NCBI GenBank assembly: GCA_021324465.1
Contig: JAJPJB010000004.1
Coordinates: 1-45,313, forward strand
From: Hyphomicrobiaceae bacterium
GTDB taxonomy: Bacteria; Pseudomonadota; Alphaproteobacteria; Rhizobiales; Xanthobacteraceae
DNA length: 45,313 nt
Reading direction: 5' to 3'
Positions 1 to 45,313 of this stretch are shown here, piece by piece (the first letter of the stretch is position 1; each line of letters begins with the position of its first letter). Made by a program: the position numbers and the translations under genes. The notes below the pieces were generated by a model, which was not told the origin of the DNA, made no database searches, and saw nothing but the letters and a program-made list of their open reading frames with translations.

Positions 1-1
1 A

Positions 2-106
2 CGCGACATTCTCGAGGCGACGCCGAAGAATATCGGCGCGCCCGAGCGTGCGGCACGGCAATGCATGCCGCTCGATTTTTACAAGCAGGGCGGCGGGACG
101 CGCTGA
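2..106 (+). CDS. C-terminal end of an unrecognised protein (partial)
   Basis: An open frame enters from the left edge and stops with TGA at 104-106, 11 bases before the stop codon of the convergent BamA-like gene. The 34 visible residues end in MPLDFYKQGGGTR. The composition is protein-like, but too little is present to name a family. The start and most of the gene lie outside the window, so the call rests only on frame continuity and tight convergent spacing. Confidence 0.4.
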   Translation, partial: RDILEATPKNIGAPERAARQCMPLDFYKQGGGTR

Positions 107-117
107 CCGTGCAATTC

Positions 118-2439
118 TCAAAATCCGCCGGCGGTGAACTGGAAGCGCTGGGTCACGTCGTAGGGCTGCTTGAGCAGCGGATAGGCGTAATCGATGCGGA
201 TCGGCCCGAACATCGAATCCCACACCAGGCCGGCGCCGACCGAGGAGCGGATCGCGCGCGAATTGGCGATCTGCTGCGACGGCGACATCGCCGCAATGGT
301 GGTCGCGCTCGAGGCGCTGGTGGCCCAGAGACTCCCGGTATCGGAGAACAAGGCCACTTTCAGACCGGCATCGGGCGGAATGAACGGCACCGGCGCCTGC
401 AATTCGGCGGTGGTGGTCCAATAGGCATTGCCGCCGAGATTATCCATGGTGGTGCCCGGCGTGATATCGCGCGGGCCGAAGCCATAGGGCGCAAAGCCGC
501 GAATGAGCTGCGGCCCGCCGAAGAAGCCGTCGAGCAGCGGCAATTGCTGGCCGCCCCAGGGCGCCACATAGCCGCCCTGCGCGCGCACCATGCCGACCAC
601 GTCGCCCGCGATTTCGTGATAGTAGCGCACGTCCTGTGTGGTGCGGGCAAATTTGGCCGCGCCGCCAAGGCCGGCGAAATCGTTGTTGACCTGCGCGCGC
701 ACGCCTTCGGTGGGATTCTTCGGATTATCGAGCGTCGAATAGATCAGGCTATTGCCGATCGACGACACCCAATACGACCCGGCGGCTGCCGCTTGCTGAA
801 TCGGCAGCGACACCGTGCCGAACGACGGATTGAGCGAGACGCCCTGATTGTAGAGCGAGTAATTCCAGGTCACGCCGAGATTGTCGTTGATCGGCGTGCC
901 GAGCGAGACTTTGCCGCCGTAGAGATTGGTGTTGAACGCCTGATTGGAATTGGCGAAGGTCTGCCGGTCGAACACATCGATGCCCGCCGCGAGCCGCTGA
1001 TTGAGAAACCACGGGTCGGTGAAGCCGATGTCGAAGCCGCGGGCATATTGGCCATAGCTCACGGTGGCCTTGGCGATATCGCCGGTGCCGAGAAAATTCG
1101 TGTCGCTGATGCTGATCGAGGCGAGCCAGCCGTCGGACGTGGAATAGCCGCCGGAGATGAAGAAATTGCCGGTCTGCTGCTCTTCGACCGCGACATCGAG
1201 CACCACGCGATCCGGCGCCGATCCGGGCTTGGTGGTGACGGTCACGGTCTTGAAATAGCCGAGCGCCTTGAGATGCCGCTCGGCCCGGTCGACCAGCGCG
1301 CGGTTATAGGCATCGCCCTCGCCGACATCGAACTCGCGCCGGATCACCGCATCGTGCGTCTTGATATTGCCGTGAATGTCGATGCGCTCGATATAGAGCC
1401 GCTTGCCTGGCTGCACGACGTAAGCGAGATCGATCAGATGCTCCCGAGCCCTGCGCTCGGTGCGCGGCACGATCGCCGCAAACGGCTCGCCGTTCTTGGC
1501 AAGCGCCATGGCGAGATCATCGACCGTTTTGTCCACGGCATCGGCGTCATAGACGTCGCCGGACTGTGTGCGCAGAACCCCGCGCAACGATGTCGCATCC
1601 ACGGTCTTCAGGCTCGACTCGATGCCGACTCTGCCCAGCCGATATTGCGCGCCCTCGTCGATCCTGTAGGTCACCGTGACCGACTTGCTCGCGGCATCGT
1701 AGTTCGCCGAGGACGTCACCCGCACATCGGCATAGCCGTGATCGCGGTAGAACCTGCGCAACAGATCGCGATCGCCCTCGATCTTGTCGGCGTCGTAAAT
1801 GTCGTTATTGAGCAGGAAGCTCAGCACATTGGTGACGCCGGTCTGCACCACGGCCTTGAGCTTGGTCGCCGAGAACGCCGCGTTGCCGGCGAACAGCAGC
1901 TGCCGCACCGCGAGCTTCTCGCCCTCCTTGACCTCGAAGATGAGGTCGACATTGGTGTTGTTGCCGCCGGGTTTCGGCTCGATGATCTTCGGCGTGATCT
2001 GCACGTCGAAATAGCCGTGCCGCTTGTAGATCTCCTGCATGTGCACGACGTCGCTTTGCACATAGGCGCGCGACAGCGGCCCGCCCGCCTTCGATTGCAT
2101 GTCCTTCTTCAGTTCGTCATCCTTGACCTTCCGGTTGCCTTCGATGGCCAGGCGCCCGATGGTGGGATTCTCGACGACCACCACCAGGATGCGATCACCG
2201 GCGCGCGAGATTTTGACGTTGCTGAACAGGCCGGTGGCGTAGAGCGCCTTGAGCGCCGCGTCGGTCGCCTCGGCGTCGATCTTGCCGTCGGCGCCGGGAT
2301 GGAAAAACGACCGCACCATGTCGGCGCCGACATGGCGGTTGCCGACGACGGTAATGGCGGAATCCGCGGATGCGGCGGCAGCGACTGCGCTGCCGGCAAC
2401 GACCAGACATGCTGCGAGCAGATAGCCTCGCCAGCGCAT
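118..2439 (-). CDS. bamA: Outer membrane assembly factor BamA-like (Omp85 family)
   Basis: The 773-residue protein begins with a signal peptide (MRWRGYLLAACLVVAG...), continues with POTRA-type repeats over about the first 400 residues and ends in a C-terminal beta barrel. The barrel carries the Omp85 lid-loop motif IRGF and finishes on a terminal Phe, the outer-membrane insertion signal. Length fits BamA, which folds beta-barrel proteins into the outer membrane with the other Bam subunits. The frame is open upstream to 2649, but the ATG at 2439 is preferred because a GGGGAG ribosome site precedes it and the signal peptide starts there. The usual BamA neighbours (rseP, skp, lpxD, lpxA, lpxB) are absent, so this may be a second, paralogous BamA rather than the housekeeping copy. 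The family call is firm; main copy versus paralogue is inference. Confidence 0.88.
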   Translation of the reverse strand: MRWRGYLLAACLVVAGSAVAAAASADSAITVVGNRHVGADMVRSFFHPGADGKIDAEATDAALKALYATGLFSNVKISRAGDRILVVVVENPTIGRLAIEGNRKVKDDELKKDMQSKAGGPLSRAYVQSDVVHMQEIYKRHGYFDVQITPKIIEPKPGGNNTNVDLIFEVKEGEKLAVRQLLFAGNAAFSATKLKAVVQTGVTNVLSFLLNNDIYDADKIEGDRDLLRRFYRDHGYADVRVTSSANYDAASKSVTVTYRIDEGAQYRLGRVGIESSLKTVDATSLRGVLRTQSGDVYDADAVDKTVDDLAMALAKNGEPFAAIVPRTERRAREHLIDLAYVVQPGKRLYIERIDIHGNIKTHDAVIRREFDVGEGDAYNRALVDRAERHLKALGYFKTVTVTTKPGSAPDRVVLDVAVEEQQTGNFFISGGYSTSDGWLASISISDTNFLGTGDIAKATVSYGQYARGFDIGFTDPWFLNQRLAAGIDVFDRQTFANSNQAFNTNLYGGKVSLGTPINDNLGVTWNYSLYNQGVSLNPSFGTVSLPIQQAAAAGSYWVSSIGNSLIYSTLDNPKNPTEGVRAQVNNDFAGLGGAAKFARTTQDVRYYHEIAGDVVGMVRAQGGYVAPWGGQQLPLLDGFFGGPQLIRGFAPYGFGPRDITPGTTMDNLGGNAYWTTTAELQAPVPFIPPDAGLKVALFSDTGSLWATSASSATTIAAMSPSQQIANSRAIRSSVGAGLVWDSMFGPIRIDYAYPLLKQPYDVTQRFQFTAGGF

Positions 2440-2720
2440 TCCGTTAACTCCCCGCCCCTGAGCCAGCCATTGCAGCAAGTCGGCGCGGCGGGACCATGAC
2501 GGATTGTGTCGAAAACTAAGGTATTTATGGATGAGCCTGCCACAAAGATTGACGCCGGCTTGCCGGGAAGTCGCTTCATCCTGGACTGAGGCGGCGCGAC
2601 CGTCCGCCATCTCGGAACAGAAGAGCTGATCGAGGTCCAACAGCCTCATCAGCGCCTGCGATCGTGTAATCTTAGCCGCGCTTGAGGCGGGGTTTCTTGA
2701 AACAGCGGGAGGCTGAGGTC

Positions 2721-3083
2721 ATGCGCAAACCGATCACGGCATTGATCCTGGCCGCGGCTTTGGCGGCGACACTGACGCAGGCAAAACCTGCCGCGGCACG
2801 ATGCCGGGACTGCTGGGCCGGCGTTGCGGCCGGCCGCCTCGGCGGCGCGGTGATCGCCGGCTGGTCACACGCTTATACCTACGGGTCGATCTATGGGCCG
2901 TATTTCGCCTACCCGCCCTATTCCGAATACGGCTACGCGCCTTACGGCTATTTCGAACCGGCCTATGGCTACCACGCTCCGCCGCCGTGCTGTGCTGCGT
3001 CGGTCCAGGTCCCGCCGGTCTACGTGCATCATGCACGCCACCGTCGTTATGCGCATCACGACTCTCATCATCACGACTGGTGA
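2721..3083 (+). CDS. Small secreted Tyr/Gly/Pro-rich protein with His-rich tail
   Basis: This 120-residue protein has a clear Sec signal peptide (MRKPITALILAAALAATLTQA). A cysteine pair (RCRDCW) follows, then a long stretch of Tyr-Gly-Pro repeats (such as YGYAPYGYFEPAYGYH), and the tail holds about ten histidines (HHARHRRYAHHDSHHHDW). The ATG at 2721 was chosen over the upstream in-frame start at 2682 because it begins the signal peptide and has a purine-rich GGGAGGCTGAGG ahead of it. Similar low-complexity exported proteins are common and unnamed in Hyphomicrobiales. The His cluster could bind metal, which is inference only. It diverges from the BamA-like gene across about 280 bases. Confidence 0.7.
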   Translation: MRKPITALILAAALAATLTQAKPAAARCRDCWAGVAAGRLGGAVIAGWSHAYTYGSIYGPYFAYPPYSEYGYAPYGYFEPAYGYHAPPPCCAASVQVPPVYVHHARHRRYAHHDSHHHDW

Positions 3084-3121
3084 TGGTGATGCGCAGTTGT
3101 GACCGCCGATTGCGCTTCGCT

Positions 3122-4030
3122 CTAAGCCTGCAACGCGCGCGTGACGTCGTCGAACAACTCCTCGACCGCATAGCGGCGCGGAATGATCTTCATCTCCAGC
3201 GCATAGCTCGACATCAGGTCAAGCGCAGGCTTCACATTGTCGAGGCCGAACGGGATAGTGTCGATCGCGCCTGGCTTGGGCAGACCGGCGGCCTTTTTGC
3301 TCTCGTGCAGCATGCGAAAAATTTCGCGCACCGCGCCCGGATCGGACTGCGACAGCGAGGCCTTGATCGCGACCATGTGGTTGATCGGCACGGTGCGATA
3401 TTTTGCGTACCAGGCTTGCGCCGCACCGTCCGGATCGGGAATGACGCTCCGCAAGCGCGGATCGGTCGGAACAACGGTGCCGAAGATCGCCGCGTCGAGC
3501 TCGCCGTCGAGCACCATCCTGGTCATGTCCTTGCCCTCAGGAGCGCGCTCGACGCCCGGCGGATCGCGAAACTCGGCGATGTGTGCGTCCTCGAATGTCA
3601 CCCAGTTCACCGTGGCGAGATCGACCCCGTAATCCTTCCACAGGATGCCGCGGATCCAGCAGCCGGTGGTCTGCGCGAACGAGCGCACGCCGACGCGGCG
3701 GCCGGCGAGATTCTTCGGCGTCACCGTGCCGCGCTCGGCATTGTAAAGCATGGTACCGTGCTGAAAGCGGCCCATCATGGTCGCCGGCAGCAGCGTCAGC
3801 GGCTTGCCGAAGGCTTTCGCCTGCAGATAGGTGACCAGCGCGATTTCACAGACATCGAATTTCAGCTCGCGCACCATCATGAAGAAGGACTTGTAGATCG
3901 GATTGACGTCGATGAGCCGCAGCGCCACGCGATCCGAGGTGACGCTGCCGTTCTTCAATGCCGCCGTCTGCGGATAATTGCCGAAACAGCCAACCAGCGT
4001 CTTGAGTTTCTCGGCCGCGACCGTGCTCAT
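3122..4030 (-). CDS. Periplasmic-binding-fold protein, 4,5-dihydroxyphthalate decarboxylase-like
   Basis: The 302-residue protein resembles the group annotated as 4,5-dihydroxyphthalate decarboxylase, which has the type II periplasmic-binding (NMT1/ABC substrate-binding) fold. Family-like stretches include KTLVGCFGNYPQTAALKNG near the N-terminus, LPATMMGRFQHG, and NLAGRRVGVRSFAQTTG in the middle. No signal peptide is visible, as expected for the cytosolic decarboxylase-like members. Many proteins with this label have no proven enzyme activity, so the substrate is open. The gene diverges from the Ldh2-type dehydrogenase across 73 bases. An aromatic or small-acid catabolic role is inference from family and neighbours. 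Confidence 0.72.
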   Translation of the reverse strand: MSTVAAEKLKTLVGCFGNYPQTAALKNGSVTSDRVALRLIDVNPIYKSFFMMVRELKFDVCEIALVTYLQAKAFGKPLTLLPATMMGRFQHGTMLYNAERGTVTPKNLAGRRVGVRSFAQTTGCWIRGILWKDYGVDLATVNWVTFEDAHIAEFRDPPGVERAPEGKDMTRMVLDGELDAAIFGTVVPTDPRLRSVIPDPDGAAQAWYAKYRTVPINHMVAIKASLSQSDPGAVREIFRMLHESKKAAGLPKPGAIDTIPFGLDNVKPALDLMSSYALEMKIIPRRYAVEELFDDVTRALQA

Positions 4031-4103
4031 TGCTTTGTCTCCCGGGTTCGGGTGATCTTAAGAGCGCGCGACGCGCCAAGCCAGTCCCAGTCCGCAAGGA
4101 ATC

Positions 4104-5171
4104 ATGCCCGCCATGTCAGAAGAGAGCAGCCGCATTCCGGCCGAGCGGCTGGAGAGCTTCATCACGAGGGCCTTTGTCGCCGCCGGCCTGCCCGATGCGG
4201 ATGCCCATGCGGTGGCGCGGCTGATGGTCGAGGCCGATCTGCGCGGCAGCGACACCCATGGCGTGATCCGCCTGCCGCTTTATGTGCGAAGAATCCGCGC
4301 CGGCGGCGTGAACGCAAAGCCGAACATCCGCGTGCTCGCCGATCGCCCGTCGGCGGCCTTGCTCGATGGTGATAACGGCATGGGCCACCTGGTGATGAAG
4401 CGCGCCGCGGAGCTTGCGATCGACAAGGCGAAGGCGACCGGCATCGGCTGGGTCGGCGTCCGCATGAGCAATCATGCCGGCCCCGCGGCGCTCTATGCGA
4501 CGATGCCGCTTCGCCACGACATGATCGGGCTCTATTTCGCGGTCGGCAGCAACAATCATCTGCCGCCCTGGGGCGGCAGCGAAAGCCTCCTTGGCACCAA
4601 CCCGCTGGCCGTTGCCGTGCCCGCCGGCGCGGAGCCGCCCGTCGTACTCGACATGGCGCCGACGGTCGCGGCCTACGGCAAAGTGCGGCTCAAGGCGCAG
4701 CGCGGCGAAGCGATGCCGCTCGGCTGGATGATCGATCGCCAAGGCAAGCCGCTCACCGACCCCAAGCGCGCCGACGAGGGCCATCTGCTGCCGATCGGCG
4801 ATTACAAGGGCTACGGCCTGAGCCTGATCATCGGCCTCCTCGCCGGCGCGCTCAACCGCGCCGCGCTCGGCCGCGATGTGATCGACTTCGTCAAGGAGAC
4901 CGGCAAGGCCGCCAATACCGGCCAGGCGATTGCCGCGCTCTCGATCGACACGTTCATGCCGGCCGACGAGTTCAAGCGAGCGATTGATCGTTTCATCCGC
5001 GACATTCGCAATTCGCAGAAGCTGCCGGGCGTCGAGCGCATCTGGCTGCCGGGCGAACAGAGCCATGCCAAGATGCTCGAGCGCCGTGCGCATGGCGTGC
5101 CGATGCCGAAGGCGCTGCGCGAGAGCCTCGATGCCGTGGCGCGGGAGCTTGGCATTGCTTCGTTAGCATGA
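4104..5171 (+). CDS. Ldh2-family NAD(P)-dependent malate/lactate/ureidoglycolate dehydrogenase
   Basis: This 355-residue protein belongs to the Ldh2/MDH2 family of 2-hydroxyacid oxidoreductases, which reversibly oxidise substrates such as malate, L-lactate, sulfolactate or ureidoglycolate with NAD(P). Family landmarks are the N-terminal DLRGSDTHGVIRLP (catalytic His region), SNHAGPAALYA, GSNNHLPPWGG followed by LGTNPLAVAVP, LDMAPTVAAYGKV, and GDYKGYGLSLIIGLLAG. Length is normal. The ATG at 4104 follows AAGGA at suitable spacing. The specific substrate cannot be read from sequence. It lies just ahead of another oxidoreductase in the same orientation, separated by a 130-base spacer that contains a repeat-like element. 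Confidence 0.87.
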   Translation: MPAMSEESSRIPAERLESFITRAFVAAGLPDADAHAVARLMVEADLRGSDTHGVIRLPLYVRRIRAGGVNAKPNIRVLADRPSAALLDGDNGMGHLVMKRAAELAIDKAKATGIGWVGVRMSNHAGPAALYATMPLRHDMIGLYFAVGSNNHLPPWGGSESLLGTNPLAVAVPAGAEPPVVLDMAPTVAAYGKVRLKAQRGEAMPLGWMIDRQGKPLTDPKRADEGHLLPIGDYKGYGLSLIIGLLAGALNRAALGRDVIDFVKETGKAANTGQAIAALSIDTFMPADEFKRAIDRFIRDIRNSQKLPGVERIWLPGEQSHAKMLERRAHGVPMPKALRESLDAVARELGIASLA

Positions 5172-5203
5172 TTGCCGTCGGCCGCGTCCAACTGTAAATC
5201 GTC

Positions 5204-5288
5204 TTCCTGAGGCGGCGGCGGGGCAGCCTTCGAAGGATGCAAGCGAGCTACCCTTCGAGGCGCGGCGCACTCGCACCTCAAGGTGACG
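5204..5288. repeat. REP-like intergenic palindromic element
   Basis: The spacer between two same-strand dehydrogenase genes holds CCTGAGGCGG at one end and GCACCTCAAGG at the other, forming an imperfect inverted repeat around internal CCTTCGAAGG and CCCTTCGAGG blocks. This resembles the 'CCTTCGAGGC...GCACCTCAGGATGACGG' intergenic repeats scattered in many Bradyrhizobium-like genomes. The likeness is from memory and no second full copy was seen here. Confidence 0.4.
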
Positions 5289-5300
5289 GAACGAGTTGAT

Positions 5301-6167
5301 ATGCCCGCTTTCCCTCCCGTCGGCATTGTCGGCTTCGGCCTGATGGGCGAAGTCTATGCGCGGCGTCTGCTTGCGGCGGGATTGTCCGTGCTCGGCTTCG
5401 ACGTCGATGCGGCAAAAGCGCAACGCATGAAGGAGGTCGGCGCTCACGCCGGAACGCTCGGCGAGATCGCGCATAGCTGCGATCCGATCGTGCTTGCGGT
5501 GTTCTCGACCGATCAGGTCGAGGAAGTCGTCGAGCGCGCGCTGTTGCCGGACGCCGCCGGCAAGATCGTGATTTGCACTTCGACCTGCGATCCCGATCGC
5601 ATTGCGGCGCTCGGCGTGCGCGTCGGCTCGCGCTTGCGCTTTCTTGAAGTGCCGGTCTCCGGCACCAGCGAACAGGTGCGCCAGGGCGACGGCGTCGGCC
5701 TGATCGGCGGCGATCCGCGCATCGCCGGCGACGCTGCGCCGGTGCTTGAGATTTTGTTCCCGCGCCGCTTTCACATCGGCAAGATCGGTGACGGCGGCCG
5801 GGCGAAACTTGCGATCAATCTCATTCTCGGCCTGCATCGGCTGGCGCTCGCCGAAGGTCTCGTCTTCGCAAGCCGGCTCGGCCTTGACCCCGCGGCTTTT
5901 CTCAATGTCGCGCGCGCCTCCGCCGCGCAGTCGCAGGTGATGGGCACCAAGGGCCCGAAAATGATCGCGGGCGATTTCGCGCCTGAAGGCCGCGTCCGCC
6001 AGACGCTCAAAGACGTGCACCTGATGCTCGATCAGGCGCGCAAACACGGGCAGCGGCTGCCGCTGCTCGAGAGCAATGCCGATATCTTGCAGGCTTGCAT
6101 CGATCACGGTGAAGGCGAGCTCGACAACAGTATTGTGATCGAGGAGATTCGACGGCGCAGGTCATGA
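5301..6167 (+). CDS. NAD(P)-binding 3-hydroxyisobutyrate dehydrogenase-like oxidoreductase
   Basis: The 288-residue protein belongs to the beta-hydroxyacid dehydrogenase (HIBADH/tartronate semialdehyde reductase/6PGDH-like) family. It begins with the Rossmann motif VGIVGFGLMGEVYARRLLAAG (GxGxxG). It carries the substrate-loop signature VPVSGTSEQVRQGD, and the catalytic Lys lies in GDGGRAKLAINLILG, equivalent to the family's GxGxxxKxxxN. Length is typical. The ATG at 5301 is chosen over an in-frame GTG at 5283 because the Rossmann strand follows it directly. Such enzymes oxidise or reduce short 2- or 3-hydroxy acids; the true substrate is unknown. With the Ldh2-type gene upstream it suggests a small hydroxyacid pathway, which is inference. 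Confidence 0.82.
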   Translation: MPAFPPVGIVGFGLMGEVYARRLLAAGLSVLGFDVDAAKAQRMKEVGAHAGTLGEIAHSCDPIVLAVFSTDQVEEVVERALLPDAAGKIVICTSTCDPDRIAALGVRVGSRLRFLEVPVSGTSEQVRQGDGVGLIGGDPRIAGDAAPVLEILFPRRFHIGKIGDGGRAKLAINLILGLHRLALAEGLVFASRLGLDPAAFLNVARASAAQSQVMGTKGPKMIAGDFAPEGRVRQTLKDVHLMLDQARKHGQRLPLLESNADILQACIDHGEGELDNSIVIEEIRRRRS

Positions 6168-6292
6168 CGCGTCATTCGCCCGACTGCGGCACATTACCGC
6201 TCGCCAAATAGACTGACCGCCCGTAGCGGCGGGGGCACAATGAAGATCTGGCGCTGATCAGCGCGATGAGGACAGCAATGCAATGAGCGAAT

Positions 6293-7270
6293 TTACTGCA
6301 CCTGAATCCCGGCCCGCTTCACCACATCGGCCCACTTGGCAATCTCGCTTTTCAAAAACGGCTTGATATCGGCAAGCGGCATGTCGAGTGGCTCGCCGGC
6401 GGCCGCGGCGATCTTTTCCTTCACCGCCGGCTCGGCCTGCGCTTTTTGAATCTCGCTGTGCAGACGATCGATGATCCGCTGCGGCGTGCCTTTGGGTGCC
6501 CAGAGTCCGAACCACACGTAATTGTAATAGCCCGGCACGCCAGCCTCCTCGATCGTCGGCACGTCTGGCAAAAGCGGCGAGCGCTTTTTTCCGGTGACGC
6601 CAAGCGCGCGCACGGTGCCGCCTTTGATCTGGCCGAGTGCGCTTGCGAGATTGTCAAAGAACACCGGCACCTGCCCTGAGATCACGTCGGCATAGGCGGG
6701 CGCGGCGCCGCGATAGGGCACATGCGCCAGATTGATGCCGGCCAACATCTTGAACAATTCCATCGACAGATGCTGGCCGGTGCCGTTGCCGGCGGAAGCA
6801 TAATTGATGTCGCCCGGCTTCGCCTTGGCGAGCGCGATCAGCTCTTTGACCGAATGCGCCGGGAAATTATTGCTGACCACCAGCACGAACGGGAATTGCG
6901 CGAACATGCCGGCCGGCTCGAAATCGGCCACCGGGTCGTAAGGCAGATGCGCAAACAGCGACGGATTCACCGCCATGCTGGCGGTAAGCCCGGTCTGCAA
7001 CGTGTAGCCGTCCGGCGCAGCGCGCGCTGCGGCGACGGTGCCGGTCAAGGAGCCTGCGCCCGGAAGATTTTCGACCACGAAGGGCTGGCCGAGCTGCTTG
7101 GACAACTGCTCGCCGAAGATGCGCGAAATGATGTCGGTGCCGCCGCCCGGCGTCGATGCAACGATGTCGGTGATCGTGCGCGTCGGATAATCATCGGCAA
7201 AAAGCGGCGCCGCGGCAACGCCTGCGCCGACAAGGGCGGCGGCGGCCAAAACATGCAATCTGTTGAACAC
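6293..7270 (-). CDS. Tripartite tricarboxylate transporter substrate-binding protein (Bug/TctC family)
   Basis: The 325-residue protein has an N-terminal signal peptide (LHVLAAAALVGAGVAAAPLFA) and the Bug-family pattern: DYPTRTITDIVASTPGGGTD at the mature N-terminus, QPFVVENLPGAGSLTG, a DGYTL motif, INYASAGNGTGQHLSMELF, and VPYRGAAPAYADVISGQV. Bug proteins bind small carboxylates in the periplasm; canonical ones deliver them to TctA/TctB. No TctA or TctB gene is nearby, so this is an orphan receptor of the type multiplied in Bordetella, Cupriavidus and Bradyrhizobium relatives. The start is GTG at 7270 with AAGGA six bases ahead. The ligand is unknown. Confidence 0.9.
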   Translation of the reverse strand: MFNRLHVLAAAALVGAGVAAAPLFADDYPTRTITDIVASTPGGGTDIISRIFGEQLSKQLGQPFVVENLPGAGSLTGTVAAARAAPDGYTLQTGLTASMAVNPSLFAHLPYDPVADFEPAGMFAQFPFVLVVSNNFPAHSVKELIALAKAKPGDINYASAGNGTGQHLSMELFKMLAGINLAHVPYRGAAPAYADVISGQVPVFFDNLASALGQIKGGTVRALGVTGKKRSPLLPDVPTIEEAGVPGYYNYVWFGLWAPKGTPQRIIDRLHSEIQKAQAEPAVKEKIAAAAGEPLDMPLADIKPFLKSEIAKWADVVKRAGIQVQ

Positions 7271-7623
7271 TGCGTTTCCTTACCCTCACCCTACCTTTAC
7301 TTGCGCTCAGTCCATCGGCTTGCGGCACTTGCCGCCGGCCGCAGGACTTAACGTTCGCCAGCTTATCGGCCCTTGGTGCGCAAAACACCTGCGGCACTTT
7401 GCTTGTACCGAGAGGGCGCGCGGCGAAGATCGTGGCCAAAGATCGCGATCCTGTTGAAGGCGGCGAGCGTCCCAAGCCAAAGTCGCAGAGCTTTTTCTTG
7501 CGCACTGTGGCTCTCAGGCCACACCTTATCGGCCGGCTGCGAATTAGAATCGGCCACAAGACCGGCCCAAGGGTTGGGGCGATAGAGGCCGGCAGCAACG
7601 AAGACCGACCAGGAGCGTGTCAG
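7271..7623. other. Intergenic region upstream of the porin gene
   Basis: This 353-base stretch separates the divergent Bug receptor and porin genes. No convincing coding sequence was found; the frame open across it into the porin lacks a signal peptide and a ribosome site. A perfect six-base inverted repeat (TGTGGC-TCTCAG-GCCACA) sits at 7506-7523, about 100 bases ahead of the porin start, and could be a leader hairpin or binding site. Confidence 0.4.
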
Positions 7624-8379
7624 ATGAAGCGGCTGCTCGTGACGGCTTTGGCTTCGATTGCGGGTGCCGGGACTGCGCTCGCGGCCGATCTTCCGCAACC
7701 CGCGCCGCCGCCGCCAAGGGCGCCCGCCGTCTACACCGCACCGGCATATAACTGGGCCGGCTTCTATATCGGCGTGAACGGCGGCTATGGTTTTGGCTCC
7801 AGCACCTGGAGCGATCCACTCAATCCTGCGGGCTCGAGTGGCAGCTTCCATACCAACGGCGGCATCGCCGGCGGCACGGTCGGCGTGAATTTCCAGTCCA
7901 GCCAATTCGTGTTCGGCATCGAAGGCGACTTCGACTGGCAGGGCCTCAAAGGCACGAGCGGAAGTGCATTCTGCACTGGTGTCAATACGGCTGCGGGCGT
8001 TACCGGCGCGAGCTGCCAGACCCAGAGCGATTGGATCGGCACGTTACGCGCCCGCGCGGGCTTCGCCGCCGATCGCGTCCTGTTCTACGCCACAGGCGGC
8101 GGTGTCGGTGCCGACGTCCAGGCTGGACTGTCGTCGCTGACAAATCAGAGCAAGAGCAAATTCGGCTGGACCGCTGGCGCCGGCATCGAGGGTGCGTTTG
8201 CCGAGAACTGGACCGCCAAGATCGAATATCTTTATGCCGATCTCGGCACGACGACCTGCAATTCAGCAGGCAATTGCGGATTTGACGGCAAGACGACCGG
8301 TTCGCCCGCGGCTAACGATTCCGTCAAATTCACCGAGAGCCTGATCCGCGCCGGCGTGAATTATAAGTTCAGCTTCTAA
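7624..8379 (+). CDS. Outer membrane beta-barrel protein, Omp25/RopB-like porin
   Basis: The 251-residue protein has a signal peptide (MKRLLVTALASIAGAGTALA) cut before ADLPQPAPPPPR. It continues with the Omp25/RopB/Omp31 hallmark YNWAGFYIGVNGGYGFG and ends in a strand finishing AGVNYKFSF with a terminal Phe. Repeated Gly-aromatic strands (VNFQSSQFVFGIEGDFDW, FGWTAGAGIEGAFAENWTAK, IEYLYADLG) fit an eight-stranded OmpA-like barrel. These are abundant surface proteins of Brucella, Rhizobium and Bradyrhizobium. The ATG at 7624 has GGAGCG eight bases upstream; the longer open frame from 7399 is not needed. A strong terminator hairpin follows about 33 bases after the stop. Confidence 0.9.
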   Translation: MKRLLVTALASIAGAGTALAADLPQPAPPPPRAPAVYTAPAYNWAGFYIGVNGGYGFGSSTWSDPLNPAGSSGSFHTNGGIAGGTVGVNFQSSQFVFGIEGDFDWQGLKGTSGSAFCTGVNTAAGVTGASCQTQSDWIGTLRARAGFAADRVLFYATGGGVGADVQAGLSSLTNQSKSKFGWTAGAGIEGAFAENWTAKIEYLYADLGTTTCNSAGNCGFDGKTTGSPAANDSVKFTESLIRAGVNYKFSF

Positions 8380-8411
8380 ACCCGAGATGCGGGCAACGGC
8401 GGGAGTTGCAT

Positions 8412-8446
8412 CGAAGGCGCGTCATTTGTGCCGCGCCTTCGCTTTT
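8412..8446 (+). terminator. Rho-independent terminator of the porin gene
   Basis: A perfect ten-base inverted repeat (CGAAGGCGCG at 8412-8421 and CGCGCCTTCG at 8432-8441) with a ten-base loop is followed by CTTTT on the plus strand. It lies 33 bases after the porin stop codon. Confidence 0.75.
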
Positions 8447-8490
8447 CGGCCGAGCGCTGCGATGAAACGTTACAACCGTTCACGCGATCG

Positions 8491-8525
8491 CAAATAAAAA
8501 GAGGCGCCGTCGTTTCCGGCGCCTC
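8491..8525 (-). terminator. Rho-independent terminator of the lanthipeptide precursor gene
   Basis: On the minus strand a perfect nine-base stem (GAGGCGCCG / CGGCGCCTC at 8517-8525 and 8501-8509, seven-base loop) is followed directly by TTTTTATTTG. It lies about 120 bases downstream of the stop codon of the 49-residue precursor gene. No other minus-strand gene lies between, so it most likely ends a short precursor-only transcript. It also insulates the locus from the porin gene. Confidence 0.75.
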
Positions 8526-8646
8526 GTCGGAAGACCGTGTCAGTCCGACAATCAAAGGCGAAATTTCAAGGCCGAAATTTCAATGCCAAGTCTACACTGC
8601 CAGCCGGTCTTGGCGCCGGCCGCTGGCAACCGGGATCAGATCCCGA

Positions 8647-8796
8647 TCACGCCGGGCAGGTATCGAGACCGGAGCAGAACGCAAGCGTGAAGGCGCCAGC
8701 GTTTTCCTTCACCGTGGCCGCCGCGGCTTCCAGCGCCTCGTCGGAAACTTGAAAGGTGAGGATTTCCTCTTCGGTCTGCTCGATGGTGTGTTTCAT
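8647..8796 (-). CDS. Lanthipeptide precursor peptide (LanA-type), 49 aa
   Basis: This short gene encodes 49 residues. The first 27 or so form an acidic, helix-prone leader (EQTEEEILTFQVSDEALEAA), of the Glu/Asp- and Leu-rich kind read by LanM enzymes. The C-terminal part ends in AFTLAFCSGLDTCPA, with Cys41 and Cys47 as thioether donors and Thr37, Ser42 and Thr46 as residues that could be dehydrated. A Gly-Ala step (Gly34-Ala35, preceded by Ala33) is the nearest thing to a double-Gly-type cleavage site. AAAGGGA lies eight bases before ATG. The gene diverges from lanM across 191 bases, with its own sigma70-like promoter and terminator. Ring pairing (for example Thr37-Cys41 and Ser42-Cys47) is inference, as is bioactivity. 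Confidence 0.85.
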   Translation of the reverse strand: MKHTIEQTEEEILTFQVSDEALEAAAATVKENAGAFTLAFCSGLDTCPA

Positions 8797-8882
8797 AGCG
8801 ATGTTCCCTTTGTTCGCCAGCGGCGCCGGCAGTCACCAGGCAGGACGAGAAATTGTTTGAAAACCCCCCCGCCAAGGCGCCC

Positions 8883-8911
8883 ATTAAATCATCGGCGGCC
8901 GATAGTGTAAA
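8883..8911 (-). promoter_or_regulatory. Sigma70-like promoter for the lanthipeptide precursor, with palindrome in the spacer
   Basis: On the minus strand a -35-like TTTACA (8906-8911) and a -10-like TTTAAT (8883-8888) are separated by exactly 17 bases. The start of transcription would be near 8876, giving a leader of about 80 bases before the precursor ATG. The spacer contains a perfect inverted repeat ATCGGC-G-GCCGAT (8891-8903), well placed for a repressor. No regulator gene adjoins the locus, so the factor is unknown. Confidence 0.5.
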
Positions 8912-8987
8912 GTCTGTCGCGCCATAGGGCAGGTGACTGATTTATGAAGACAAACGCTCGATTTTGCCGACCGTTTTTGGGCTCGAA

Positions 8988-11900
8988 ATGAGCACGGGGA
9001 AAGCCGGTTCCGAGGCCGTTGACGCAACGGCCGCCGCGCCTTCAGAATCGGCGTCAGGCGATTGCGGCGGCGCCACGATGGCGGACGCTCGACCGGCCGC
9101 TGCGGCAGCGCAATGCGACGAAAGTCTCATCCTGCGCGCGGCCAGCCTCGACGAGCTTCTGTCCGCCGACTTCGAGACGGTGCATCAGGGTGCCATCGCT
9201 GCCGATCTGGCCGGCAGACGGCTCGAAGCTTGGGCCAAGGCCAGCACCGGCGGCAACGCGGCGCTGTTCGAGCGGCGTCTCGCCCGCGACGGCCTGTCGC
9301 TTGCGCAGGTGCGGCAGCGCCTTGGCGGGGCGCGCCGCAAGGCTTGCGCGCCAGTGCCGGCCTGGGCCGCCGACGCCGCCTGGATCGAGGCGGCGCTTGG
9401 CGATCGCGCGGCGGCGTCGCAAGGTGATGGCAAGCAACCTGACCAGCCGGCTTGCGCTTTCGACCGGCTGCTCATGCCGGTGGTCGCCAAGGCCGACGCG
9501 ATCATGCGCGCGGATCTGGCGCCGCGCGTGATCGAGCTTCTGACCGCGCGCGCGCAGGCCGATCTGCGCCATGTCCTGCTGCGCGATCTGTCGGCGCTAG
9601 CCGCACCGGCGCTCTATGAGCGTTTTGCCAAAGCGCGCAGCGATGCCGCGGCGAGCGACCGAGGCGCGCAGGCGGGCGGCACGGCAGTCTACGACGCCTT
9701 TGTCAGCGCTATGCAAGCGAGCGGCTTGCACGAGCTTTTCACGGCAAAGCCGGTGCTGTTGCGCCTGATCGCGACACTCACACGGCAATGGATCGACACG
9801 ACGCGCGAATTCCTGTTGCGGCTTGATGCCGACTGGCCGCTCATTCGCCGCGATCTGCTCGGCGAGGCGGCGCACAAAGTCAGCGAGCCGGCGCACAAGG
9901 TCGAGCGCATCGAAGGCGATCTGTCCGACCCGCACAATTTTGGCCGATCGGTGCGGATCATCGCGTTCACCGATGGCGCGCGCGTGGTCTATAAGCCCAA
10001 AGACGTGCAGGTCGAAGCGGCTTGGCATGCGCTGATCGATCGCCTCAATCGCGCCGATCCGCCGCTTGCGCTACGTGCCCCCAGCAGCATCCCGCGCCAC
10101 GACGCCGCCGGCCACTATGGCTGGAGCGAATTCATAGCGCATGCGGGATGCGGGGATGCCGACGGCTGCCAGCGATTTTTCCGCCGCGCCGGTGCGTGGC
10201 TGGCGCTGTTTCACGTCTTCGCGGCGACCGACATGCATCAGGAAAACATGATTGCAGCGGGCGACCATCCGGTGCCGGTCGATCTCGAAACGATTTTGCA
10301 GCCGAGCGCCGAAGAGCACAAAGCCGGGGAGCCGGAAAGCGAAGCTTTCGATGCCGCGCTCGACATCATAGCCAATTCGGTGATGACGGTCGGCCTCCTG
10401 CCCGCCTATGGGCGCGGGGTCGACAACAGCGTGTTCGCCATGGGCGGACTGACGGCGGACTGGGGTGCAAGAACGGTCATCGCCTGGAACGACATCAATT
10501 CCGACGCGATGCGGCCGGCCAAGGCCAAGGAGGCGGGCTATCGCAATACCAACCTGCCGCATGTCGGCGGCCGCTACGCCAAGTTCGCCGATCACATCGA
10601 CGATTTTGTCGCCGGCTTTGCCGAATTTGCACATTTCCTGCGACGCCGCATCAGCGAGGCAACGCCGACGGCTTTGTTGGCAGGCTTTGCCGGCCTGCTG
10701 GTGCGCAAAGTCGTCCGCCCCACCCGTTTCTACTCGATGCTGCTGCAGCGCCTGCGCAATCATCAGGCGATGGACGACGGCGTCCTCTGGTCGGCGCAGG
10801 CCGACTTTGTCGCGCGGCTCGCCGAATGGGACAGGGAGAACGAGCCGCTGTGGCCGCTCTTGCGCGCCGAGCGGTCGGCGCTTGTCGCCCTCAACGTGCC
10901 GCACTTTATGACGCCGAGCGACGGCGACGTGATCATCGACGCGACCGGCATCGCGGCAAAGACCGCGGCCACACCCGGCCTGCGGCGCGCGCTGGCGCGT
11001 GCCGAAAATCTCGACGCGCGCGAGATTGCTTGGCAGGCCGAGGTCATCGGCGCAAACACGAATTCGCTCGCCAAGCCTGCAGCAGCCGCAAGCGCCGCGA
11101 CGCCCGAGCCGGCAAATCTCTCTTCCATTGCGGCGCAGCAGGCGTTCTTGCGGGAAGCCGACGCGATCGCGACCGAATTGTCCCGCCTCGCCATTCGCCG
11201 TGGACCCGGCGCCGCCTGGATCGGGCTCGATTGGCTCGGTGACAGCGAGGTCTTTCAACTCGTCTGTCTGGGTCCGGACCTCTACAACGGCACTGCGGGC
11301 ATTGCGGTTTTTTTCGCTGCGCATGCCGCGGTGACGCGGCAAGCTTCGTCCGGCGAGCTTGCGCGGGCAGCGCTTGCGCATCTGCGCAGGAACCTGAACG
11401 GCGCAAACGCGGCGCGCTTCGCGCGCGCGCTGGGCACCGGCGGCGCGACCGGCCTGGGCTCCGTCGTCTATGCCTTGGCGGTGATCGCAAAGCTTATCGA
11501 CGATGAGGTCTCGCTGGCCGACGCGCACCGTGCCGCCAGCCTCTTCTCCGATGACTTGATCGCCGCCGACAAGCAACTCGACGTGATCGGCGGCAGCGCC
11601 GGCGGCATTCTCGGCCTGCTTCGTCTCCACCGCGACACGCAGTCGGGCGACGCGCTCGCGCGCGCGGTCAAATGCGGCGAGCATCTGTTGGCGCAGCCGC
11701 GCGTCGGAACGGAAGGGCGCCGCAGCTGGCCGGTGCAGGGCAAGACGCTCAACGGCATGTCGCATGGCGCGGCCGGCTTTGCTTATGCGCTGGCTTTGCT
11801 CGCCGCCGCGAGCGGCCGCGATGACTTTGCCGATGCTGCGGCCGAATGCATCGCTTTTGAAGATTCCACTTACGACGCGGCGCGCCACAATTGGCCGGAT

Positions 11901-12338
11901 CTGCGTGCGCGCGAACCGCATTGGCCGTGCCAATGGTGCCATGGCGCAATCGGCATCGGCCTGTCGCGGCTTGGCCTGCACAAAGGCCGCGCCGGCATCG
12001 CCGCCGCCTCCGACATCGACAAGGCGATCGCCGGCGTGCAAGACAACGCGCCCACGCCGCTTGATACGCTCTGCTGCGGCACGCTGGGCGGCATCGAATT
12101 TCTGTGCGAAGCCGGTACGGCACTTGATCGCGGCGATCTGCGCGAGGCGGCATCGCGCCGCCTGCTCGCGGTCATCGCGCGGGCAAAGGCCGCGGGCGAT
12201 TACCGCTGGAACAGCGGACAGCGGCGGTTCAATTTGGGACTGTTCCGCGGGCTTGCCGGCATCGGCTACACTTTGCTACGGCAGGCGGCGCAATCGCGCG
12301 CCGATATTTCATTGCCCAATGTGCTGATCTGGGACTAG
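8988..12338 (+). CDS. lanM: Class II lanthipeptide synthetase LanM, CCG type
   Basis: This 1116-residue enzyme has the two LanM parts. The N-terminal dehydratase (about residues 150-700) phosphorylates and eliminates Ser/Thr of the precursor; its kinase-like core shows VVYKPKD (Lys336, Lys338), the catalytic-loop stretch TDMHQENM (Asp415, His417, Asn420) and VDLET (Asp432, Glu434). The C-terminal LanC-like cyclase (about 750-1116) adds Cys thiols to dehydroamino acids. It carries the GMSHGAAG catalytic His926 and zinc ligands in WCHGAIG (Cys984) and LCCGTLGG (Cys1029, Cys1030). The usual Cys-His-Gly is here Cys-Cys-Gly, as in the substrate-tolerant ProcM. The ATG at 8988 was chosen; a TTG at 8964 and an ATG at 9078 are alternatives. 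No LanT or protease gene adjoins it. It diverges from the precursor gene. Confidence 0.95.
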   Translation: MSTGKAGSEAVDATAAAPSESASGDCGGATMADARPAAAAAQCDESLILRAASLDELLSADFETVHQGAIAADLAGRRLEAWAKASTGGNAALFERRLARDGLSLAQVRQRLGGARRKACAPVPAWAADAAWIEAALGDRAAASQGDGKQPDQPACAFDRLLMPVVAKADAIMRADLAPRVIELLTARAQADLRHVLLRDLSALAAPALYERFAKARSDAAASDRGAQAGGTAVYDAFVSAMQASGLHELFTAKPVLLRLIATLTRQWIDTTREFLLRLDADWPLIRRDLLGEAAHKVSEPAHKVERIEGDLSDPHNFGRSVRIIAFTDGARVVYKPKDVQVEAAWHALIDRLNRADPPLALRAPSSIPRHDAAGHYGWSEFIAHAGCGDADGCQRFFRRAGAWLALFHVFAATDMHQENMIAAGDHPVPVDLETILQPSAEEHKAGEPESEAFDAALDIIANSVMTVGLLPAYGRGVDNSVFAMGGLTADWGARTVIAWNDINSDAMRPAKAKEAGYRNTNLPHVGGRYAKFADHIDDFVAGFAEFAHFLRRRISEATPTALLAGFAGLLVRKVVRPTRFYSMLLQRLRNHQAMDDGVLWSAQADFVARLAEWDRENEPLWPLLRAERSALVALNVPHFMTPSDGDVIIDATGIAAKTAATPGLRRALARAENLDAREIAWQAEVIGANTNSLAKPAAAASAATPEPANLSSIAAQQAFLREADAIATELSRLAIRRGPGAAWIGLDWLGDSEVFQLVCLGPDLYNGTAGIAVFFAAHAAVTRQASSGELARAALAHLRRNLNGANAARFARALGTGGATGLGSVVYALAVIAKLIDDEVSLADAHRAASLFSDDLIAADKQLDVIGGSAGGILGLLRLHRDTQSGDALARAVKCGEHLLAQPRVGTEGRRSWPVQGKTLNGMSHGAAGFAYALALLAAASGRDDFADAAAECIAFEDSTYDAARHNWPDLRAREPHWPCQWCHGAIGIGLSRLGLHKGRAGIAAASDIDKAIAGVQDNAPTPLDTLCCGTLGGIEFLCEAGTALDRGDLREAASRRLLAVIARAKAAGDYRWNSGQRRFNLGLFRGLAGIGYTLLRQAAQSRADISLPNVLIWD

Positions 12339-12371
12339 CCGCGGATCGATCGCGCGGCAACGCCGATGAAC

Positions 12372-12537
12372 GCGACTTCAGCGTCAATGTTGCGCTTGAA
12401 TTGTCGCGAATTCGTACGCGAATTGAAATTTTCGGATCGGAATCGAAATAGGCTTGGCGGATCCTCGACCGACTCTTGACGTGCTGCTCCCAGCCGTTGC
12501 TGCGCACAAGGAATTTACGCTCGATCTCGAAATTCAT
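12372..12537 (-). pseudogene. Truncated CYTH-domain (triphosphate-tunnel enzyme) gene, N-terminal fragment
   Basis: Starting from ATG at 12537 the frame reads MNFEIERKFLV, the diagnostic EIERKFLV strand of the CYTH/class IV adenylate cyclase/thiamine-triphosphatase family. It continues with RIRQAYFDSDPKISIRVRIR and ATLTLKS, matching the next CYTH strands. After about 55 residues the likeness ends abruptly near 12372. The rest of the open frame (to 12229) runs antisense into the lanM 3' end and no longer looks like CYTH, whose members are usually 150-200 residues or longer. The break falls about 35 bases from the lanM stop codon, suggesting that a rearrangement bringing in the lanthipeptide locus cut this gene. 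No matching C-terminal half was seen at the other edge of the locus. Confidence 0.7.
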
Positions 12538-12849
12538 GCAGAGCCTGCAAGTCCCTTTGTGACACAGTCATGACAATGATATAGGCAATGCACCGGATTC
12601 GACGCAAGTTGCCCGGCGTAGCAAGCAACGTTGACCCGCTACGGTTTGCAAAGCGGCAATCGCGAAAATGCAAAGCGCGGAGATGGTCCGGTTTTTGCCC
12701 GGACGGGCGGCTTCCGCCTAAAGAATGAGCCCCAACAGGGGGCTGTCGGGCTCACGAGAACGCGCAACGGGGTTGCGCTCCTTCAGTTTCGCATGCCTGG
12801 TAGCAATGTTGTGCGACAGGTTTATGCGAAGATACAACGATGCCGGCGC
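12538..12849. other. Intergenic region between the CYTH fragment and the exporter operon
   Basis: No gene is supported in this 312-base gap. It contains hairpin-forming sequence: GTCCGG/CCGGAC arms at 12686-12691 and 12699-12704 around a T-rich loop, GGCGG/CCGCC just beyond, and an imperfect GAGCCC/GGGCTC pair near 12726-12752. One of these may end the minus-strand operon that finishes at 12850, but none has a convincing T-run on that strand. Confidence 0.35.
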
Positions 12850-13404
12850 TTACTGCGCTTTCGCCTTCGCTCCCGTGCATGATGCGTTGATCACGGCTTT
12901 GAACACATCGAAGGATTGCACGGCGACCTGACAGTTCGTGGAGGCATCAGGTGCCACATTGATCACCTGACCGGCAGTCGCGACCTGTTGCTTGCCGTTG
13001 ATATTGAGCGTGATGCTTTCGTTGCCGGGCGCGCCGACCAGGCCGACATTCAAGCGGCCGTCGCCGACGACCAAGTTCTGATTCGGGATGATGTTGTAGG
13101 TGTTTTTCGAGGGCATGATTGCATCGAGCTGCGCCTGCGTCTTGTCGAGCCGGGCCTGCAGCGAGGTCAGCGCCGCGCTTTGCTGATCGATCTTGCGCTT
13201 CTGCTCCTGACCCTGCGCGACCAATTGCTCGATGGCGGCGTCGCGGCCGCCCAGATCCCTGCTGGCGAGATAGCGGCCGTAGAAGTGGCCGCCGATCAAG
13301 ATCACCAACAGCGACACAATGCTGGCGGCAATCAGCACGAAAGGAACATCGCCCGACAGATTGCGGCGCCGGCGGGTCGGAGCTGGTTGCATTCGCTCGC
13401 TCAC
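12850..13404 (-). CDS. Membrane-anchored coiled-coil protein of unknown function
   Basis: This 184-residue protein is unrecognised. A short basic N-terminus (RRRRNL) precedes one membrane segment (VLIAASIVSLLVILIGGHFYG, about residues 22-44). A likely coiled coil follows (about 55-95, with QEQKRKIDQQSAALTSLQAR), then a Gly/Asn/Val-rich globular tail with two Cys (TNCQ and ASCTG) that could form a disulfide outside the membrane. The GTG at 13404 is used because GGAGA lies just ahead; ATG at 13392 is the alternative. It starts 12 bases after the SPFH gene stop, so the two are almost surely co-transcribed and may act together. Confidence 0.72.
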   Translation of the reverse strand: MSERMQPAPTRRRRNLSGDVPFVLIAASIVSLLVILIGGHFYGRYLASRDLGGRDAAIEQLVAQGQEQKRKIDQQSAALTSLQARLDKTQAQLDAIMPSKNTYNIIPNQNLVVGDGRLNVGLVGAPGNESITLNINGKQQVATAGQVINVAPDASTNCQVAVQSFDVFKAVINASCTGAKAKAQ

Positions 13405-13416
13405 CGTCTTCTCCGC

Positions 13417-14826
13417 TCAGTGTTGCGACGAGGCCGGCGACGGCGCCGGGGCGGGCGCCGTCAGTTCGGCGCCGGCGCGCAGCACACCGGAAATGCGCGA
13501 CAACAGCGAGCGTACGCCAGGGACATCGAGCGGTCCGGCAGCGCGCGCGGTGTTGCCTGCCTCCGCGGTCAGAGCGCTTGACGCCGTCGCGTCGTTGTCC
13601 GGCGGCGCGGTGCTCGATGATTTGCCCTGTGTCCCCGGCGCGCTTGGCGCCGCGGGCGTCGCGCCGCCGCCCTGCGGCGGCGCTTGGATCGCCGGCGCGG
13701 TCGGACCGGATTGCGGATTCGGACTTGATGCGGCGTTCGGCGTTGCGCCCGGCGCCGGCGGCGTCCCCGACGGTCCGGACGTATTGCCACCACCGGTTCC
13801 CGGTTGCGCAGCGGTGCCCACGCCAAGCGGGCTCTCGCCGCTATTGAGGATGATCGGCAGACCATCCTTGCCGCTGCCGATCACGACGATCTTGGCATTC
13901 GGCGATTGGGCGAGTTCGAGCGTGGCCTCAATGCCGCGCCAGCGCAAATAGGAATCGGAAATACCCTGACTGACGGTCTTTTGGAAAGCGGCAATGCCGT
14001 CGGCTTCGATCTGCTTGCGCCTGGATTCCTCGGCCTCGCGTTGCACGCGGAACTTATATTCCTGGATCATGTAGTACTGTTCGGTCTGCCGATTGATCGC
14101 CGAGACAATCTCGGGCGGGAGTTCGATCGACAGCACCAGCGTGTCGAGGATCTGAATCGAATCCTGCAGGAAGTCATTGTAGTGTTTCGGATCCGGCTGC
14201 TCCATCGCTTCCGGCTGCACCAGTTTGTTAAGATTGGCAGCCAGGCTGCGCTGCGCATTATCGCGGATCTGCTTCTGGATCGACTCGCGCGACGTATAGA
14301 CCTCTTCCGCCGTATAGAGCGAAATCACCTGCCGCGCCTGGCTGCCGATCTCGGGGCTGATCACCGAATTGAAATAATCCGGGCCGATGAATTTGTGCAG
14401 CACGGCGACCGGGTTGTGCAACAACTGGTAGCGCACGCTGATCTGCGCTTTGACGTTCACGCCGTCCTTGGAAATCGCATTGTAGGTCTGTGTCGAGGAC
14501 TGCAGCCGCAGATCATAGAGGAATAATTTATCCCACGGCCAGACCAGGTGCAGGCCTTCTTCGCGGATCTCGCGCGGGTCGAGCACGGTGCCGCGGCCGA
14601 CCCAGCACCAGCAATAGATGTAGATGCCGTTGAAGCGCTTCCACAGCACACCGACCCGCCCGCTCGGAATGGTGATCACCACATAGGGCCACAGCACAAC
14701 GATGATCAGAATCGCCGACAAGAGCAGGACCGAAAGGGCCGGCAGGTGGCGCCAGAGATAGCGTCGCCAGCCCCGCTGCCGCGGCAGCGCCTTGAGGTCG
14801 TCAATGGACTGCGGATAGTTCGCCAT
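13417..14826 (-). CDS. SPFH/band-7 (prohibitin/HflK-like) membrane protein
   Basis: The 469-residue protein has one N-terminal membrane segment (LPALSVLLLSAILIIVVLWPYV, about residues 29-50) followed by an SPFH/band-7 domain (about 50-300) containing IPSGRVGVLWKRF near its start and a helical, charged end (VQREAEESRRKQIEADGIAA). The last 140 or so residues are Pro/Gly/Ala/Ser-rich low complexity. SPFH proteins form large rings or cages that organise membrane microdomains and often control partner proteases or transporters. The ATG at 14826 follows GGAG; a GTG lies one codon upstream. It lies 24 bases after the cyclic-peptide-type exporter gene, so a role in organising that transporter is plausible but unproven. 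Confidence 0.82.
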   Translation of the reverse strand: MANYPQSIDDLKALPRQRGWRRYLWRHLPALSVLLLSAILIIVVLWPYVVITIPSGRVGVLWKRFNGIYIYCWCWVGRGTVLDPREIREEGLHLVWPWDKLFLYDLRLQSSTQTYNAISKDGVNVKAQISVRYQLLHNPVAVLHKFIGPDYFNSVISPEIGSQARQVISLYTAEEVYTSRESIQKQIRDNAQRSLAANLNKLVQPEAMEQPDPKHYNDFLQDSIQILDTLVLSIELPPEIVSAINRQTEQYYMIQEYKFRVQREAEESRRKQIEADGIAAFQKTVSQGISDSYLRWRGIEATLELAQSPNAKIVVIGSGKDGLPIILNSGESPLGVGTAAQPGTGGGNTSGPSGTPPAPGATPNAASSPNPQSGPTAPAIQAPPQGGGATPAAPSAPGTQGKSSSTAPPDNDATASSALTAEAGNTARAAGPLDVPGVRSLLSRISGVLRAGAELTAPAPAPSPASSQH

Positions 14827-14850
14827 CACCGGGTCTCCAGGCCCCCATCA

Positions 14851-16491
14851 TCAGCCCATTGTGCGTTGGTCGACAATACGTCCCTCATCCATCCGGATCC
14901 TGCGCGCCGGCAGATGCAGCTCGTCGAGATAGCGGTCGTCGTGGGTAATGACCACGATGGTGGCGCCGGCCTGCATCATTTCCGGCAGCAGCTCGTCATA
15001 GAATTTGCGGCGATATTCGGGATCCTGCTCGGCGGTCCACTCGTCAAGCAGCATGATCGGCCGCTTTTCCAGCATGCTGACGATCAAGGCAAGGCGCCGG
15101 CGCTGGCCGCCGGACAGATCAAGGGTGCGGAATTCGCCGTCGACCAGAGCGGTCTTGTCATCGAGGCGAAATTGTCGCAGCAGGCGGTCGAGCTCCGCCG
15201 GCTCCGCCGCCTCGATCCCATACAGCTTCTGGAACAGGTGGTAATCGAAGAATATCGCCGACATCAGCGCGCGATAATCATCGCGATTGTTGTCGTTGAT
15301 GCGCATCCCGTCCAGGAAAATGTCGCCAGAATCGGGCGGGTAAAGTCCCGCGAGCACGCGCAGGAAGGTGGATTTGCCCGAGCCATTGCCGCCGGTGATG
15401 AAGACAAGATCGCCCGCATGCAACGTGAAATCGATCGGCCCGATCTTGAACACGGTGTCGGAAAAGCGGTCGGTATAGCGGAAGACGATGTTCTGCAGTG
15501 TGATCGTCTGGAACCGAGGCCGCGCGGCGATCTCGCGCGGTTCGATCCCGGCTAGCGTCGATTGCAACGCGGCTTCCAGGCGATCGATGCGGTCGGCCGC
15601 GGCATTGGCATTGAGCAGGATCGGGATCGACTGCACCAGGCCGAAACAGGCGCCGACCACGAACAACAACGCCGTGGTGGTTTTGGCGATGGAAGAACCG
15701 CCGAGCGAGTCGCTCAAGTTCGGGGCGATGAAGACGACTGCGCCGAGCAGCACATACATCGAGATCTGCGAGGTGACGATCATCCTGAAGGTTTCGGCCT
15801 GGGTGCGGATCTTGATATTGGCCGCGGTCTTGGAGACGTCCAGCGCATCGGCAAACAGATCGTTGCTGCGTGCACGATTAAGGCGCACTTCCTTGAAGCC
15901 GTTGAGAAAGTCGGTCAGCCGATCGAACAGCCGGCGCTCCCACGCCGCCGACTCGCCCTTTTGCGCCGCGAGACGCCTGTTCTTGTAGTGAAAGATGACC
16001 GCCGCGCCGGACACAATGACCACGGTAAGCAGAAAGGCCGCAAGCGACAGATAGGCCACATAGAGACCGACGAAAAAGATCAGCACCGCGCCCTGCGTGG
16101 TGAAGGCAAGCATGTTGCTCGCCTGCGTGAGGATGGCGGTATCGCTGGTCACCGCAGCGACGATGCGCGAGCGGCCGATCTTTTCCAGCTCCAGAAGCTC
16201 GGAACGGCGGATCATGTCCATCAGCCGCACGCGCAGCTTGTGGATGATCGCCTCGATTTCGGCGGTCGCCGTGATCGTTACATATTGCTGCGTCTTGAAA
16301 AACAGAAACAGCGCGACCAGAAACAGCACCGCGGCCCACAGTCCAGGCTTCGAGCCGCCGCTGGTATCCTGCACGCCGGCATTGATGGCGGCCAGAATCG
16401 AAGCATTGCTGATGCCGCCGAGGCCGGACATGAAGACCAGCTTCGGCAGCGAGCCGTGCATTTCGCGGCGAACGAGCTGGAAGAAGGACAT
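14851..16491 (-). CDS. Cyclic-peptide-type ABC exporter (SyrD/PvdE family), fused membrane and ATPase domains
   Basis: The 546-residue half-transporter has an N-terminal six-helix membrane domain (about 1-310) and an ATPase domain (about 330-546). The ATPase has Walker A GGNGSGKST, signature LSGGQRRRLAL, Walker B IMLLDEWTAEQDP and switch His in VITHDDRYL. The DEW-A-x-QDP wording after Walker B is characteristic of the SyrD/PvdE/cyclic peptide exporter family, which moves peptide siderophores, lipopeptides or microcin-like peptides across the inner membrane. There is no C39 peptidase domain, so it would not trim a leader. It heads a tight cluster with the SPFH and coiled-coil genes, convergent with lanM. 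Export of the lanthipeptide is an attractive inference; the cargo is unknown. Confidence 0.88.
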   Translation of the reverse strand: MSFFQLVRREMHGSLPKLVFMSGLGGISNASILAAINAGVQDTSGGSKPGLWAAVLFLVALFLFFKTQQYVTITATAEIEAIIHKLRVRLMDMIRRSELLELEKIGRSRIVAAVTSDTAILTQASNMLAFTTQGAVLIFFVGLYVAYLSLAAFLLTVVIVSGAAVIFHYKNRRLAAQKGESAAWERRLFDRLTDFLNGFKEVRLNRARSNDLFADALDVSKTAANIKIRTQAETFRMIVTSQISMYVLLGAVVFIAPNLSDSLGGSSIAKTTTALLFVVGACFGLVQSIPILLNANAAADRIDRLEAALQSTLAGIEPREIAARPRFQTITLQNIVFRYTDRFSDTVFKIGPIDFTLHAGDLVFITGGNGSGKSTFLRVLAGLYPPDSGDIFLDGMRINDNNRDDYRALMSAIFFDYHLFQKLYGIEAAEPAELDRLLRQFRLDDKTALVDGEFRTLDLSGGQRRRLALIVSMLEKRPIMLLDEWTAEQDPEYRRKFYDELLPEMMQAGATIVVITHDDRYLDELHLPARRIRMDEGRIVDQRTMG

Positions 16492-16637
16492 GGGACGCCA
16501 TCGATCTTCGATTCAACAGAGCACGGGCGGCAGGGTGCGGATGATGCAGGCGGCGCCCGGCGCGGCAAGAGCTGACGGCGCGCGAGCGCCGGCCAGCCCG
16601 CGGGCGCGCCGGCCCGCCCCCAGGGCATGGGACAGAT

Positions 16638-16820
16638 CTAGTCGCGCGTGCGCCATTCGACGTGCCGCGATGGCCCGGTGATGAACAGAACAGGCAGGGT
16701 GATCAATGGGGTCGTCAACAGCGCGAAGAAGAAAGTACCCCAAAAGCCCATGCGGCGATGGGTGCCGGCGAAGCCCGTAAGCAGGCAAACGACGATATAG
16801 GCGAGAATGGCTACGGCCAT
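16638..16820 (-). CDS. Small two-helix membrane protein
   Basis: This 60-residue protein is nearly all membrane: one helix at the N-terminus (VAILAYIVVCLLTGFAG), a short basic turn (THRRMGFWG), a second helix (FFFALLTTPLITLPVLFITG) and a charged end. Such proteins are common in Hyphomicrobiales and have no assigned role. ATG at 16820 is used; a GTG two codons upstream is the alternative, and no strong ribosome site is seen. It sits between the YcjF-like gene and the ABC exporter on the same strand but with gaps of 120 and 146 bases, so shared transcription is uncertain. Confidence 0.6.
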   Translation of the reverse strand: MAVAILAYIVVCLLTGFAGTHRRMGFWGTFFFALLTTPLITLPVLFITGPSRHVEWRTRD

Positions 16821-16861
16821 TGGCACTTGAGCGGCTTTCGATCGCGTTTGTCGATACTTGT

Positions 16862-16891
16862 CATGCCGAGCGACGCGCCGCGCTCGGCATG
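16862..16891. repeat. Perfect intergenic hairpin
   Basis: CATGCCGAGCG (16862-16872) and CGCTCGGCATG (16881-16891) form a perfect 11-base inverted repeat with an eight-base loop in the gap between the YcjF-like gene and the small membrane protein gene. No T-run follows on either strand. It may be a mobile palindromic repeat or an mRNA processing/stability hairpin. Confidence 0.6.
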
Positions 16892-16940
16892 GCCGCTTGC
16901 CCGCCAGCCGGCATGCGCCGGGGCGGAGCCAGCTGAAAGA

Positions 16941-17495
16941 TCAAGGTGTGGTCGCTGTCGTCGTCTCGCTCTTGCGCGCGCTCGACCGCGACTCCCACAT
17001 TTCCTTCTGCGCTTTGACGAATTCGCGGTAATCCGGAGGGTTGAAATCGAGCAGCGTGCCCCCGGATTCGAAGTGCTGGATGAACGCCTTGCCGATGGCA
17101 TAGGTGGCGCCCGCCGACAGCACCGGCATGACAAAACCGGCCGCCAGCATACCGAGAATCGGCACGGTCTTGACCGCGCTCGCCGCGCCCATGCCGCTGG
17201 TCGCCGGAATCATGGTTCCGGCGAGCGCCGCAATCAGCACCTTGCCGCGGTTTTCCGAGAACTCGACATTATAAATCTGCGACAGCCGACGCAGCATCTG
17301 CACCTGAAGACCGCCGACGCAGAGCAAGTCGACCACCGGGATCGGGACAAAGCCGGCAACGCCGGACCACACCGCAAAGCGGTCGACCAGCTTGTTGGCC
17401 AGCACATCGCGAGCCTCGGTCTCGGTCGTAGTCGAACCTGCCGCGATGGCTTCGTCTCTCTCTGGGCTGGCGGACGCGGTCGGTTTCTGTGCCAT
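16941..17495 (-). CDS. YcjF/DUF697-like membrane protein
   Basis: The 184-residue protein resembles the DUF697/YcjF family. It has the DRFAVWSGVAGFVPIPVVDL stretch, then LQVQMLRRLSQIYNVEFSEN and a Gly/Ala-rich hydrophobic hairpin (about residues 80-140) ending with the FIQHFESGGTLLDF region. These proteins are small inner membrane proteins, often next to GTPases, of unknown biochemical role. The ATG at 17495 is preceded by AAAGGA. It is the upstream member of the minus-strand group leading to the ABC exporter, but the 120-base gap below it makes operon membership uncertain. Confidence 0.75.
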   Translation of the reverse strand: MAQKPTASASPERDEAIAAGSTTTETEARDVLANKLVDRFAVWSGVAGFVPIPVVDLLCVGGLQVQMLRRLSQIYNVEFSENRGKVLIAALAGTMIPATSGMGAASAVKTVPILGMLAAGFVMPVLSAGATYAIGKAFIQHFESGGTLLDFNPPDYREFVKAQKEMWESRSSARKSETTTATTP

Positions 17496-17758
17496 AGCGG
17501 ATCCTTTCTCCCCCGGGGCGGCCTTCCGATCGCCACAAAGCGAACGGCGAAAGCGGCTTCACTGATGCAGTTTTACACCACGCGATACGGACGCGACACG
17601 GACGCGATCGACAAGCGCACAAAAAGGCTATCATGGCGGTTTGCCGGTGCCAAGCGCTTGGTAATCCGGCCGAATTGGTCGCAAGGCCGTCAACGCCGCG
17701 TCATGATTTTGGGCCTGCGCAACAGGCCACCGCCGCACGCCTCAGCGCCGGGCACCCC

Positions 17759-20700
17759 TCACGCCGAATGCAGTTCCGGCGCCAGCGTCGGCGGCCTCTC
17801 GCCGTGCTGCTTGAGCGGGCGCATGCCGCTCACGCTGCGCAGCAACAGATAGAAGACCGGGGTCAGGAACAGGCCGAACAAGGTCACGCCGAGCATGCCG
17901 AAGAACACCGCCACCCCCATCGCATGACGCATCTCGGCGCCGGCACCGGAGGAAAGCACCAGCGGCACTACGCCCATGATGAAGGCAAAGCTCGTCATCA
18001 GAATCGGGCGCAGTCGCAGCCGCGCCGCTTCGATCGCCGCCTCCAGCGGCCGGCGGCCCTGAAATTCCAGTTCGCGCGCGAACTCCACGATCAGGATCGC
18101 GTTCTTGCAGGCCAGGCCGATCAACACGAACAGGCCGATCTGGGTGAAGATGTTGTTGTCGCCGCCGGTGAGCCACACGCCGGTGATCGCCGAGAACAGG
18201 CACATCGGCACGATCAGAATGATTGCCAGCGGCAGCATCAGGCTTTCGTATTGCGCCGCCAGCACCAGAAACACGAGCAGCACGCAGAGCGGAAACACCA
18301 AGAGCGCGGTATTGCCGGCGAGGATCTGCTGATAGGTCAGATCGGTCCACTCGAATTGCATGCCCTTCGGCAGGCTTTCGGCGAGGATCTTGCTGATTGC
18401 GTCCTGGGCCTGGCCGGACGAATAGCCGGGCGCCGGCACGCCATTGAGGTCGGCGCTGCGGAAGCCGTTGTAACGCAGCGCCGAATCCGGCCCCGCGGTC
18501 GGCGTAATGGTCACGACCGCGCCGAGCGGCACCATCTTGCCTGCATTATTGCGCACCTGCAGCCGCAGGATGTCGTCGACGCGCGTGCGGAACGGCGTGT
18601 CGGCCTGCGCAATGACTTCATAGGTGCGGCCGAAACGGTTGAAGTCATTGACATAGATCGAGCCGAGATAGGTCTGCATCGTATCGAAGATGTCCTGCAC
18701 CTCGACGCCCAATTGCATCGCCTTGATGCGGTCGACGTGAGCTTCCAGCTGCGGCACGCGGATATTGAAATTGGAAAACACCGCCATCAGCTGCGGCGTC
18801 TTCGCCGCCTTGGCCTGGATGTCGCCCATCACGCGGTTGAGCGCCTCGTTGCCCTGATCGGCGCGATCCTCCACCTGCAGCTTGAATCCGGCGATGGTGC
18901 CCAGCCCGTTCACCGGCGGCGGCGGAAAGATCGCGATCATCGCGTCGGGAATACCGGCAAATTTGGCCTGCAATTTCTGCGAAATCGCGAAACCGGACAG
19001 ATCCGGCGCGGTGCGCTCCTCGAACGGCTTGAGTGTCACGAAGACGATGCCGGCGGAAGGGCTGTTGATGAAGCCGTTGATCGAGAGCCCCGGAAAGGCG
19101 ACAGCGCTCTGCACGCCCGGCTCTTTCATGGCGATGTCGGACATTTCGCGAATGACCTTCTCGGCCCGGTCGAGCGTGGCGCCCTGCGGCAATTGCGCGA
19201 AGCTGACGAGATACTGCTTGTCCTGCAGTGGCACGAAGCCCGGCGGCACGATGCGGAACACGACGAAGGTCGCCGCGAGCAGTACCGCATAGACCGCGAC
19301 CGCAGCGAGCTTATGCGAGAGAATGCTGCCGACGCCGCGGCTGTAGCCCTGTGAGCCGGCCCGGAACACGCGGTTGAATTGTCGGAACAACGGTCCGAGC
19401 ACCTTTTCCATGCCGCGGGTCAAAATATCCTTCGGCTCGTCATGGCCTTTGAGCAGAAGCGCCGACAAAGCCGGCGACAGGGTGAGCGAGTTGAAGGCGG
19501 AGATTATCGTCGAAAACGCGATGGTCAGCGCAAACTGCCGATAGAATTCGCCGGTCAGACCGCTGATGAAGGCGATCGGCACGAATACCGCGCAGAGCAC
19601 GAGCGCGATCGCGATGATCGGTCCGGTCACTTCGCTCATCGCCTGCACCGTCGCGGCGCGCGGCGACAGGCCGGCCTCGATATTGCGCTCGACATTCTCC
19701 ACCACGACGATGGCGTCGTCGACGACGATGCCGATCGCCAGCACCAGGCCGAACAGCGACAGCGCATTGATGGAAAAGCCGCACAGATACATGGCGGCAA
19801 AAGTGCCGATGATCGAGGTCGGCACCGCCAACAGCGGAATGATCGAAGCGCGCCAGGTCTGCAGGAACACGATGACGACGAGCACGACCAGCGCCACTGC
19901 TTCGAGCAGCGTATGCACCACCGCTTTGATTGAATCGCGCACGAAGACGGTCGGATCATAGACGATGCTGTAATCCAAGCCGTCCGGGAAATTCTTCTTC
20001 AGCTCCTCCATGGTCGAGCGCACGCGATTGGAAATTTCGATGGCGTTCGAGCCGGGCGACTGAAAGATCGGAATGGCGACGGCCTGCTTGTTATCCAGAA
20101 GCGAGCGCAGGCTGTATTGGGCGGCGTCGATCTCCACCCGCGCCACGTCGCGCAGCCGCGTCACCACGCCATTCTGATTTTTGATCACGATCTGGCCGAA
20201 TTGCTCGGGATCGGACAGGCGGCCCTCGACATTGATCGGCAGCTGCAATTGCCCCTTGTCGCTATAGGGCGGGCCGTTGACGACGCCGGCGGCGACCTGG
20301 ACGTTCTGCCGGCGCACCGCATTGACGACATCGTCGGCGGAGAGGCCGAGCTCGGCGATCTTCTGCGGATTGAGCCAGATCCGCATTGCGTAATCGCCGG
20401 AGCCGAACAGCTGCACGCTGCCGACGCCCTGGATCTTGGCGAGCTGATCCTTGACGTTCAGCGTCGCGTAATTGCGCAGATAGAGCATGTCATAGCGGTC
20501 ATCCTTTGAGAGCAGATGCACCACCATGGTGAGATCGGGCGAGGCTTTGACCGTGGTTACGCCGAGATTGCGGGTGACGTCGGGCAGCCGCGGCAGCGCC
20601 TGGTTGACGCGATTCTGCACCAGCTCCTGCGCCAGGTTCGGATCGGTGCCGAGCTTGAAGGTGACGGTCAAAGTGAGCGTGCCGTCGCTTGCCGCCTGCG

Positions 20701-20944
20701 ACGACATATAGAGCATGTTCTCGACGCCGTTGATCTGCTCCTCCAGCGGCGTCGCCACCGTATTGGCGACGGTTTCCGGATTGGCGCCGGGAAACTGGGC
20801 CGTCACTTGCACCGACGGCGGCACGACTTCCGGATATTCGGAAATCGGCAGCTGCGGCATTGCGATCAGGCCGGCGAGAAAAATGACGGCCGAGATGACG
20901 CCGGCAAAAATCGGCCGGTCGATGAAGAATCGCGACAGATGCAT
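17759..20944 (-). CDS. RND multidrug efflux permease (HAE1 family, AcrB/MexB-like)
   Basis: The 1061-residue protein is a full-length HAE1-family RND permease. It starts with the short helix and first membrane segment (FFIDRPIFAGVISAVIFLAG), has two large periplasmic loops, and shows the proton-relay motif IVVDDAIVVVENVERN in the fourth membrane segment (the AcrB Asp407/Asp408 pair) and the Lys region GLACKNAILIVEF (AcrB Lys940). It forms a trimer that pumps drugs, solvents or lipophilic compounds using proton motive force. It lies 40 bases after the adaptor gene in one operon. No outer membrane factor gene is present, so the pump must borrow a TolC/OprM homologue encoded elsewhere. Cargo cannot be read from sequence. 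Confidence 0.95.
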   Translation of the reverse strand: MHLSRFFIDRPIFAGVISAVIFLAGLIAMPQLPISEYPEVVPPSVQVTAQFPGANPETVANTVATPLEEQINGVENMLYMSSQAASDGTLTLTVTFKLGTDPNLAQELVQNRVNQALPRLPDVTRNLGVTTVKASPDLTMVVHLLSKDDRYDMLYLRNYATLNVKDQLAKIQGVGSVQLFGSGDYAMRIWLNPQKIAELGLSADDVVNAVRRQNVQVAAGVVNGPPYSDKGQLQLPINVEGRLSDPEQFGQIVIKNQNGVVTRLRDVARVEIDAAQYSLRSLLDNKQAVAIPIFQSPGSNAIEISNRVRSTMEELKKNFPDGLDYSIVYDPTVFVRDSIKAVVHTLLEAVALVVLVVIVFLQTWRASIIPLLAVPTSIIGTFAAMYLCGFSINALSLFGLVLAIGIVVDDAIVVVENVERNIEAGLSPRAATVQAMSEVTGPIIAIALVLCAVFVPIAFISGLTGEFYRQFALTIAFSTIISAFNSLTLSPALSALLLKGHDEPKDILTRGMEKVLGPLFRQFNRVFRAGSQGYSRGVGSILSHKLAAVAVYAVLLAATFVVFRIVPPGFVPLQDKQYLVSFAQLPQGATLDRAEKVIREMSDIAMKEPGVQSAVAFPGLSINGFINSPSAGIVFVTLKPFEERTAPDLSGFAISQKLQAKFAGIPDAMIAIFPPPPVNGLGTIAGFKLQVEDRADQGNEALNRVMGDIQAKAAKTPQLMAVFSNFNIRVPQLEAHVDRIKAMQLGVEVQDIFDTMQTYLGSIYVNDFNRFGRTYEVIAQADTPFRTRVDDILRLQVRNNAGKMVPLGAVVTITPTAGPDSALRYNGFRSADLNGVPAPGYSSGQAQDAISKILAESLPKGMQFEWTDLTYQQILAGNTALLVFPLCVLLVFLVLAAQYESLMLPLAIILIVPMCLFSAITGVWLTGGDNNIFTQIGLFVLIGLACKNAILIVEFARELEFQGRRPLEAAIEAARLRLRPILMTSFAFIMGVVPLVLSSGAGAEMRHAMGVAVFFGMLGVTLFGLFLTPVFYLLLRSVSGMRPLKQHGERPPTLAPELHSA

Positions 20945-20984
20945 AATGGTGCCCGGCCTGCCCGGCGGTTTAGGTTGTTTCGGA

Positions 20985-22196
20985 TCAGCCGTTGCTGGCG
21001 GTGCGGCTGCGCTCGACTTGCGGCACGACCGGAGCGCCGGGGGAGAGCCGCTGCAGATGATCGAGGATCACGCGATCGCCGGCCTTCAGTCCGGCGAGCA
21101 CGACCCGATTACCGTCGATCTGCGGCCCGAGTTCGACGCTGCGATATTCGGCCTTGTTGCCACTACCGACGACAAAGACGAAGCGCTTGCTCTGGTCGTT
21201 GCCGATAGCGCTTTCCGGCACCAGCAGCGCATCGTTGATCTCGCCATTGCCCATGCGCACCGAAACGAACATACCGGGAATGAGGCTGCCGTCGGCATTG
21301 TCGAAGCGAGCACGGGCGCGGATCGTGCCGGAGCCAGAATCGATCCTGTTGTCGAAGCTCTCGATATGACCGCGATAGGCGCGATTGTCGCCGCCGCGCG
21401 CGACGACCTCGACCGGGATCTTCTGCTGCTCGTCGTGCGTCGGGCCGTAGGCGCGCACATTGTTCAGATAGGTCTGCTCGTCGACTTCAAAATCGGCATA
21501 GACGCCGTTGTCCGACACGATCGAAGTGAGCAGTTGCGGCGCCTGCACGCCAACCAGATTGCCGAGCGTGATTTCGGCGCGGCTGACGCGCCCGGAGATC
21601 GGCGCCTTCACATAGGCGTAGTCGAGGTTGATCTGCGCCGATTCCAGGGCGGCCTGGGCGGAAGCCACCGCGGCTTGCGCCACCTCGTCGGCATTGACAC
21701 GCTGATCATAGGTCTCCTGCGACAGCGTGTTGGTCTTGACCAGCTGGCTGCCGCGCTCGCGCTCGGCCTTGGCGTATTTGGCGTTGTGGATCGCGGTCTG
21801 CAGATCCGCCTGCGCCTTGTCAACAGCCGCCTGATAGGGCCGCGGATCGATGACGAACAGCACATCGCCTGCGTTCACATGCTGGCCATCGCGAAAGCGG
21901 ATTTCGGTGATGCGGCCGGACACCTGCGGCCGAATCTCGGCATAATCGACCGCATTGATGCGGCCGGAAAATTCGACAAAGGGTTTGACGCTCTGCGGCT
22001 CGACTTGGCTGACGCTGACCGGCACGCCGGCGGCCGCCCCTGGCGCGGCGCCGGCCTGGGCGTTGCGAGTGTATTTGTTGACGAGGCCGGCGGCGAAGGC
22101 GATGGCCGCCGCTCCGGCAAGAAGCACGACGATTGCCAGCCGGCGCGGCCGCTTTACGATACGCGCGGAAAGCGATGAGACGGACCATTGACCCAC
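20985..22196 (-). CDS. RND efflux periplasmic adaptor (membrane fusion protein, AcrA/MexA-like)
   Basis: The 403-residue protein has an N-terminal membrane anchor (LAIVVLLAGAAAIAFAAGLV). It then shows the adaptor order: barrel-sandwich half (VEFSGRINAVDYAEIRPQVS, GQHVNAGDVLFVIDP), alpha hairpin (about 110-175), second lipoyl half (YAYVKAPISGRVSRAEITLG), beta barrel and membrane-proximal domain. It links the permease to an outer membrane channel. The GTG at 22196 with GTGGGG ahead is preferred; an upstream TTG at 22220 lies inside the TetR operator and is less likely. It is the first gene of the pump operon and diverges from the TetR gene. Confidence 0.9.
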   Translation of the reverse strand: MGQWSVSSLSARIVKRPRRLAIVVLLAGAAAIAFAAGLVNKYTRNAQAGAAPGAAAGVPVSVSQVEPQSVKPFVEFSGRINAVDYAEIRPQVSGRITEIRFRDGQHVNAGDVLFVIDPRPYQAAVDKAQADLQTAIHNAKYAKAERERGSQLVKTNTLSQETYDQRVNADEVAQAAVASAQAALESAQINLDYAYVKAPISGRVSRAEITLGNLVGVQAPQLLTSIVSDNGVYADFEVDEQTYLNNVRAYGPTHDEQQKIPVEVVARGGDNRAYRGHIESFDNRIDSGSGTIRARARFDNADGSLIPGMFVSVRMGNGEINDALLVPESAIGNDQSKRFVFVVGSGNKAEYRSVELGPQIDGNRVVLAGLKAGDRVILDHLQRLSPGAPVVPQVERSRTASNG

Positions 22197-22212
22197 GGGG
22201 ACACCCCACTTA

Positions 22213-22228
22213 TGTAGCAATCGCTACA
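22213..22228. promoter_or_regulatory. TetR operator 1 (TGTAGC-N4-GCTACA)
   Basis: A perfect 16-base inverted repeat TGTAGC-AATC-GCTACA lies just upstream of the adaptor gene, next to a plausible adaptor promoter on the minus strand (-35 TTGACG at 22251-22256, -10-like TACATC at 22229-22234). Binding here would block pump transcription. Confidence 0.7.
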
Positions 22229-22265
22229 GATGTAGGAGCCCAACCGAGTCCGTCAAGACTACTTC

Positions 22266-22281
22266 TGTAGCGAATACTATA
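22266..22281. promoter_or_regulatory. TetR operator 2 (degenerate), overlapping a tetR -10 element
   Basis: TGTAGCGAATACTATA repeats the left arm TGTAGC exactly and the right arm partly. Its centre is 53 bases (about five helical turns) from operator 1. It overlaps TATAAA at 22278-22283, a likely -10 element for the plus-strand regulator gene, so it would serve autoregulation. Confidence 0.55.
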
Positions 22282-22302
22282 AAGATTGGGAGGTGAGCGC
22301 AA

Positions 22303-22914
22303 ATGAACCTGGAGCGAGCCTTGGAGCGAACCTTGGGCCGGCCCCGGGAATTCGACATCGAAAAGGCCCTCGACGAGGCCATGGAGATATTTTGGCGCCA
22401 CGGCTATGAGGGCGCCACCATCGCGCAACTGACCGGCGCGATGGGCATCAATCCGCCCAGCCTCTACGCGGCCTTCGGCAGCAAGGAAGGGCTGCTCAAG
22501 GCGGCGCTGGACCGCTACACCGCCAAGCGCAACGAATGCATGCGCGAGATCCTGGCGGCGCCGACCGCCCGCGAGGTGGTGGAGCGCGGCCTGCTCAAAC
22601 TTGCCGACATGCAGACCGATCCCGCCAATCCCCCCGGCTGTCTGTTGGTGGCCGGCGGACTTGCCTGCGGCGTCGGCTCCGAAAACATCCCCTTCGAGCT
22701 CGCCGCGCATCGCGCGCAGAGCGAGGCCCTGCTGCGCGAGCGCTTCATCCGCGCGCGCGAGGAAGGCGATCTCGCCGAAGACTCCGACCCGGCGGCCTTG
22801 GCGCGCTATGTCTCGGCGGTCATCGCCGGCATCGGCGTGCTCGCCTCGGCCGGCGCCACGCGCGAAGAGTTGCGCGAAGTCGCGATGGTCGCGGTGAAGG
22901 CGTTCGATGAGTAG
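22303..22914 (+). CDS. TetR/AcrR-family transcriptional repressor of the RND pump
   Basis: This 203-residue regulator has the TetR N-terminal three-helix DNA-binding domain (about residues 17-63), with EIFWRHGYEGATIAQLTGAM and the recognition part GINPPSLYAAFGSKEGLLKA. A helical ligand-binding domain follows, with Cys in PGCLLVAGG and LACGVG. The wording resembles the AcrR-like group that senses redox or electrophilic compounds in alphaproteobacteria. GGGAGGTGAG precedes ATG at 22303. The gene diverges from the efflux operon, and the shared spacer carries two TGTAGC operators, so it most likely represses both. The inducer is unknown. Confidence 0.9.
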   Translation: MNLERALERTLGRPREFDIEKALDEAMEIFWRHGYEGATIAQLTGAMGINPPSLYAAFGSKEGLLKAALDRYTAKRNECMREILAAPTAREVVERGLLKLADMQTDPANPPGCLLVAGGLACGVGSENIPFELAAHRAQSEALLRERFIRAREEGDLAEDSDPAALARYVSAVIAGIGVLASAGATREELREVAMVAVKAFDE

Positions 22915-22941
22915 ACGAGTAGCCGTGCCGAGCGCCTCCAT

Positions 22942-23919
22942 TCATTGAATCACCTCGTCGGCAAGCGCGAGGAAGCCGGCCGAGAACGTGATGCCGAGCG
23001 CCTTGGCCGTCTTGAGATTGACAGTGAGATCGAATTTGGTGGGCTGTTCGAACGGCAGGTCCTGCGGTTTGGTCCCCCGCAAGATTTTATCGACATAGCG
23101 CGCGCCCTGACGAAACAGATCGGCAAAATTGGCGCCGTACGACATCAGCCCGCCATCGACCACGTTCTGCCGGATCTGAAACATCCCCGCGATTCGATGC
23201 TTCAACAGAAAGTCGATCACTTCGGCCATATGGTCATGATGCAAAGGATCGTTTGTCGCAAGCAGCGCATCCGGCGGAGCGGCGGCGAGCTGCGCATAGA
23301 CTTGCTTGAAGTCGTCCACGGTCCTTGCCGGCAGCGAAACGAGCGCCATGTGAAACAGCGGCACGGCCTGGCGCAGCTGCTCCAGGATGGCTGCATTGGA
23401 TGCATTGTCGGGATTCCACAGCAAGGCGATGCGCGAGGCCGAAGGAAGGGCGTCCTTTATGATTTGCAGCCGCTTGGTCACCACGTCCGGTCCGAGAATG
23501 GTGTTGCCGGTGATATTGCCGCCGGGGCGCGCAAAGCCTGACACCAGTCCGGATCCGATCGGATCGCCGATCGATACTGCCACGATCGGCACTGTTGCTG
23601 TTGCCCGTTTCGCGGCGAGTGCCGCCGGCGTTCCAAACACGACGATCACGTCCACAGGCATTTTCGCCAAGGCAGTCGCCGCCGCTTCCAGTCTGTCGGG
23701 AACCCCATCGGCCTTCTGATAGTCGAAGACGATGTTCTCCCCTTCGACATAGCCGAGCTCGCGCAATTGCTGCCGGAAAGGGTCCCAGGCGGGCGTGTTG
23801 TCGACGATGCCGACATGCGCCGGTCGCCGCCGGTCCTGCTGCGCTTGGACGCCGAAGGGCGTTCCGATGGCGCCCGCGACGACGCCGGACACAAGCGCGA
23901 TAAAATCCCGCCGTTTCAT
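22942..23919 (-). CDS. ABC transporter substrate-binding protein (ABC_sub_bind/TrpX-like family)
   Basis: The 325-residue protein begins MKRRDFIALVSGVVAGAIGT, a twin-arginine-like signal (RRDF) typical of this family, and ends the leader near VQAQQ. Mature landmarks include GYVEGENIVFDYQKADG, VFGTPAALAAKRATATVPI, GDPIGSGLVSGFARPGGNITG and the periplasmic-binding fold. The family (PF04392) is very numerous in Bradyrhizobium relatives; ligands are mostly unknown. The ATG at 23919 follows GGGGAG; the frame is open to 23982 but has no leader there. No permease or ATPase gene adjoins it, so it is an orphan receptor. Confidence 0.88.
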   Translation of the reverse strand: MKRRDFIALVSGVVAGAIGTPFGVQAQQDRRRPAHVGIVDNTPAWDPFRQQLRELGYVEGENIVFDYQKADGVPDRLEAAATALAKMPVDVIVVFGTPAALAAKRATATVPIVAVSIGDPIGSGLVSGFARPGGNITGNTILGPDVVTKRLQIIKDALPSASRIALLWNPDNASNAAILEQLRQAVPLFHMALVSLPARTVDDFKQVYAQLAAAPPDALLATNDPLHHDHMAEVIDFLLKHRIAGMFQIRQNVVDGGLMSYGANFADLFRQGARYVDKILRGTKPQDLPFEQPTKFDLTVNLKTAKALGITFSAGFLALADEVIQ

Positions 23920-24003
23920 CGCTCCCCACTCGAGGCAGCCGGGTTTGTAGTGTAGCACCGAATTTCGCATGACAGGCACCACTTCTGGATGGAGTGTGGC
24001 GCG

Positions 24004-25629
24004 CTAGGCCGCTTCCGAAAGCCCCGAGAGCGCTTGCGCTGCATCGGCGGGCTTCCACCACAGTTTGAGGCCGAGATCGCGGGCGACGATGCCGGCCGTG
24101 ATGTAGCCAGCGCCGCCCGAGATCGCCCCGCCGGGATGGCCGGACGAGCCGGCGAGATAGAGATTTTTGATCGGCGTACGGTAGCCGAAGTGATTGTACA
24201 TCACCTGCTCGGCATTGAAGGCGCCCATGAAAATGTCGCCGTTGCGCATATTGGGGAATTCGGCGGTGTAGTCGTCGGCGGTGTAGATATATCGGCCGAT
24301 GACATTCTTTTTGGTCATGTTCGGGCAATAGCGGGCCCAGGTATCCAGGATCGCGTCGGCAAACTCCTCTTTGAATTGCTCGGCGGTACGGCCGCCAAGA
24401 TCGGGATGGCGCGGCATGACGTGCCAGGCATAGGTCGTGTGCTTGCCGGGCGGCGCCTGCGTCGGATCAAGCACACTTAATGGTCCGGAGCCGAATTGGA
24501 CGATGCGCGGCACGCGGCCGGCTTTGACGTCTTCGAAGGCGGAAGACAGGTCGTGCATGGTTTCCGCACCGATGCTCCATTTCAGCGTGCGATTGATGTT
24601 GGGATCGAATTTTTCCGCAGCAAAGCGCGGGCTTTCGTGCAGGGCGAGATGCAGGCCGAATAGCGTCCAGCCGGTATATTGAAATCTGTCGAGACGCTCG
24701 AGCAGCGCTTTGGGCAATTGCTCCCGGCCGATCAAGGTCTCGAAAGTCTGATGCACGTCGATCGCGCTCGCGACGAACTGTCTGGCGCGCACTGTACGGC
24801 CGTCGCGCAATGCGATGGCGGCGGCGCGGCCGCCCTCGATAATGATACGCTCGATATCGGCCTGCGGCCGGAACGTTCCGCCGCCCGCAATGAACGTTTC
24901 CATCAGTCCGCGCGCCAGGTTGAACGAGCCGCCCTGGCAGAGCTGATAGCCGCTTTCGAGATCGAACGCGCGGATCACCGCGCCCATCGGGCTCGACTTG
25001 GACAGCGTGTCGGTGAGCCAGGTGCCGAACAGCGAGACCTTGAACAGGAACAGCAGCTTCACATGCTCGTTCTCGAACAGCTCGTCGACCACGTCGAACG
25101 GCTGCCGACGGGTCACCGCAAGGAAATCGCGGCCGATCGCCGTGCGCGATAGAAGATGCTCGCGCTGATCGCGCGGCAGCGGCTCGGCATAGCGCTCGGG
25201 CAACAGAATGCGTCGCGTGATCTCTTCGGCCTTGCGATTCCACTCGCGAAAGGTCGCGGCGTCCTTTTGCGAAAACCGCGCGACATTCGCCAGCGTCTCC
25301 TCCAGATTGCGGCCGAAGACCAGCGCCGTGCCGTCGCGATGCGCCTGCCCGAACTCATAACGCGGCGTGATATAGGTCACCTTCTCGGCAAGCCCGAGAT
25401 CGGCAAACCACGGCGTGTGGCTGATGTGGAAATGATTGATGGAATGCAGATTGTGATAGAAGCCCGGCCGAATGACTTCCCGGGTGCTCAAGCCGCCGCC
25501 ATAGTCCAGCCGCCGATCGAGGAGCAGCACGTCGAGCCCGCATCGGACAAGATAGCATCCCAGGATCAGGCCGTGGTGCCCGGCGCCGATGATGATGCCG
25601 TCGTAAGTGCGGTCGAGATTGTTCGTCAT
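24004..25629 (-). CDS. FAD-dependent phytoene desaturase-like oxidoreductase
   Basis: The 541-residue flavoprotein has the N-terminal dinucleotide-binding motif YDGIIIGAGHHGLILGCYL (GxGxxG), an acidic end of the second strand (LLLDRRLDYGGG), and the phytoene-desaturase-like C-terminal block NLYLAGSSGHPGGAISGGAG with the FAD-binding Gly cluster. It belongs to the crtI/PDS-related NAD(P)/FAD oxidoreductases similar to PYROXD2. No carotenoid genes are nearby, so a true desaturase role is unlikely; the substrate is unknown. The ATG at 25629 starts the Rossmann strand, with GGAGCGCC ahead. It lies upstream of the ABC_sub_bind gene on the same strand with an 84-base gap. Confidence 0.85.
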   Translation of the reverse strand: MTNNLDRTYDGIIIGAGHHGLILGCYLVRCGLDVLLLDRRLDYGGGLSTREVIRPGFYHNLHSINHFHISHTPWFADLGLAEKVTYITPRYEFGQAHRDGTALVFGRNLEETLANVARFSQKDAATFREWNRKAEEITRRILLPERYAEPLPRDQREHLLSRTAIGRDFLAVTRRQPFDVVDELFENEHVKLLFLFKVSLFGTWLTDTLSKSSPMGAVIRAFDLESGYQLCQGGSFNLARGLMETFIAGGGTFRPQADIERIIIEGGRAAAIALRDGRTVRARQFVASAIDVHQTFETLIGREQLPKALLERLDRFQYTGWTLFGLHLALHESPRFAAEKFDPNINRTLKWSIGAETMHDLSSAFEDVKAGRVPRIVQFGSGPLSVLDPTQAPPGKHTTYAWHVMPRHPDLGGRTAEQFKEEFADAILDTWARYCPNMTKKNVIGRYIYTADDYTAEFPNMRNGDIFMGAFNAEQVMYNHFGYRTPIKNLYLAGSSGHPGGAISGGAGYITAGIVARDLGLKLWWKPADAAQALSGLSEAA

Positions 25630-25806
25630 TGCAAAGGCGCTCCGCGCCTGCCGCCCGGTTGGATGCAATGACGAACACTATCCCATGGGCAAGACTTGAA
25701 ACAACGCTCCGCGCTCCCGGGGAGCGACCCCCAAGGTAGTCGGCGCACCCTCTACGCAGCCGGAAACTCGCGCGCGAGGGCGTCGCTTCGCCGGATATCT
25801 GTCAAA

Positions 25807-26352
25807 TCAAGGGGCCGTCGCCGCCTCGTTCATCCGCTTGACCGCGTCCTCCGCAAGCTGTGTCGACAGTTCCGAGGTGCGCCGCGCGGTGTGAAGAAGC
25901 GCCTCGATATTGTCGCGTACGATCCGCGTCTGCAGCTCCAGACATTCATGCGGCGAACGACAGCCCATGAAATCGTCTATATGCTCCAAATTGCCCTCGA
26001 CGCGCTGCTGCAGGAACCTCATCCACTCCCCGGACAGGTTCTGCAGCGCGCCGGCAAATACGGTCGAGCTGTCAATCAGAGCCTGAACATTCTCGGCCGA
26101 TTGCTGCATGGTTTGGCGCGCCGTGTCGCCGTTGAAGCCAAAAAGCTTCGTGAACTGATCCATTGACCGCTCCGCGATCCGCGTGGCGGTTTCGCCGCTC
26201 TCGCGCCATGCATTGCTGAGACCCTCTGCATTGCGCCGGAAGGCCTCGGCTCCAGCTTGCGCGGTCCGTTTGGCCGCATCCGACATGGCTCGGCTGGTTC
26301 GCGTTGCTTGCTCAACAGTTTCTCGTTCGGCTTGTCGTGGGTTGGCTGACAT
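25807..26352 (-). CDS. Phasin-family protein
   Basis: The 181-residue protein is almost wholly helical and amphipathic. It carries phasin-like blocks: NAEGLSNAWRESGETATRIA, MDQFTKLFGFNGDTARQTMQ, and LSGEWMRFLQQRVEGNLEHI with FMGCRSPHECLELQ, where the conserved pattern of phasin_2 proteins lies. Phasins coat polyhydroxyalkanoate granules and control their size; in alphaproteobacteria several paralogues bind other partners. AAGGAGGGACGG gives a strong ribosome site for ATG at 26352. The gene stands alone with no PHA synthase nearby. Confidence 0.82.
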   Translation of the reverse strand: MSANPRQAERETVEQATRTSRAMSDAAKRTAQAGAEAFRRNAEGLSNAWRESGETATRIAERSMDQFTKLFGFNGDTARQTMQQSAENVQALIDSSTVFAGALQNLSGEWMRFLQQRVEGNLEHIDDFMGCRSPHECLELQTRIVRDNIEALLHTARRTSELSTQLAEDAVKRMNEAATAP

Positions 26353-26552
26353 CCGTCCCTCCTTTTGTTTTGTTATTCTCGTGCGTGACAGGCAACGTGG
26401 CGGGGGTGACACTCGTTCCTGAGCACGCGCAATAAAAGCTCATCAATCCGGGCGGTTCCGATGCGCGACGCTGACGCCTCGCTCCGAGCGAGCAAGACGC
26501 TTTTGCGGCGCATGGCCCAGGCGCTGTGAATTGATGCAGCAGCTATTCAAAA

Positions 26553-26580
26553 ATCCAAAAACCGACATTTTTATGCCGGT
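26553..26580 (-). terminator. Rho-independent terminator after the GGDEF-EAL gene
   Basis: On the minus strand ACCGGCA-TAAAAA-TGTCGGT forms a seven-base stem (one G-T pair) followed by TTTTTGGATTTTT. It lies 14 bases beyond the stop codon of the GGDEF-EAL gene. Confidence 0.8.
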
Positions 26581-26594
26581 CTGCGTTTGTCGCA

Positions 26595-29500
26595 TTAGGC
26601 GGCGTGTTCCACGGCCGCATCAAGGCAATAGGTCGCAGCGAAATCGATTTGCGATGCCGGAACCGGGCGCTGGAACAGGTAGCCCTGGAGGAACGTGACG
26701 CCGGCCAAGCGTAGCAACCGATGCTGATCGGCGGTTTCCACGCCCTCGGCCGTGGTCGCGATGTCGAGCCTCTGGGCCAGCGTCAGCGTCGCCGAGATGA
26801 TCGCGGCGCATTCGCTGCGCTTGGTCAGATTCTGCGTAAACGACTTATCGATCTTGATCTTGTCGAACGGGAACATCGCCAGCTGACTGAGCGAGGAATA
26901 GCCGGTGCCGAAGTCGTCGAGAACGATGGTGATGCCGAGCCGCTTGAATTGCCGCAGCGCCGGCAAGCACTCCGCAGCCGATTCGATCAGCGCCGTTTCG
27001 GTCACTTCGAGTTCCAGCCGTTCCGGAGCCAATCCCGATTCGGCAAGGGCCAGCATCACCACGTCCGCGAGATTGGGCTTTTGGAACTGAATCACCGAGA
27101 GATTGACGGCTACCCTGACGTCGGCCGGCCAGCCGGCCGCTTCGGTGCAAGCCGTGCGCAGCACCCAATCGCCGATCTGGACGATCAGGCCGGTTTCCTC
27201 GGCTAGCGGAATAAATGAATCGGGAAGGATGAGCCCCTTCGTCGGATGCCGCCAGCGGATCAAGGCCTCCGCGCTGCAGATCTTGCCTGACTTGGAATCG
27301 ACGATCGGCTGGTAATGCAGTTCAAGCTCGTTCTGCTGGATCGCGCGGCGCAGGTCGCTTTCGATTGCCTGCCGAGCTGTCGCCAGCGCGCTCATTTCGG
27401 GGTCAAAGAAGCGATAGGCGTTGCGTCCGGCCGATTTGGCTCGATATAGCGCCAGGTCCGCCATCTTGAGGAGCTCATCGCTCGAGCCTTCGTGCTGCGA
27501 GGCCAATGCAATGCCGATAGAGGTGCCGATGGTGATCTCGTCGCCGTCGACAAGGAACGGCTTTCCGATCGCCTCAATGATGCGGTCCGCCAGCGCGGCC
27601 GCCGCCTCGTGCGGGTCGCCGTCCCCCGCCTGGATTATGGCAAATTCGTCGCCGCCAAGCCGGGCGAGCGCGTCGGTTTCGCGCAGGAGAAGTTTCAGGC
27701 GTGCCGCGACTTCGGTCAGCAGCCGGTCGCCGGTCGGATGCCCCAAACTGTCGTTGACCTGCTTGAACCGGTCGAGATCGAGCAGCAGCACCCCGAACAG
27801 CTCGCCTCGTGAGCGCCAGCGGGCCGCCGCCTCGTCGATCTTCTGCAGCAGCGCGGTTCGGTTCGCCAATCCGGTCAGGCCATCGTGATGGGCCAGATAG
27901 GCGATGCGATGCTCGACCTTCTTTCGTTCGGTGATGTCGTCGATGACGGCGATCAGGTATTTCGGCTCGCCCTTGTCGTCGCGAACAACGAAGCGCCGTG
28001 TACCCTGGATGCGCCGGCCGCCTTTCGGCGCCTCGACCGCGTATTCCTTGTAGAGGCTCTCCGCGCCGGCTTGGGTCGATTCGATGTCGGTGCGGTCGAT
28101 GAACTCCGCATCCTCGCGGTTGAAGATGTCAAAAGCCGTCTTGCCAAGGATGTCGTGCCGCGGCATTTCGATCATCGCTTCAAAGGCCCGATTGACCAGA
28201 ATGTATTTGCGGCTCTTCGCGTCCTTCACCGCCACCGAGATCGGAATATTCTCGATGATGGAGTCGAGAAATCTTTTGGTCTCATCGAGCGCCTTCTCGG
28301 CGCGGCGCTGGTCGGTGATATCGACATGCGTGCCCACCCAGCCGCCCCCCGGCATCGGCTGATGGCTGATGGCATAGACGCTGCCGTTTTTGAGCTCGGT
28401 CTCGGTACGCTGCGCGACGCCGATGGCAATCTGGTCGAGTCGGCTGCGAATGTAGCTTTCGGCGTCCTCGGACGACATGCCGGCGTCGACGCGGGCCTCG
28501 AGAATCGACCGGATCGGCGTGCCGGGCCTGGTTTGCTCCGGGGTGAGGCCGTACATCGCGCCATATCGGTCGTTGCAGATGACCAGCCGCTTGTCCTGAT
28601 CGAACATGCACAGGCCGTGAGTCATATTGGTGAGCGCCATATTCAGGAGACGGTTGGACTGCTCGAGCGAGCGCTTCGAGCCCCGCAGCTCGAGCGCCGT
28701 CGACAACATCTGGGCCTGTCGGCGTGCCGCCATCACCACAACGAGCAGCACCGCCGCCGTCAGGTAGGCGGCGATCACCAGATATTTTTGCAGCGACTCG
28801 TCGGCTTGCCGAAAAATCGTCCCGTCCGCCAATCCGACCACTGCGACTAGCGGCAGCCCCGAGACGACGCGATAGGAAATGAGGCGCCTGATGCCCTCGA
28901 ATTGCGCGCTACTCGCCGCGGTATTCCAAAAGCTTCCGGTCGGGCTGTTTTGGATCGCTTCAAAGAATCGCGGGTTCGCGATCTTCACACCCGCATAAGC
29001 GCCGGCGCCGGACCCTGAGCCGCCCCGGGCAAGGACGACACCGTCGGCATGCACCAGGGAAACCGTTCCAGCAGGGCCAAGATCGAGGGAGCTGAAGAAT
29101 TTCTCAAGCTCGCCGATATTGAGCGAAATGGCGACGGTGCCTGCGAAGACCCCATCCGGGTTGTTGATCGGGCGGGTGAATTGAATCGCAAGCTCGTTGC
29201 TGACATGTCCGACCACCGGATCGCTGATAAAGAGCCGGTCGGCGGCGGCAAAGTCGCGCTGGAATTTGAACGGCGCGCGATCGCCGACATAAACGGGCGC
29301 GCTCAGGCGCCTGAGGCTCGAATGCGTGACATAGCCTTTCGCATCGGTGATGCCGATATTCGCCGTCAGTCTGTTGTGAAATTGCGTATCCTTGGCCCAG
29401 TCGACCAGATCGAAATGGTTCGGGTCCCTTTGATAGTCGCGGCGCAAGGCCAGCAAGATGTTGTCGGATTGCAGGACGATACGCTGGACGTATTCTTCCA

Positions 29501-29657
29501 GCACGAGCGCAAGATTGCCGCCTTGCCGAACGGCATCGTCATAAGCGCGTTGATGCTCCTGCTCGTTGAGCAGAAAAACGCCCGACCAGATCGCCGCGAT
29601 CACCGCAAGACCCAAATAGGTCGTCGTCTGTCGAATGGACTGAGCCCATTTGGTCAT
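26595..29657 (-). CDS. Membrane sensor with PAS, GGDEF and EAL domains (c-di-GMP turnover)
   Basis: The 1020-residue protein has two membrane segments (TYLGLAVIAAIWSGVFLL near residue 15-32 and YLVIAAYLTAAVLLVVVMAA near 290-310) enclosing a periplasmic dCache-like sensor domain. Two PAS domains (about 340-450 and 460-585) follow, the second ending FVVRDDKGEPKYLIAVIDDI. The diguanylate cyclase domain has an intact GGDEF (ARLGGDEFAII). The EAL domain keeps EALIRWRHP, the DDFGTGYSSLSQL loop and the KIDKSF Lys. Both catalytic motifs look active, so it may make or degrade c-di-GMP according to signal. The ATG at 29657 is used; a TTG lies five codons upstream. It is monocistronic, with a clear terminator. 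Confidence 0.93.
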   Translation of the reverse strand: MTKWAQSIRQTTTYLGLAVIAAIWSGVFLLNEQEHQRAYDDAVRQGGNLALVLEEYVQRIVLQSDNILLALRRDYQRDPNHFDLVDWAKDTQFHNRLTANIGITDAKGYVTHSSLRRLSAPVYVGDRAPFKFQRDFAAADRLFISDPVVGHVSNELAIQFTRPINNPDGVFAGTVAISLNIGELEKFFSSLDLGPAGTVSLVHADGVVLARGGSGSGAGAYAGVKIANPRFFEAIQNSPTGSFWNTAASSAQFEGIRRLISYRVVSGLPLVAVVGLADGTIFRQADESLQKYLVIAAYLTAAVLLVVVMAARRQAQMLSTALELRGSKRSLEQSNRLLNMALTNMTHGLCMFDQDKRLVICNDRYGAMYGLTPEQTRPGTPIRSILEARVDAGMSSEDAESYIRSRLDQIAIGVAQRTETELKNGSVYAISHQPMPGGGWVGTHVDITDQRRAEKALDETKRFLDSIIENIPISVAVKDAKSRKYILVNRAFEAMIEMPRHDILGKTAFDIFNREDAEFIDRTDIESTQAGAESLYKEYAVEAPKGGRRIQGTRRFVVRDDKGEPKYLIAVIDDITERKKVEHRIAYLAHHDGLTGLANRTALLQKIDEAAARWRSRGELFGVLLLDLDRFKQVNDSLGHPTGDRLLTEVAARLKLLLRETDALARLGGDEFAIIQAGDGDPHEAAAALADRIIEAIGKPFLVDGDEITIGTSIGIALASQHEGSSDELLKMADLALYRAKSAGRNAYRFFDPEMSALATARQAIESDLRRAIQQNELELHYQPIVDSKSGKICSAEALIRWRHPTKGLILPDSFIPLAEETGLIVQIGDWVLRTACTEAAGWPADVRVAVNLSVIQFQKPNLADVVMLALAESGLAPERLELEVTETALIESAAECLPALRQFKRLGITIVLDDFGTGYSSLSQLAMFPFDKIKIDKSFTQNLTKRSECAAIISATLTLAQRLDIATTAEGVETADQHRLLRLAGVTFLQGYLFQRPVPASQIDFAATYCLDAAVEHAA

Positions 29658-30285
29658 GGCAGGTGTTCGCAAGGCATTTTGGCTTCATCGGCTTCGCTTT
29701 TGTGCCAGAGATTTGTTACTGCCCAGTTTTTGTGCGGCACCGGCGCGCGTTAAGCGCCCGGTAACCTTGCGCCCCACTCGCGCTGCCAACGCGAGCACAA
29801 GCCCAAACTTGGCGCCTCCTTGCGTCGGCCACGCTTGATGGGCATTCGCCCGCACCGCCTTAACCCGATGCCGGCCCAGCGAGCGGCTCGACGAGCCGTG
29901 GGCGCAAATATCGACGTGTCCATAAAACACAAAGCCGATTGACTGACAGAGAATGGGCACCTGCCCCAGCCGGTGCGAACTCATGCCCGCTCGACCATAT
30001 CCGCTCCACCCCTATCCTCTCGACTCATGCCCGCTCGGCCTATGTCCCGCGTGCCTGATGTCGGATCGGCCCACGCCTTGACGAAAACCGCGCATCAACA
30101 ACAATCTGCGGCGGTGGATAGCTGCGGCGACAAGGTGGTGACCACGCTTTTCAGGATCCGCCGCAAGAAGTCTGCGCGCTGCGTGAAGCGACGGTGCACG
30201 AAACTACCACTGGGATAAAACGAGAAAGACAATGAGCAGCGCTGTCGAGTGAACAGCGGCGCTGTGATCGACAGGGAGAGGAATC
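29658..30285. other. Long intergenic region upstream of the Liv operon
   Basis: This 628-base gap separates the divergent GGDEF-EAL and livK genes. The open frames in it lack ribosome sites and family likeness, so no gene is called. It contains a 15-base direct repeat ACTCATGCCCGCTCG at 29979-29993 and 30023-30037. The promoter of the Liv operon is presumably in the last 150 bases, but no clear -35/-10 pair was identified. Confidence 0.4.
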
Positions 30286-31464
30286 ATGCGAGCATCAGCG
30301 TATCTGGCTTTGGTCGCACTTGCGGCAGCGTCTCTGCTGCCCGCAGGGAGCGCGACGGCGCAGGATAGTTACAAGATCGGTGTGACCGCCGCCATGACCG
30401 GTCCGGCCGCGGCGACACAGGCGCCGGTGATCGAGATGCTTCGCATCTATGTCGATCGCCTCAATGCCAAGGGCGGGATCAACGGCCATCAGGTTGACTT
30501 GCTGATCGAGGACGATCAGGCCGAACCGTCGAAGGCTGCCGCGAACGCCACCAAGCTGGTTCGGCAGGAGGGCGTGATCCTTCTGATCAATTCGAGCTTT
30601 TCCTCCACCTATGGGCCGGTGATCGCCGAAGCCAAGCGCGGCAACGTGCCGCTCTGGTTTGCCGGCGCGGTCTGTCCGAAGGAGACCCATCCACCCAAGG
30701 CCGATCCGCTGTTGTTCTGTTCGACCGGATTCGATTTTAGCGTCGACATTCCGGTTGCGGTGAAAGCGATCAAGGATATGGCCAAGGAGCCGGCGAAGCT
30801 GGCACTGGTCGGCATTCCGGTGCCGATCTCGCGCATCGGCATCGATGGCGCAGAGAAGCTTGCCGCGTCTCTTGGCATGCAGGCCGTGGACAAGGAATTC
30901 GTCCCGCCGGCGACCGCGGACTACACGCCGTTTGCCACCAAGATCAAAGGCGCCGATGCGAATTGGGGCTTCGCCTATGCGCCGTGGCCGGCCGAGGCGA
31001 AGACCTTTGAAGCGCTGCGCCGGCTCGGCTGGACGGGCCAGTACCTCGCCTATGGTCACATCCAGGCCGAGGATGAGCTCACGCGTATTGCCGACGGCGG
31101 ATTTGAGATCTTCATGGCAAACAGCCTGTTCCAGGACGATCTGCCGGTGCATAAGCAAATTCGCGACGCGGCCGCGGCCGGCAAGTACTCGTTTCCACCG
31201 ACATACGGCACGGAAGGCTGGCTCAGCGGACGCATTCTCGAACAGATTCTGACCAAAACGGGCTGGCCGGCGAGCGCCGAAAAAGTCACGGCCAGCATGT
31301 CGAGCCTGAATCTCGACACCCAGGGCATTCGCGGCGGGCCGCTGGTCTGGACCGCGGACAATCACTTCAGGACCAAGCAGTCCTATCGTTTCTACCGCTA
31401 TGATCCTGACAAGAAGAGCATTGTTCGCATGCGCGACTGGCTTACAGTTGATGTGACCGACTGA
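30286..31464 (+). CDS. Branched-chain amino acid-type ABC transporter substrate-binding protein (LivK-like)
   Basis: The 392-residue protein has a signal peptide (YLALVALAAASLLPAGSATA) and the type I periplasmic-binding fold of the LivK/AmiC/UrtA group: IGVTAAMTGPAAATQAPVIE, the GGINGHQVDLLIEDDQAEPS block, and VRQEGVILLINSSFSSTYGP. A cysteine pair (AVCPKE and LLFCSTG) is likely disulfide-bonded in the periplasm. A strong GGGAGAGG precedes ATG at 30286. It opens a five-gene operon encoding two permeases and two ATPases. The ligand may be an amino acid, amide, urea or aromatic acid; sequence alone does not decide. Confidence 0.92.
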   Translation: MRASAYLALVALAAASLLPAGSATAQDSYKIGVTAAMTGPAAATQAPVIEMLRIYVDRLNAKGGINGHQVDLLIEDDQAEPSKAAANATKLVRQEGVILLINSSFSSTYGPVIAEAKRGNVPLWFAGAVCPKETHPPKADPLLFCSTGFDFSVDIPVAVKAIKDMAKEPAKLALVGIPVPISRIGIDGAEKLAASLGMQAVDKEFVPPATADYTPFATKIKGADANWGFAYAPWPAEAKTFEALRRLGWTGQYLAYGHIQAEDELTRIADGGFEIFMANSLFQDDLPVHKQIRDAAAAGKYSFPPTYGTEGWLSGRILEQILTKTGWPASAEKVTASMSSLNLDTQGIRGGPLVWTADNHFRTKQSYRFYRYDPDKKSIVRMRDWLTVDVTD

Positions 31465-31521
31465 CGCAAATCCACGGCAGCGCGCAATCCGCGCTGCCGC
31501 CATGCTGGCCCGGCTCGCTGC

Positions 31522-32400
31522 ATGTCGCCGCAACTGATCGCCAACATCGTCGTGCTGGCCGCGATCTACGCGCTGGTGAGCGCCGGCTACGTACTGGTTT
31601 ATCGCGTCAGCCACGTGCTCAATCTGGCCCATGGCGAGTTGATGATGATCGGTGCCTATATTCTGGTGGCGACGGCGGGCCTGTTTAGCGGCAACCCCAT
31701 TCTCGCGTTGCTTCTCGCCGCCGTATCCGGTCTCGTCATGGGCCTTGTGGTCTATGCCGTGCTGATGCGCTGGCTCACCGGGGAAGCGGTGCTTGCCGCG
31801 GTATTGGTCACCATCGCGCTTGGCATCCTGCTGCGCGGACTCTCGATCCTGATCTGGACCACGCAGCAATTCTATCCCGCAGCGATATTCGGCTGGCGCA
31901 ATCCGCCGGTTCACATCCTGCCCGGCGTGCAGATCTCGGTCGCGAGCCTTGCCATTGTCGCGCTGACCATCATTGTCTACGCGGCGCTATTCCTGTTTCT
32001 GCAATTCACCGCCTGGGGCGTGCGTATGCGCGCCGCCGGCCAGAATCCCTTGCTTGCCGAGCAGCGGGGCATTCGCCTGCATGCCGTCTATGCCCTCGCC
32101 TGGGGGCTCTCGACCTTCACGGCATCGCTCGCCGGCATGCTGCTGTCGCTCGATTCCGGGGTCGAATCAACGATGGCGACGATCGGATTGAAAGCCTTCC
32201 CGGCGGCGCTGGTCGGCGGCCTCGATAGCCTGTTCGGCGCGCTCGTCGGCGCGCTGATCGTCGCCGCGGCCGAGATCGCGGCCATTCAATTCGTCAATCC
32301 GCTGCTGTCCGACGTCGTCCCATTTCTGGTGTTGCTGCTGGTGCTCGCGGTCCGCCCATGGGGCCTCTTTGGCAGCCGCGAGCAGCTCGACCGGGTCTGA
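31522..32400 (+). CDS. livH: Branched-chain amino acid-type ABC permease, LivH-like
   Basis: The 292-residue protein has eight or so membrane helices and the LivH signature: ALVSAGYVLVYRVSHVLNLA with the following HGELMMIGAYI, and ALVGGLDSLFGALVGALIVA near the C-terminus, the coupling region for the ATPases. It pairs with the LivM-like permease encoded next to form the inner-membrane channel. It follows livK after 57 bases. No strong ribosome site precedes ATG at 31522, but the family N-terminus fits. The gene symbol reflects subunit type, not a proven substrate. Confidence 0.9.
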   Translation: MSPQLIANIVVLAAIYALVSAGYVLVYRVSHVLNLAHGELMMIGAYILVATAGLFSGNPILALLLAAVSGLVMGLVVYAVLMRWLTGEAVLAAVLVTIALGILLRGLSILIWTTQQFYPAAIFGWRNPPVHILPGVQISVASLAIVALTIIVYAALFLFLQFTAWGVRMRAAGQNPLLAEQRGIRLHAVYALAWGLSTFTASLAGMLLSLDSGVESTMATIGLKAFPAALVGGLDSLFGALVGALIVAAAEIAAIQFVNPLLSDVVPFLVLLLVLAVRPWGLFGSREQLDRV

Positions 32401-32401
32401 C

Positions 32402-33475
32402 ATGAAAGATGCGGGCTCTTCTGACCTCGCCTTGTTCGGTACGCCCGCGCGCCGCATCCGGCTTGCCGTTGCCCTCGTGGCGTTGTTGCTGCTCCCTTTT
32501 GTCGCAAGCCCGTTCCTGCTCGATCTCGCCAACCAGGTGCTGCTCGCGGTGATCGGTGCGTTGGCGCTGATGCTGCTGACGGGATTCGCCGGTTTGATTT
32601 CGTTGGGCACCGCGGGTCTCCTGGGCGCCGGCGCCTATACTGTCGGCGTGCTGGTGCGCGAAGCGGCGGCGGCGTTCTGGGTGACGCTGCCTGCGGCGGC
32701 TCTGCTCGGCGCCATTCTCGGTTTGGTGTTCGGGCTGCCGTCGCTGCGGCTGCGCGGACTTTATCTGGCGATCAGCACGCTCGGCCTGCACTTCGTGGTC
32801 GTTTATCTCGGCGGCGAATACGAGGCGCGCGAGGCGCTGTCGACCGGCGTGATGATCGACCCCCCGTCGATCGGCCGCTTCTCGCTCACCAGCGACATCG
32901 GCTGGTATTTCGTGCTGCTGGCATTTGCGGCGCTCGCGCTGCTGATCAGTGTCAATCTGAAGCGCTCCCGCACCGGCCGCGCCTGGCGGGCGCTGCGCGA
33001 GCGCGATGTGGTCGCCGAAGCGCTCGGCATCGACGTACACCGCTTCAAGCTCCTCGCCTTCGTGGTCAGCGCAACCATGACATCGGTTGCCGGCGCGCTG
33101 TTCGCCTACTATCGCAATTTCGTCTCGATCGACGCTTTCTCGCTTTATCTGACCGTGCAGTACGTCGCCATGATCATCATCGGCGGCATGGGCTCGATCC
33201 CGGGAGCGCTGCTCGGCGCGGCTTTTGTGATGCTTTTTCCTTATGCGATCGAGGCCGCCGCGGGCTTTCTGCCGAGCCGCTTCGGCAATGTCGTGTTTGC
33301 TCTCGACTACGCCGCATTCGGCGTGGTCATGATCCTGTTTCTGCTGCTCGAGCCAGCGGGCCTCATGGGCATTTGGCACCGGATCAGGGCCGCGTTTGCG
33401 GCGCGCCGCGCGACATCCGCCCCAAAATCCGCGCCGGGATCCGCGTCAGGATCCGCGCCAGGATCCGCGCCATGA
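32402..33475 (+). CDS. livM: Branched-chain amino acid-type ABC permease, LivM-like, with repeated C-terminal tail
   Basis: The 357-residue protein is the second permease. It has several hydrophobic helices and LivM hallmarks: LLTGFAGLISLGTAGLLGAG, LRLRGLYLAISTLGLHFVVV, RDVVAEALGIDVHRFKLLAF and IIIGGMGSIPGALLGAAFV. ATG at 32402 begins directly after the livH stop. The end is odd: the last 19 residues form a Ser-Ala-Pro/Gly-Ser-Ala-Pro repeat built from three near-perfect 12-base copies, beyond the normal end of the family. The stop TGA overlaps the ATG of the next gene. Confidence 0.9.
   Translation: MKDAGSSDLALFGTPARRIRLAVALVALLLLPFVASPFLLDLANQVLLAVIGALALMLLTGFAGLISLGTAGLLGAGAYTVGVLVREAAAAFWVTLPAAALLGAILGLVFGLPSLRLRGLYLAISTLGLHFVVVYLGGEYEAREALSTGVMIDPPSIGRFSLTSDIGWYFVLLAFAALALLISVNLKRSRTGRAWRALRERDVVAEALGIDVHRFKLLAFVVSATMTSVAGALFAYYRNFVSIDAFSLYLTVQYVAMIIIGGMGSIPGALLGAAFVMLFPYAIEAAAGFLPSRFGNVVFALDYAAFGVVMILFLLLEPAGLMGIWHRIRAAFAARRATSAPKSAPGSASGSAPGSAP
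33437..33472 (+). repeat. Three 12-base tandem repeats at the livM/livF junction
   Basis: GGATCCGCGTCA is followed by two copies of GGATCCGCGCCA. In livM they encode Gly-Ser-Ala-Ser/Pro. Each copy also gives an AGGA-like ribosome-site core, and the last copy supplies the one just ahead of the livF ATG. Copy number could vary by replication slippage without shifting the frame. Confidence 0.85.
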
Positions 33476-34299
33476 CCAATGTGCCACAAGCTGCGCCGCT
33501 GCTCGCCATCGACGACCTGCGTGTCGCCTACCATCGCGTGGCTGTGGCCCTGCACGGCGTGACGCTGCGCGTGATGCCGCAGACTATCGTGGCGCTGGTC
33601 GGCAACAACGGCGCCGGCAAGACCACCGCGCTGCGGGCGATCTCGGGTTTCATCGGTGTTGACGATGCGCGCGTCATCGGCGGCAGCATCCGCTTCGCCG
33701 GTCGGCGGATCGAGAACGAGCCGCCGCACGCGAATACGGCGCGCGGTATCGTGCTAGTGCCCGAGCGTGACAAGGTGTTTCCCAATCTCACGGTCGCCGA
33801 GAATCTGACGGTCGCCGCCACGCGGCGGGCGAGCAGCGCCGAGCGGCGGCGCCTTGACGAGCTGGTCTTTGCGCTGTTTCCGGCGCTCGCGCCGCTGCGC
33901 GCGCGGCTCGCCGGCCTGCTCTCCGGCGGTGAGCGCCAGATGCTCGCCTTCGGCAGCGCCATTGTCTGCAAGCCCGAACTGCTGCTGGTCGACGAGCTTT
34001 CGCTTGGACTTGCGCCGGTCGTGGTCGACGACTTGGCGCGGCGCGTGCGTGCGATCAGGCGGGAACTCGGCATCACCGTACTGTTGGTCGAGCAAAATGT
34101 CGGCGTTGCGCTTGCCATCGCCGATTACGGCTATGTGATCGAGAGCGGTCATGTCGTGCTGGAGGGCCCGGCGGGCGAGTTGCGCGGCCGTCCGGAAATT
34201 CAGCAGTTCTATCTGGGTTTGGCGACTGGCAACCAGGTGCGGCGTTACCGGGCGTTGCGCGAACGGCCGGCGAATGGGCCTGGAGATCGCCGGCAATGA
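33472..34299 (+). CDS. livF: Branched-chain amino acid-type ABC ATPase, LivF-like
   Basis: This 275-residue ATPase has Walker A LVGNNGAGKTTALRAISGF, Q-loop-region wording GIVLVPERDKVFPNLTVAEN, signature LLSGGERQMLAFG, Walker B ELLLVDELSLGLAP and switch VLLVEQNVGVAL. The VPER...VF.NLTV pattern and the SLGLAP ending are typical of LivF rather than LivG. Start at 33472 overlaps the livM stop by four bases (ATGA), indicating translational coupling. A preceding open frame from 33373 is out of frame with livM and not needed. Confidence 0.92.
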   Translation: MTNVPQAAPLLAIDDLRVAYHRVAVALHGVTLRVMPQTIVALVGNNGAGKTTALRAISGFIGVDDARVIGGSIRFAGRRIENEPPHANTARGIVLVPERDKVFPNLTVAENLTVAATRRASSAERRRLDELVFALFPALAPLRARLAGLLSGGERQMLAFGSAIVCKPELLLVDELSLGLAPVVVDDLARRVRAIRRELGITVLLVEQNVGVALAIADYGYVIESGHVVLEGPAGELRGRPEIQQFYLGLATGNQVRRYRALRERPANGPGDRRQ

Positions 34300-35069
34300 T
34301 CGAGCTTGCTGTCGAGCACTTGTCGCTGCATTTCGGCGGCCTGGCCGTGCTCAACGACGTCAGCCTGCATGTCGAGCAAGGCGAATTGCTCGCGCTGATC
34401 GGCCCGAACGGCGCCGGCAAGACGAGCGTATTGAACTGCATCAGCGGCATTTATCGCGGCGACGGCGCGATCCGACTGCGCGGCCAAGACATCAGCGGCC
34501 GCGCGCCGCACGAGATCGCCCGTCTCGGCATCGCCCGCACGTTTCAGCACGGCGAGCTCTTCGCGCAGATGACGGTGCTGGAGAATCTGCTCGCCGGCCG
34601 CCACGCCTTGATCGCGACGACGATCTGGTCGGAGATGTTTTTTCTACCCGCCGTCCGGCGTGAGGAACTGCGCCATCGCGATGCCGCCGAAAAGCTCTTG
34701 TCGTTCGTCGGCCTTTCTCGCCATCGTCACACGCTGGTCGGGGCGCTGCCGTTCGGCCTGCAGAAGCTGGTCGGCTTCGCTCGGGCGCTGGCGCTCGAAC
34801 CCAAGCTGTTGCTGCTCGACGAGCCCTCGGCCGGCCTCAATCGCAGCGAACGCGAGGAGCTGGCGCGCTTCATCCTTCGCATCAAGGATGAGCTTGGACT
34901 GGCCATGATCTGGATCGAGCACGACATGCAGATGGTGGCGGACCTGGCCGATCGGCTGCACGTGCTCGACTATGGGCGCACGCTCGGTGTCGGCTCCGCG
35001 GCCGAGGTGCTGAGCAATCCCGCGGTGATCGCGGCCTATATCGGCACGCAGCGCTCGCCTGACGGCTGA
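34296..35069 (+). CDS. livG: Branched-chain amino acid-type ABC ATPase, LivG-like
   Basis: The 257-residue ATPase has Walker A ALIGPNGAGKTSVLNCISG, the LivG-type RLGIARTFQHGELFAQMTVL with following ENLLAGRH, a signature region LPFGLQKLVGFARAL (the LPYGxQ form usual for LivG), Walker B LLLLDEPSAGLN and the switch His in IWIEHDMQMV. The ATG overlaps the livF stop (ATGA). It completes a LivK-H-M-F-G operon; the gene order F before G is unusual but not unique. Confidence 0.92.
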   Translation: MIELAVEHLSLHFGGLAVLNDVSLHVEQGELLALIGPNGAGKTSVLNCISGIYRGDGAIRLRGQDISGRAPHEIARLGIARTFQHGELFAQMTVLENLLAGRHALIATTIWSEMFFLPAVRREELRHRDAAEKLLSFVGLSRHRHTLVGALPFGLQKLVGFARALALEPKLLLLDEPSAGLNRSEREELARFILRIKDELGLAMIWIEHDMQMVADLADRLHVLDYGRTLGVGSAAEVLSNPAVIAAYIGTQRSPDG

Positions 35070-35401
35070 GCTTGCCGGCTGCTGCGCTTTGCCTCGGACC
35101 GGCTGGAGCGTCGCGCGCTTCGCTTTGCTCGGAATGACCATAGAAAATACGCTGCGCTGAAATCATCACGGCCCAGGCCGCGGCCAAGCGATCGAAGATC
35201 AGCTCCGATCCCATCTGGCCGCCCTTGAGCACGATATCCAGGCCATCAAACCGCGGCTCGTCGCTGATGGCGTGGGTCGGCTTATTCTCCAACCTGCGCG
35301 CCGGCCGTCTCGCCATGGCCGGCATCCGGTCGGCTCGCAGCGAGATCATTTTGCGCGACGCCTTGCGGTAAGCGCGAGCCACCGCGTCCCGCTCAGCCCG
35401 A
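35070..35401. other. Intergenic region between livG and the second Bug gene
   Basis: The 332-base gap between convergent genes has no supported gene. A minus-strand frame reads through it (containing GLDIVLKGGQMGSELIFDRL) and on into livG; it has no family likeness or ribosome site and may be a decayed remnant. A TTCGCTTTGCTCGGAATGACC stretch near 35120-35140 resembles the genomic repeats ending in 'GGAATGAC' that litter related genomes. Confidence 0.35.
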
Positions 35402-36373
35402 TCACTTCACGTTCGGATAAAGCCCCGACGCCCTGACCACGGCGCGGCCCTCGGCGCGGTCGGCCACCAGCTCCTTGTCGAATTGTTCGGCGGTTTCGAG
35501 AACCGGCGTCAGCCCGCGATTGATCAGATATTTCTTCTGGAAATCAGGATCCGATTCCGCCGCGACGATCGCCCTGTTGAGCTTATCGATGATCGGCTTT
35601 GGCGTGCCGGTCGGCGCGTAAATGCCGAAGAAGATCGGCGTGATGTGCTCCGTGTAGCCGATCTCCTTGAACGTCGGAATGTCGGGGGCAAGCGGCGAGC
35701 GCTTGTCGCCGTCGATGGCGAGCCCGACGATCTTGCCGTCGCGCAGATAGGGCAACAGATTGCCGATGCCGAAAATCGCGATCTGGGTCGTGCCGGTGAG
35801 CATGCTGTTGACCGCGTCGCCGCCGCCCTTGAACGGCACGCGCACGATGTCGATCCCGTTCTTCTTGTTGAACTCCTCCATGAAAGCGACCTTGGACAGC
35901 GACGGCGCCATGTAGTTGAGCGCGTTCGGCTTGGCCTTGGCCAGCGCCGCAAGCCCGGGGAAAGACTTCACGTTCAGCGCGGCGGTCACGGCAAACACCT
36001 GCGTCAGATAATAGGGCCGCGCGATCGGAACGAGGCTCTTCGCCGGGTCGAAATCCGACTGCGGCTGGATGATCGGATTGATGGTGACCGCTTCCCCGGG
36101 CAGGATGCAGATCGTGTAGCCGTCGGGTGCGGCGGCGGCGCAGGCCTGCGCACCGATCGTGCCTTCGGCGCCGACCCGATCCTCGACCACGATCGACGTA
36201 CCCAGCGCCGGGCCGATCTCGCTGCCGAGCGCGCGCATGAACAGGTCGCTGAGGCCGCCCGGTCCCTGCGAGGCGATCGCGCGGATCGGCCGCGATGGAT
36301 AATTGTCCGCGGCCGCCGACAGCATGGGCGTCAGCAGCGCGGCGACGCCGAGCGCGAGTATCCTGCCAAGCAT
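35402..36373 (-). CDS. Tripartite tricarboxylate transporter substrate-binding protein (Bug/TctC family)
   Basis: The 323-residue protein has a signal peptide (ILALGVAALLTPMLSAAA) and Bug landmarks: NYPSRPIRAIASQGPGGLSD, SIVVEDRVGAEGTIGAQ, DGYTICILPGEAV, LNYMAPSLSKVAFMEEF and VPFKGGGDAVNSMLTG. It binds a small organic acid in the periplasm. As with the first Bug gene there are no TctA/TctB membrane genes beside it. GGAGGAAAC gives a good ribosome site for ATG at 36373. Its two Cys near residue 77-90 may pair. Confidence 0.9.
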   Translation of the reverse strand: MLGRILALGVAALLTPMLSAAADNYPSRPIRAIASQGPGGLSDLFMRALGSEIGPALGTSIVVEDRVGAEGTIGAQACAAAAPDGYTICILPGEAVTINPIIQPQSDFDPAKSLVPIARPYYLTQVFAVTAALNVKSFPGLAALAKAKPNALNYMAPSLSKVAFMEEFNKKNGIDIVRVPFKGGGDAVNSMLTGTTQIAIFGIGNLLPYLRDGKIVGLAIDGDKRSPLAPDIPTFKEIGYTEHITPIFFGIYAPTGTPKPIIDKLNRAIVAAESDPDFQKKYLINRGLTPVLETAEQFDKELVADRAEGRAVVRASGLYPNVK

Positions 36374-36489
36374 GTTTCCTCCATCTGCGATTTGTTTTTG
36401 TCGGCTAACAATGCCCCAGCCGAATGCGACGCAAGCATGCGGCCTAATCGCGCAGCCGATGACGGCGTCCGCCAGAATCGGAGAAAAGG

Positions 36490-36822
36490 GTGGCCGATCA
36501 CGGGATGCACGGGATGAAGGTCGAGCGAGATATTGCCCTCACCATGCGGGCCGGCGTGCGCATTTCGCTGTGCGTTTACCGCCGGCCGTTTTCCCGCCCT
36601 GTTCTCCGGGTCGCCTACCAATACCAGATGGGCGAGGCGCCGGCCTATTTGCTGTTCTTGTGGCGCGAGACCGGGCCGATCGAATGGTATGTCGGCAAGG
36701 GCTGGGCCTATGTGCACGCCGATGTGCGCGGCTCGGGGCGCTCGGAGGGCGAGTGTTCGCAAAGGCCGAACCTATCGCTTCGTGCGGAAGCCCGACCCGA
36801 GCCGGAAATCTCTCAAGGCTGA
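36490..36822 (+). pseudogene. Decayed CocE/NonD-family hydrolase, N-terminal remnant
   Basis: The frame from GTG at 36490 reads KVERDIALTMRAGVRISLCV, the start pattern of CocE/X-Pro dipeptidyl-peptidase-type hydrolases. It then drops out of frame near 36580: the expected AGRFPALFSGSP is in the next frame. It returns near 36625 with YQYQMGEAPAYLLFLWRETG, WYVGKGWAYVHADVRGSG and RSEGE. After about 36756 the likeness ends, while real members run 550 residues or more. So there are two compensating frameshifts plus a large 3' loss; the catalytic Ser region is gone. The truncation point borders the accessory-looking segment that follows, suggesting it was cut by an insertion or deletion. Confidence 0.75.
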
Positions 36823-36885
36823 TCCGCTATATACTTCGCCGTTCGCGGGCATTATAGTTTTTCGCGGTTCAGTCTTGGGGTGGCG

Positions 36886-37530
36886 ATGTCAGACTGTTTC
36901 GACATTGAAGCGTTCCGCGAAACCGCGCTCGTCAACGAGCCGTTCCCGTACTTGATTGTTCCTCATTTTGTTAATTCCGCTGCATTGGCGAGAATCAATG
37001 CGGATTATCCGAAAATCGCGTCGCCCGGCAGCTTTCCTGTCGACCAGCTTGCATTTGGACCGGCCTTTCGTGCCTTCGTGGACGAGCTGGAGAGTGACGA
37101 ATTTCGCGAAGCCTTCGAAGAAAAGTTCGATGTCGATCTCTCGCAGCGGCCGACGATAACCACCGTGCGCGGCTGGTGCAGCCCCAGGGACGGCAAGATA
37201 CACACTGACTCTGTCACCAAGATCATAACGGTTCTGATCTATATGAATGAAGACTGGGATCAGCACGGCGGGCGCTTGCGCTTGTTGCGTTCCGGCAACA
37301 ATCTTGGCGACATCATCGTTGAAGTGCCGCCGGTAGCGGGCACGCTGCTCGCCTTCAAACGCAGCAATAATTCATGGCATGGCCATGAAAGTTTTTCGGG
37401 TGAACGGCGTGTCGTCCAATTCAATTGGCTGACATCGCCGAGTAACCAGCGGATTGCGGTCTTAAGGCATCAAACCTCCGCAATGATCAAGCGTCTCACG
37501 CGAATGCTCTTGCCACGCCCCGCCGAGTAA
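36886..37530 (+). CDS. 2-oxoglutarate/Fe(II)-dependent oxygenase-like protein
   Basis: The 214-residue protein has the double-stranded beta-helix pattern of the 2OG-Fe(II) oxygenase superfamily (prolyl 4-hydroxylase-like). The iron triad is visible as HTD (in DGKIHTDSVTKIITVLIYMN) and a distal His in SNNSWHGHES, followed by the 2OG-binding Arg in GERRVVQFNW. NEDWDQHGGRLRLL between them is typical. It would hydroxylate an unknown substrate using O2. ATG at 36886 follows TTGGGG; GTG two codons earlier is possible. It is followed on the same strand by a heptosyltransferase-like gene, so a cell-surface polysaccharide substrate is possible, but this is inference. Confidence 0.83.
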   Translation: MSDCFDIEAFRETALVNEPFPYLIVPHFVNSAALARINADYPKIASPGSFPVDQLAFGPAFRAFVDELESDEFREAFEEKFDVDLSQRPTITTVRGWCSPRDGKIHTDSVTKIITVLIYMNEDWDQHGGRLRLLRSGNNLGDIIVEVPPVAGTLLAFKRSNNSWHGHESFSGERRVVQFNWLTSPSNQRIAVLRHQTSAMIKRLTRMLLPRPAE

Positions 37531-37594
37531 CCTAACAGGCTGACCTGCCGAATCTTTCGTTGGGTCTGACCACGGGTCCTGGGGGAATGTAGTT

Positions 37595-38767
37595 TTGTCC
37601 GCGCGCGATCTTCGCAGTACCGAGTTCAGCAGGATTCTGCTGATCAAACTGTCAGCCCTTGGCGACGTCATTCACACAATCCCGGTGCTCAATAAGCTCC
37701 GGCGCCGCTACCCGAGCGCCCGGATAGACTGGTTGGTCACACCCGCCATTGGCGAATTGCTCCGGCACCATCCCGCAATCACCAATGTCATCGCGTTTGC
37801 GCGCGATGAGTGGGCCGTGCCGTGGCGGCTCGCGCCCTTTGCGAGCTTCCTGCGTCTGGCCAAGACGTTGCGCGAGACGGCTTATGATCTTGTGCTCGAC
37901 ATCCACGGACAATTCCGAACGGCTGCCCTGACGGTTTCAACTGGCGCTGCGGTACGTATCGGGTTCGACAGGCCGCGGTCGGAAGTATGGAACGCCTCGC
38001 CACGCCAATTTGGTGAGCAAGCGCGCAAACACGCATGGCAGGGCGCACGCGAAGGAAGCTGGCTCGCATATACGCACCACATAAGGGTACCCACGCTCGA
38101 TCTTCACGCCGTCGACCGATATCTAAATGTCGCGCCCATGCTGGGTCTCGACGATGATCCTGCAGATTTTTCCTTTCCTGTTCCGCAGGCGGCCAGATCG
38201 CGCGTCGAAGCGCTGTTGACACAACACGCCGTGCGCGACCATAGGCTTATTACCATCGCGCCCGGCACGGTGTGGGAAACCAAGAAATGGGGAAACGACA
38301 AGTTCGCGAAAGTCGCCGATCATTTCCTTCGGAAGGGTTTTGCCGTGCTGCTGATTGGCTCGCCGCGTGAGCGCATTCTTTGCGAAGAGGTTGCGAGATT
38401 GGCGCCGGGCGCTGTGAACGTGGCCGGTGCAACGACGGTGAGTGAGCTCGCAGCGCTGATTCAACGCTCCACCCTGAGCATCACCAATGACTCTGGACCG
38501 ATGCACCTCGCCGTCGCGCTGAATCGGCCGGTCGTGAGCATCTTCGGCCCGACTGATCCGCTGTGGATCGGTCCTTACCGCCGCGCAAACGCAGTGTTGC
38601 AGAGTGGCGTGTCTTGCGCCCCGTGCTATCTGCGGCGCCTTGGCCAGTGTCATCGCGGCCACAGCTGCATGACCGGCGTTTCCCCGGGCGCGGTCATCGA
38701 TCGCGCGGAACGCTTTCTGGCGCGGCCTGACGCGCAGCCGGCCGCGGCGGCAGCAGCTGCTGGCTAG
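37595..38767 (+). CDS. Glycosyltransferase family 9 (lipopolysaccharide heptosyltransferase-like)
   Basis: The 390-residue protein is a GT9/ADP-heptose:LPS heptosyltransferase-like enzyme. It starts with ILLIKLSALGDVIHTIPVLN, the acceptor-binding signature, has LVLDIHGQFRTAAL in the N-terminal domain, then TIAPGTVWETKKWGNDKFAK and the nucleotide-sugar block SITNDSGPMHLAVALN with VVSIFGPTDP. A Cys-rich patch (CAPCYLRRLGQC) is common in WaaC/WaaF relatives. The start is a TTG at 37595 with GGGGGA ahead; no ATG fits. Its Ala-rich C-terminus overlaps the end of the opposing GT2 gene by 74 bases. It likely adds a sugar to the LPS core at the inner membrane face. Confidence 0.88.
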   Translation: MSARDLRSTEFSRILLIKLSALGDVIHTIPVLNKLRRRYPSARIDWLVTPAIGELLRHHPAITNVIAFARDEWAVPWRLAPFASFLRLAKTLRETAYDLVLDIHGQFRTAALTVSTGAAVRIGFDRPRSEVWNASPRQFGEQARKHAWQGAREGSWLAYTHHIRVPTLDLHAVDRYLNVAPMLGLDDDPADFSFPVPQAARSRVEALLTQHAVRDHRLITIAPGTVWETKKWGNDKFAKVADHFLRKGFAVLLIGSPRERILCEEVARLAPGAVNVAGATTVSELAALIQRSTLSITNDSGPMHLAVALNRPVVSIFGPTDPLWIGPYRRANAVLQSGVSCAPCYLRRLGQCHRGHSCMTGVSPGAVIDRAERFLARPDAQPAAAAAAAG

Positions 38768-39518
38768 GTTCGGCCCTCTGCCGATTCGCAAGCCAAGCCT
38801 TCATGTAGCGATAGTAGCTGCCCTCGGCATTCGCGACCGCCAGCAAAAATCCCTCCGCTCCATCGATAAAGGCCGCCCGCAGGATATAGATGCGAAAGAA
38901 CGAATATAGTCCGTGCCCGATTCCCGTCAGGAACGAGACTCTTCGACCCGATGAAACGATCTTTTCCGCGCTCGCGCTCGAGTAACGATCCATCCGCGAC
39001 AACGCGTCCTCCAGCTTGAGCACGGGGTGATGCATCAGCGGCTGACGAAGCCGCTTCACCACGCCATCGCATCGCACGCGCTCATGCACGATAACATTGT
39101 CGAACTCGGCCTTCCCTCGCCGGAACAGGCGCAGCACGTAATCCGGACGCAATTTCTGGTGACGCATCGGCCGGCCGCAAAAGCTCGAATAGCGGGGAAA
39201 CTCCCAGGCATCCGCCTCTTCGTCCTCCGTCGCGGCCATGATCGCCGCAGCCAGATCCGGCGTAATCCACTCGTCGGCGTCAATCGAGAGTACCCACGCT
39301 CCGGTCGCAAGTGACAGTGCGAAATTCTTCTGCGGACCGAATCCTTGCCACTCGTGAAAGGCAACCCGCGCACCCCGATCCCGCGCGATGGCAACCGTTG
39401 CATCGGCACTGCCGCAATCGACCACAATGCGCTCGTCGCAAAACGCCAAACTATCCAAGCAGGCGCCGATGTTCCGCGCCTCGTTCTTGGTGATTACAAT
39501 AGCGCTGATATTTGGCAT
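38694..39518 (-). CDS. Glycosyltransferase family 2 (WaaE/KdtX-like LPS core glucosyltransferase)
   Basis: The 274-residue enzyme has the GT2 GT-A fold: ISAIVITKNEARNIGACLDS at the N-terminus, ERIVVDCGSADATVAIA, and the metal-binding DxD-like ALSLATGAWVLSIDADEW. The FGPQKNFAL and HERVRCDG features resemble the WaaE/KdtX group, which adds beta-1,4-glucose to heptose I of the LPS core. The last 25 codons overlap antisense with the end of the GT9 gene. ATG at 39518 begins directly with the family's first strand. With the GT9 gene it suggests a small LPS-core modification locus. Confidence 0.87.
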   Translation of the reverse strand: MPNISAIVITKNEARNIGACLDSLAFCDERIVVDCGSADATVAIARDRGARVAFHEWQGFGPQKNFALSLATGAWVLSIDADEWITPDLAAAIMAATEDEEADAWEFPRYSSFCGRPMRHQKLRPDYVLRLFRRGKAEFDNVIVHERVRCDGVVKRLRQPLMHHPVLKLEDALSRMDRYSSASAEKIVSSGRRVSFLTGIGHGLYSFFRIYILRAAFIDGAEGFLLAVANAEGSYYRYMKAWLANRQRAEPSQQLLPPRPAARQAAPESVPRDR

Positions 39519-39749
39519 CGATGCTCGCCGCGAAGAATTCCGATCCAGTTCGAGGAAGGCCCCGAGGATTAGCGCAAACGAAGACCGCCGGCTAGCAGCA
39601 TCAAGTGAAGCATCGCGCCCGGAGTCGAGGCCCTCATGCGTGGCGCCGCCACGCGGACCTGCACCCTTCCCGAAATTTACGGGCCAGCGAAATGTTACGC
39701 CAGAAACTTTACCCTAGCGCACCAACCACGAGAGGGGCTTTGCGTGCGA

Positions 39750-39977
39750 TCAAGGGCGCAGCGCGCCTGCCCTGTTTCGCAACCACCCCATTGATTTCTC
39801 CTTGATCCAATTCTGTGCATCCCGCTCAGATGCGAAGCCGCTGACGTGCTCCACTTGGCCGTGCCTCCATGAAACTCGTACATACCATCCAGGAGCAGAC
39901 TTCAGCCGGTGCGCCTCAAACGTCGGGTCGGATCTGTCTTCTTCGATGCGGTGATATGAATGAGGTTTGATTGACAT
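39750..39977 (-). CDS. Hypothetical protein, 75 aa
   Basis: This 75-residue protein has an aromatic beta-rich centre and helical end: APGWYVRVSWRHGQVEHVSG, then SERDAQNWIKEKS. The Trp-Tyr-Val-Arg-Val...Ala-x-x-Trp-Ile pattern is frequent in unnamed small proteins of Bradyrhizobium-like genomes. ATG at 39977 is preferred to an in-frame start at 40022. It begins 4 bases after the stop of the 66-residue gene upstream, so the two form an operon. No function is suggested. Confidence 0.65.
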   Translation of the reverse strand: MSIKPHSYHRIEEDRSDPTFEAHRLKSAPGWYVRVSWRHGQVEHVSGFASERDAQNWIKEKSMGWLRNRAGALRP

Positions 39978-39981
39978 CGCT

Positions 39982-40182
39982 TCAGTCCGTCTCGCGAGAC
40001 GGCGCAACAACGCTAGCCTCACCCGTGGCGCGACGTCGCGCCAACTCCTTCAGCAGCGGCTCTGCTTCCTTTTCCATTCCCATCCAGTGCAGCTTGCAAA
40101 CGAGCTTGACCAGTTCGCTCGACGTTCGTAGTTCCGGTGACAAGGCATCGGGAGGCTCTTGTTGTTGATCCGGCCTCTGCAT
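39982..40182 (-). CDS. Hypothetical protein, 66 aa
   Basis: This 66-residue protein is polar at the N-terminus (QRPDQQQEPPDALSPE) and then helical (SSELVKLVCKLHWMGMEKEA followed by PLLKELARR), with no signal peptide. GGGAG lies eight bases ahead of ATG at 40182; an ATG two codons upstream (40188) and a GTG (40197) are alternatives. It is the first gene of a two-gene unit with the 75-residue protein. A CATATC-CGA-GATATG inverted repeat lies just upstream. Family unknown. Confidence 0.62.
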   Translation of the reverse strand: MQRPDQQQEPPDALSPELRTSSELVKLVCKLHWMGMEKEAEPLLKELARRRATGEASVVAPSRETD

Positions 40183-40208
40183 GACCATTTCTCCCACATG
40201 TTTTCTCT

Positions 40209-40223
40209 CATATCCGAGATATG
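40209..40223. promoter_or_regulatory. Inverted repeat upstream of the two-gene hypothetical operon
   Basis: CATATC-CGA-GATATG is a perfect 15-base inverted repeat 27 bases ahead of the 66-residue gene's ATG on the minus strand. Its place fits an operator or a leader hairpin; no cognate regulator is known. Confidence 0.4.
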
Positions 40224-40278
40224 CCTTGACTCTTGAATTGTGGCGGGCCGCGCAACGAACGCGCCACGGTCAGGGTAT

Positions 40279-40695
40279 TCATACCTTGCTTTGCAGCGAG
40301 CGCCGCACCCGGTCTTGTCCGGGTGCGGCACCGCGCCCTCCCGGCTTGCCCGCTGTCACGGGCAGCTGCAAAACGGTTGCCCGTTGACCCTCGGAAAGAT
40401 TGTGGAGCAATACAATTCTGCCGCTGGGAAACTCAAGCGCATCGCGGTGCATGTCGCGCTTGTCCAAATTGATCTGCCGAAATCGAGCGACAGTTTCTTC
40501 GATCGTACTACCGTCCCGGCATGCGACTGTCTGCGCAAACGCAAGCTCCGTCCCAGGAAGGAGGCATACCGCCACTCCCGGCACTCCAAGCTCCGCAAAG
40601 CCTCGTGTGAACGAGTTGTCGAAGCGGGTTGATAAGAGCTTATCTCCCACCCTTGCAGGTCGAGAAGCCACGAAGTCCAAACTGAAATCGCACAT
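40279..40695 (-). CDS. Conserved hypothetical protein (MCDxSL-type), 138 aa
   Basis: The protein starts MCDFSLDFVASRPARVGDKL, followed by a Phe/Gly segment (TRGFAELGVPGVAVCLLPGT), an ARFRQINLDKRDMHRDALEF block, and GRIVLLHNLSEGQRATVLQL near the end. I recall this N-terminal pattern (MCDYSL...ASRPAKVGDKL) from unnamed proteins of about 120 residues repeated in Bradyrhizobium genomes; that is memory, not a search. The last 20 residues (AAPGQDRVRRSLQSKV) look like an added tail. AGGAGCGCC precedes ATG at 40695; the longer frame to 40845 lacks that support. Function unknown. Confidence 0.7.
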   Translation of the reverse strand: MCDFSLDFVASRPARVGDKLLSTRFDNSFTRGFAELGVPGVAVCLLPGTELAFAQTVACRDGSTIEETVARFRQINLDKRDMHRDALEFPSGRIVLLHNLSEGQRATVLQLPVTAGKPGGRGAAPGQDRVRRSLQSKV

Positions 40696-41005
40696 GTAAG
40701 GCGCTCCTCCAATGGAACAGCCGAGACGGCTGTCCTCTTTAGCTTCGATCACATCAAGTCGCGATTCCCCCACACAATGAATGCTTCCTCGCTCGCCGCG
40801 ACCACAAGCCCTTGCTTTCCCTGGTTGGAGCTCAAGAGATCGCAAAAGCTCCCGTGAATTTCATGATTCGAGCACTACACCGCACCCTCGCGCCCCATTT
40901 CTCTCGGGCCGTGCGCCGGTTCCCGTCCACCGCAATCCTTCCCACACTAAGTTTCGCGTCTGATCCGCGGGATAACTGAACCGACGCGACCTCACGCAAA
41001 CGGAA

Positions 41006-41125
41006 TCACCAGATATAGCGCCATGCGATCACGATGAGGATAATTACAGCGATGGCCAGCAAAGCGAGTTGAGCAGAGAGGCTGTTCAACAAGCCGCCGC
41101 TCTTCGGAGCACTTTGCGGATTCAT
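41006..41125 (-). CDS. 39-residue single-pass membrane peptide
   Basis: An open frame from ATG at 41125 to TGA at 41006-41008 encodes 39 residues: a short polar N-terminus (MNPQSAPKSGGLLNSLSA) and one membrane helix (LALLAIAVIILIVIAWRYIW). GGGAGG lies at ideal spacing before the ATG. It begins 17 bases after the stop of the 74-residue gene, so both are probably one transcript. The strong ribosome site and clean helix argue for a real gene. Function unknown; single-helix peptides of this kind often modulate a larger membrane partner or act as toxins. Confidence 0.65.
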   Translation of the reverse strand: MNPQSAPKSGGLLNSLSAQLALLAIAVIILIVIAWRYIW

Positions 41126-41142
41126 CTGGATGCCTCCCGACG

Positions 41143-41367
41143 TTATTGGACCCGAAATTCTCTGACATCCGCGTCATACACAAGTTGTTCACCTGTGATC
41201 AGCGGAATGTCCAAGAGACTCCGGTCACATTCGAGTCTTTGCCGCGCCGTGCCCTCCACAAGGGCATGAGTCTTGAGCAGCATGGACCAAACTGTCGAAA
41301 AATCCTTTCCCTGCCGCACCAACTCAGTGCAGTGGCGCGCCAGATCGTTTGCTCTCTCCATCGACAT
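41143..41367 (-). CDS. Hypothetical protein, 74 aa
   Basis: The 74-residue protein is mostly helical (RANDLARHCTELVRQGKDFS, WSMLLKTHALVEGTARQRLE) and ends with DIPLITGEQLVYDADVREFR. The helix and strand pattern resembles small unnamed alphaproteobacterial proteins. ATG at 41367 follows GTGGAG; the frame is open to 41649, but the added part has no protein-like pattern. It lies directly upstream of the 39-residue membrane peptide gene. Confidence 0.6.
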   Translation of the reverse strand: MSMERANDLARHCTELVRQGKDFSTVWSMLLKTHALVEGTARQRLECDRSLLDIPLITGEQLVYDADVREFRVQ

Positions 41368-41715
41368 TTGCGTTCTCCACGTCGATCTTTGTGATTTCGC
41401 TGTCGTCCGCAGCACGTGGACTGCTTGATCTTCAAAAAGCCTCGCATGCACTATCGAACGGCGACGCCAAGTCGTTGTCGGCTCCGTATCGAACGCTGCG
41501 GCTTTCAGAAGGTTTTGCTTTGACATCGACGCGCTCGCTGAGAGCTTGCATCGTGTTGCGAACTTGCGGTAAGCAATTATATGCGCGACAGGATGCGTTG
41601 GCGATAACTTTCGGGCCGCACTTTCTGCGGCGGAAACATGAGTTTTCATATTTCACGCATCGAAAGTTATGTTTCAAATCACAGAGACATTTGCTGTTCG
41701 ATTTGGAGGTGAGGC

Positions 41716-41747
41716 GCATCGCAACACCAAGGCATCGCAACACCAAA
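41716..41747. repeat. 16-base tandem duplication
   Basis: GCATCGCAACACCAAG is followed directly by GCATCGCAACACCAAA, differing only in the last base. It lies in non-coding DNA, 66 bases before the FixK-like box. Confidence 0.8.
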
Positions 41748-41813
41748 TGCCTGCGGTGAGACATAAGACAGCTGACCTGGGGGAACTGAGATGATCCGAC
41801 GCGGAAAACCGCA

Positions 41814-41827
41814 TTGATCTCGATCAA
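41814..41827. promoter_or_regulatory. FNR/FixK-type binding site (TTGAT-CTCG-ATCAA)
   Basis: TTGATCTCGATCAA is a perfect match to the FNR/FixK consensus, the activator site for low-oxygen genes in Hyphomicrobiales. If it acts at the usual -41.5 position on the plus strand, transcription would start near 41862 and the first supported gene would be the small membrane protein at 42038, after a leader of about 175 bases. On the minus strand the nearest gene starts 450 bases away. Confidence 0.6.
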
Positions 41828-42037
41828 AGCGACGGGCGGCGCCGCGCATCACCGATATGCTTCATGGCAGAGCGGGCATACGACCGGGCGGCGAGGTGCA
41901 CCGCGTAGGTACGGAAAGGAAACGACTTCCCGCCTGTGTGGATGACGGTTCTCGAAGGCAATGCAACGGCTCTGCTATGCGGCTCGCCTCGGGTTGAGCG
42001 CGCGTCATCTGGTCACGGTGCCGCTAGGGAGCGAAAG

Positions 42038-42253
42038 ATGTCTTGGGAGACCATGCGCGATCTTGGCTTGATTACATTTGCCACTGGCGCTTTGGCTGCG
42101 TTTGGGCTGACCAGAATTTTGCATCGACAGCTCGACTGCGCAAAAGTTGCATTGATGGCAACTATTGGCGATGCAATGATGCTTTTCGGCGCATGTCTGG
42201 CGGTAACAGCAATGGCGATTGGATTTTTGGTATCAAGCGCGAGTCCGTCATGA
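42038..42253 (+). CDS. Small two-helix membrane protein, 71 aa
   Basis: The 71-residue protein has two membrane helices: LGLITFATGALAAFGLTRIL (about 8-27) and MLFGACLAVTAMAIGFLV (about 47-65), with a basic/polar linker between (HRQLDCAKVAL). AGGGAGCGAAAG precedes ATG at 42038; the frame is open further upstream, but the ribosome site and hydrophobic start support this choice. It lies downstream of a perfect FNR/FixK box, so low-oxygen control is possible. Function unknown. Confidence 0.62.
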   Translation: MSWETMRDLGLITFATGALAAFGLTRILHRQLDCAKVALMATIGDAMMLFGACLAVTAMAIGFLVSSASPS

Positions 42254-42558
42254 TAGCGAAACCGGATAGAATCGATGTTTTCGACCGCGAGTGCTGTTAG
42301 CGGATTCGCGATATTGTTTGAAACGAGGCGAGGTGACACGCCGTTCCGCTCCTTGACGACTTCTTGACGCTAACCGCAACGCGCGGGTTGCCTCAGCGCA
42401 AGAAGGACGACGCAGTCCAATGTCCGACAGAATAGCCGAGATTACTGCGGCTTTCGGCTGGCATCCGCGGCGCCCTGCGGACCCAGAATTAAGCAGGCCC
42501 TTGCCTTCCAGCTCGTAACGCGCGTTACAGCGTAACGCGTTACGAAGGGAGAGATCCA
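42254..42558. other. Intergenic region upstream of the MazEF-like module
   Basis: No gene is supported in these 305 bases. The last 45 bases carry the tandem palindromes described as the module's operator. The rest shows no strong repeat or hairpin. Confidence 0.4.
42515..42544 (+). promoter_or_regulatory. Tandem palindromic operators of the MazEF-like module
   Basis: Two perfect palindromes, GTAACGCGCGTTAC (42515-42528) and CGTAACGCGTTACG (42531-42544), stand side by side 14 bases before the antitoxin ATG. Both share GTAACGCG/CGCGTTAC arms. Their centres are 16 bases apart. This is the place and form expected of autoregulatory antitoxin binding sites. Confidence 0.72.
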
Positions 42559-42771
42559 ATGACGGCGCCCGCCGAAAGGATGAAGATGATGCGGCAGCGC
42601 AGGCGCGCCCGGGGATTACGTGAGCTGCGTCTCGTGGTAGCCGATGCCCGCTCACCGGCGGTTCGACGACGGGTGGCGAAGCAGGTTGCCAGTCTCGATC
42701 CAGATCGCGAGCGCGACGCGCTGCAGTGGATCGAGTCGGTCTCCGAGTTTGATGCAGATGCGACGCGGTGA
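42559..42771 (+). CDS. MazE-family antitoxin (DUF3018-like)
   Basis: The 70-residue protein is basic at the start (MTAPAERMKMMRQRRRARG) with LRELRLVVADARSPAVRRRV, matching the small 'antitoxin MazE family' (DUF3018) proteins found upstream of MazF-like toxins. The C-terminal acidic part (WIESVSEFDADATR) would wrap the toxin. AAGGGAGAG precedes ATG at 42559. Its end overlaps the toxin start by 20 bases in another frame, indicating coupled translation. It presumably binds the palindromes just upstream. Confidence 0.8.
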   Translation: MTAPAERMKMMRQRRRARGLRELRLVVADARSPAVRRRVAKQVASLDPDRERDALQWIESVSEFDADATR

Positions 42772-43087
42772 CGTGGTGACCGTTGCCGCGACCGGTGACT
42801 ATGGCAAGCCCCGCCCGGCGGTCATCGTGCAGAGTGACGCCTTCCCGGAGAACCATGGCTCCGTGGTGGTCTGCCAGTTGACTCCCGAGCTGGTGGACGC
42901 TGCGGATTTTCGCCTCACCATCGAGCCAACCCCCGAGAATGGATTGCGGCTTAAATCGCAGGTGATGGCCGACAAGCCGGTCACCGTGAGACGCGAACGG
43001 ATCGGGAAGAAGATGGGGCGTCTCGGTAACCAAGACATGGCTCGGCTCGGGATTGCTTTGGCGTTCGCCTTGGGGCTTGCGGATTAG
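42752..43087 (+). CDS. MazF/PemK-family endoribonuclease toxin
   Basis: The 111-residue protein has the MazF/PemK fold signature: MRRGDVVTVAATGDYGKPRP and AVIVQSDAFPENHGSVVVCQ, then LTIEPTPENGLRLKSQVMAD and KPVTVRRERIGKKMGRL. The GDYGKPRPAVIVQ stretch holds the catalytic Arg region, and the KSQVMADKP the conserved Ser/Thr-loop. MazF toxins cut mRNA at short sequences. The ATG at 42752 (or 42758) overlaps the antitoxin end. The set with the preceding gene is a complete type II toxin-antitoxin module. Confidence 0.88.
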   Translation: MQMRRGDVVTVAATGDYGKPRPAVIVQSDAFPENHGSVVVCQLTPELVDAADFRLTIEPTPENGLRLKSQVMADKPVTVRRERIGKKMGRLGNQDMARLGIALAFALGLAD

Positions 43088-43328
43088 TTTAGCAATGCTT
43101 CCGGTTCAGTCGACGGACAGCAAGAGCTTCGTGCGACTGTCGGCGGCGTGATGCGGTATTTTCCGATGCCCGGCGACGACATCGTGCAAGATCGTAAAGT
43201 GGCGCGCCACGGCCTATGAGGATGGGCACTACTCGTTCGCCGTGGCGCTATGATGCGCTATCCGAGCCTACGATGCGCCACGCTGGCGTAGCCACGGCCT
43301 GTTGGAAAGTACTGCGATGAAAGACCCT

Positions 43329-43724
43329 TCAGGCCGCGGCCCGCTTCGCCGCCCGCCGCGCCTGTTTGGGCGGCGGAATGAGGAGGTCAGCCGGCACACG
43401 AAAGCGCGCCCGCAGCCGCTGCACCATCGCCATGCTCAGCTCCTTCTTGCCTCGCAGGACTTCGCTAACTCGGCTAGGTGTTCCGAGGATCGGGACCATA
43501 TCAGCCCGCGTGAGTCCGTGCTGATCCATGAGGTGTCGGATCAGCTCCGCCGTGCTTGGCGGTCGGCGGGGCCACTTGCTCTCCTCATATGCAGCGATCA
43601 GACGTGCCTGTGCCTGCAGCTGTGCGACATCGGCCGGGTTATCCGAGCTCCATAGCCGATCAACGAGTGCGCGAGCGCGAGCAAGTTCCGCATCGCTGTC
43701 GATCACGATCAGGGTCGCATCCAT
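43329..43724 (-). CDS. higA: HigA-family antitoxin (XRE-type helix-turn-helix)
   Basis: The 131-residue protein has a helical N-terminal part (about 1-65) and a C-terminal XRE-type helix-turn-helix, LIRHLMDQHGLTRADMVPIL and TPSRVSEVLRGKKELSMAMV, as in HigA antitoxins of the HTH-containing, larger kind. The Ala/Lys-rich tail ends the protein. It starts one base inside the toxin stop (TAATG), so translation is coupled. It would neutralise HigB and repress the operon. Confidence 0.85.
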   Translation of the reverse strand: MDATLIVIDSDAELARARALVDRLWSSDNPADVAQLQAQARLIAAYEESKWPRRPPSTAELIRHLMDQHGLTRADMVPILGTPSRVSEVLRGKKELSMAMVQRLRARFRVPADLLIPPPKQARRAAKRAAA

Positions 43725-44035
43725 TACACGGTCTCCGCATCAATCTCATCGTACTCGGCATGGCTTCCGAAGAACCGGATCGCCAGGGCTCCTGCGCGAT
43801 ACTGGACGGCCGCTACCAATCGGTAGTCGTTACCCTTGATGTTGAAGACGGCCCGGCTGGCCTTGAGAATAGTCGCTTTCGGGTACGAGGCCTTCACGTC
43901 CTCCGGATTGCGCCAATTGGCGCGAGTCACGATGTCGAGCCAAGCTTGATATTGCGACCTCGCGGCTTTGATACCCTTGTGGCCGGCGTGATCGGCCAGA
44001 TAGTTTTCGACCACGTCAGTGCCGATGACGATCAT
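43724..44035 (-). CDS. higB: HigB-family mRNA interferase toxin
   Basis: The 103-residue protein matches HigB toxins (RelE/ParE superfamily, HigB_toxin type): a helical N-terminus, SQYQAWLDIVTRANWRNPED, VKASYPKATILKASRAVFNI, then KGNDYRLVAAVQYRAGALAI and IRFFGSHAEYDEID. The final FFGSHAEYD with its His and Tyr is the family's active-site end. The ATG at 44035 is used; the frame is open to a TTG at 44062. It precedes higA in the reverse-order (toxin first) typical of HigBA. An inverted repeat sits just upstream. Confidence 0.86.
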   Translation of the reverse strand: MIVIGTDVVENYLADHAGHKGIKAARSQYQAWLDIVTRANWRNPEDVKASYPKATILKASRAVFNIKGNDYRLVAAVQYRAGALAIRFFGSHAEYDEIDAETV

Positions 44036-44056
44036 CTCGGCATATAGTACACGAAT

Positions 44057-44071
44057 TTCCAAAAATTGGAA
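44057..44071 (-). promoter_or_regulatory. HigBA operator (TTCCAA-N3-TTGGAA)
   Basis: A perfect 15-base inverted repeat lies 21 bases upstream of the higB ATG, beside a TACTAT -10-like element (44044-44049, minus strand). It is a likely HigA binding site for autoregulation. Confidence 0.55.
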
Positions 44072-44129
44072 GCGGTATACGTCGTCGCACCGGATCGCAC
44101 GACCGGTGCCTCCCGGCTGCCGTGGCGTG

Positions 44130-45215
44130 CTCTGTGCCCTTCCTGAGAGATGGGTAACAGTTCATTCCGGAGACATGGGTTACACGGCCTCACCGACCGC
44201 TCACGCCGGCCGTATCGCCATGCCAACCAGCTGCCGGTCCAGATCGAGATGCAGATCGTGCGCCTCAAAGAGGACAAGCCGAGTTGGGGCGCACCGAAGA
44301 TCAGGGAGAAGCTGGCGCGGCTCTATCCGGATGTGCACACGCCGGCAATCAGCACCGTCCATGCAGTTCTTGATCGCCGCGGCCTGGTCAAGCGCAGAAT
44401 GAGGCGAAGGAACAGAGCAAAGGGAACACCTCTTTCCCTTCCCGCCCAGCCCAACGATTTGTGGTGCGCCGATTACAAAGGCGAGTTCATGCTCGCCGAT
44501 CGGCGCTATTGCTATCCGCTCACCATCACTGACTTTGCAAGCCGCTACCTGTTCGCCTGCGAGGCGCTCGCCACCACCAAGGAAGCCTATGCGTTTCCGG
44601 TGTTTGAGGCCGTCTTCAAGGAGTACGGTCTGCCCAGGGCGATCCGCACTGACAACGGCGTTCCCTTCGCCAGCCCCAATGCGCTCTTTGGCTTGAGCAG
44701 GCTGTCGGTCTGGTGGCTCAGGCTCGGCATCGCGATCGAGCGCATCAAGCCCGGCCACCTGCAGCAGAACGGCCGTCACGAGCGTATGCATCTGACCCTC
44801 AAGCTCGAGACCACCAAGCCGGCCGGCAAGAATTTCCTCCAACAGCAGGCCAAGTTCGATGACTTCATCGAATGCTACAACACCGAGCGGCCGCACCCGG
44901 CGCTGAGCATGCGCTACCCGGCAGAGCGTTACCTGCCATCAACGCGTCCCTATAGAGGCCTGCCTGAGCTCGACTACCCGTTCCACGACAGGACCGCCAC
45001 CGTGACCACATGCGGGCGCATCTGCTTCAATCGGCGAAAGATCAATCTCAGCACCGTCTTCGCCGGCCAGAGCGTCGGCATCAAGCAGGTCAGCGAGCAC
45101 ATCTGGCTGGTCAGCTTCATGGACTAGGATCTCGGCTATTTCGACCACGAGGCATGCAGGCTCGAACCGATCGATAACCCGTTCGGACCAAAAGTGTTGG
45201 GCGCGCCCGACTGAC
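44130..45215 (+). mobile_element. Degraded IS481-like insertion sequence
   Basis: The segment contains a DDE transposase gene missing its N-terminal part and carrying an in-frame stop. The left flank has GAGAGATGGGTAACAG and GGAGACATGGGTTACA, near-duplicate short blocks that look like an element end joined directly to the middle of the transposase. Exact borders and target duplications were not found, so the ends given are approximate. Confidence 0.55.
44150..45214 (+). pseudogene. Broken IS481-like transposase (N-terminal deletion and nonsense codon)
   Basis: From 44165 on the frame reads GLTDRSRRPYRHANQLPVQI, the usual linker of IS481-family transposases, but the N-terminal helix-turn-helix (about 50-80 residues) is gone. 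The integrase core is intact: DLWCADYKGEF (Asp), AIRTDNGVPF (Asp) and GRHERMHLTLK (Glu), with the family-typical ERPHPALSMRYPAERY. A TAG at 45125-45127 interrupts ...LVSFMD; without it the same frame continues DLGYFDHEACRLEPIDNPFG to TGA at 45212-45214, exactly the family's C-terminal end. So at least two lesions are present and the element is probably dead. Confidence 0.82.
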
Positions 45216-45313
45216 CTTTGATGTTTTGCTCGCAATCAGCGGCCACTGCCGGGCTCGCTTCTCTTGGGTCCATTCTTTGGTTCGACCCGCACCGCGAGCA
45301 TTCTTCCGTCCCG

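Follow-up and report, generated by a model that had tools for sequence, protein, structure and literature searches.

Natural lanthipeptide systems in which one enzyme acts on many substrates are prized as engineering tools. The prochlorosins and synechococsins, the products of ProcM and SyncM, come from marine picocyanobacteria, and ProcM-like enzymes of other bacteria were reportedly described by Zhang et al. in 2014 (doi 10.1021/cb500622c). In PMC10783134 and PMC10027976, the CCG zinc site was tied to promiscuous LanMs, and the precursors of the ProcM and SyncM systems were scattered over the genome, with a common leader and varied cores. The characterised ProcM-like systems named in PMC10783134 were marine cyanobacterial, genome mining that used ProcM turned up leader families that vary widely (PMC10027976), and PMC12328550, citing Arias-Orozco et al. 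(2021), states that alpha- and gamma-proteobacteria were estimated to contain homologous clusters. ProcM-like systems outside cyanobacteria have already been reported, and the family described here may overlap with those covered by Zhang et al. and Arias-Orozco et al. Several precursors in an alphaproteobacterium, as here, were also described for AzoA of Azospirillum sp. B510, with nitrile-hydratase-type leaders that the C39 protease LahT150 cuts in vitro (PMC6363468); no match to a nitrile-hydratase-type leader was found in the precursor family studied here.

We analysed a window of 45,313 nucleotides from a contig of a Hyphomicrobiaceae bacterium (JAJPJB010000004.1), which probably holds the hub of a ProcM-type lanthipeptide system with one enzyme and many substrates. 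The frame at 8964-12338 (+ strand) encodes a LanM class II lanthipeptide synthetase, in which domain searches identified a DUF4135-type dehydratase (E=2.8e-98) fused to a LanC-like cyclase (LANC_like, E=4.2e-51), the architecture of the LanM class, and which scored 741 bits with the TIGR03897 LanM model (cut-off 304), bearing out the class II assignment made by the sequence-only reading. The start of the frame is uncertain between TTG 8964, ATG 8988 and ATG 9078. Alignment with LicM2 predicted Cys992 in WCHG (11937..11939, +) as zinc ligand 1 and Cys1037-Cys1038 (12072..12077, +) as ligands 2 and 3, with CCG replacing CHG, so that by alignment the window LanM has the three-Cys site of ProcM-like enzymes. 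The CCG site was also present in the LanM frames of 20 of the 21 named relatives, including that of M. genavense, which is interrupted but keeps the site; the sole exception was M. simulans. In a plasmid search, LanM matches were obtained in 185 records, every one below 60% identity, and a relative of the window LanM was not found in the viral contigs searched. Of two LanM frames examined on Nostoc plasmids, one (L207) had neither CCG nor CHG by pattern search. It is very improbable that the window LanM is inactive, or that the small frames described below serve another purpose, for instance as regulatory peptides, instead of being substrates: such a state would fit the two mycobacterial relatives in which the LanM frame is interrupted or the zinc ligands are missing, but the window LanM has its DxHxEN kinase motif, its SHG acid and the full set of three zinc cysteines, and the Cys, Ser and Thr positions recur in the family cores.

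Divergent from LanM, the frame 8796-8647 (precursor at 8647..8796, - strand) encodes a 49-residue lanthipeptide precursor, which translates exactly as had been described from the letters, with Thr37, Cys41, Ser42, Thr46 and Cys47, a leader of about residues 1-27 containing a VSDEALEAAA segment, and a core ending in FTLAFCSGLDTCPA. A search of other genomes for co-occurrence with LanM, which the sequence-only reading had proposed as a check, returned homologous divergent frames adjoining LanM in G001, G004, G010 and G017 (73-86% identity, E 4e-21 to 5e-15), and a profile search added such frames in G218 and G214, so at least six relatives have kept the peptide next to their LanM. The dN/dS was 0.27 for six of the seven frames (G214 left out), and 0.44 for the leader half and 0.16 for the core half in the same six, and the LanM-adjacent precursor is under purifying selection. 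The 49-residue peptide had no Pfam or NCBIfam family at E<=0.1 and no match among plasmid records at E<=0.1.

The locus had been described as comprising two genes, a description that proved too narrow, because related precursors were found on other contigs of the window genome and of LanM-carrying relatives. Profile searches, whose profiles were built with Cys columns and hence favour Cys-bearing matches, identified 3-9 precursor-family genes per genome in nine close LanM-carrying genomes. The set kept for analysis had 45 members, drawn from 10 genomes; three copies that were degenerate or dubious (G010:C510, G214:C66 and G203:C80) were observed and dropped before counting, as were 13 entries from other organisms, outside the 10 core genomes. 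The window genome (G000) carries three family genes on three contigs, representing two core classes. Compared with the LanM-adjacent peptide, C51 shares 42% of the leader and 43% of the core and belongs to the same core class, and C107 shares 68% of the leader and 30% of the core. Several leader-sharing precursors away from LanM, as in ProcM-like systems, are thus present (with a leader identity of only 42% for C51), and from sequence comparison the pattern of a shared leader with different cores is clear in C107 only in this genome. Across 99 within-genome paralogue pairs, identity was 55% in the leader versus 35% in the core. Cys made up 8.2% of core versus 0.6% of leader residues, and in all 43 members that were split into leader and core the core Cys was preceded by Ser or Thr. 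The pattern T-x3-C-[ST]-x4-C was common to 21 of the 45 members, and SFP(N/G)(A/S)PTV to seven. Since Thr37, Cys41, Ser/Thr42 and Cys47 recur in those 21 members and Thr46 varies, the two rings proposed earlier for the window peptide, Thr37-Cys41 and Ser42-Cys47, are supported as its most likely predicted pattern.

If LanM acted on the adjacent peptide only, the locus would be an ordinary class II pair and the dispersed copies would be relics or otherwise employed. This explanation, which we consider unlikely, draws on the conservation of the divergent pair, on the detection of one precursor match in several more distant LanM carriers (0-3 matches each with profile A2, mostly weak, and none in 3 of 21), and on a promoter-like element that the pattern used found at LanM-adjacent copies only. 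The intergenic region (8797..8960) is conserved in an alignment of four sequences and contains a putative precursor promoter, TTTACA-N17-TTTAAT (8883..8911, -), identified by pattern and intergenic alignment; it was missed by a generic promoter scan, in which the second hexamer must have A as its second base. In the 45-member set, six of the seven LanM-adjacent precursors have such an element 113-116 nt upstream, with TTAAAT as the second hexamer in G017; the pattern had no match at the seventh, the G214 copy, or at the remaining 38 members of the family. A terminator-like stem-loop downstream of the precursor (8501..8525, -) is weak, with one found versus 1.0 expected by chance, and an Rfam scan of 8300-9100 returned nothing at E<=0.1. 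A motif common to the upstream regions of all 45 precursors is not claimed: Gibbs searches gave an information content of 9.77 versus 8.29-9.11 in four shuffled sets at width 12, and 12.14 versus 9.96-10.47 in shuffled sets at width 24, where the real data had four starts to choose from and each shuffle two, and the top-scoring sites belonged mainly to LanM-adjacent copies, with a few others (G218:C227 and G203:C226).

Against the pair acting alone, the retained dispersed frames are open and keep Ser/Thr-Cys cores, and class II members, with a dN/dS of 0.24 (seven sequences, with synonymous sites near saturation), are under purifying selection. The dispersed family also tracks the presence of LanM: with profile A3, each of the six genomes of the genus that carry LanM yielded members at E<1e-5, versus a best score of E=0.12 in 13 of 14 LanM-negative genomes, the remaining one (G016, 60% complete) having one member. 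These counts, and those for the export cassette below, are raw counts that ignore kinship, from 20 mostly fragmented and partly incomplete genomes of one genus, in which the LanM search scored the first three candidates per genome. In G005, five members lie elsewhere and none was found on the 7.7-kb LanM contig. Within 3 kb of the class II genes, shared neighbours were found for the G001 and G010 copies only (some flanks were shorter, that of G004 being 1.5 kb). One recurring core class reads SFPNAPTVSILVxCCGND, and the genes of such classes mostly occupy different sites from genome to genome. The one-enzyme, many-substrates reading is therefore retained, in which the likely substrates, judging from sequence, are the precursors scattered over the genome and inherited with a candidate export pump.

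This candidate export cassette, also outside the two-gene description, starts about 0.5 kb beyond LanM. It comprises a 184-residue conserved hypothetical protein (12850..13404, -; with homologues close to LanM at 5 of the 21 loci of named relatives), an SPFH/Band 7 protein (PF01145; 13417..14829, -), and a YojI-related ABC exporter of a cyclic-peptide export family without a peptidase domain (TIGR01194; 14851..16491, -), which lies 2.5 kb beyond LanM. A DUF697 protein (PF05128; 16941..17495, -), which has homologues close to LanM at 6 of these 21 loci, is a possible, weaker member. The ABC protein scored 327 bits with TIGR01194 (cut-off 286), like members of that family, and 346 bits with the YojI model NF007813, under its cut-off of 604; it differs from TIGR01194 and YojI exporters in its linkage to LanM and a Band 7 protein, and its lanthipeptide role is putative. 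The exporter and the Band 7 protein were each present in 6/6 LanM-positive versus 0/14 LanM-negative genomes and are co-inherited with LanM in the genus. The cassette may instead be a neighbour with its own job, linked to LanM by clade history, a view that we find doubtful. The exporter and Band 7 genes lie on the opposite strand, 1-4 kb from LanM, the LanM carriers within the genus may be a single clade, and among 12 further LanM carriers the exporter was not found at E<=1e-30 in five (G205, B. neotropicale; G208; G085; G117; G061). The matching presence and absence in the genus speaks against a mere neighbour, as do the annotation of the ABC family as cyclic-peptide exporters and the cassettes adjoining LanM in three other loci: L084, with a LanM of 46% identity, L078, with one of 53%, and L083, where the order is inverted. 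The exporter was found in the other seven carriers (G203, G214, G218, G209, G215, G220 and, at 34% identity, G031), and an ABC homologue lies near LanM in 7 of the 21 named loci, several of which are on short contigs.

The earlier statement that no LanT adjoins the pair is, strictly taken, correct: the window genome yielded a single C39 match, a type I secretion ATPase with a C39-like domain that has no catalytic Cys, and this match was rejected as a C39 LanT. Both C39 matches in G004 also lack the catalytic Cys, seven of the nine close LanM-positive genomes had no C39 match at E<=0.001 (these MAGs are incomplete), and B. neotropicale has a C39 match with the catalytic Cys.

We infer the modification, export and function of the peptides from these features. 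LanM would bind the acidic SDEALE-type leader common to the precursors, phosphorylate core Ser and Thr and then eliminate, and the three-Cys zinc site would close the thioether rings. The modified peptides may exit via the YojI-related exporter, and the leader would be cut by another kind of protease, proposed because the search of the genome yielded no C39 protease that has its catalytic Cys.

The system resembles that of the prochlorosins and synechococsins in its class II LanM with CCG and in its many scattered precursors with a shared leader and varied cores. It differs in number (29 and 79 precursors there versus 3-9 in nine genomes here), in its soil alphaproteobacterial rather than marine picocyanobacterial source, and in the apparent absence from the window genome of a prochlorosin-type C39 peptidase-ABC transporter with a catalytic Cys. 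The leaders here are not of the prochlorosin Nif11 type, as Nif11 models searched against 32 family members gave one match at E=0.056 and none significant, and core classes I and II are conserved, whereas prochlorosin cores are hypervariable. The findings are best read as a ProcM-type combinatorial lanthipeptide system of soil Alphaproteobacteria, in which the leader is unclassified, core classes recur and the exporter has no peptidase domain. As a more specific and tentative possibility, these bacteria may maintain a small defined lanthipeptide set instead of a random library, with core classes preserved by selection; one CCG LanM would make all of these peptides in trans, and the peptidase-less YojI-related pump would export them together with the Band 7 membrane-scaffold protein, a lanthipeptide export route of which no description was found in the literature searched.

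The failure to find a C39 protease with a catalytic Cys in the window genome raises the question of leader removal and the export route, and precursor genes so distant from LanM would escape mining of synthetase neighbourhoods. In outline, the locus resembles a small library of peptides that share a single maker. If this is true, it would represent a terrestrial alphaproteobacterial branch with precursors of about 50 residues and recurring core classes, offering a compact new enzyme, and it would provide a test of why such libraries exist, as conserved cores could be assigned to functions singly.

The LanM gene (8964-12338, +) and the divergent 49-residue frame (8796-8647, -) were located where the sequence-only reading had placed them. 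The LanM contained DUF4135 and LANC_like domains and scored 741 bits on TIGR03897 (cut-off 304), and the precursor had no family matches in Pfam and NCBIfam at E<=0.1. LanM matches at E<=0.001 were found in 14 of 200 related genomes, the window's own (G000) included, when the first three candidates per genome were scored. Six of the 14 belonged to the window's genus, the five besides G000 at 60-65% LanM identity. The reading had proposed checking whether the frame was kept beside homologous LanMs, and it was: a divergent precursor frame adjoined LanM in G001, G004, G010 and G017 (73-86% identity to the window frame), and also in G218 and G214, where it was detected by profile. The dN/dS of the LanM-adjacent precursors (six of seven frames, G214 omitted) was 0.27, with 0.44 in the leader half and 0.16 in the core half. 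An alignment of four sequences showed that the precursor-LanM intergenic region was conserved. In six of the seven LanM-adjacent precursors the promoter-like pattern TTTACA-N17-TTTAAT (variant TTAAAT in G017) precedes the start by 113-116 nt; neither the G214 copy nor the other 38 family members match it. In this divergent intergenic region (8797-8960), the palindromic-looking ATCGGCCGCCGAT lies between both promoter-like hexamers. Overlapping the 3' end of LanM, a short CYTH-domain frame (12229-12537, -; E=1.9e-8, covering positions 2-74 of 179) looks like the leftover of a formerly longer gene.

The two-gene reading was not supported: further members of the precursor family, as weaker matches, were found on other contigs of LanM-carrying genomes. 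Within the window's genus, profile A2 (25 members) gave 3-8 matches in each of the six genomes with LanM and none at E<=0.1 in 13 genomes without it, where a second profile, A3 (32 members), reached at best E=0.12. The remaining genome, G016 (60% complete), had one A2 match (G016:C91:1909-2070) and no detected LanM; either LanM is absent from the assembly or the precursor is an orphan. In a survey of 198 family genomes, matches at E<1e-4 occurred only in the five LanM-carrying genomes of the window's genus in that draw, and weak matches (E 0.002-0.05) occurred in nine further genomes, those of at least two (G117, G085) adjoining a LanM. Among the named LanM carriers, 18 of 21 had an A2 match at E<=0.1; 9 of 10 matches were kept in clean1642 (G214), 4 of 5 in Pseudolabrys CRAIB_MAG94 (G203) and 3 of 3 in palsa_910 (G218), and more distant carriers had 0-3 each, mainly weak. 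The final set comprised 45 peptides from 10 genomes, three being dropped. Of the two dispersed precursor genes of G000, one (L047) has a sulfatase and a DsbA-like gene in its vicinity, the other (L048) an AMP-binding enzyme. In G214, two T-x3-C-[ST]-x4-C precursors in opposite orientation about 1.2 kb apart (L154, G214:C426:36529-38019) and a degenerate copy on G214:C66 are possible signs of duplication.

Common to the peptides are an acidic stretch and a segment of the (V/I)SDEALExAA type; the core that comes after it varies. Mean identity between within-genome paralogues (99 pairs) was 55% over a 19-residue leader segment and 35% in the core, versus 26% and 20% for shuffled letters. Within G000 itself the pattern was mixed: the LanM-adjacent peptide and the dispersed C107 were 68% identical in the leader and 30% in the core, and the same peptide and C51, of one core class, 42% and 43%. 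A core Cys was preceded by Ser/Thr in 43 of 43 motif-split peptides and 41 had at least two Cys, an outcome that the Cys columns of the profiles favour. The T-x3-C-[ST]-x4-C class, including the window peptide, comprised 21 of the 45 peptides in eight genomes. Its recurrence supports the predicted Thr37-Cys41 and Ser42-Cys47 rings; Thr46, the possible dehydrobutyrine, was not conserved. The SFP(N/G)(A/S)PTV...CC class comprised seven peptides in seven genomes, with 64% identity between genomes in both leader and core (21 pairs), a dN/dS of 0.24 with synonymous sites near saturation, and, of the copies compared, common neighbours only for those of G001 and G010. Smaller classes held nine peptides, and eight were unclassed.

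The ABC protein at 14851-16491 (-) passed the cut-off of TIGR01194 and fell short of the one set for the YojI model. Within the genus, the exporter (E<=1e-30) and the adjacent Band 7 protein (E<=1e-20) were each present in 6/6 genomes with LanM and 0/14 without; if genomes are treated as independent, with common descent left in, a split like this would arise by chance once in 38,760. Near the 21 named LanM loci, several on short contigs, homologues of the ABC protein were found at seven, Band 7 at five, the small hypothetical protein at five and the DUF697 protein at six. At E<=1e-30 the exporter was found in 7 of 12 further carriers, including G031 at 34% identity, and not in B. neotropicale, G208, G085, G117 or G061. 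A Rhodospirillales MAG (G220, locus L089), with a CCG-type LanM of 37% identity, carries four ABC exporter homologues in two adjacent pairs (G220:C130, G220:C157). The window's genome yielded a single C39-like domain, which lacks the Cys, and seven of nine close LanM-carrying genomes gave no C39 match, so LanT-type leader processing is unlikely here.

In alignment, the second zinc-binding segment of the window LanM reads LCCG, versus LCHG in LicM2. Of the frames from 21 named relatives, 20 retain the CC pair, among them the interrupted one of M. genavense; it is absent from M. simulans. CCG also occurs in a plasmid-borne LanM from Nostoc that has a Nif11 precursor (L208), and CHG in one from Priestia (L209); by pattern search, a second Nostoc frame (L207) has neither. 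Passages of PMC10783134, PMC10027976, PMC12328550 and PMC11251773 give CCG as the motif of ProcM-like, promiscuous LanMs.

Same-clade LanMs (52-55% identity) were found in the Mycobacterium simiae group, in M. triplex (L079), M. montefiorense (L081), M. genavense (L085) and M. simulans (L086). They clustered with alphaproteobacterial LanMs with modest support (88/91), which suggests transfer between Proteobacteria and mycobacteria. Beside them lie peptides of 41-43 residues whose leader is of the SDEALESAG type. The M. simulans LanM has lost the zinc ligands of its cyclase, and the core of the precursor there contains no Cys; in M. montefiorense, two Cys-less precursors flank LanM.

Zhang is said to have reported ProcM-like enzymes in other bacteria in 2014. 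ProcM-like LanMs outside cyanobacteria have already been reported: passages of PMC12328550, citing Arias-Orozco 2021, place them in other bacteria including proteobacteria, and PMC10027976 gives Zhang 2014 for other bacteria. Among the matches listed from the open-access literature, with subscription papers mostly outside, nothing was found on the SDEALE-type leader family, on a LanM/YojI-related exporter pairing or on lanthipeptides of these genera.

Protein families and co-inheritance point to a scheme in which LanM would recognise the leader common to all precursors, the core would then be dehydrated, the three-Cys zinc site would close the rings and the YojI-related pump would export the peptides. 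They may act as signals, antimicrobials or otherwise, and the recurrence of cores argues for peptides with defined targets rather than random libraries.
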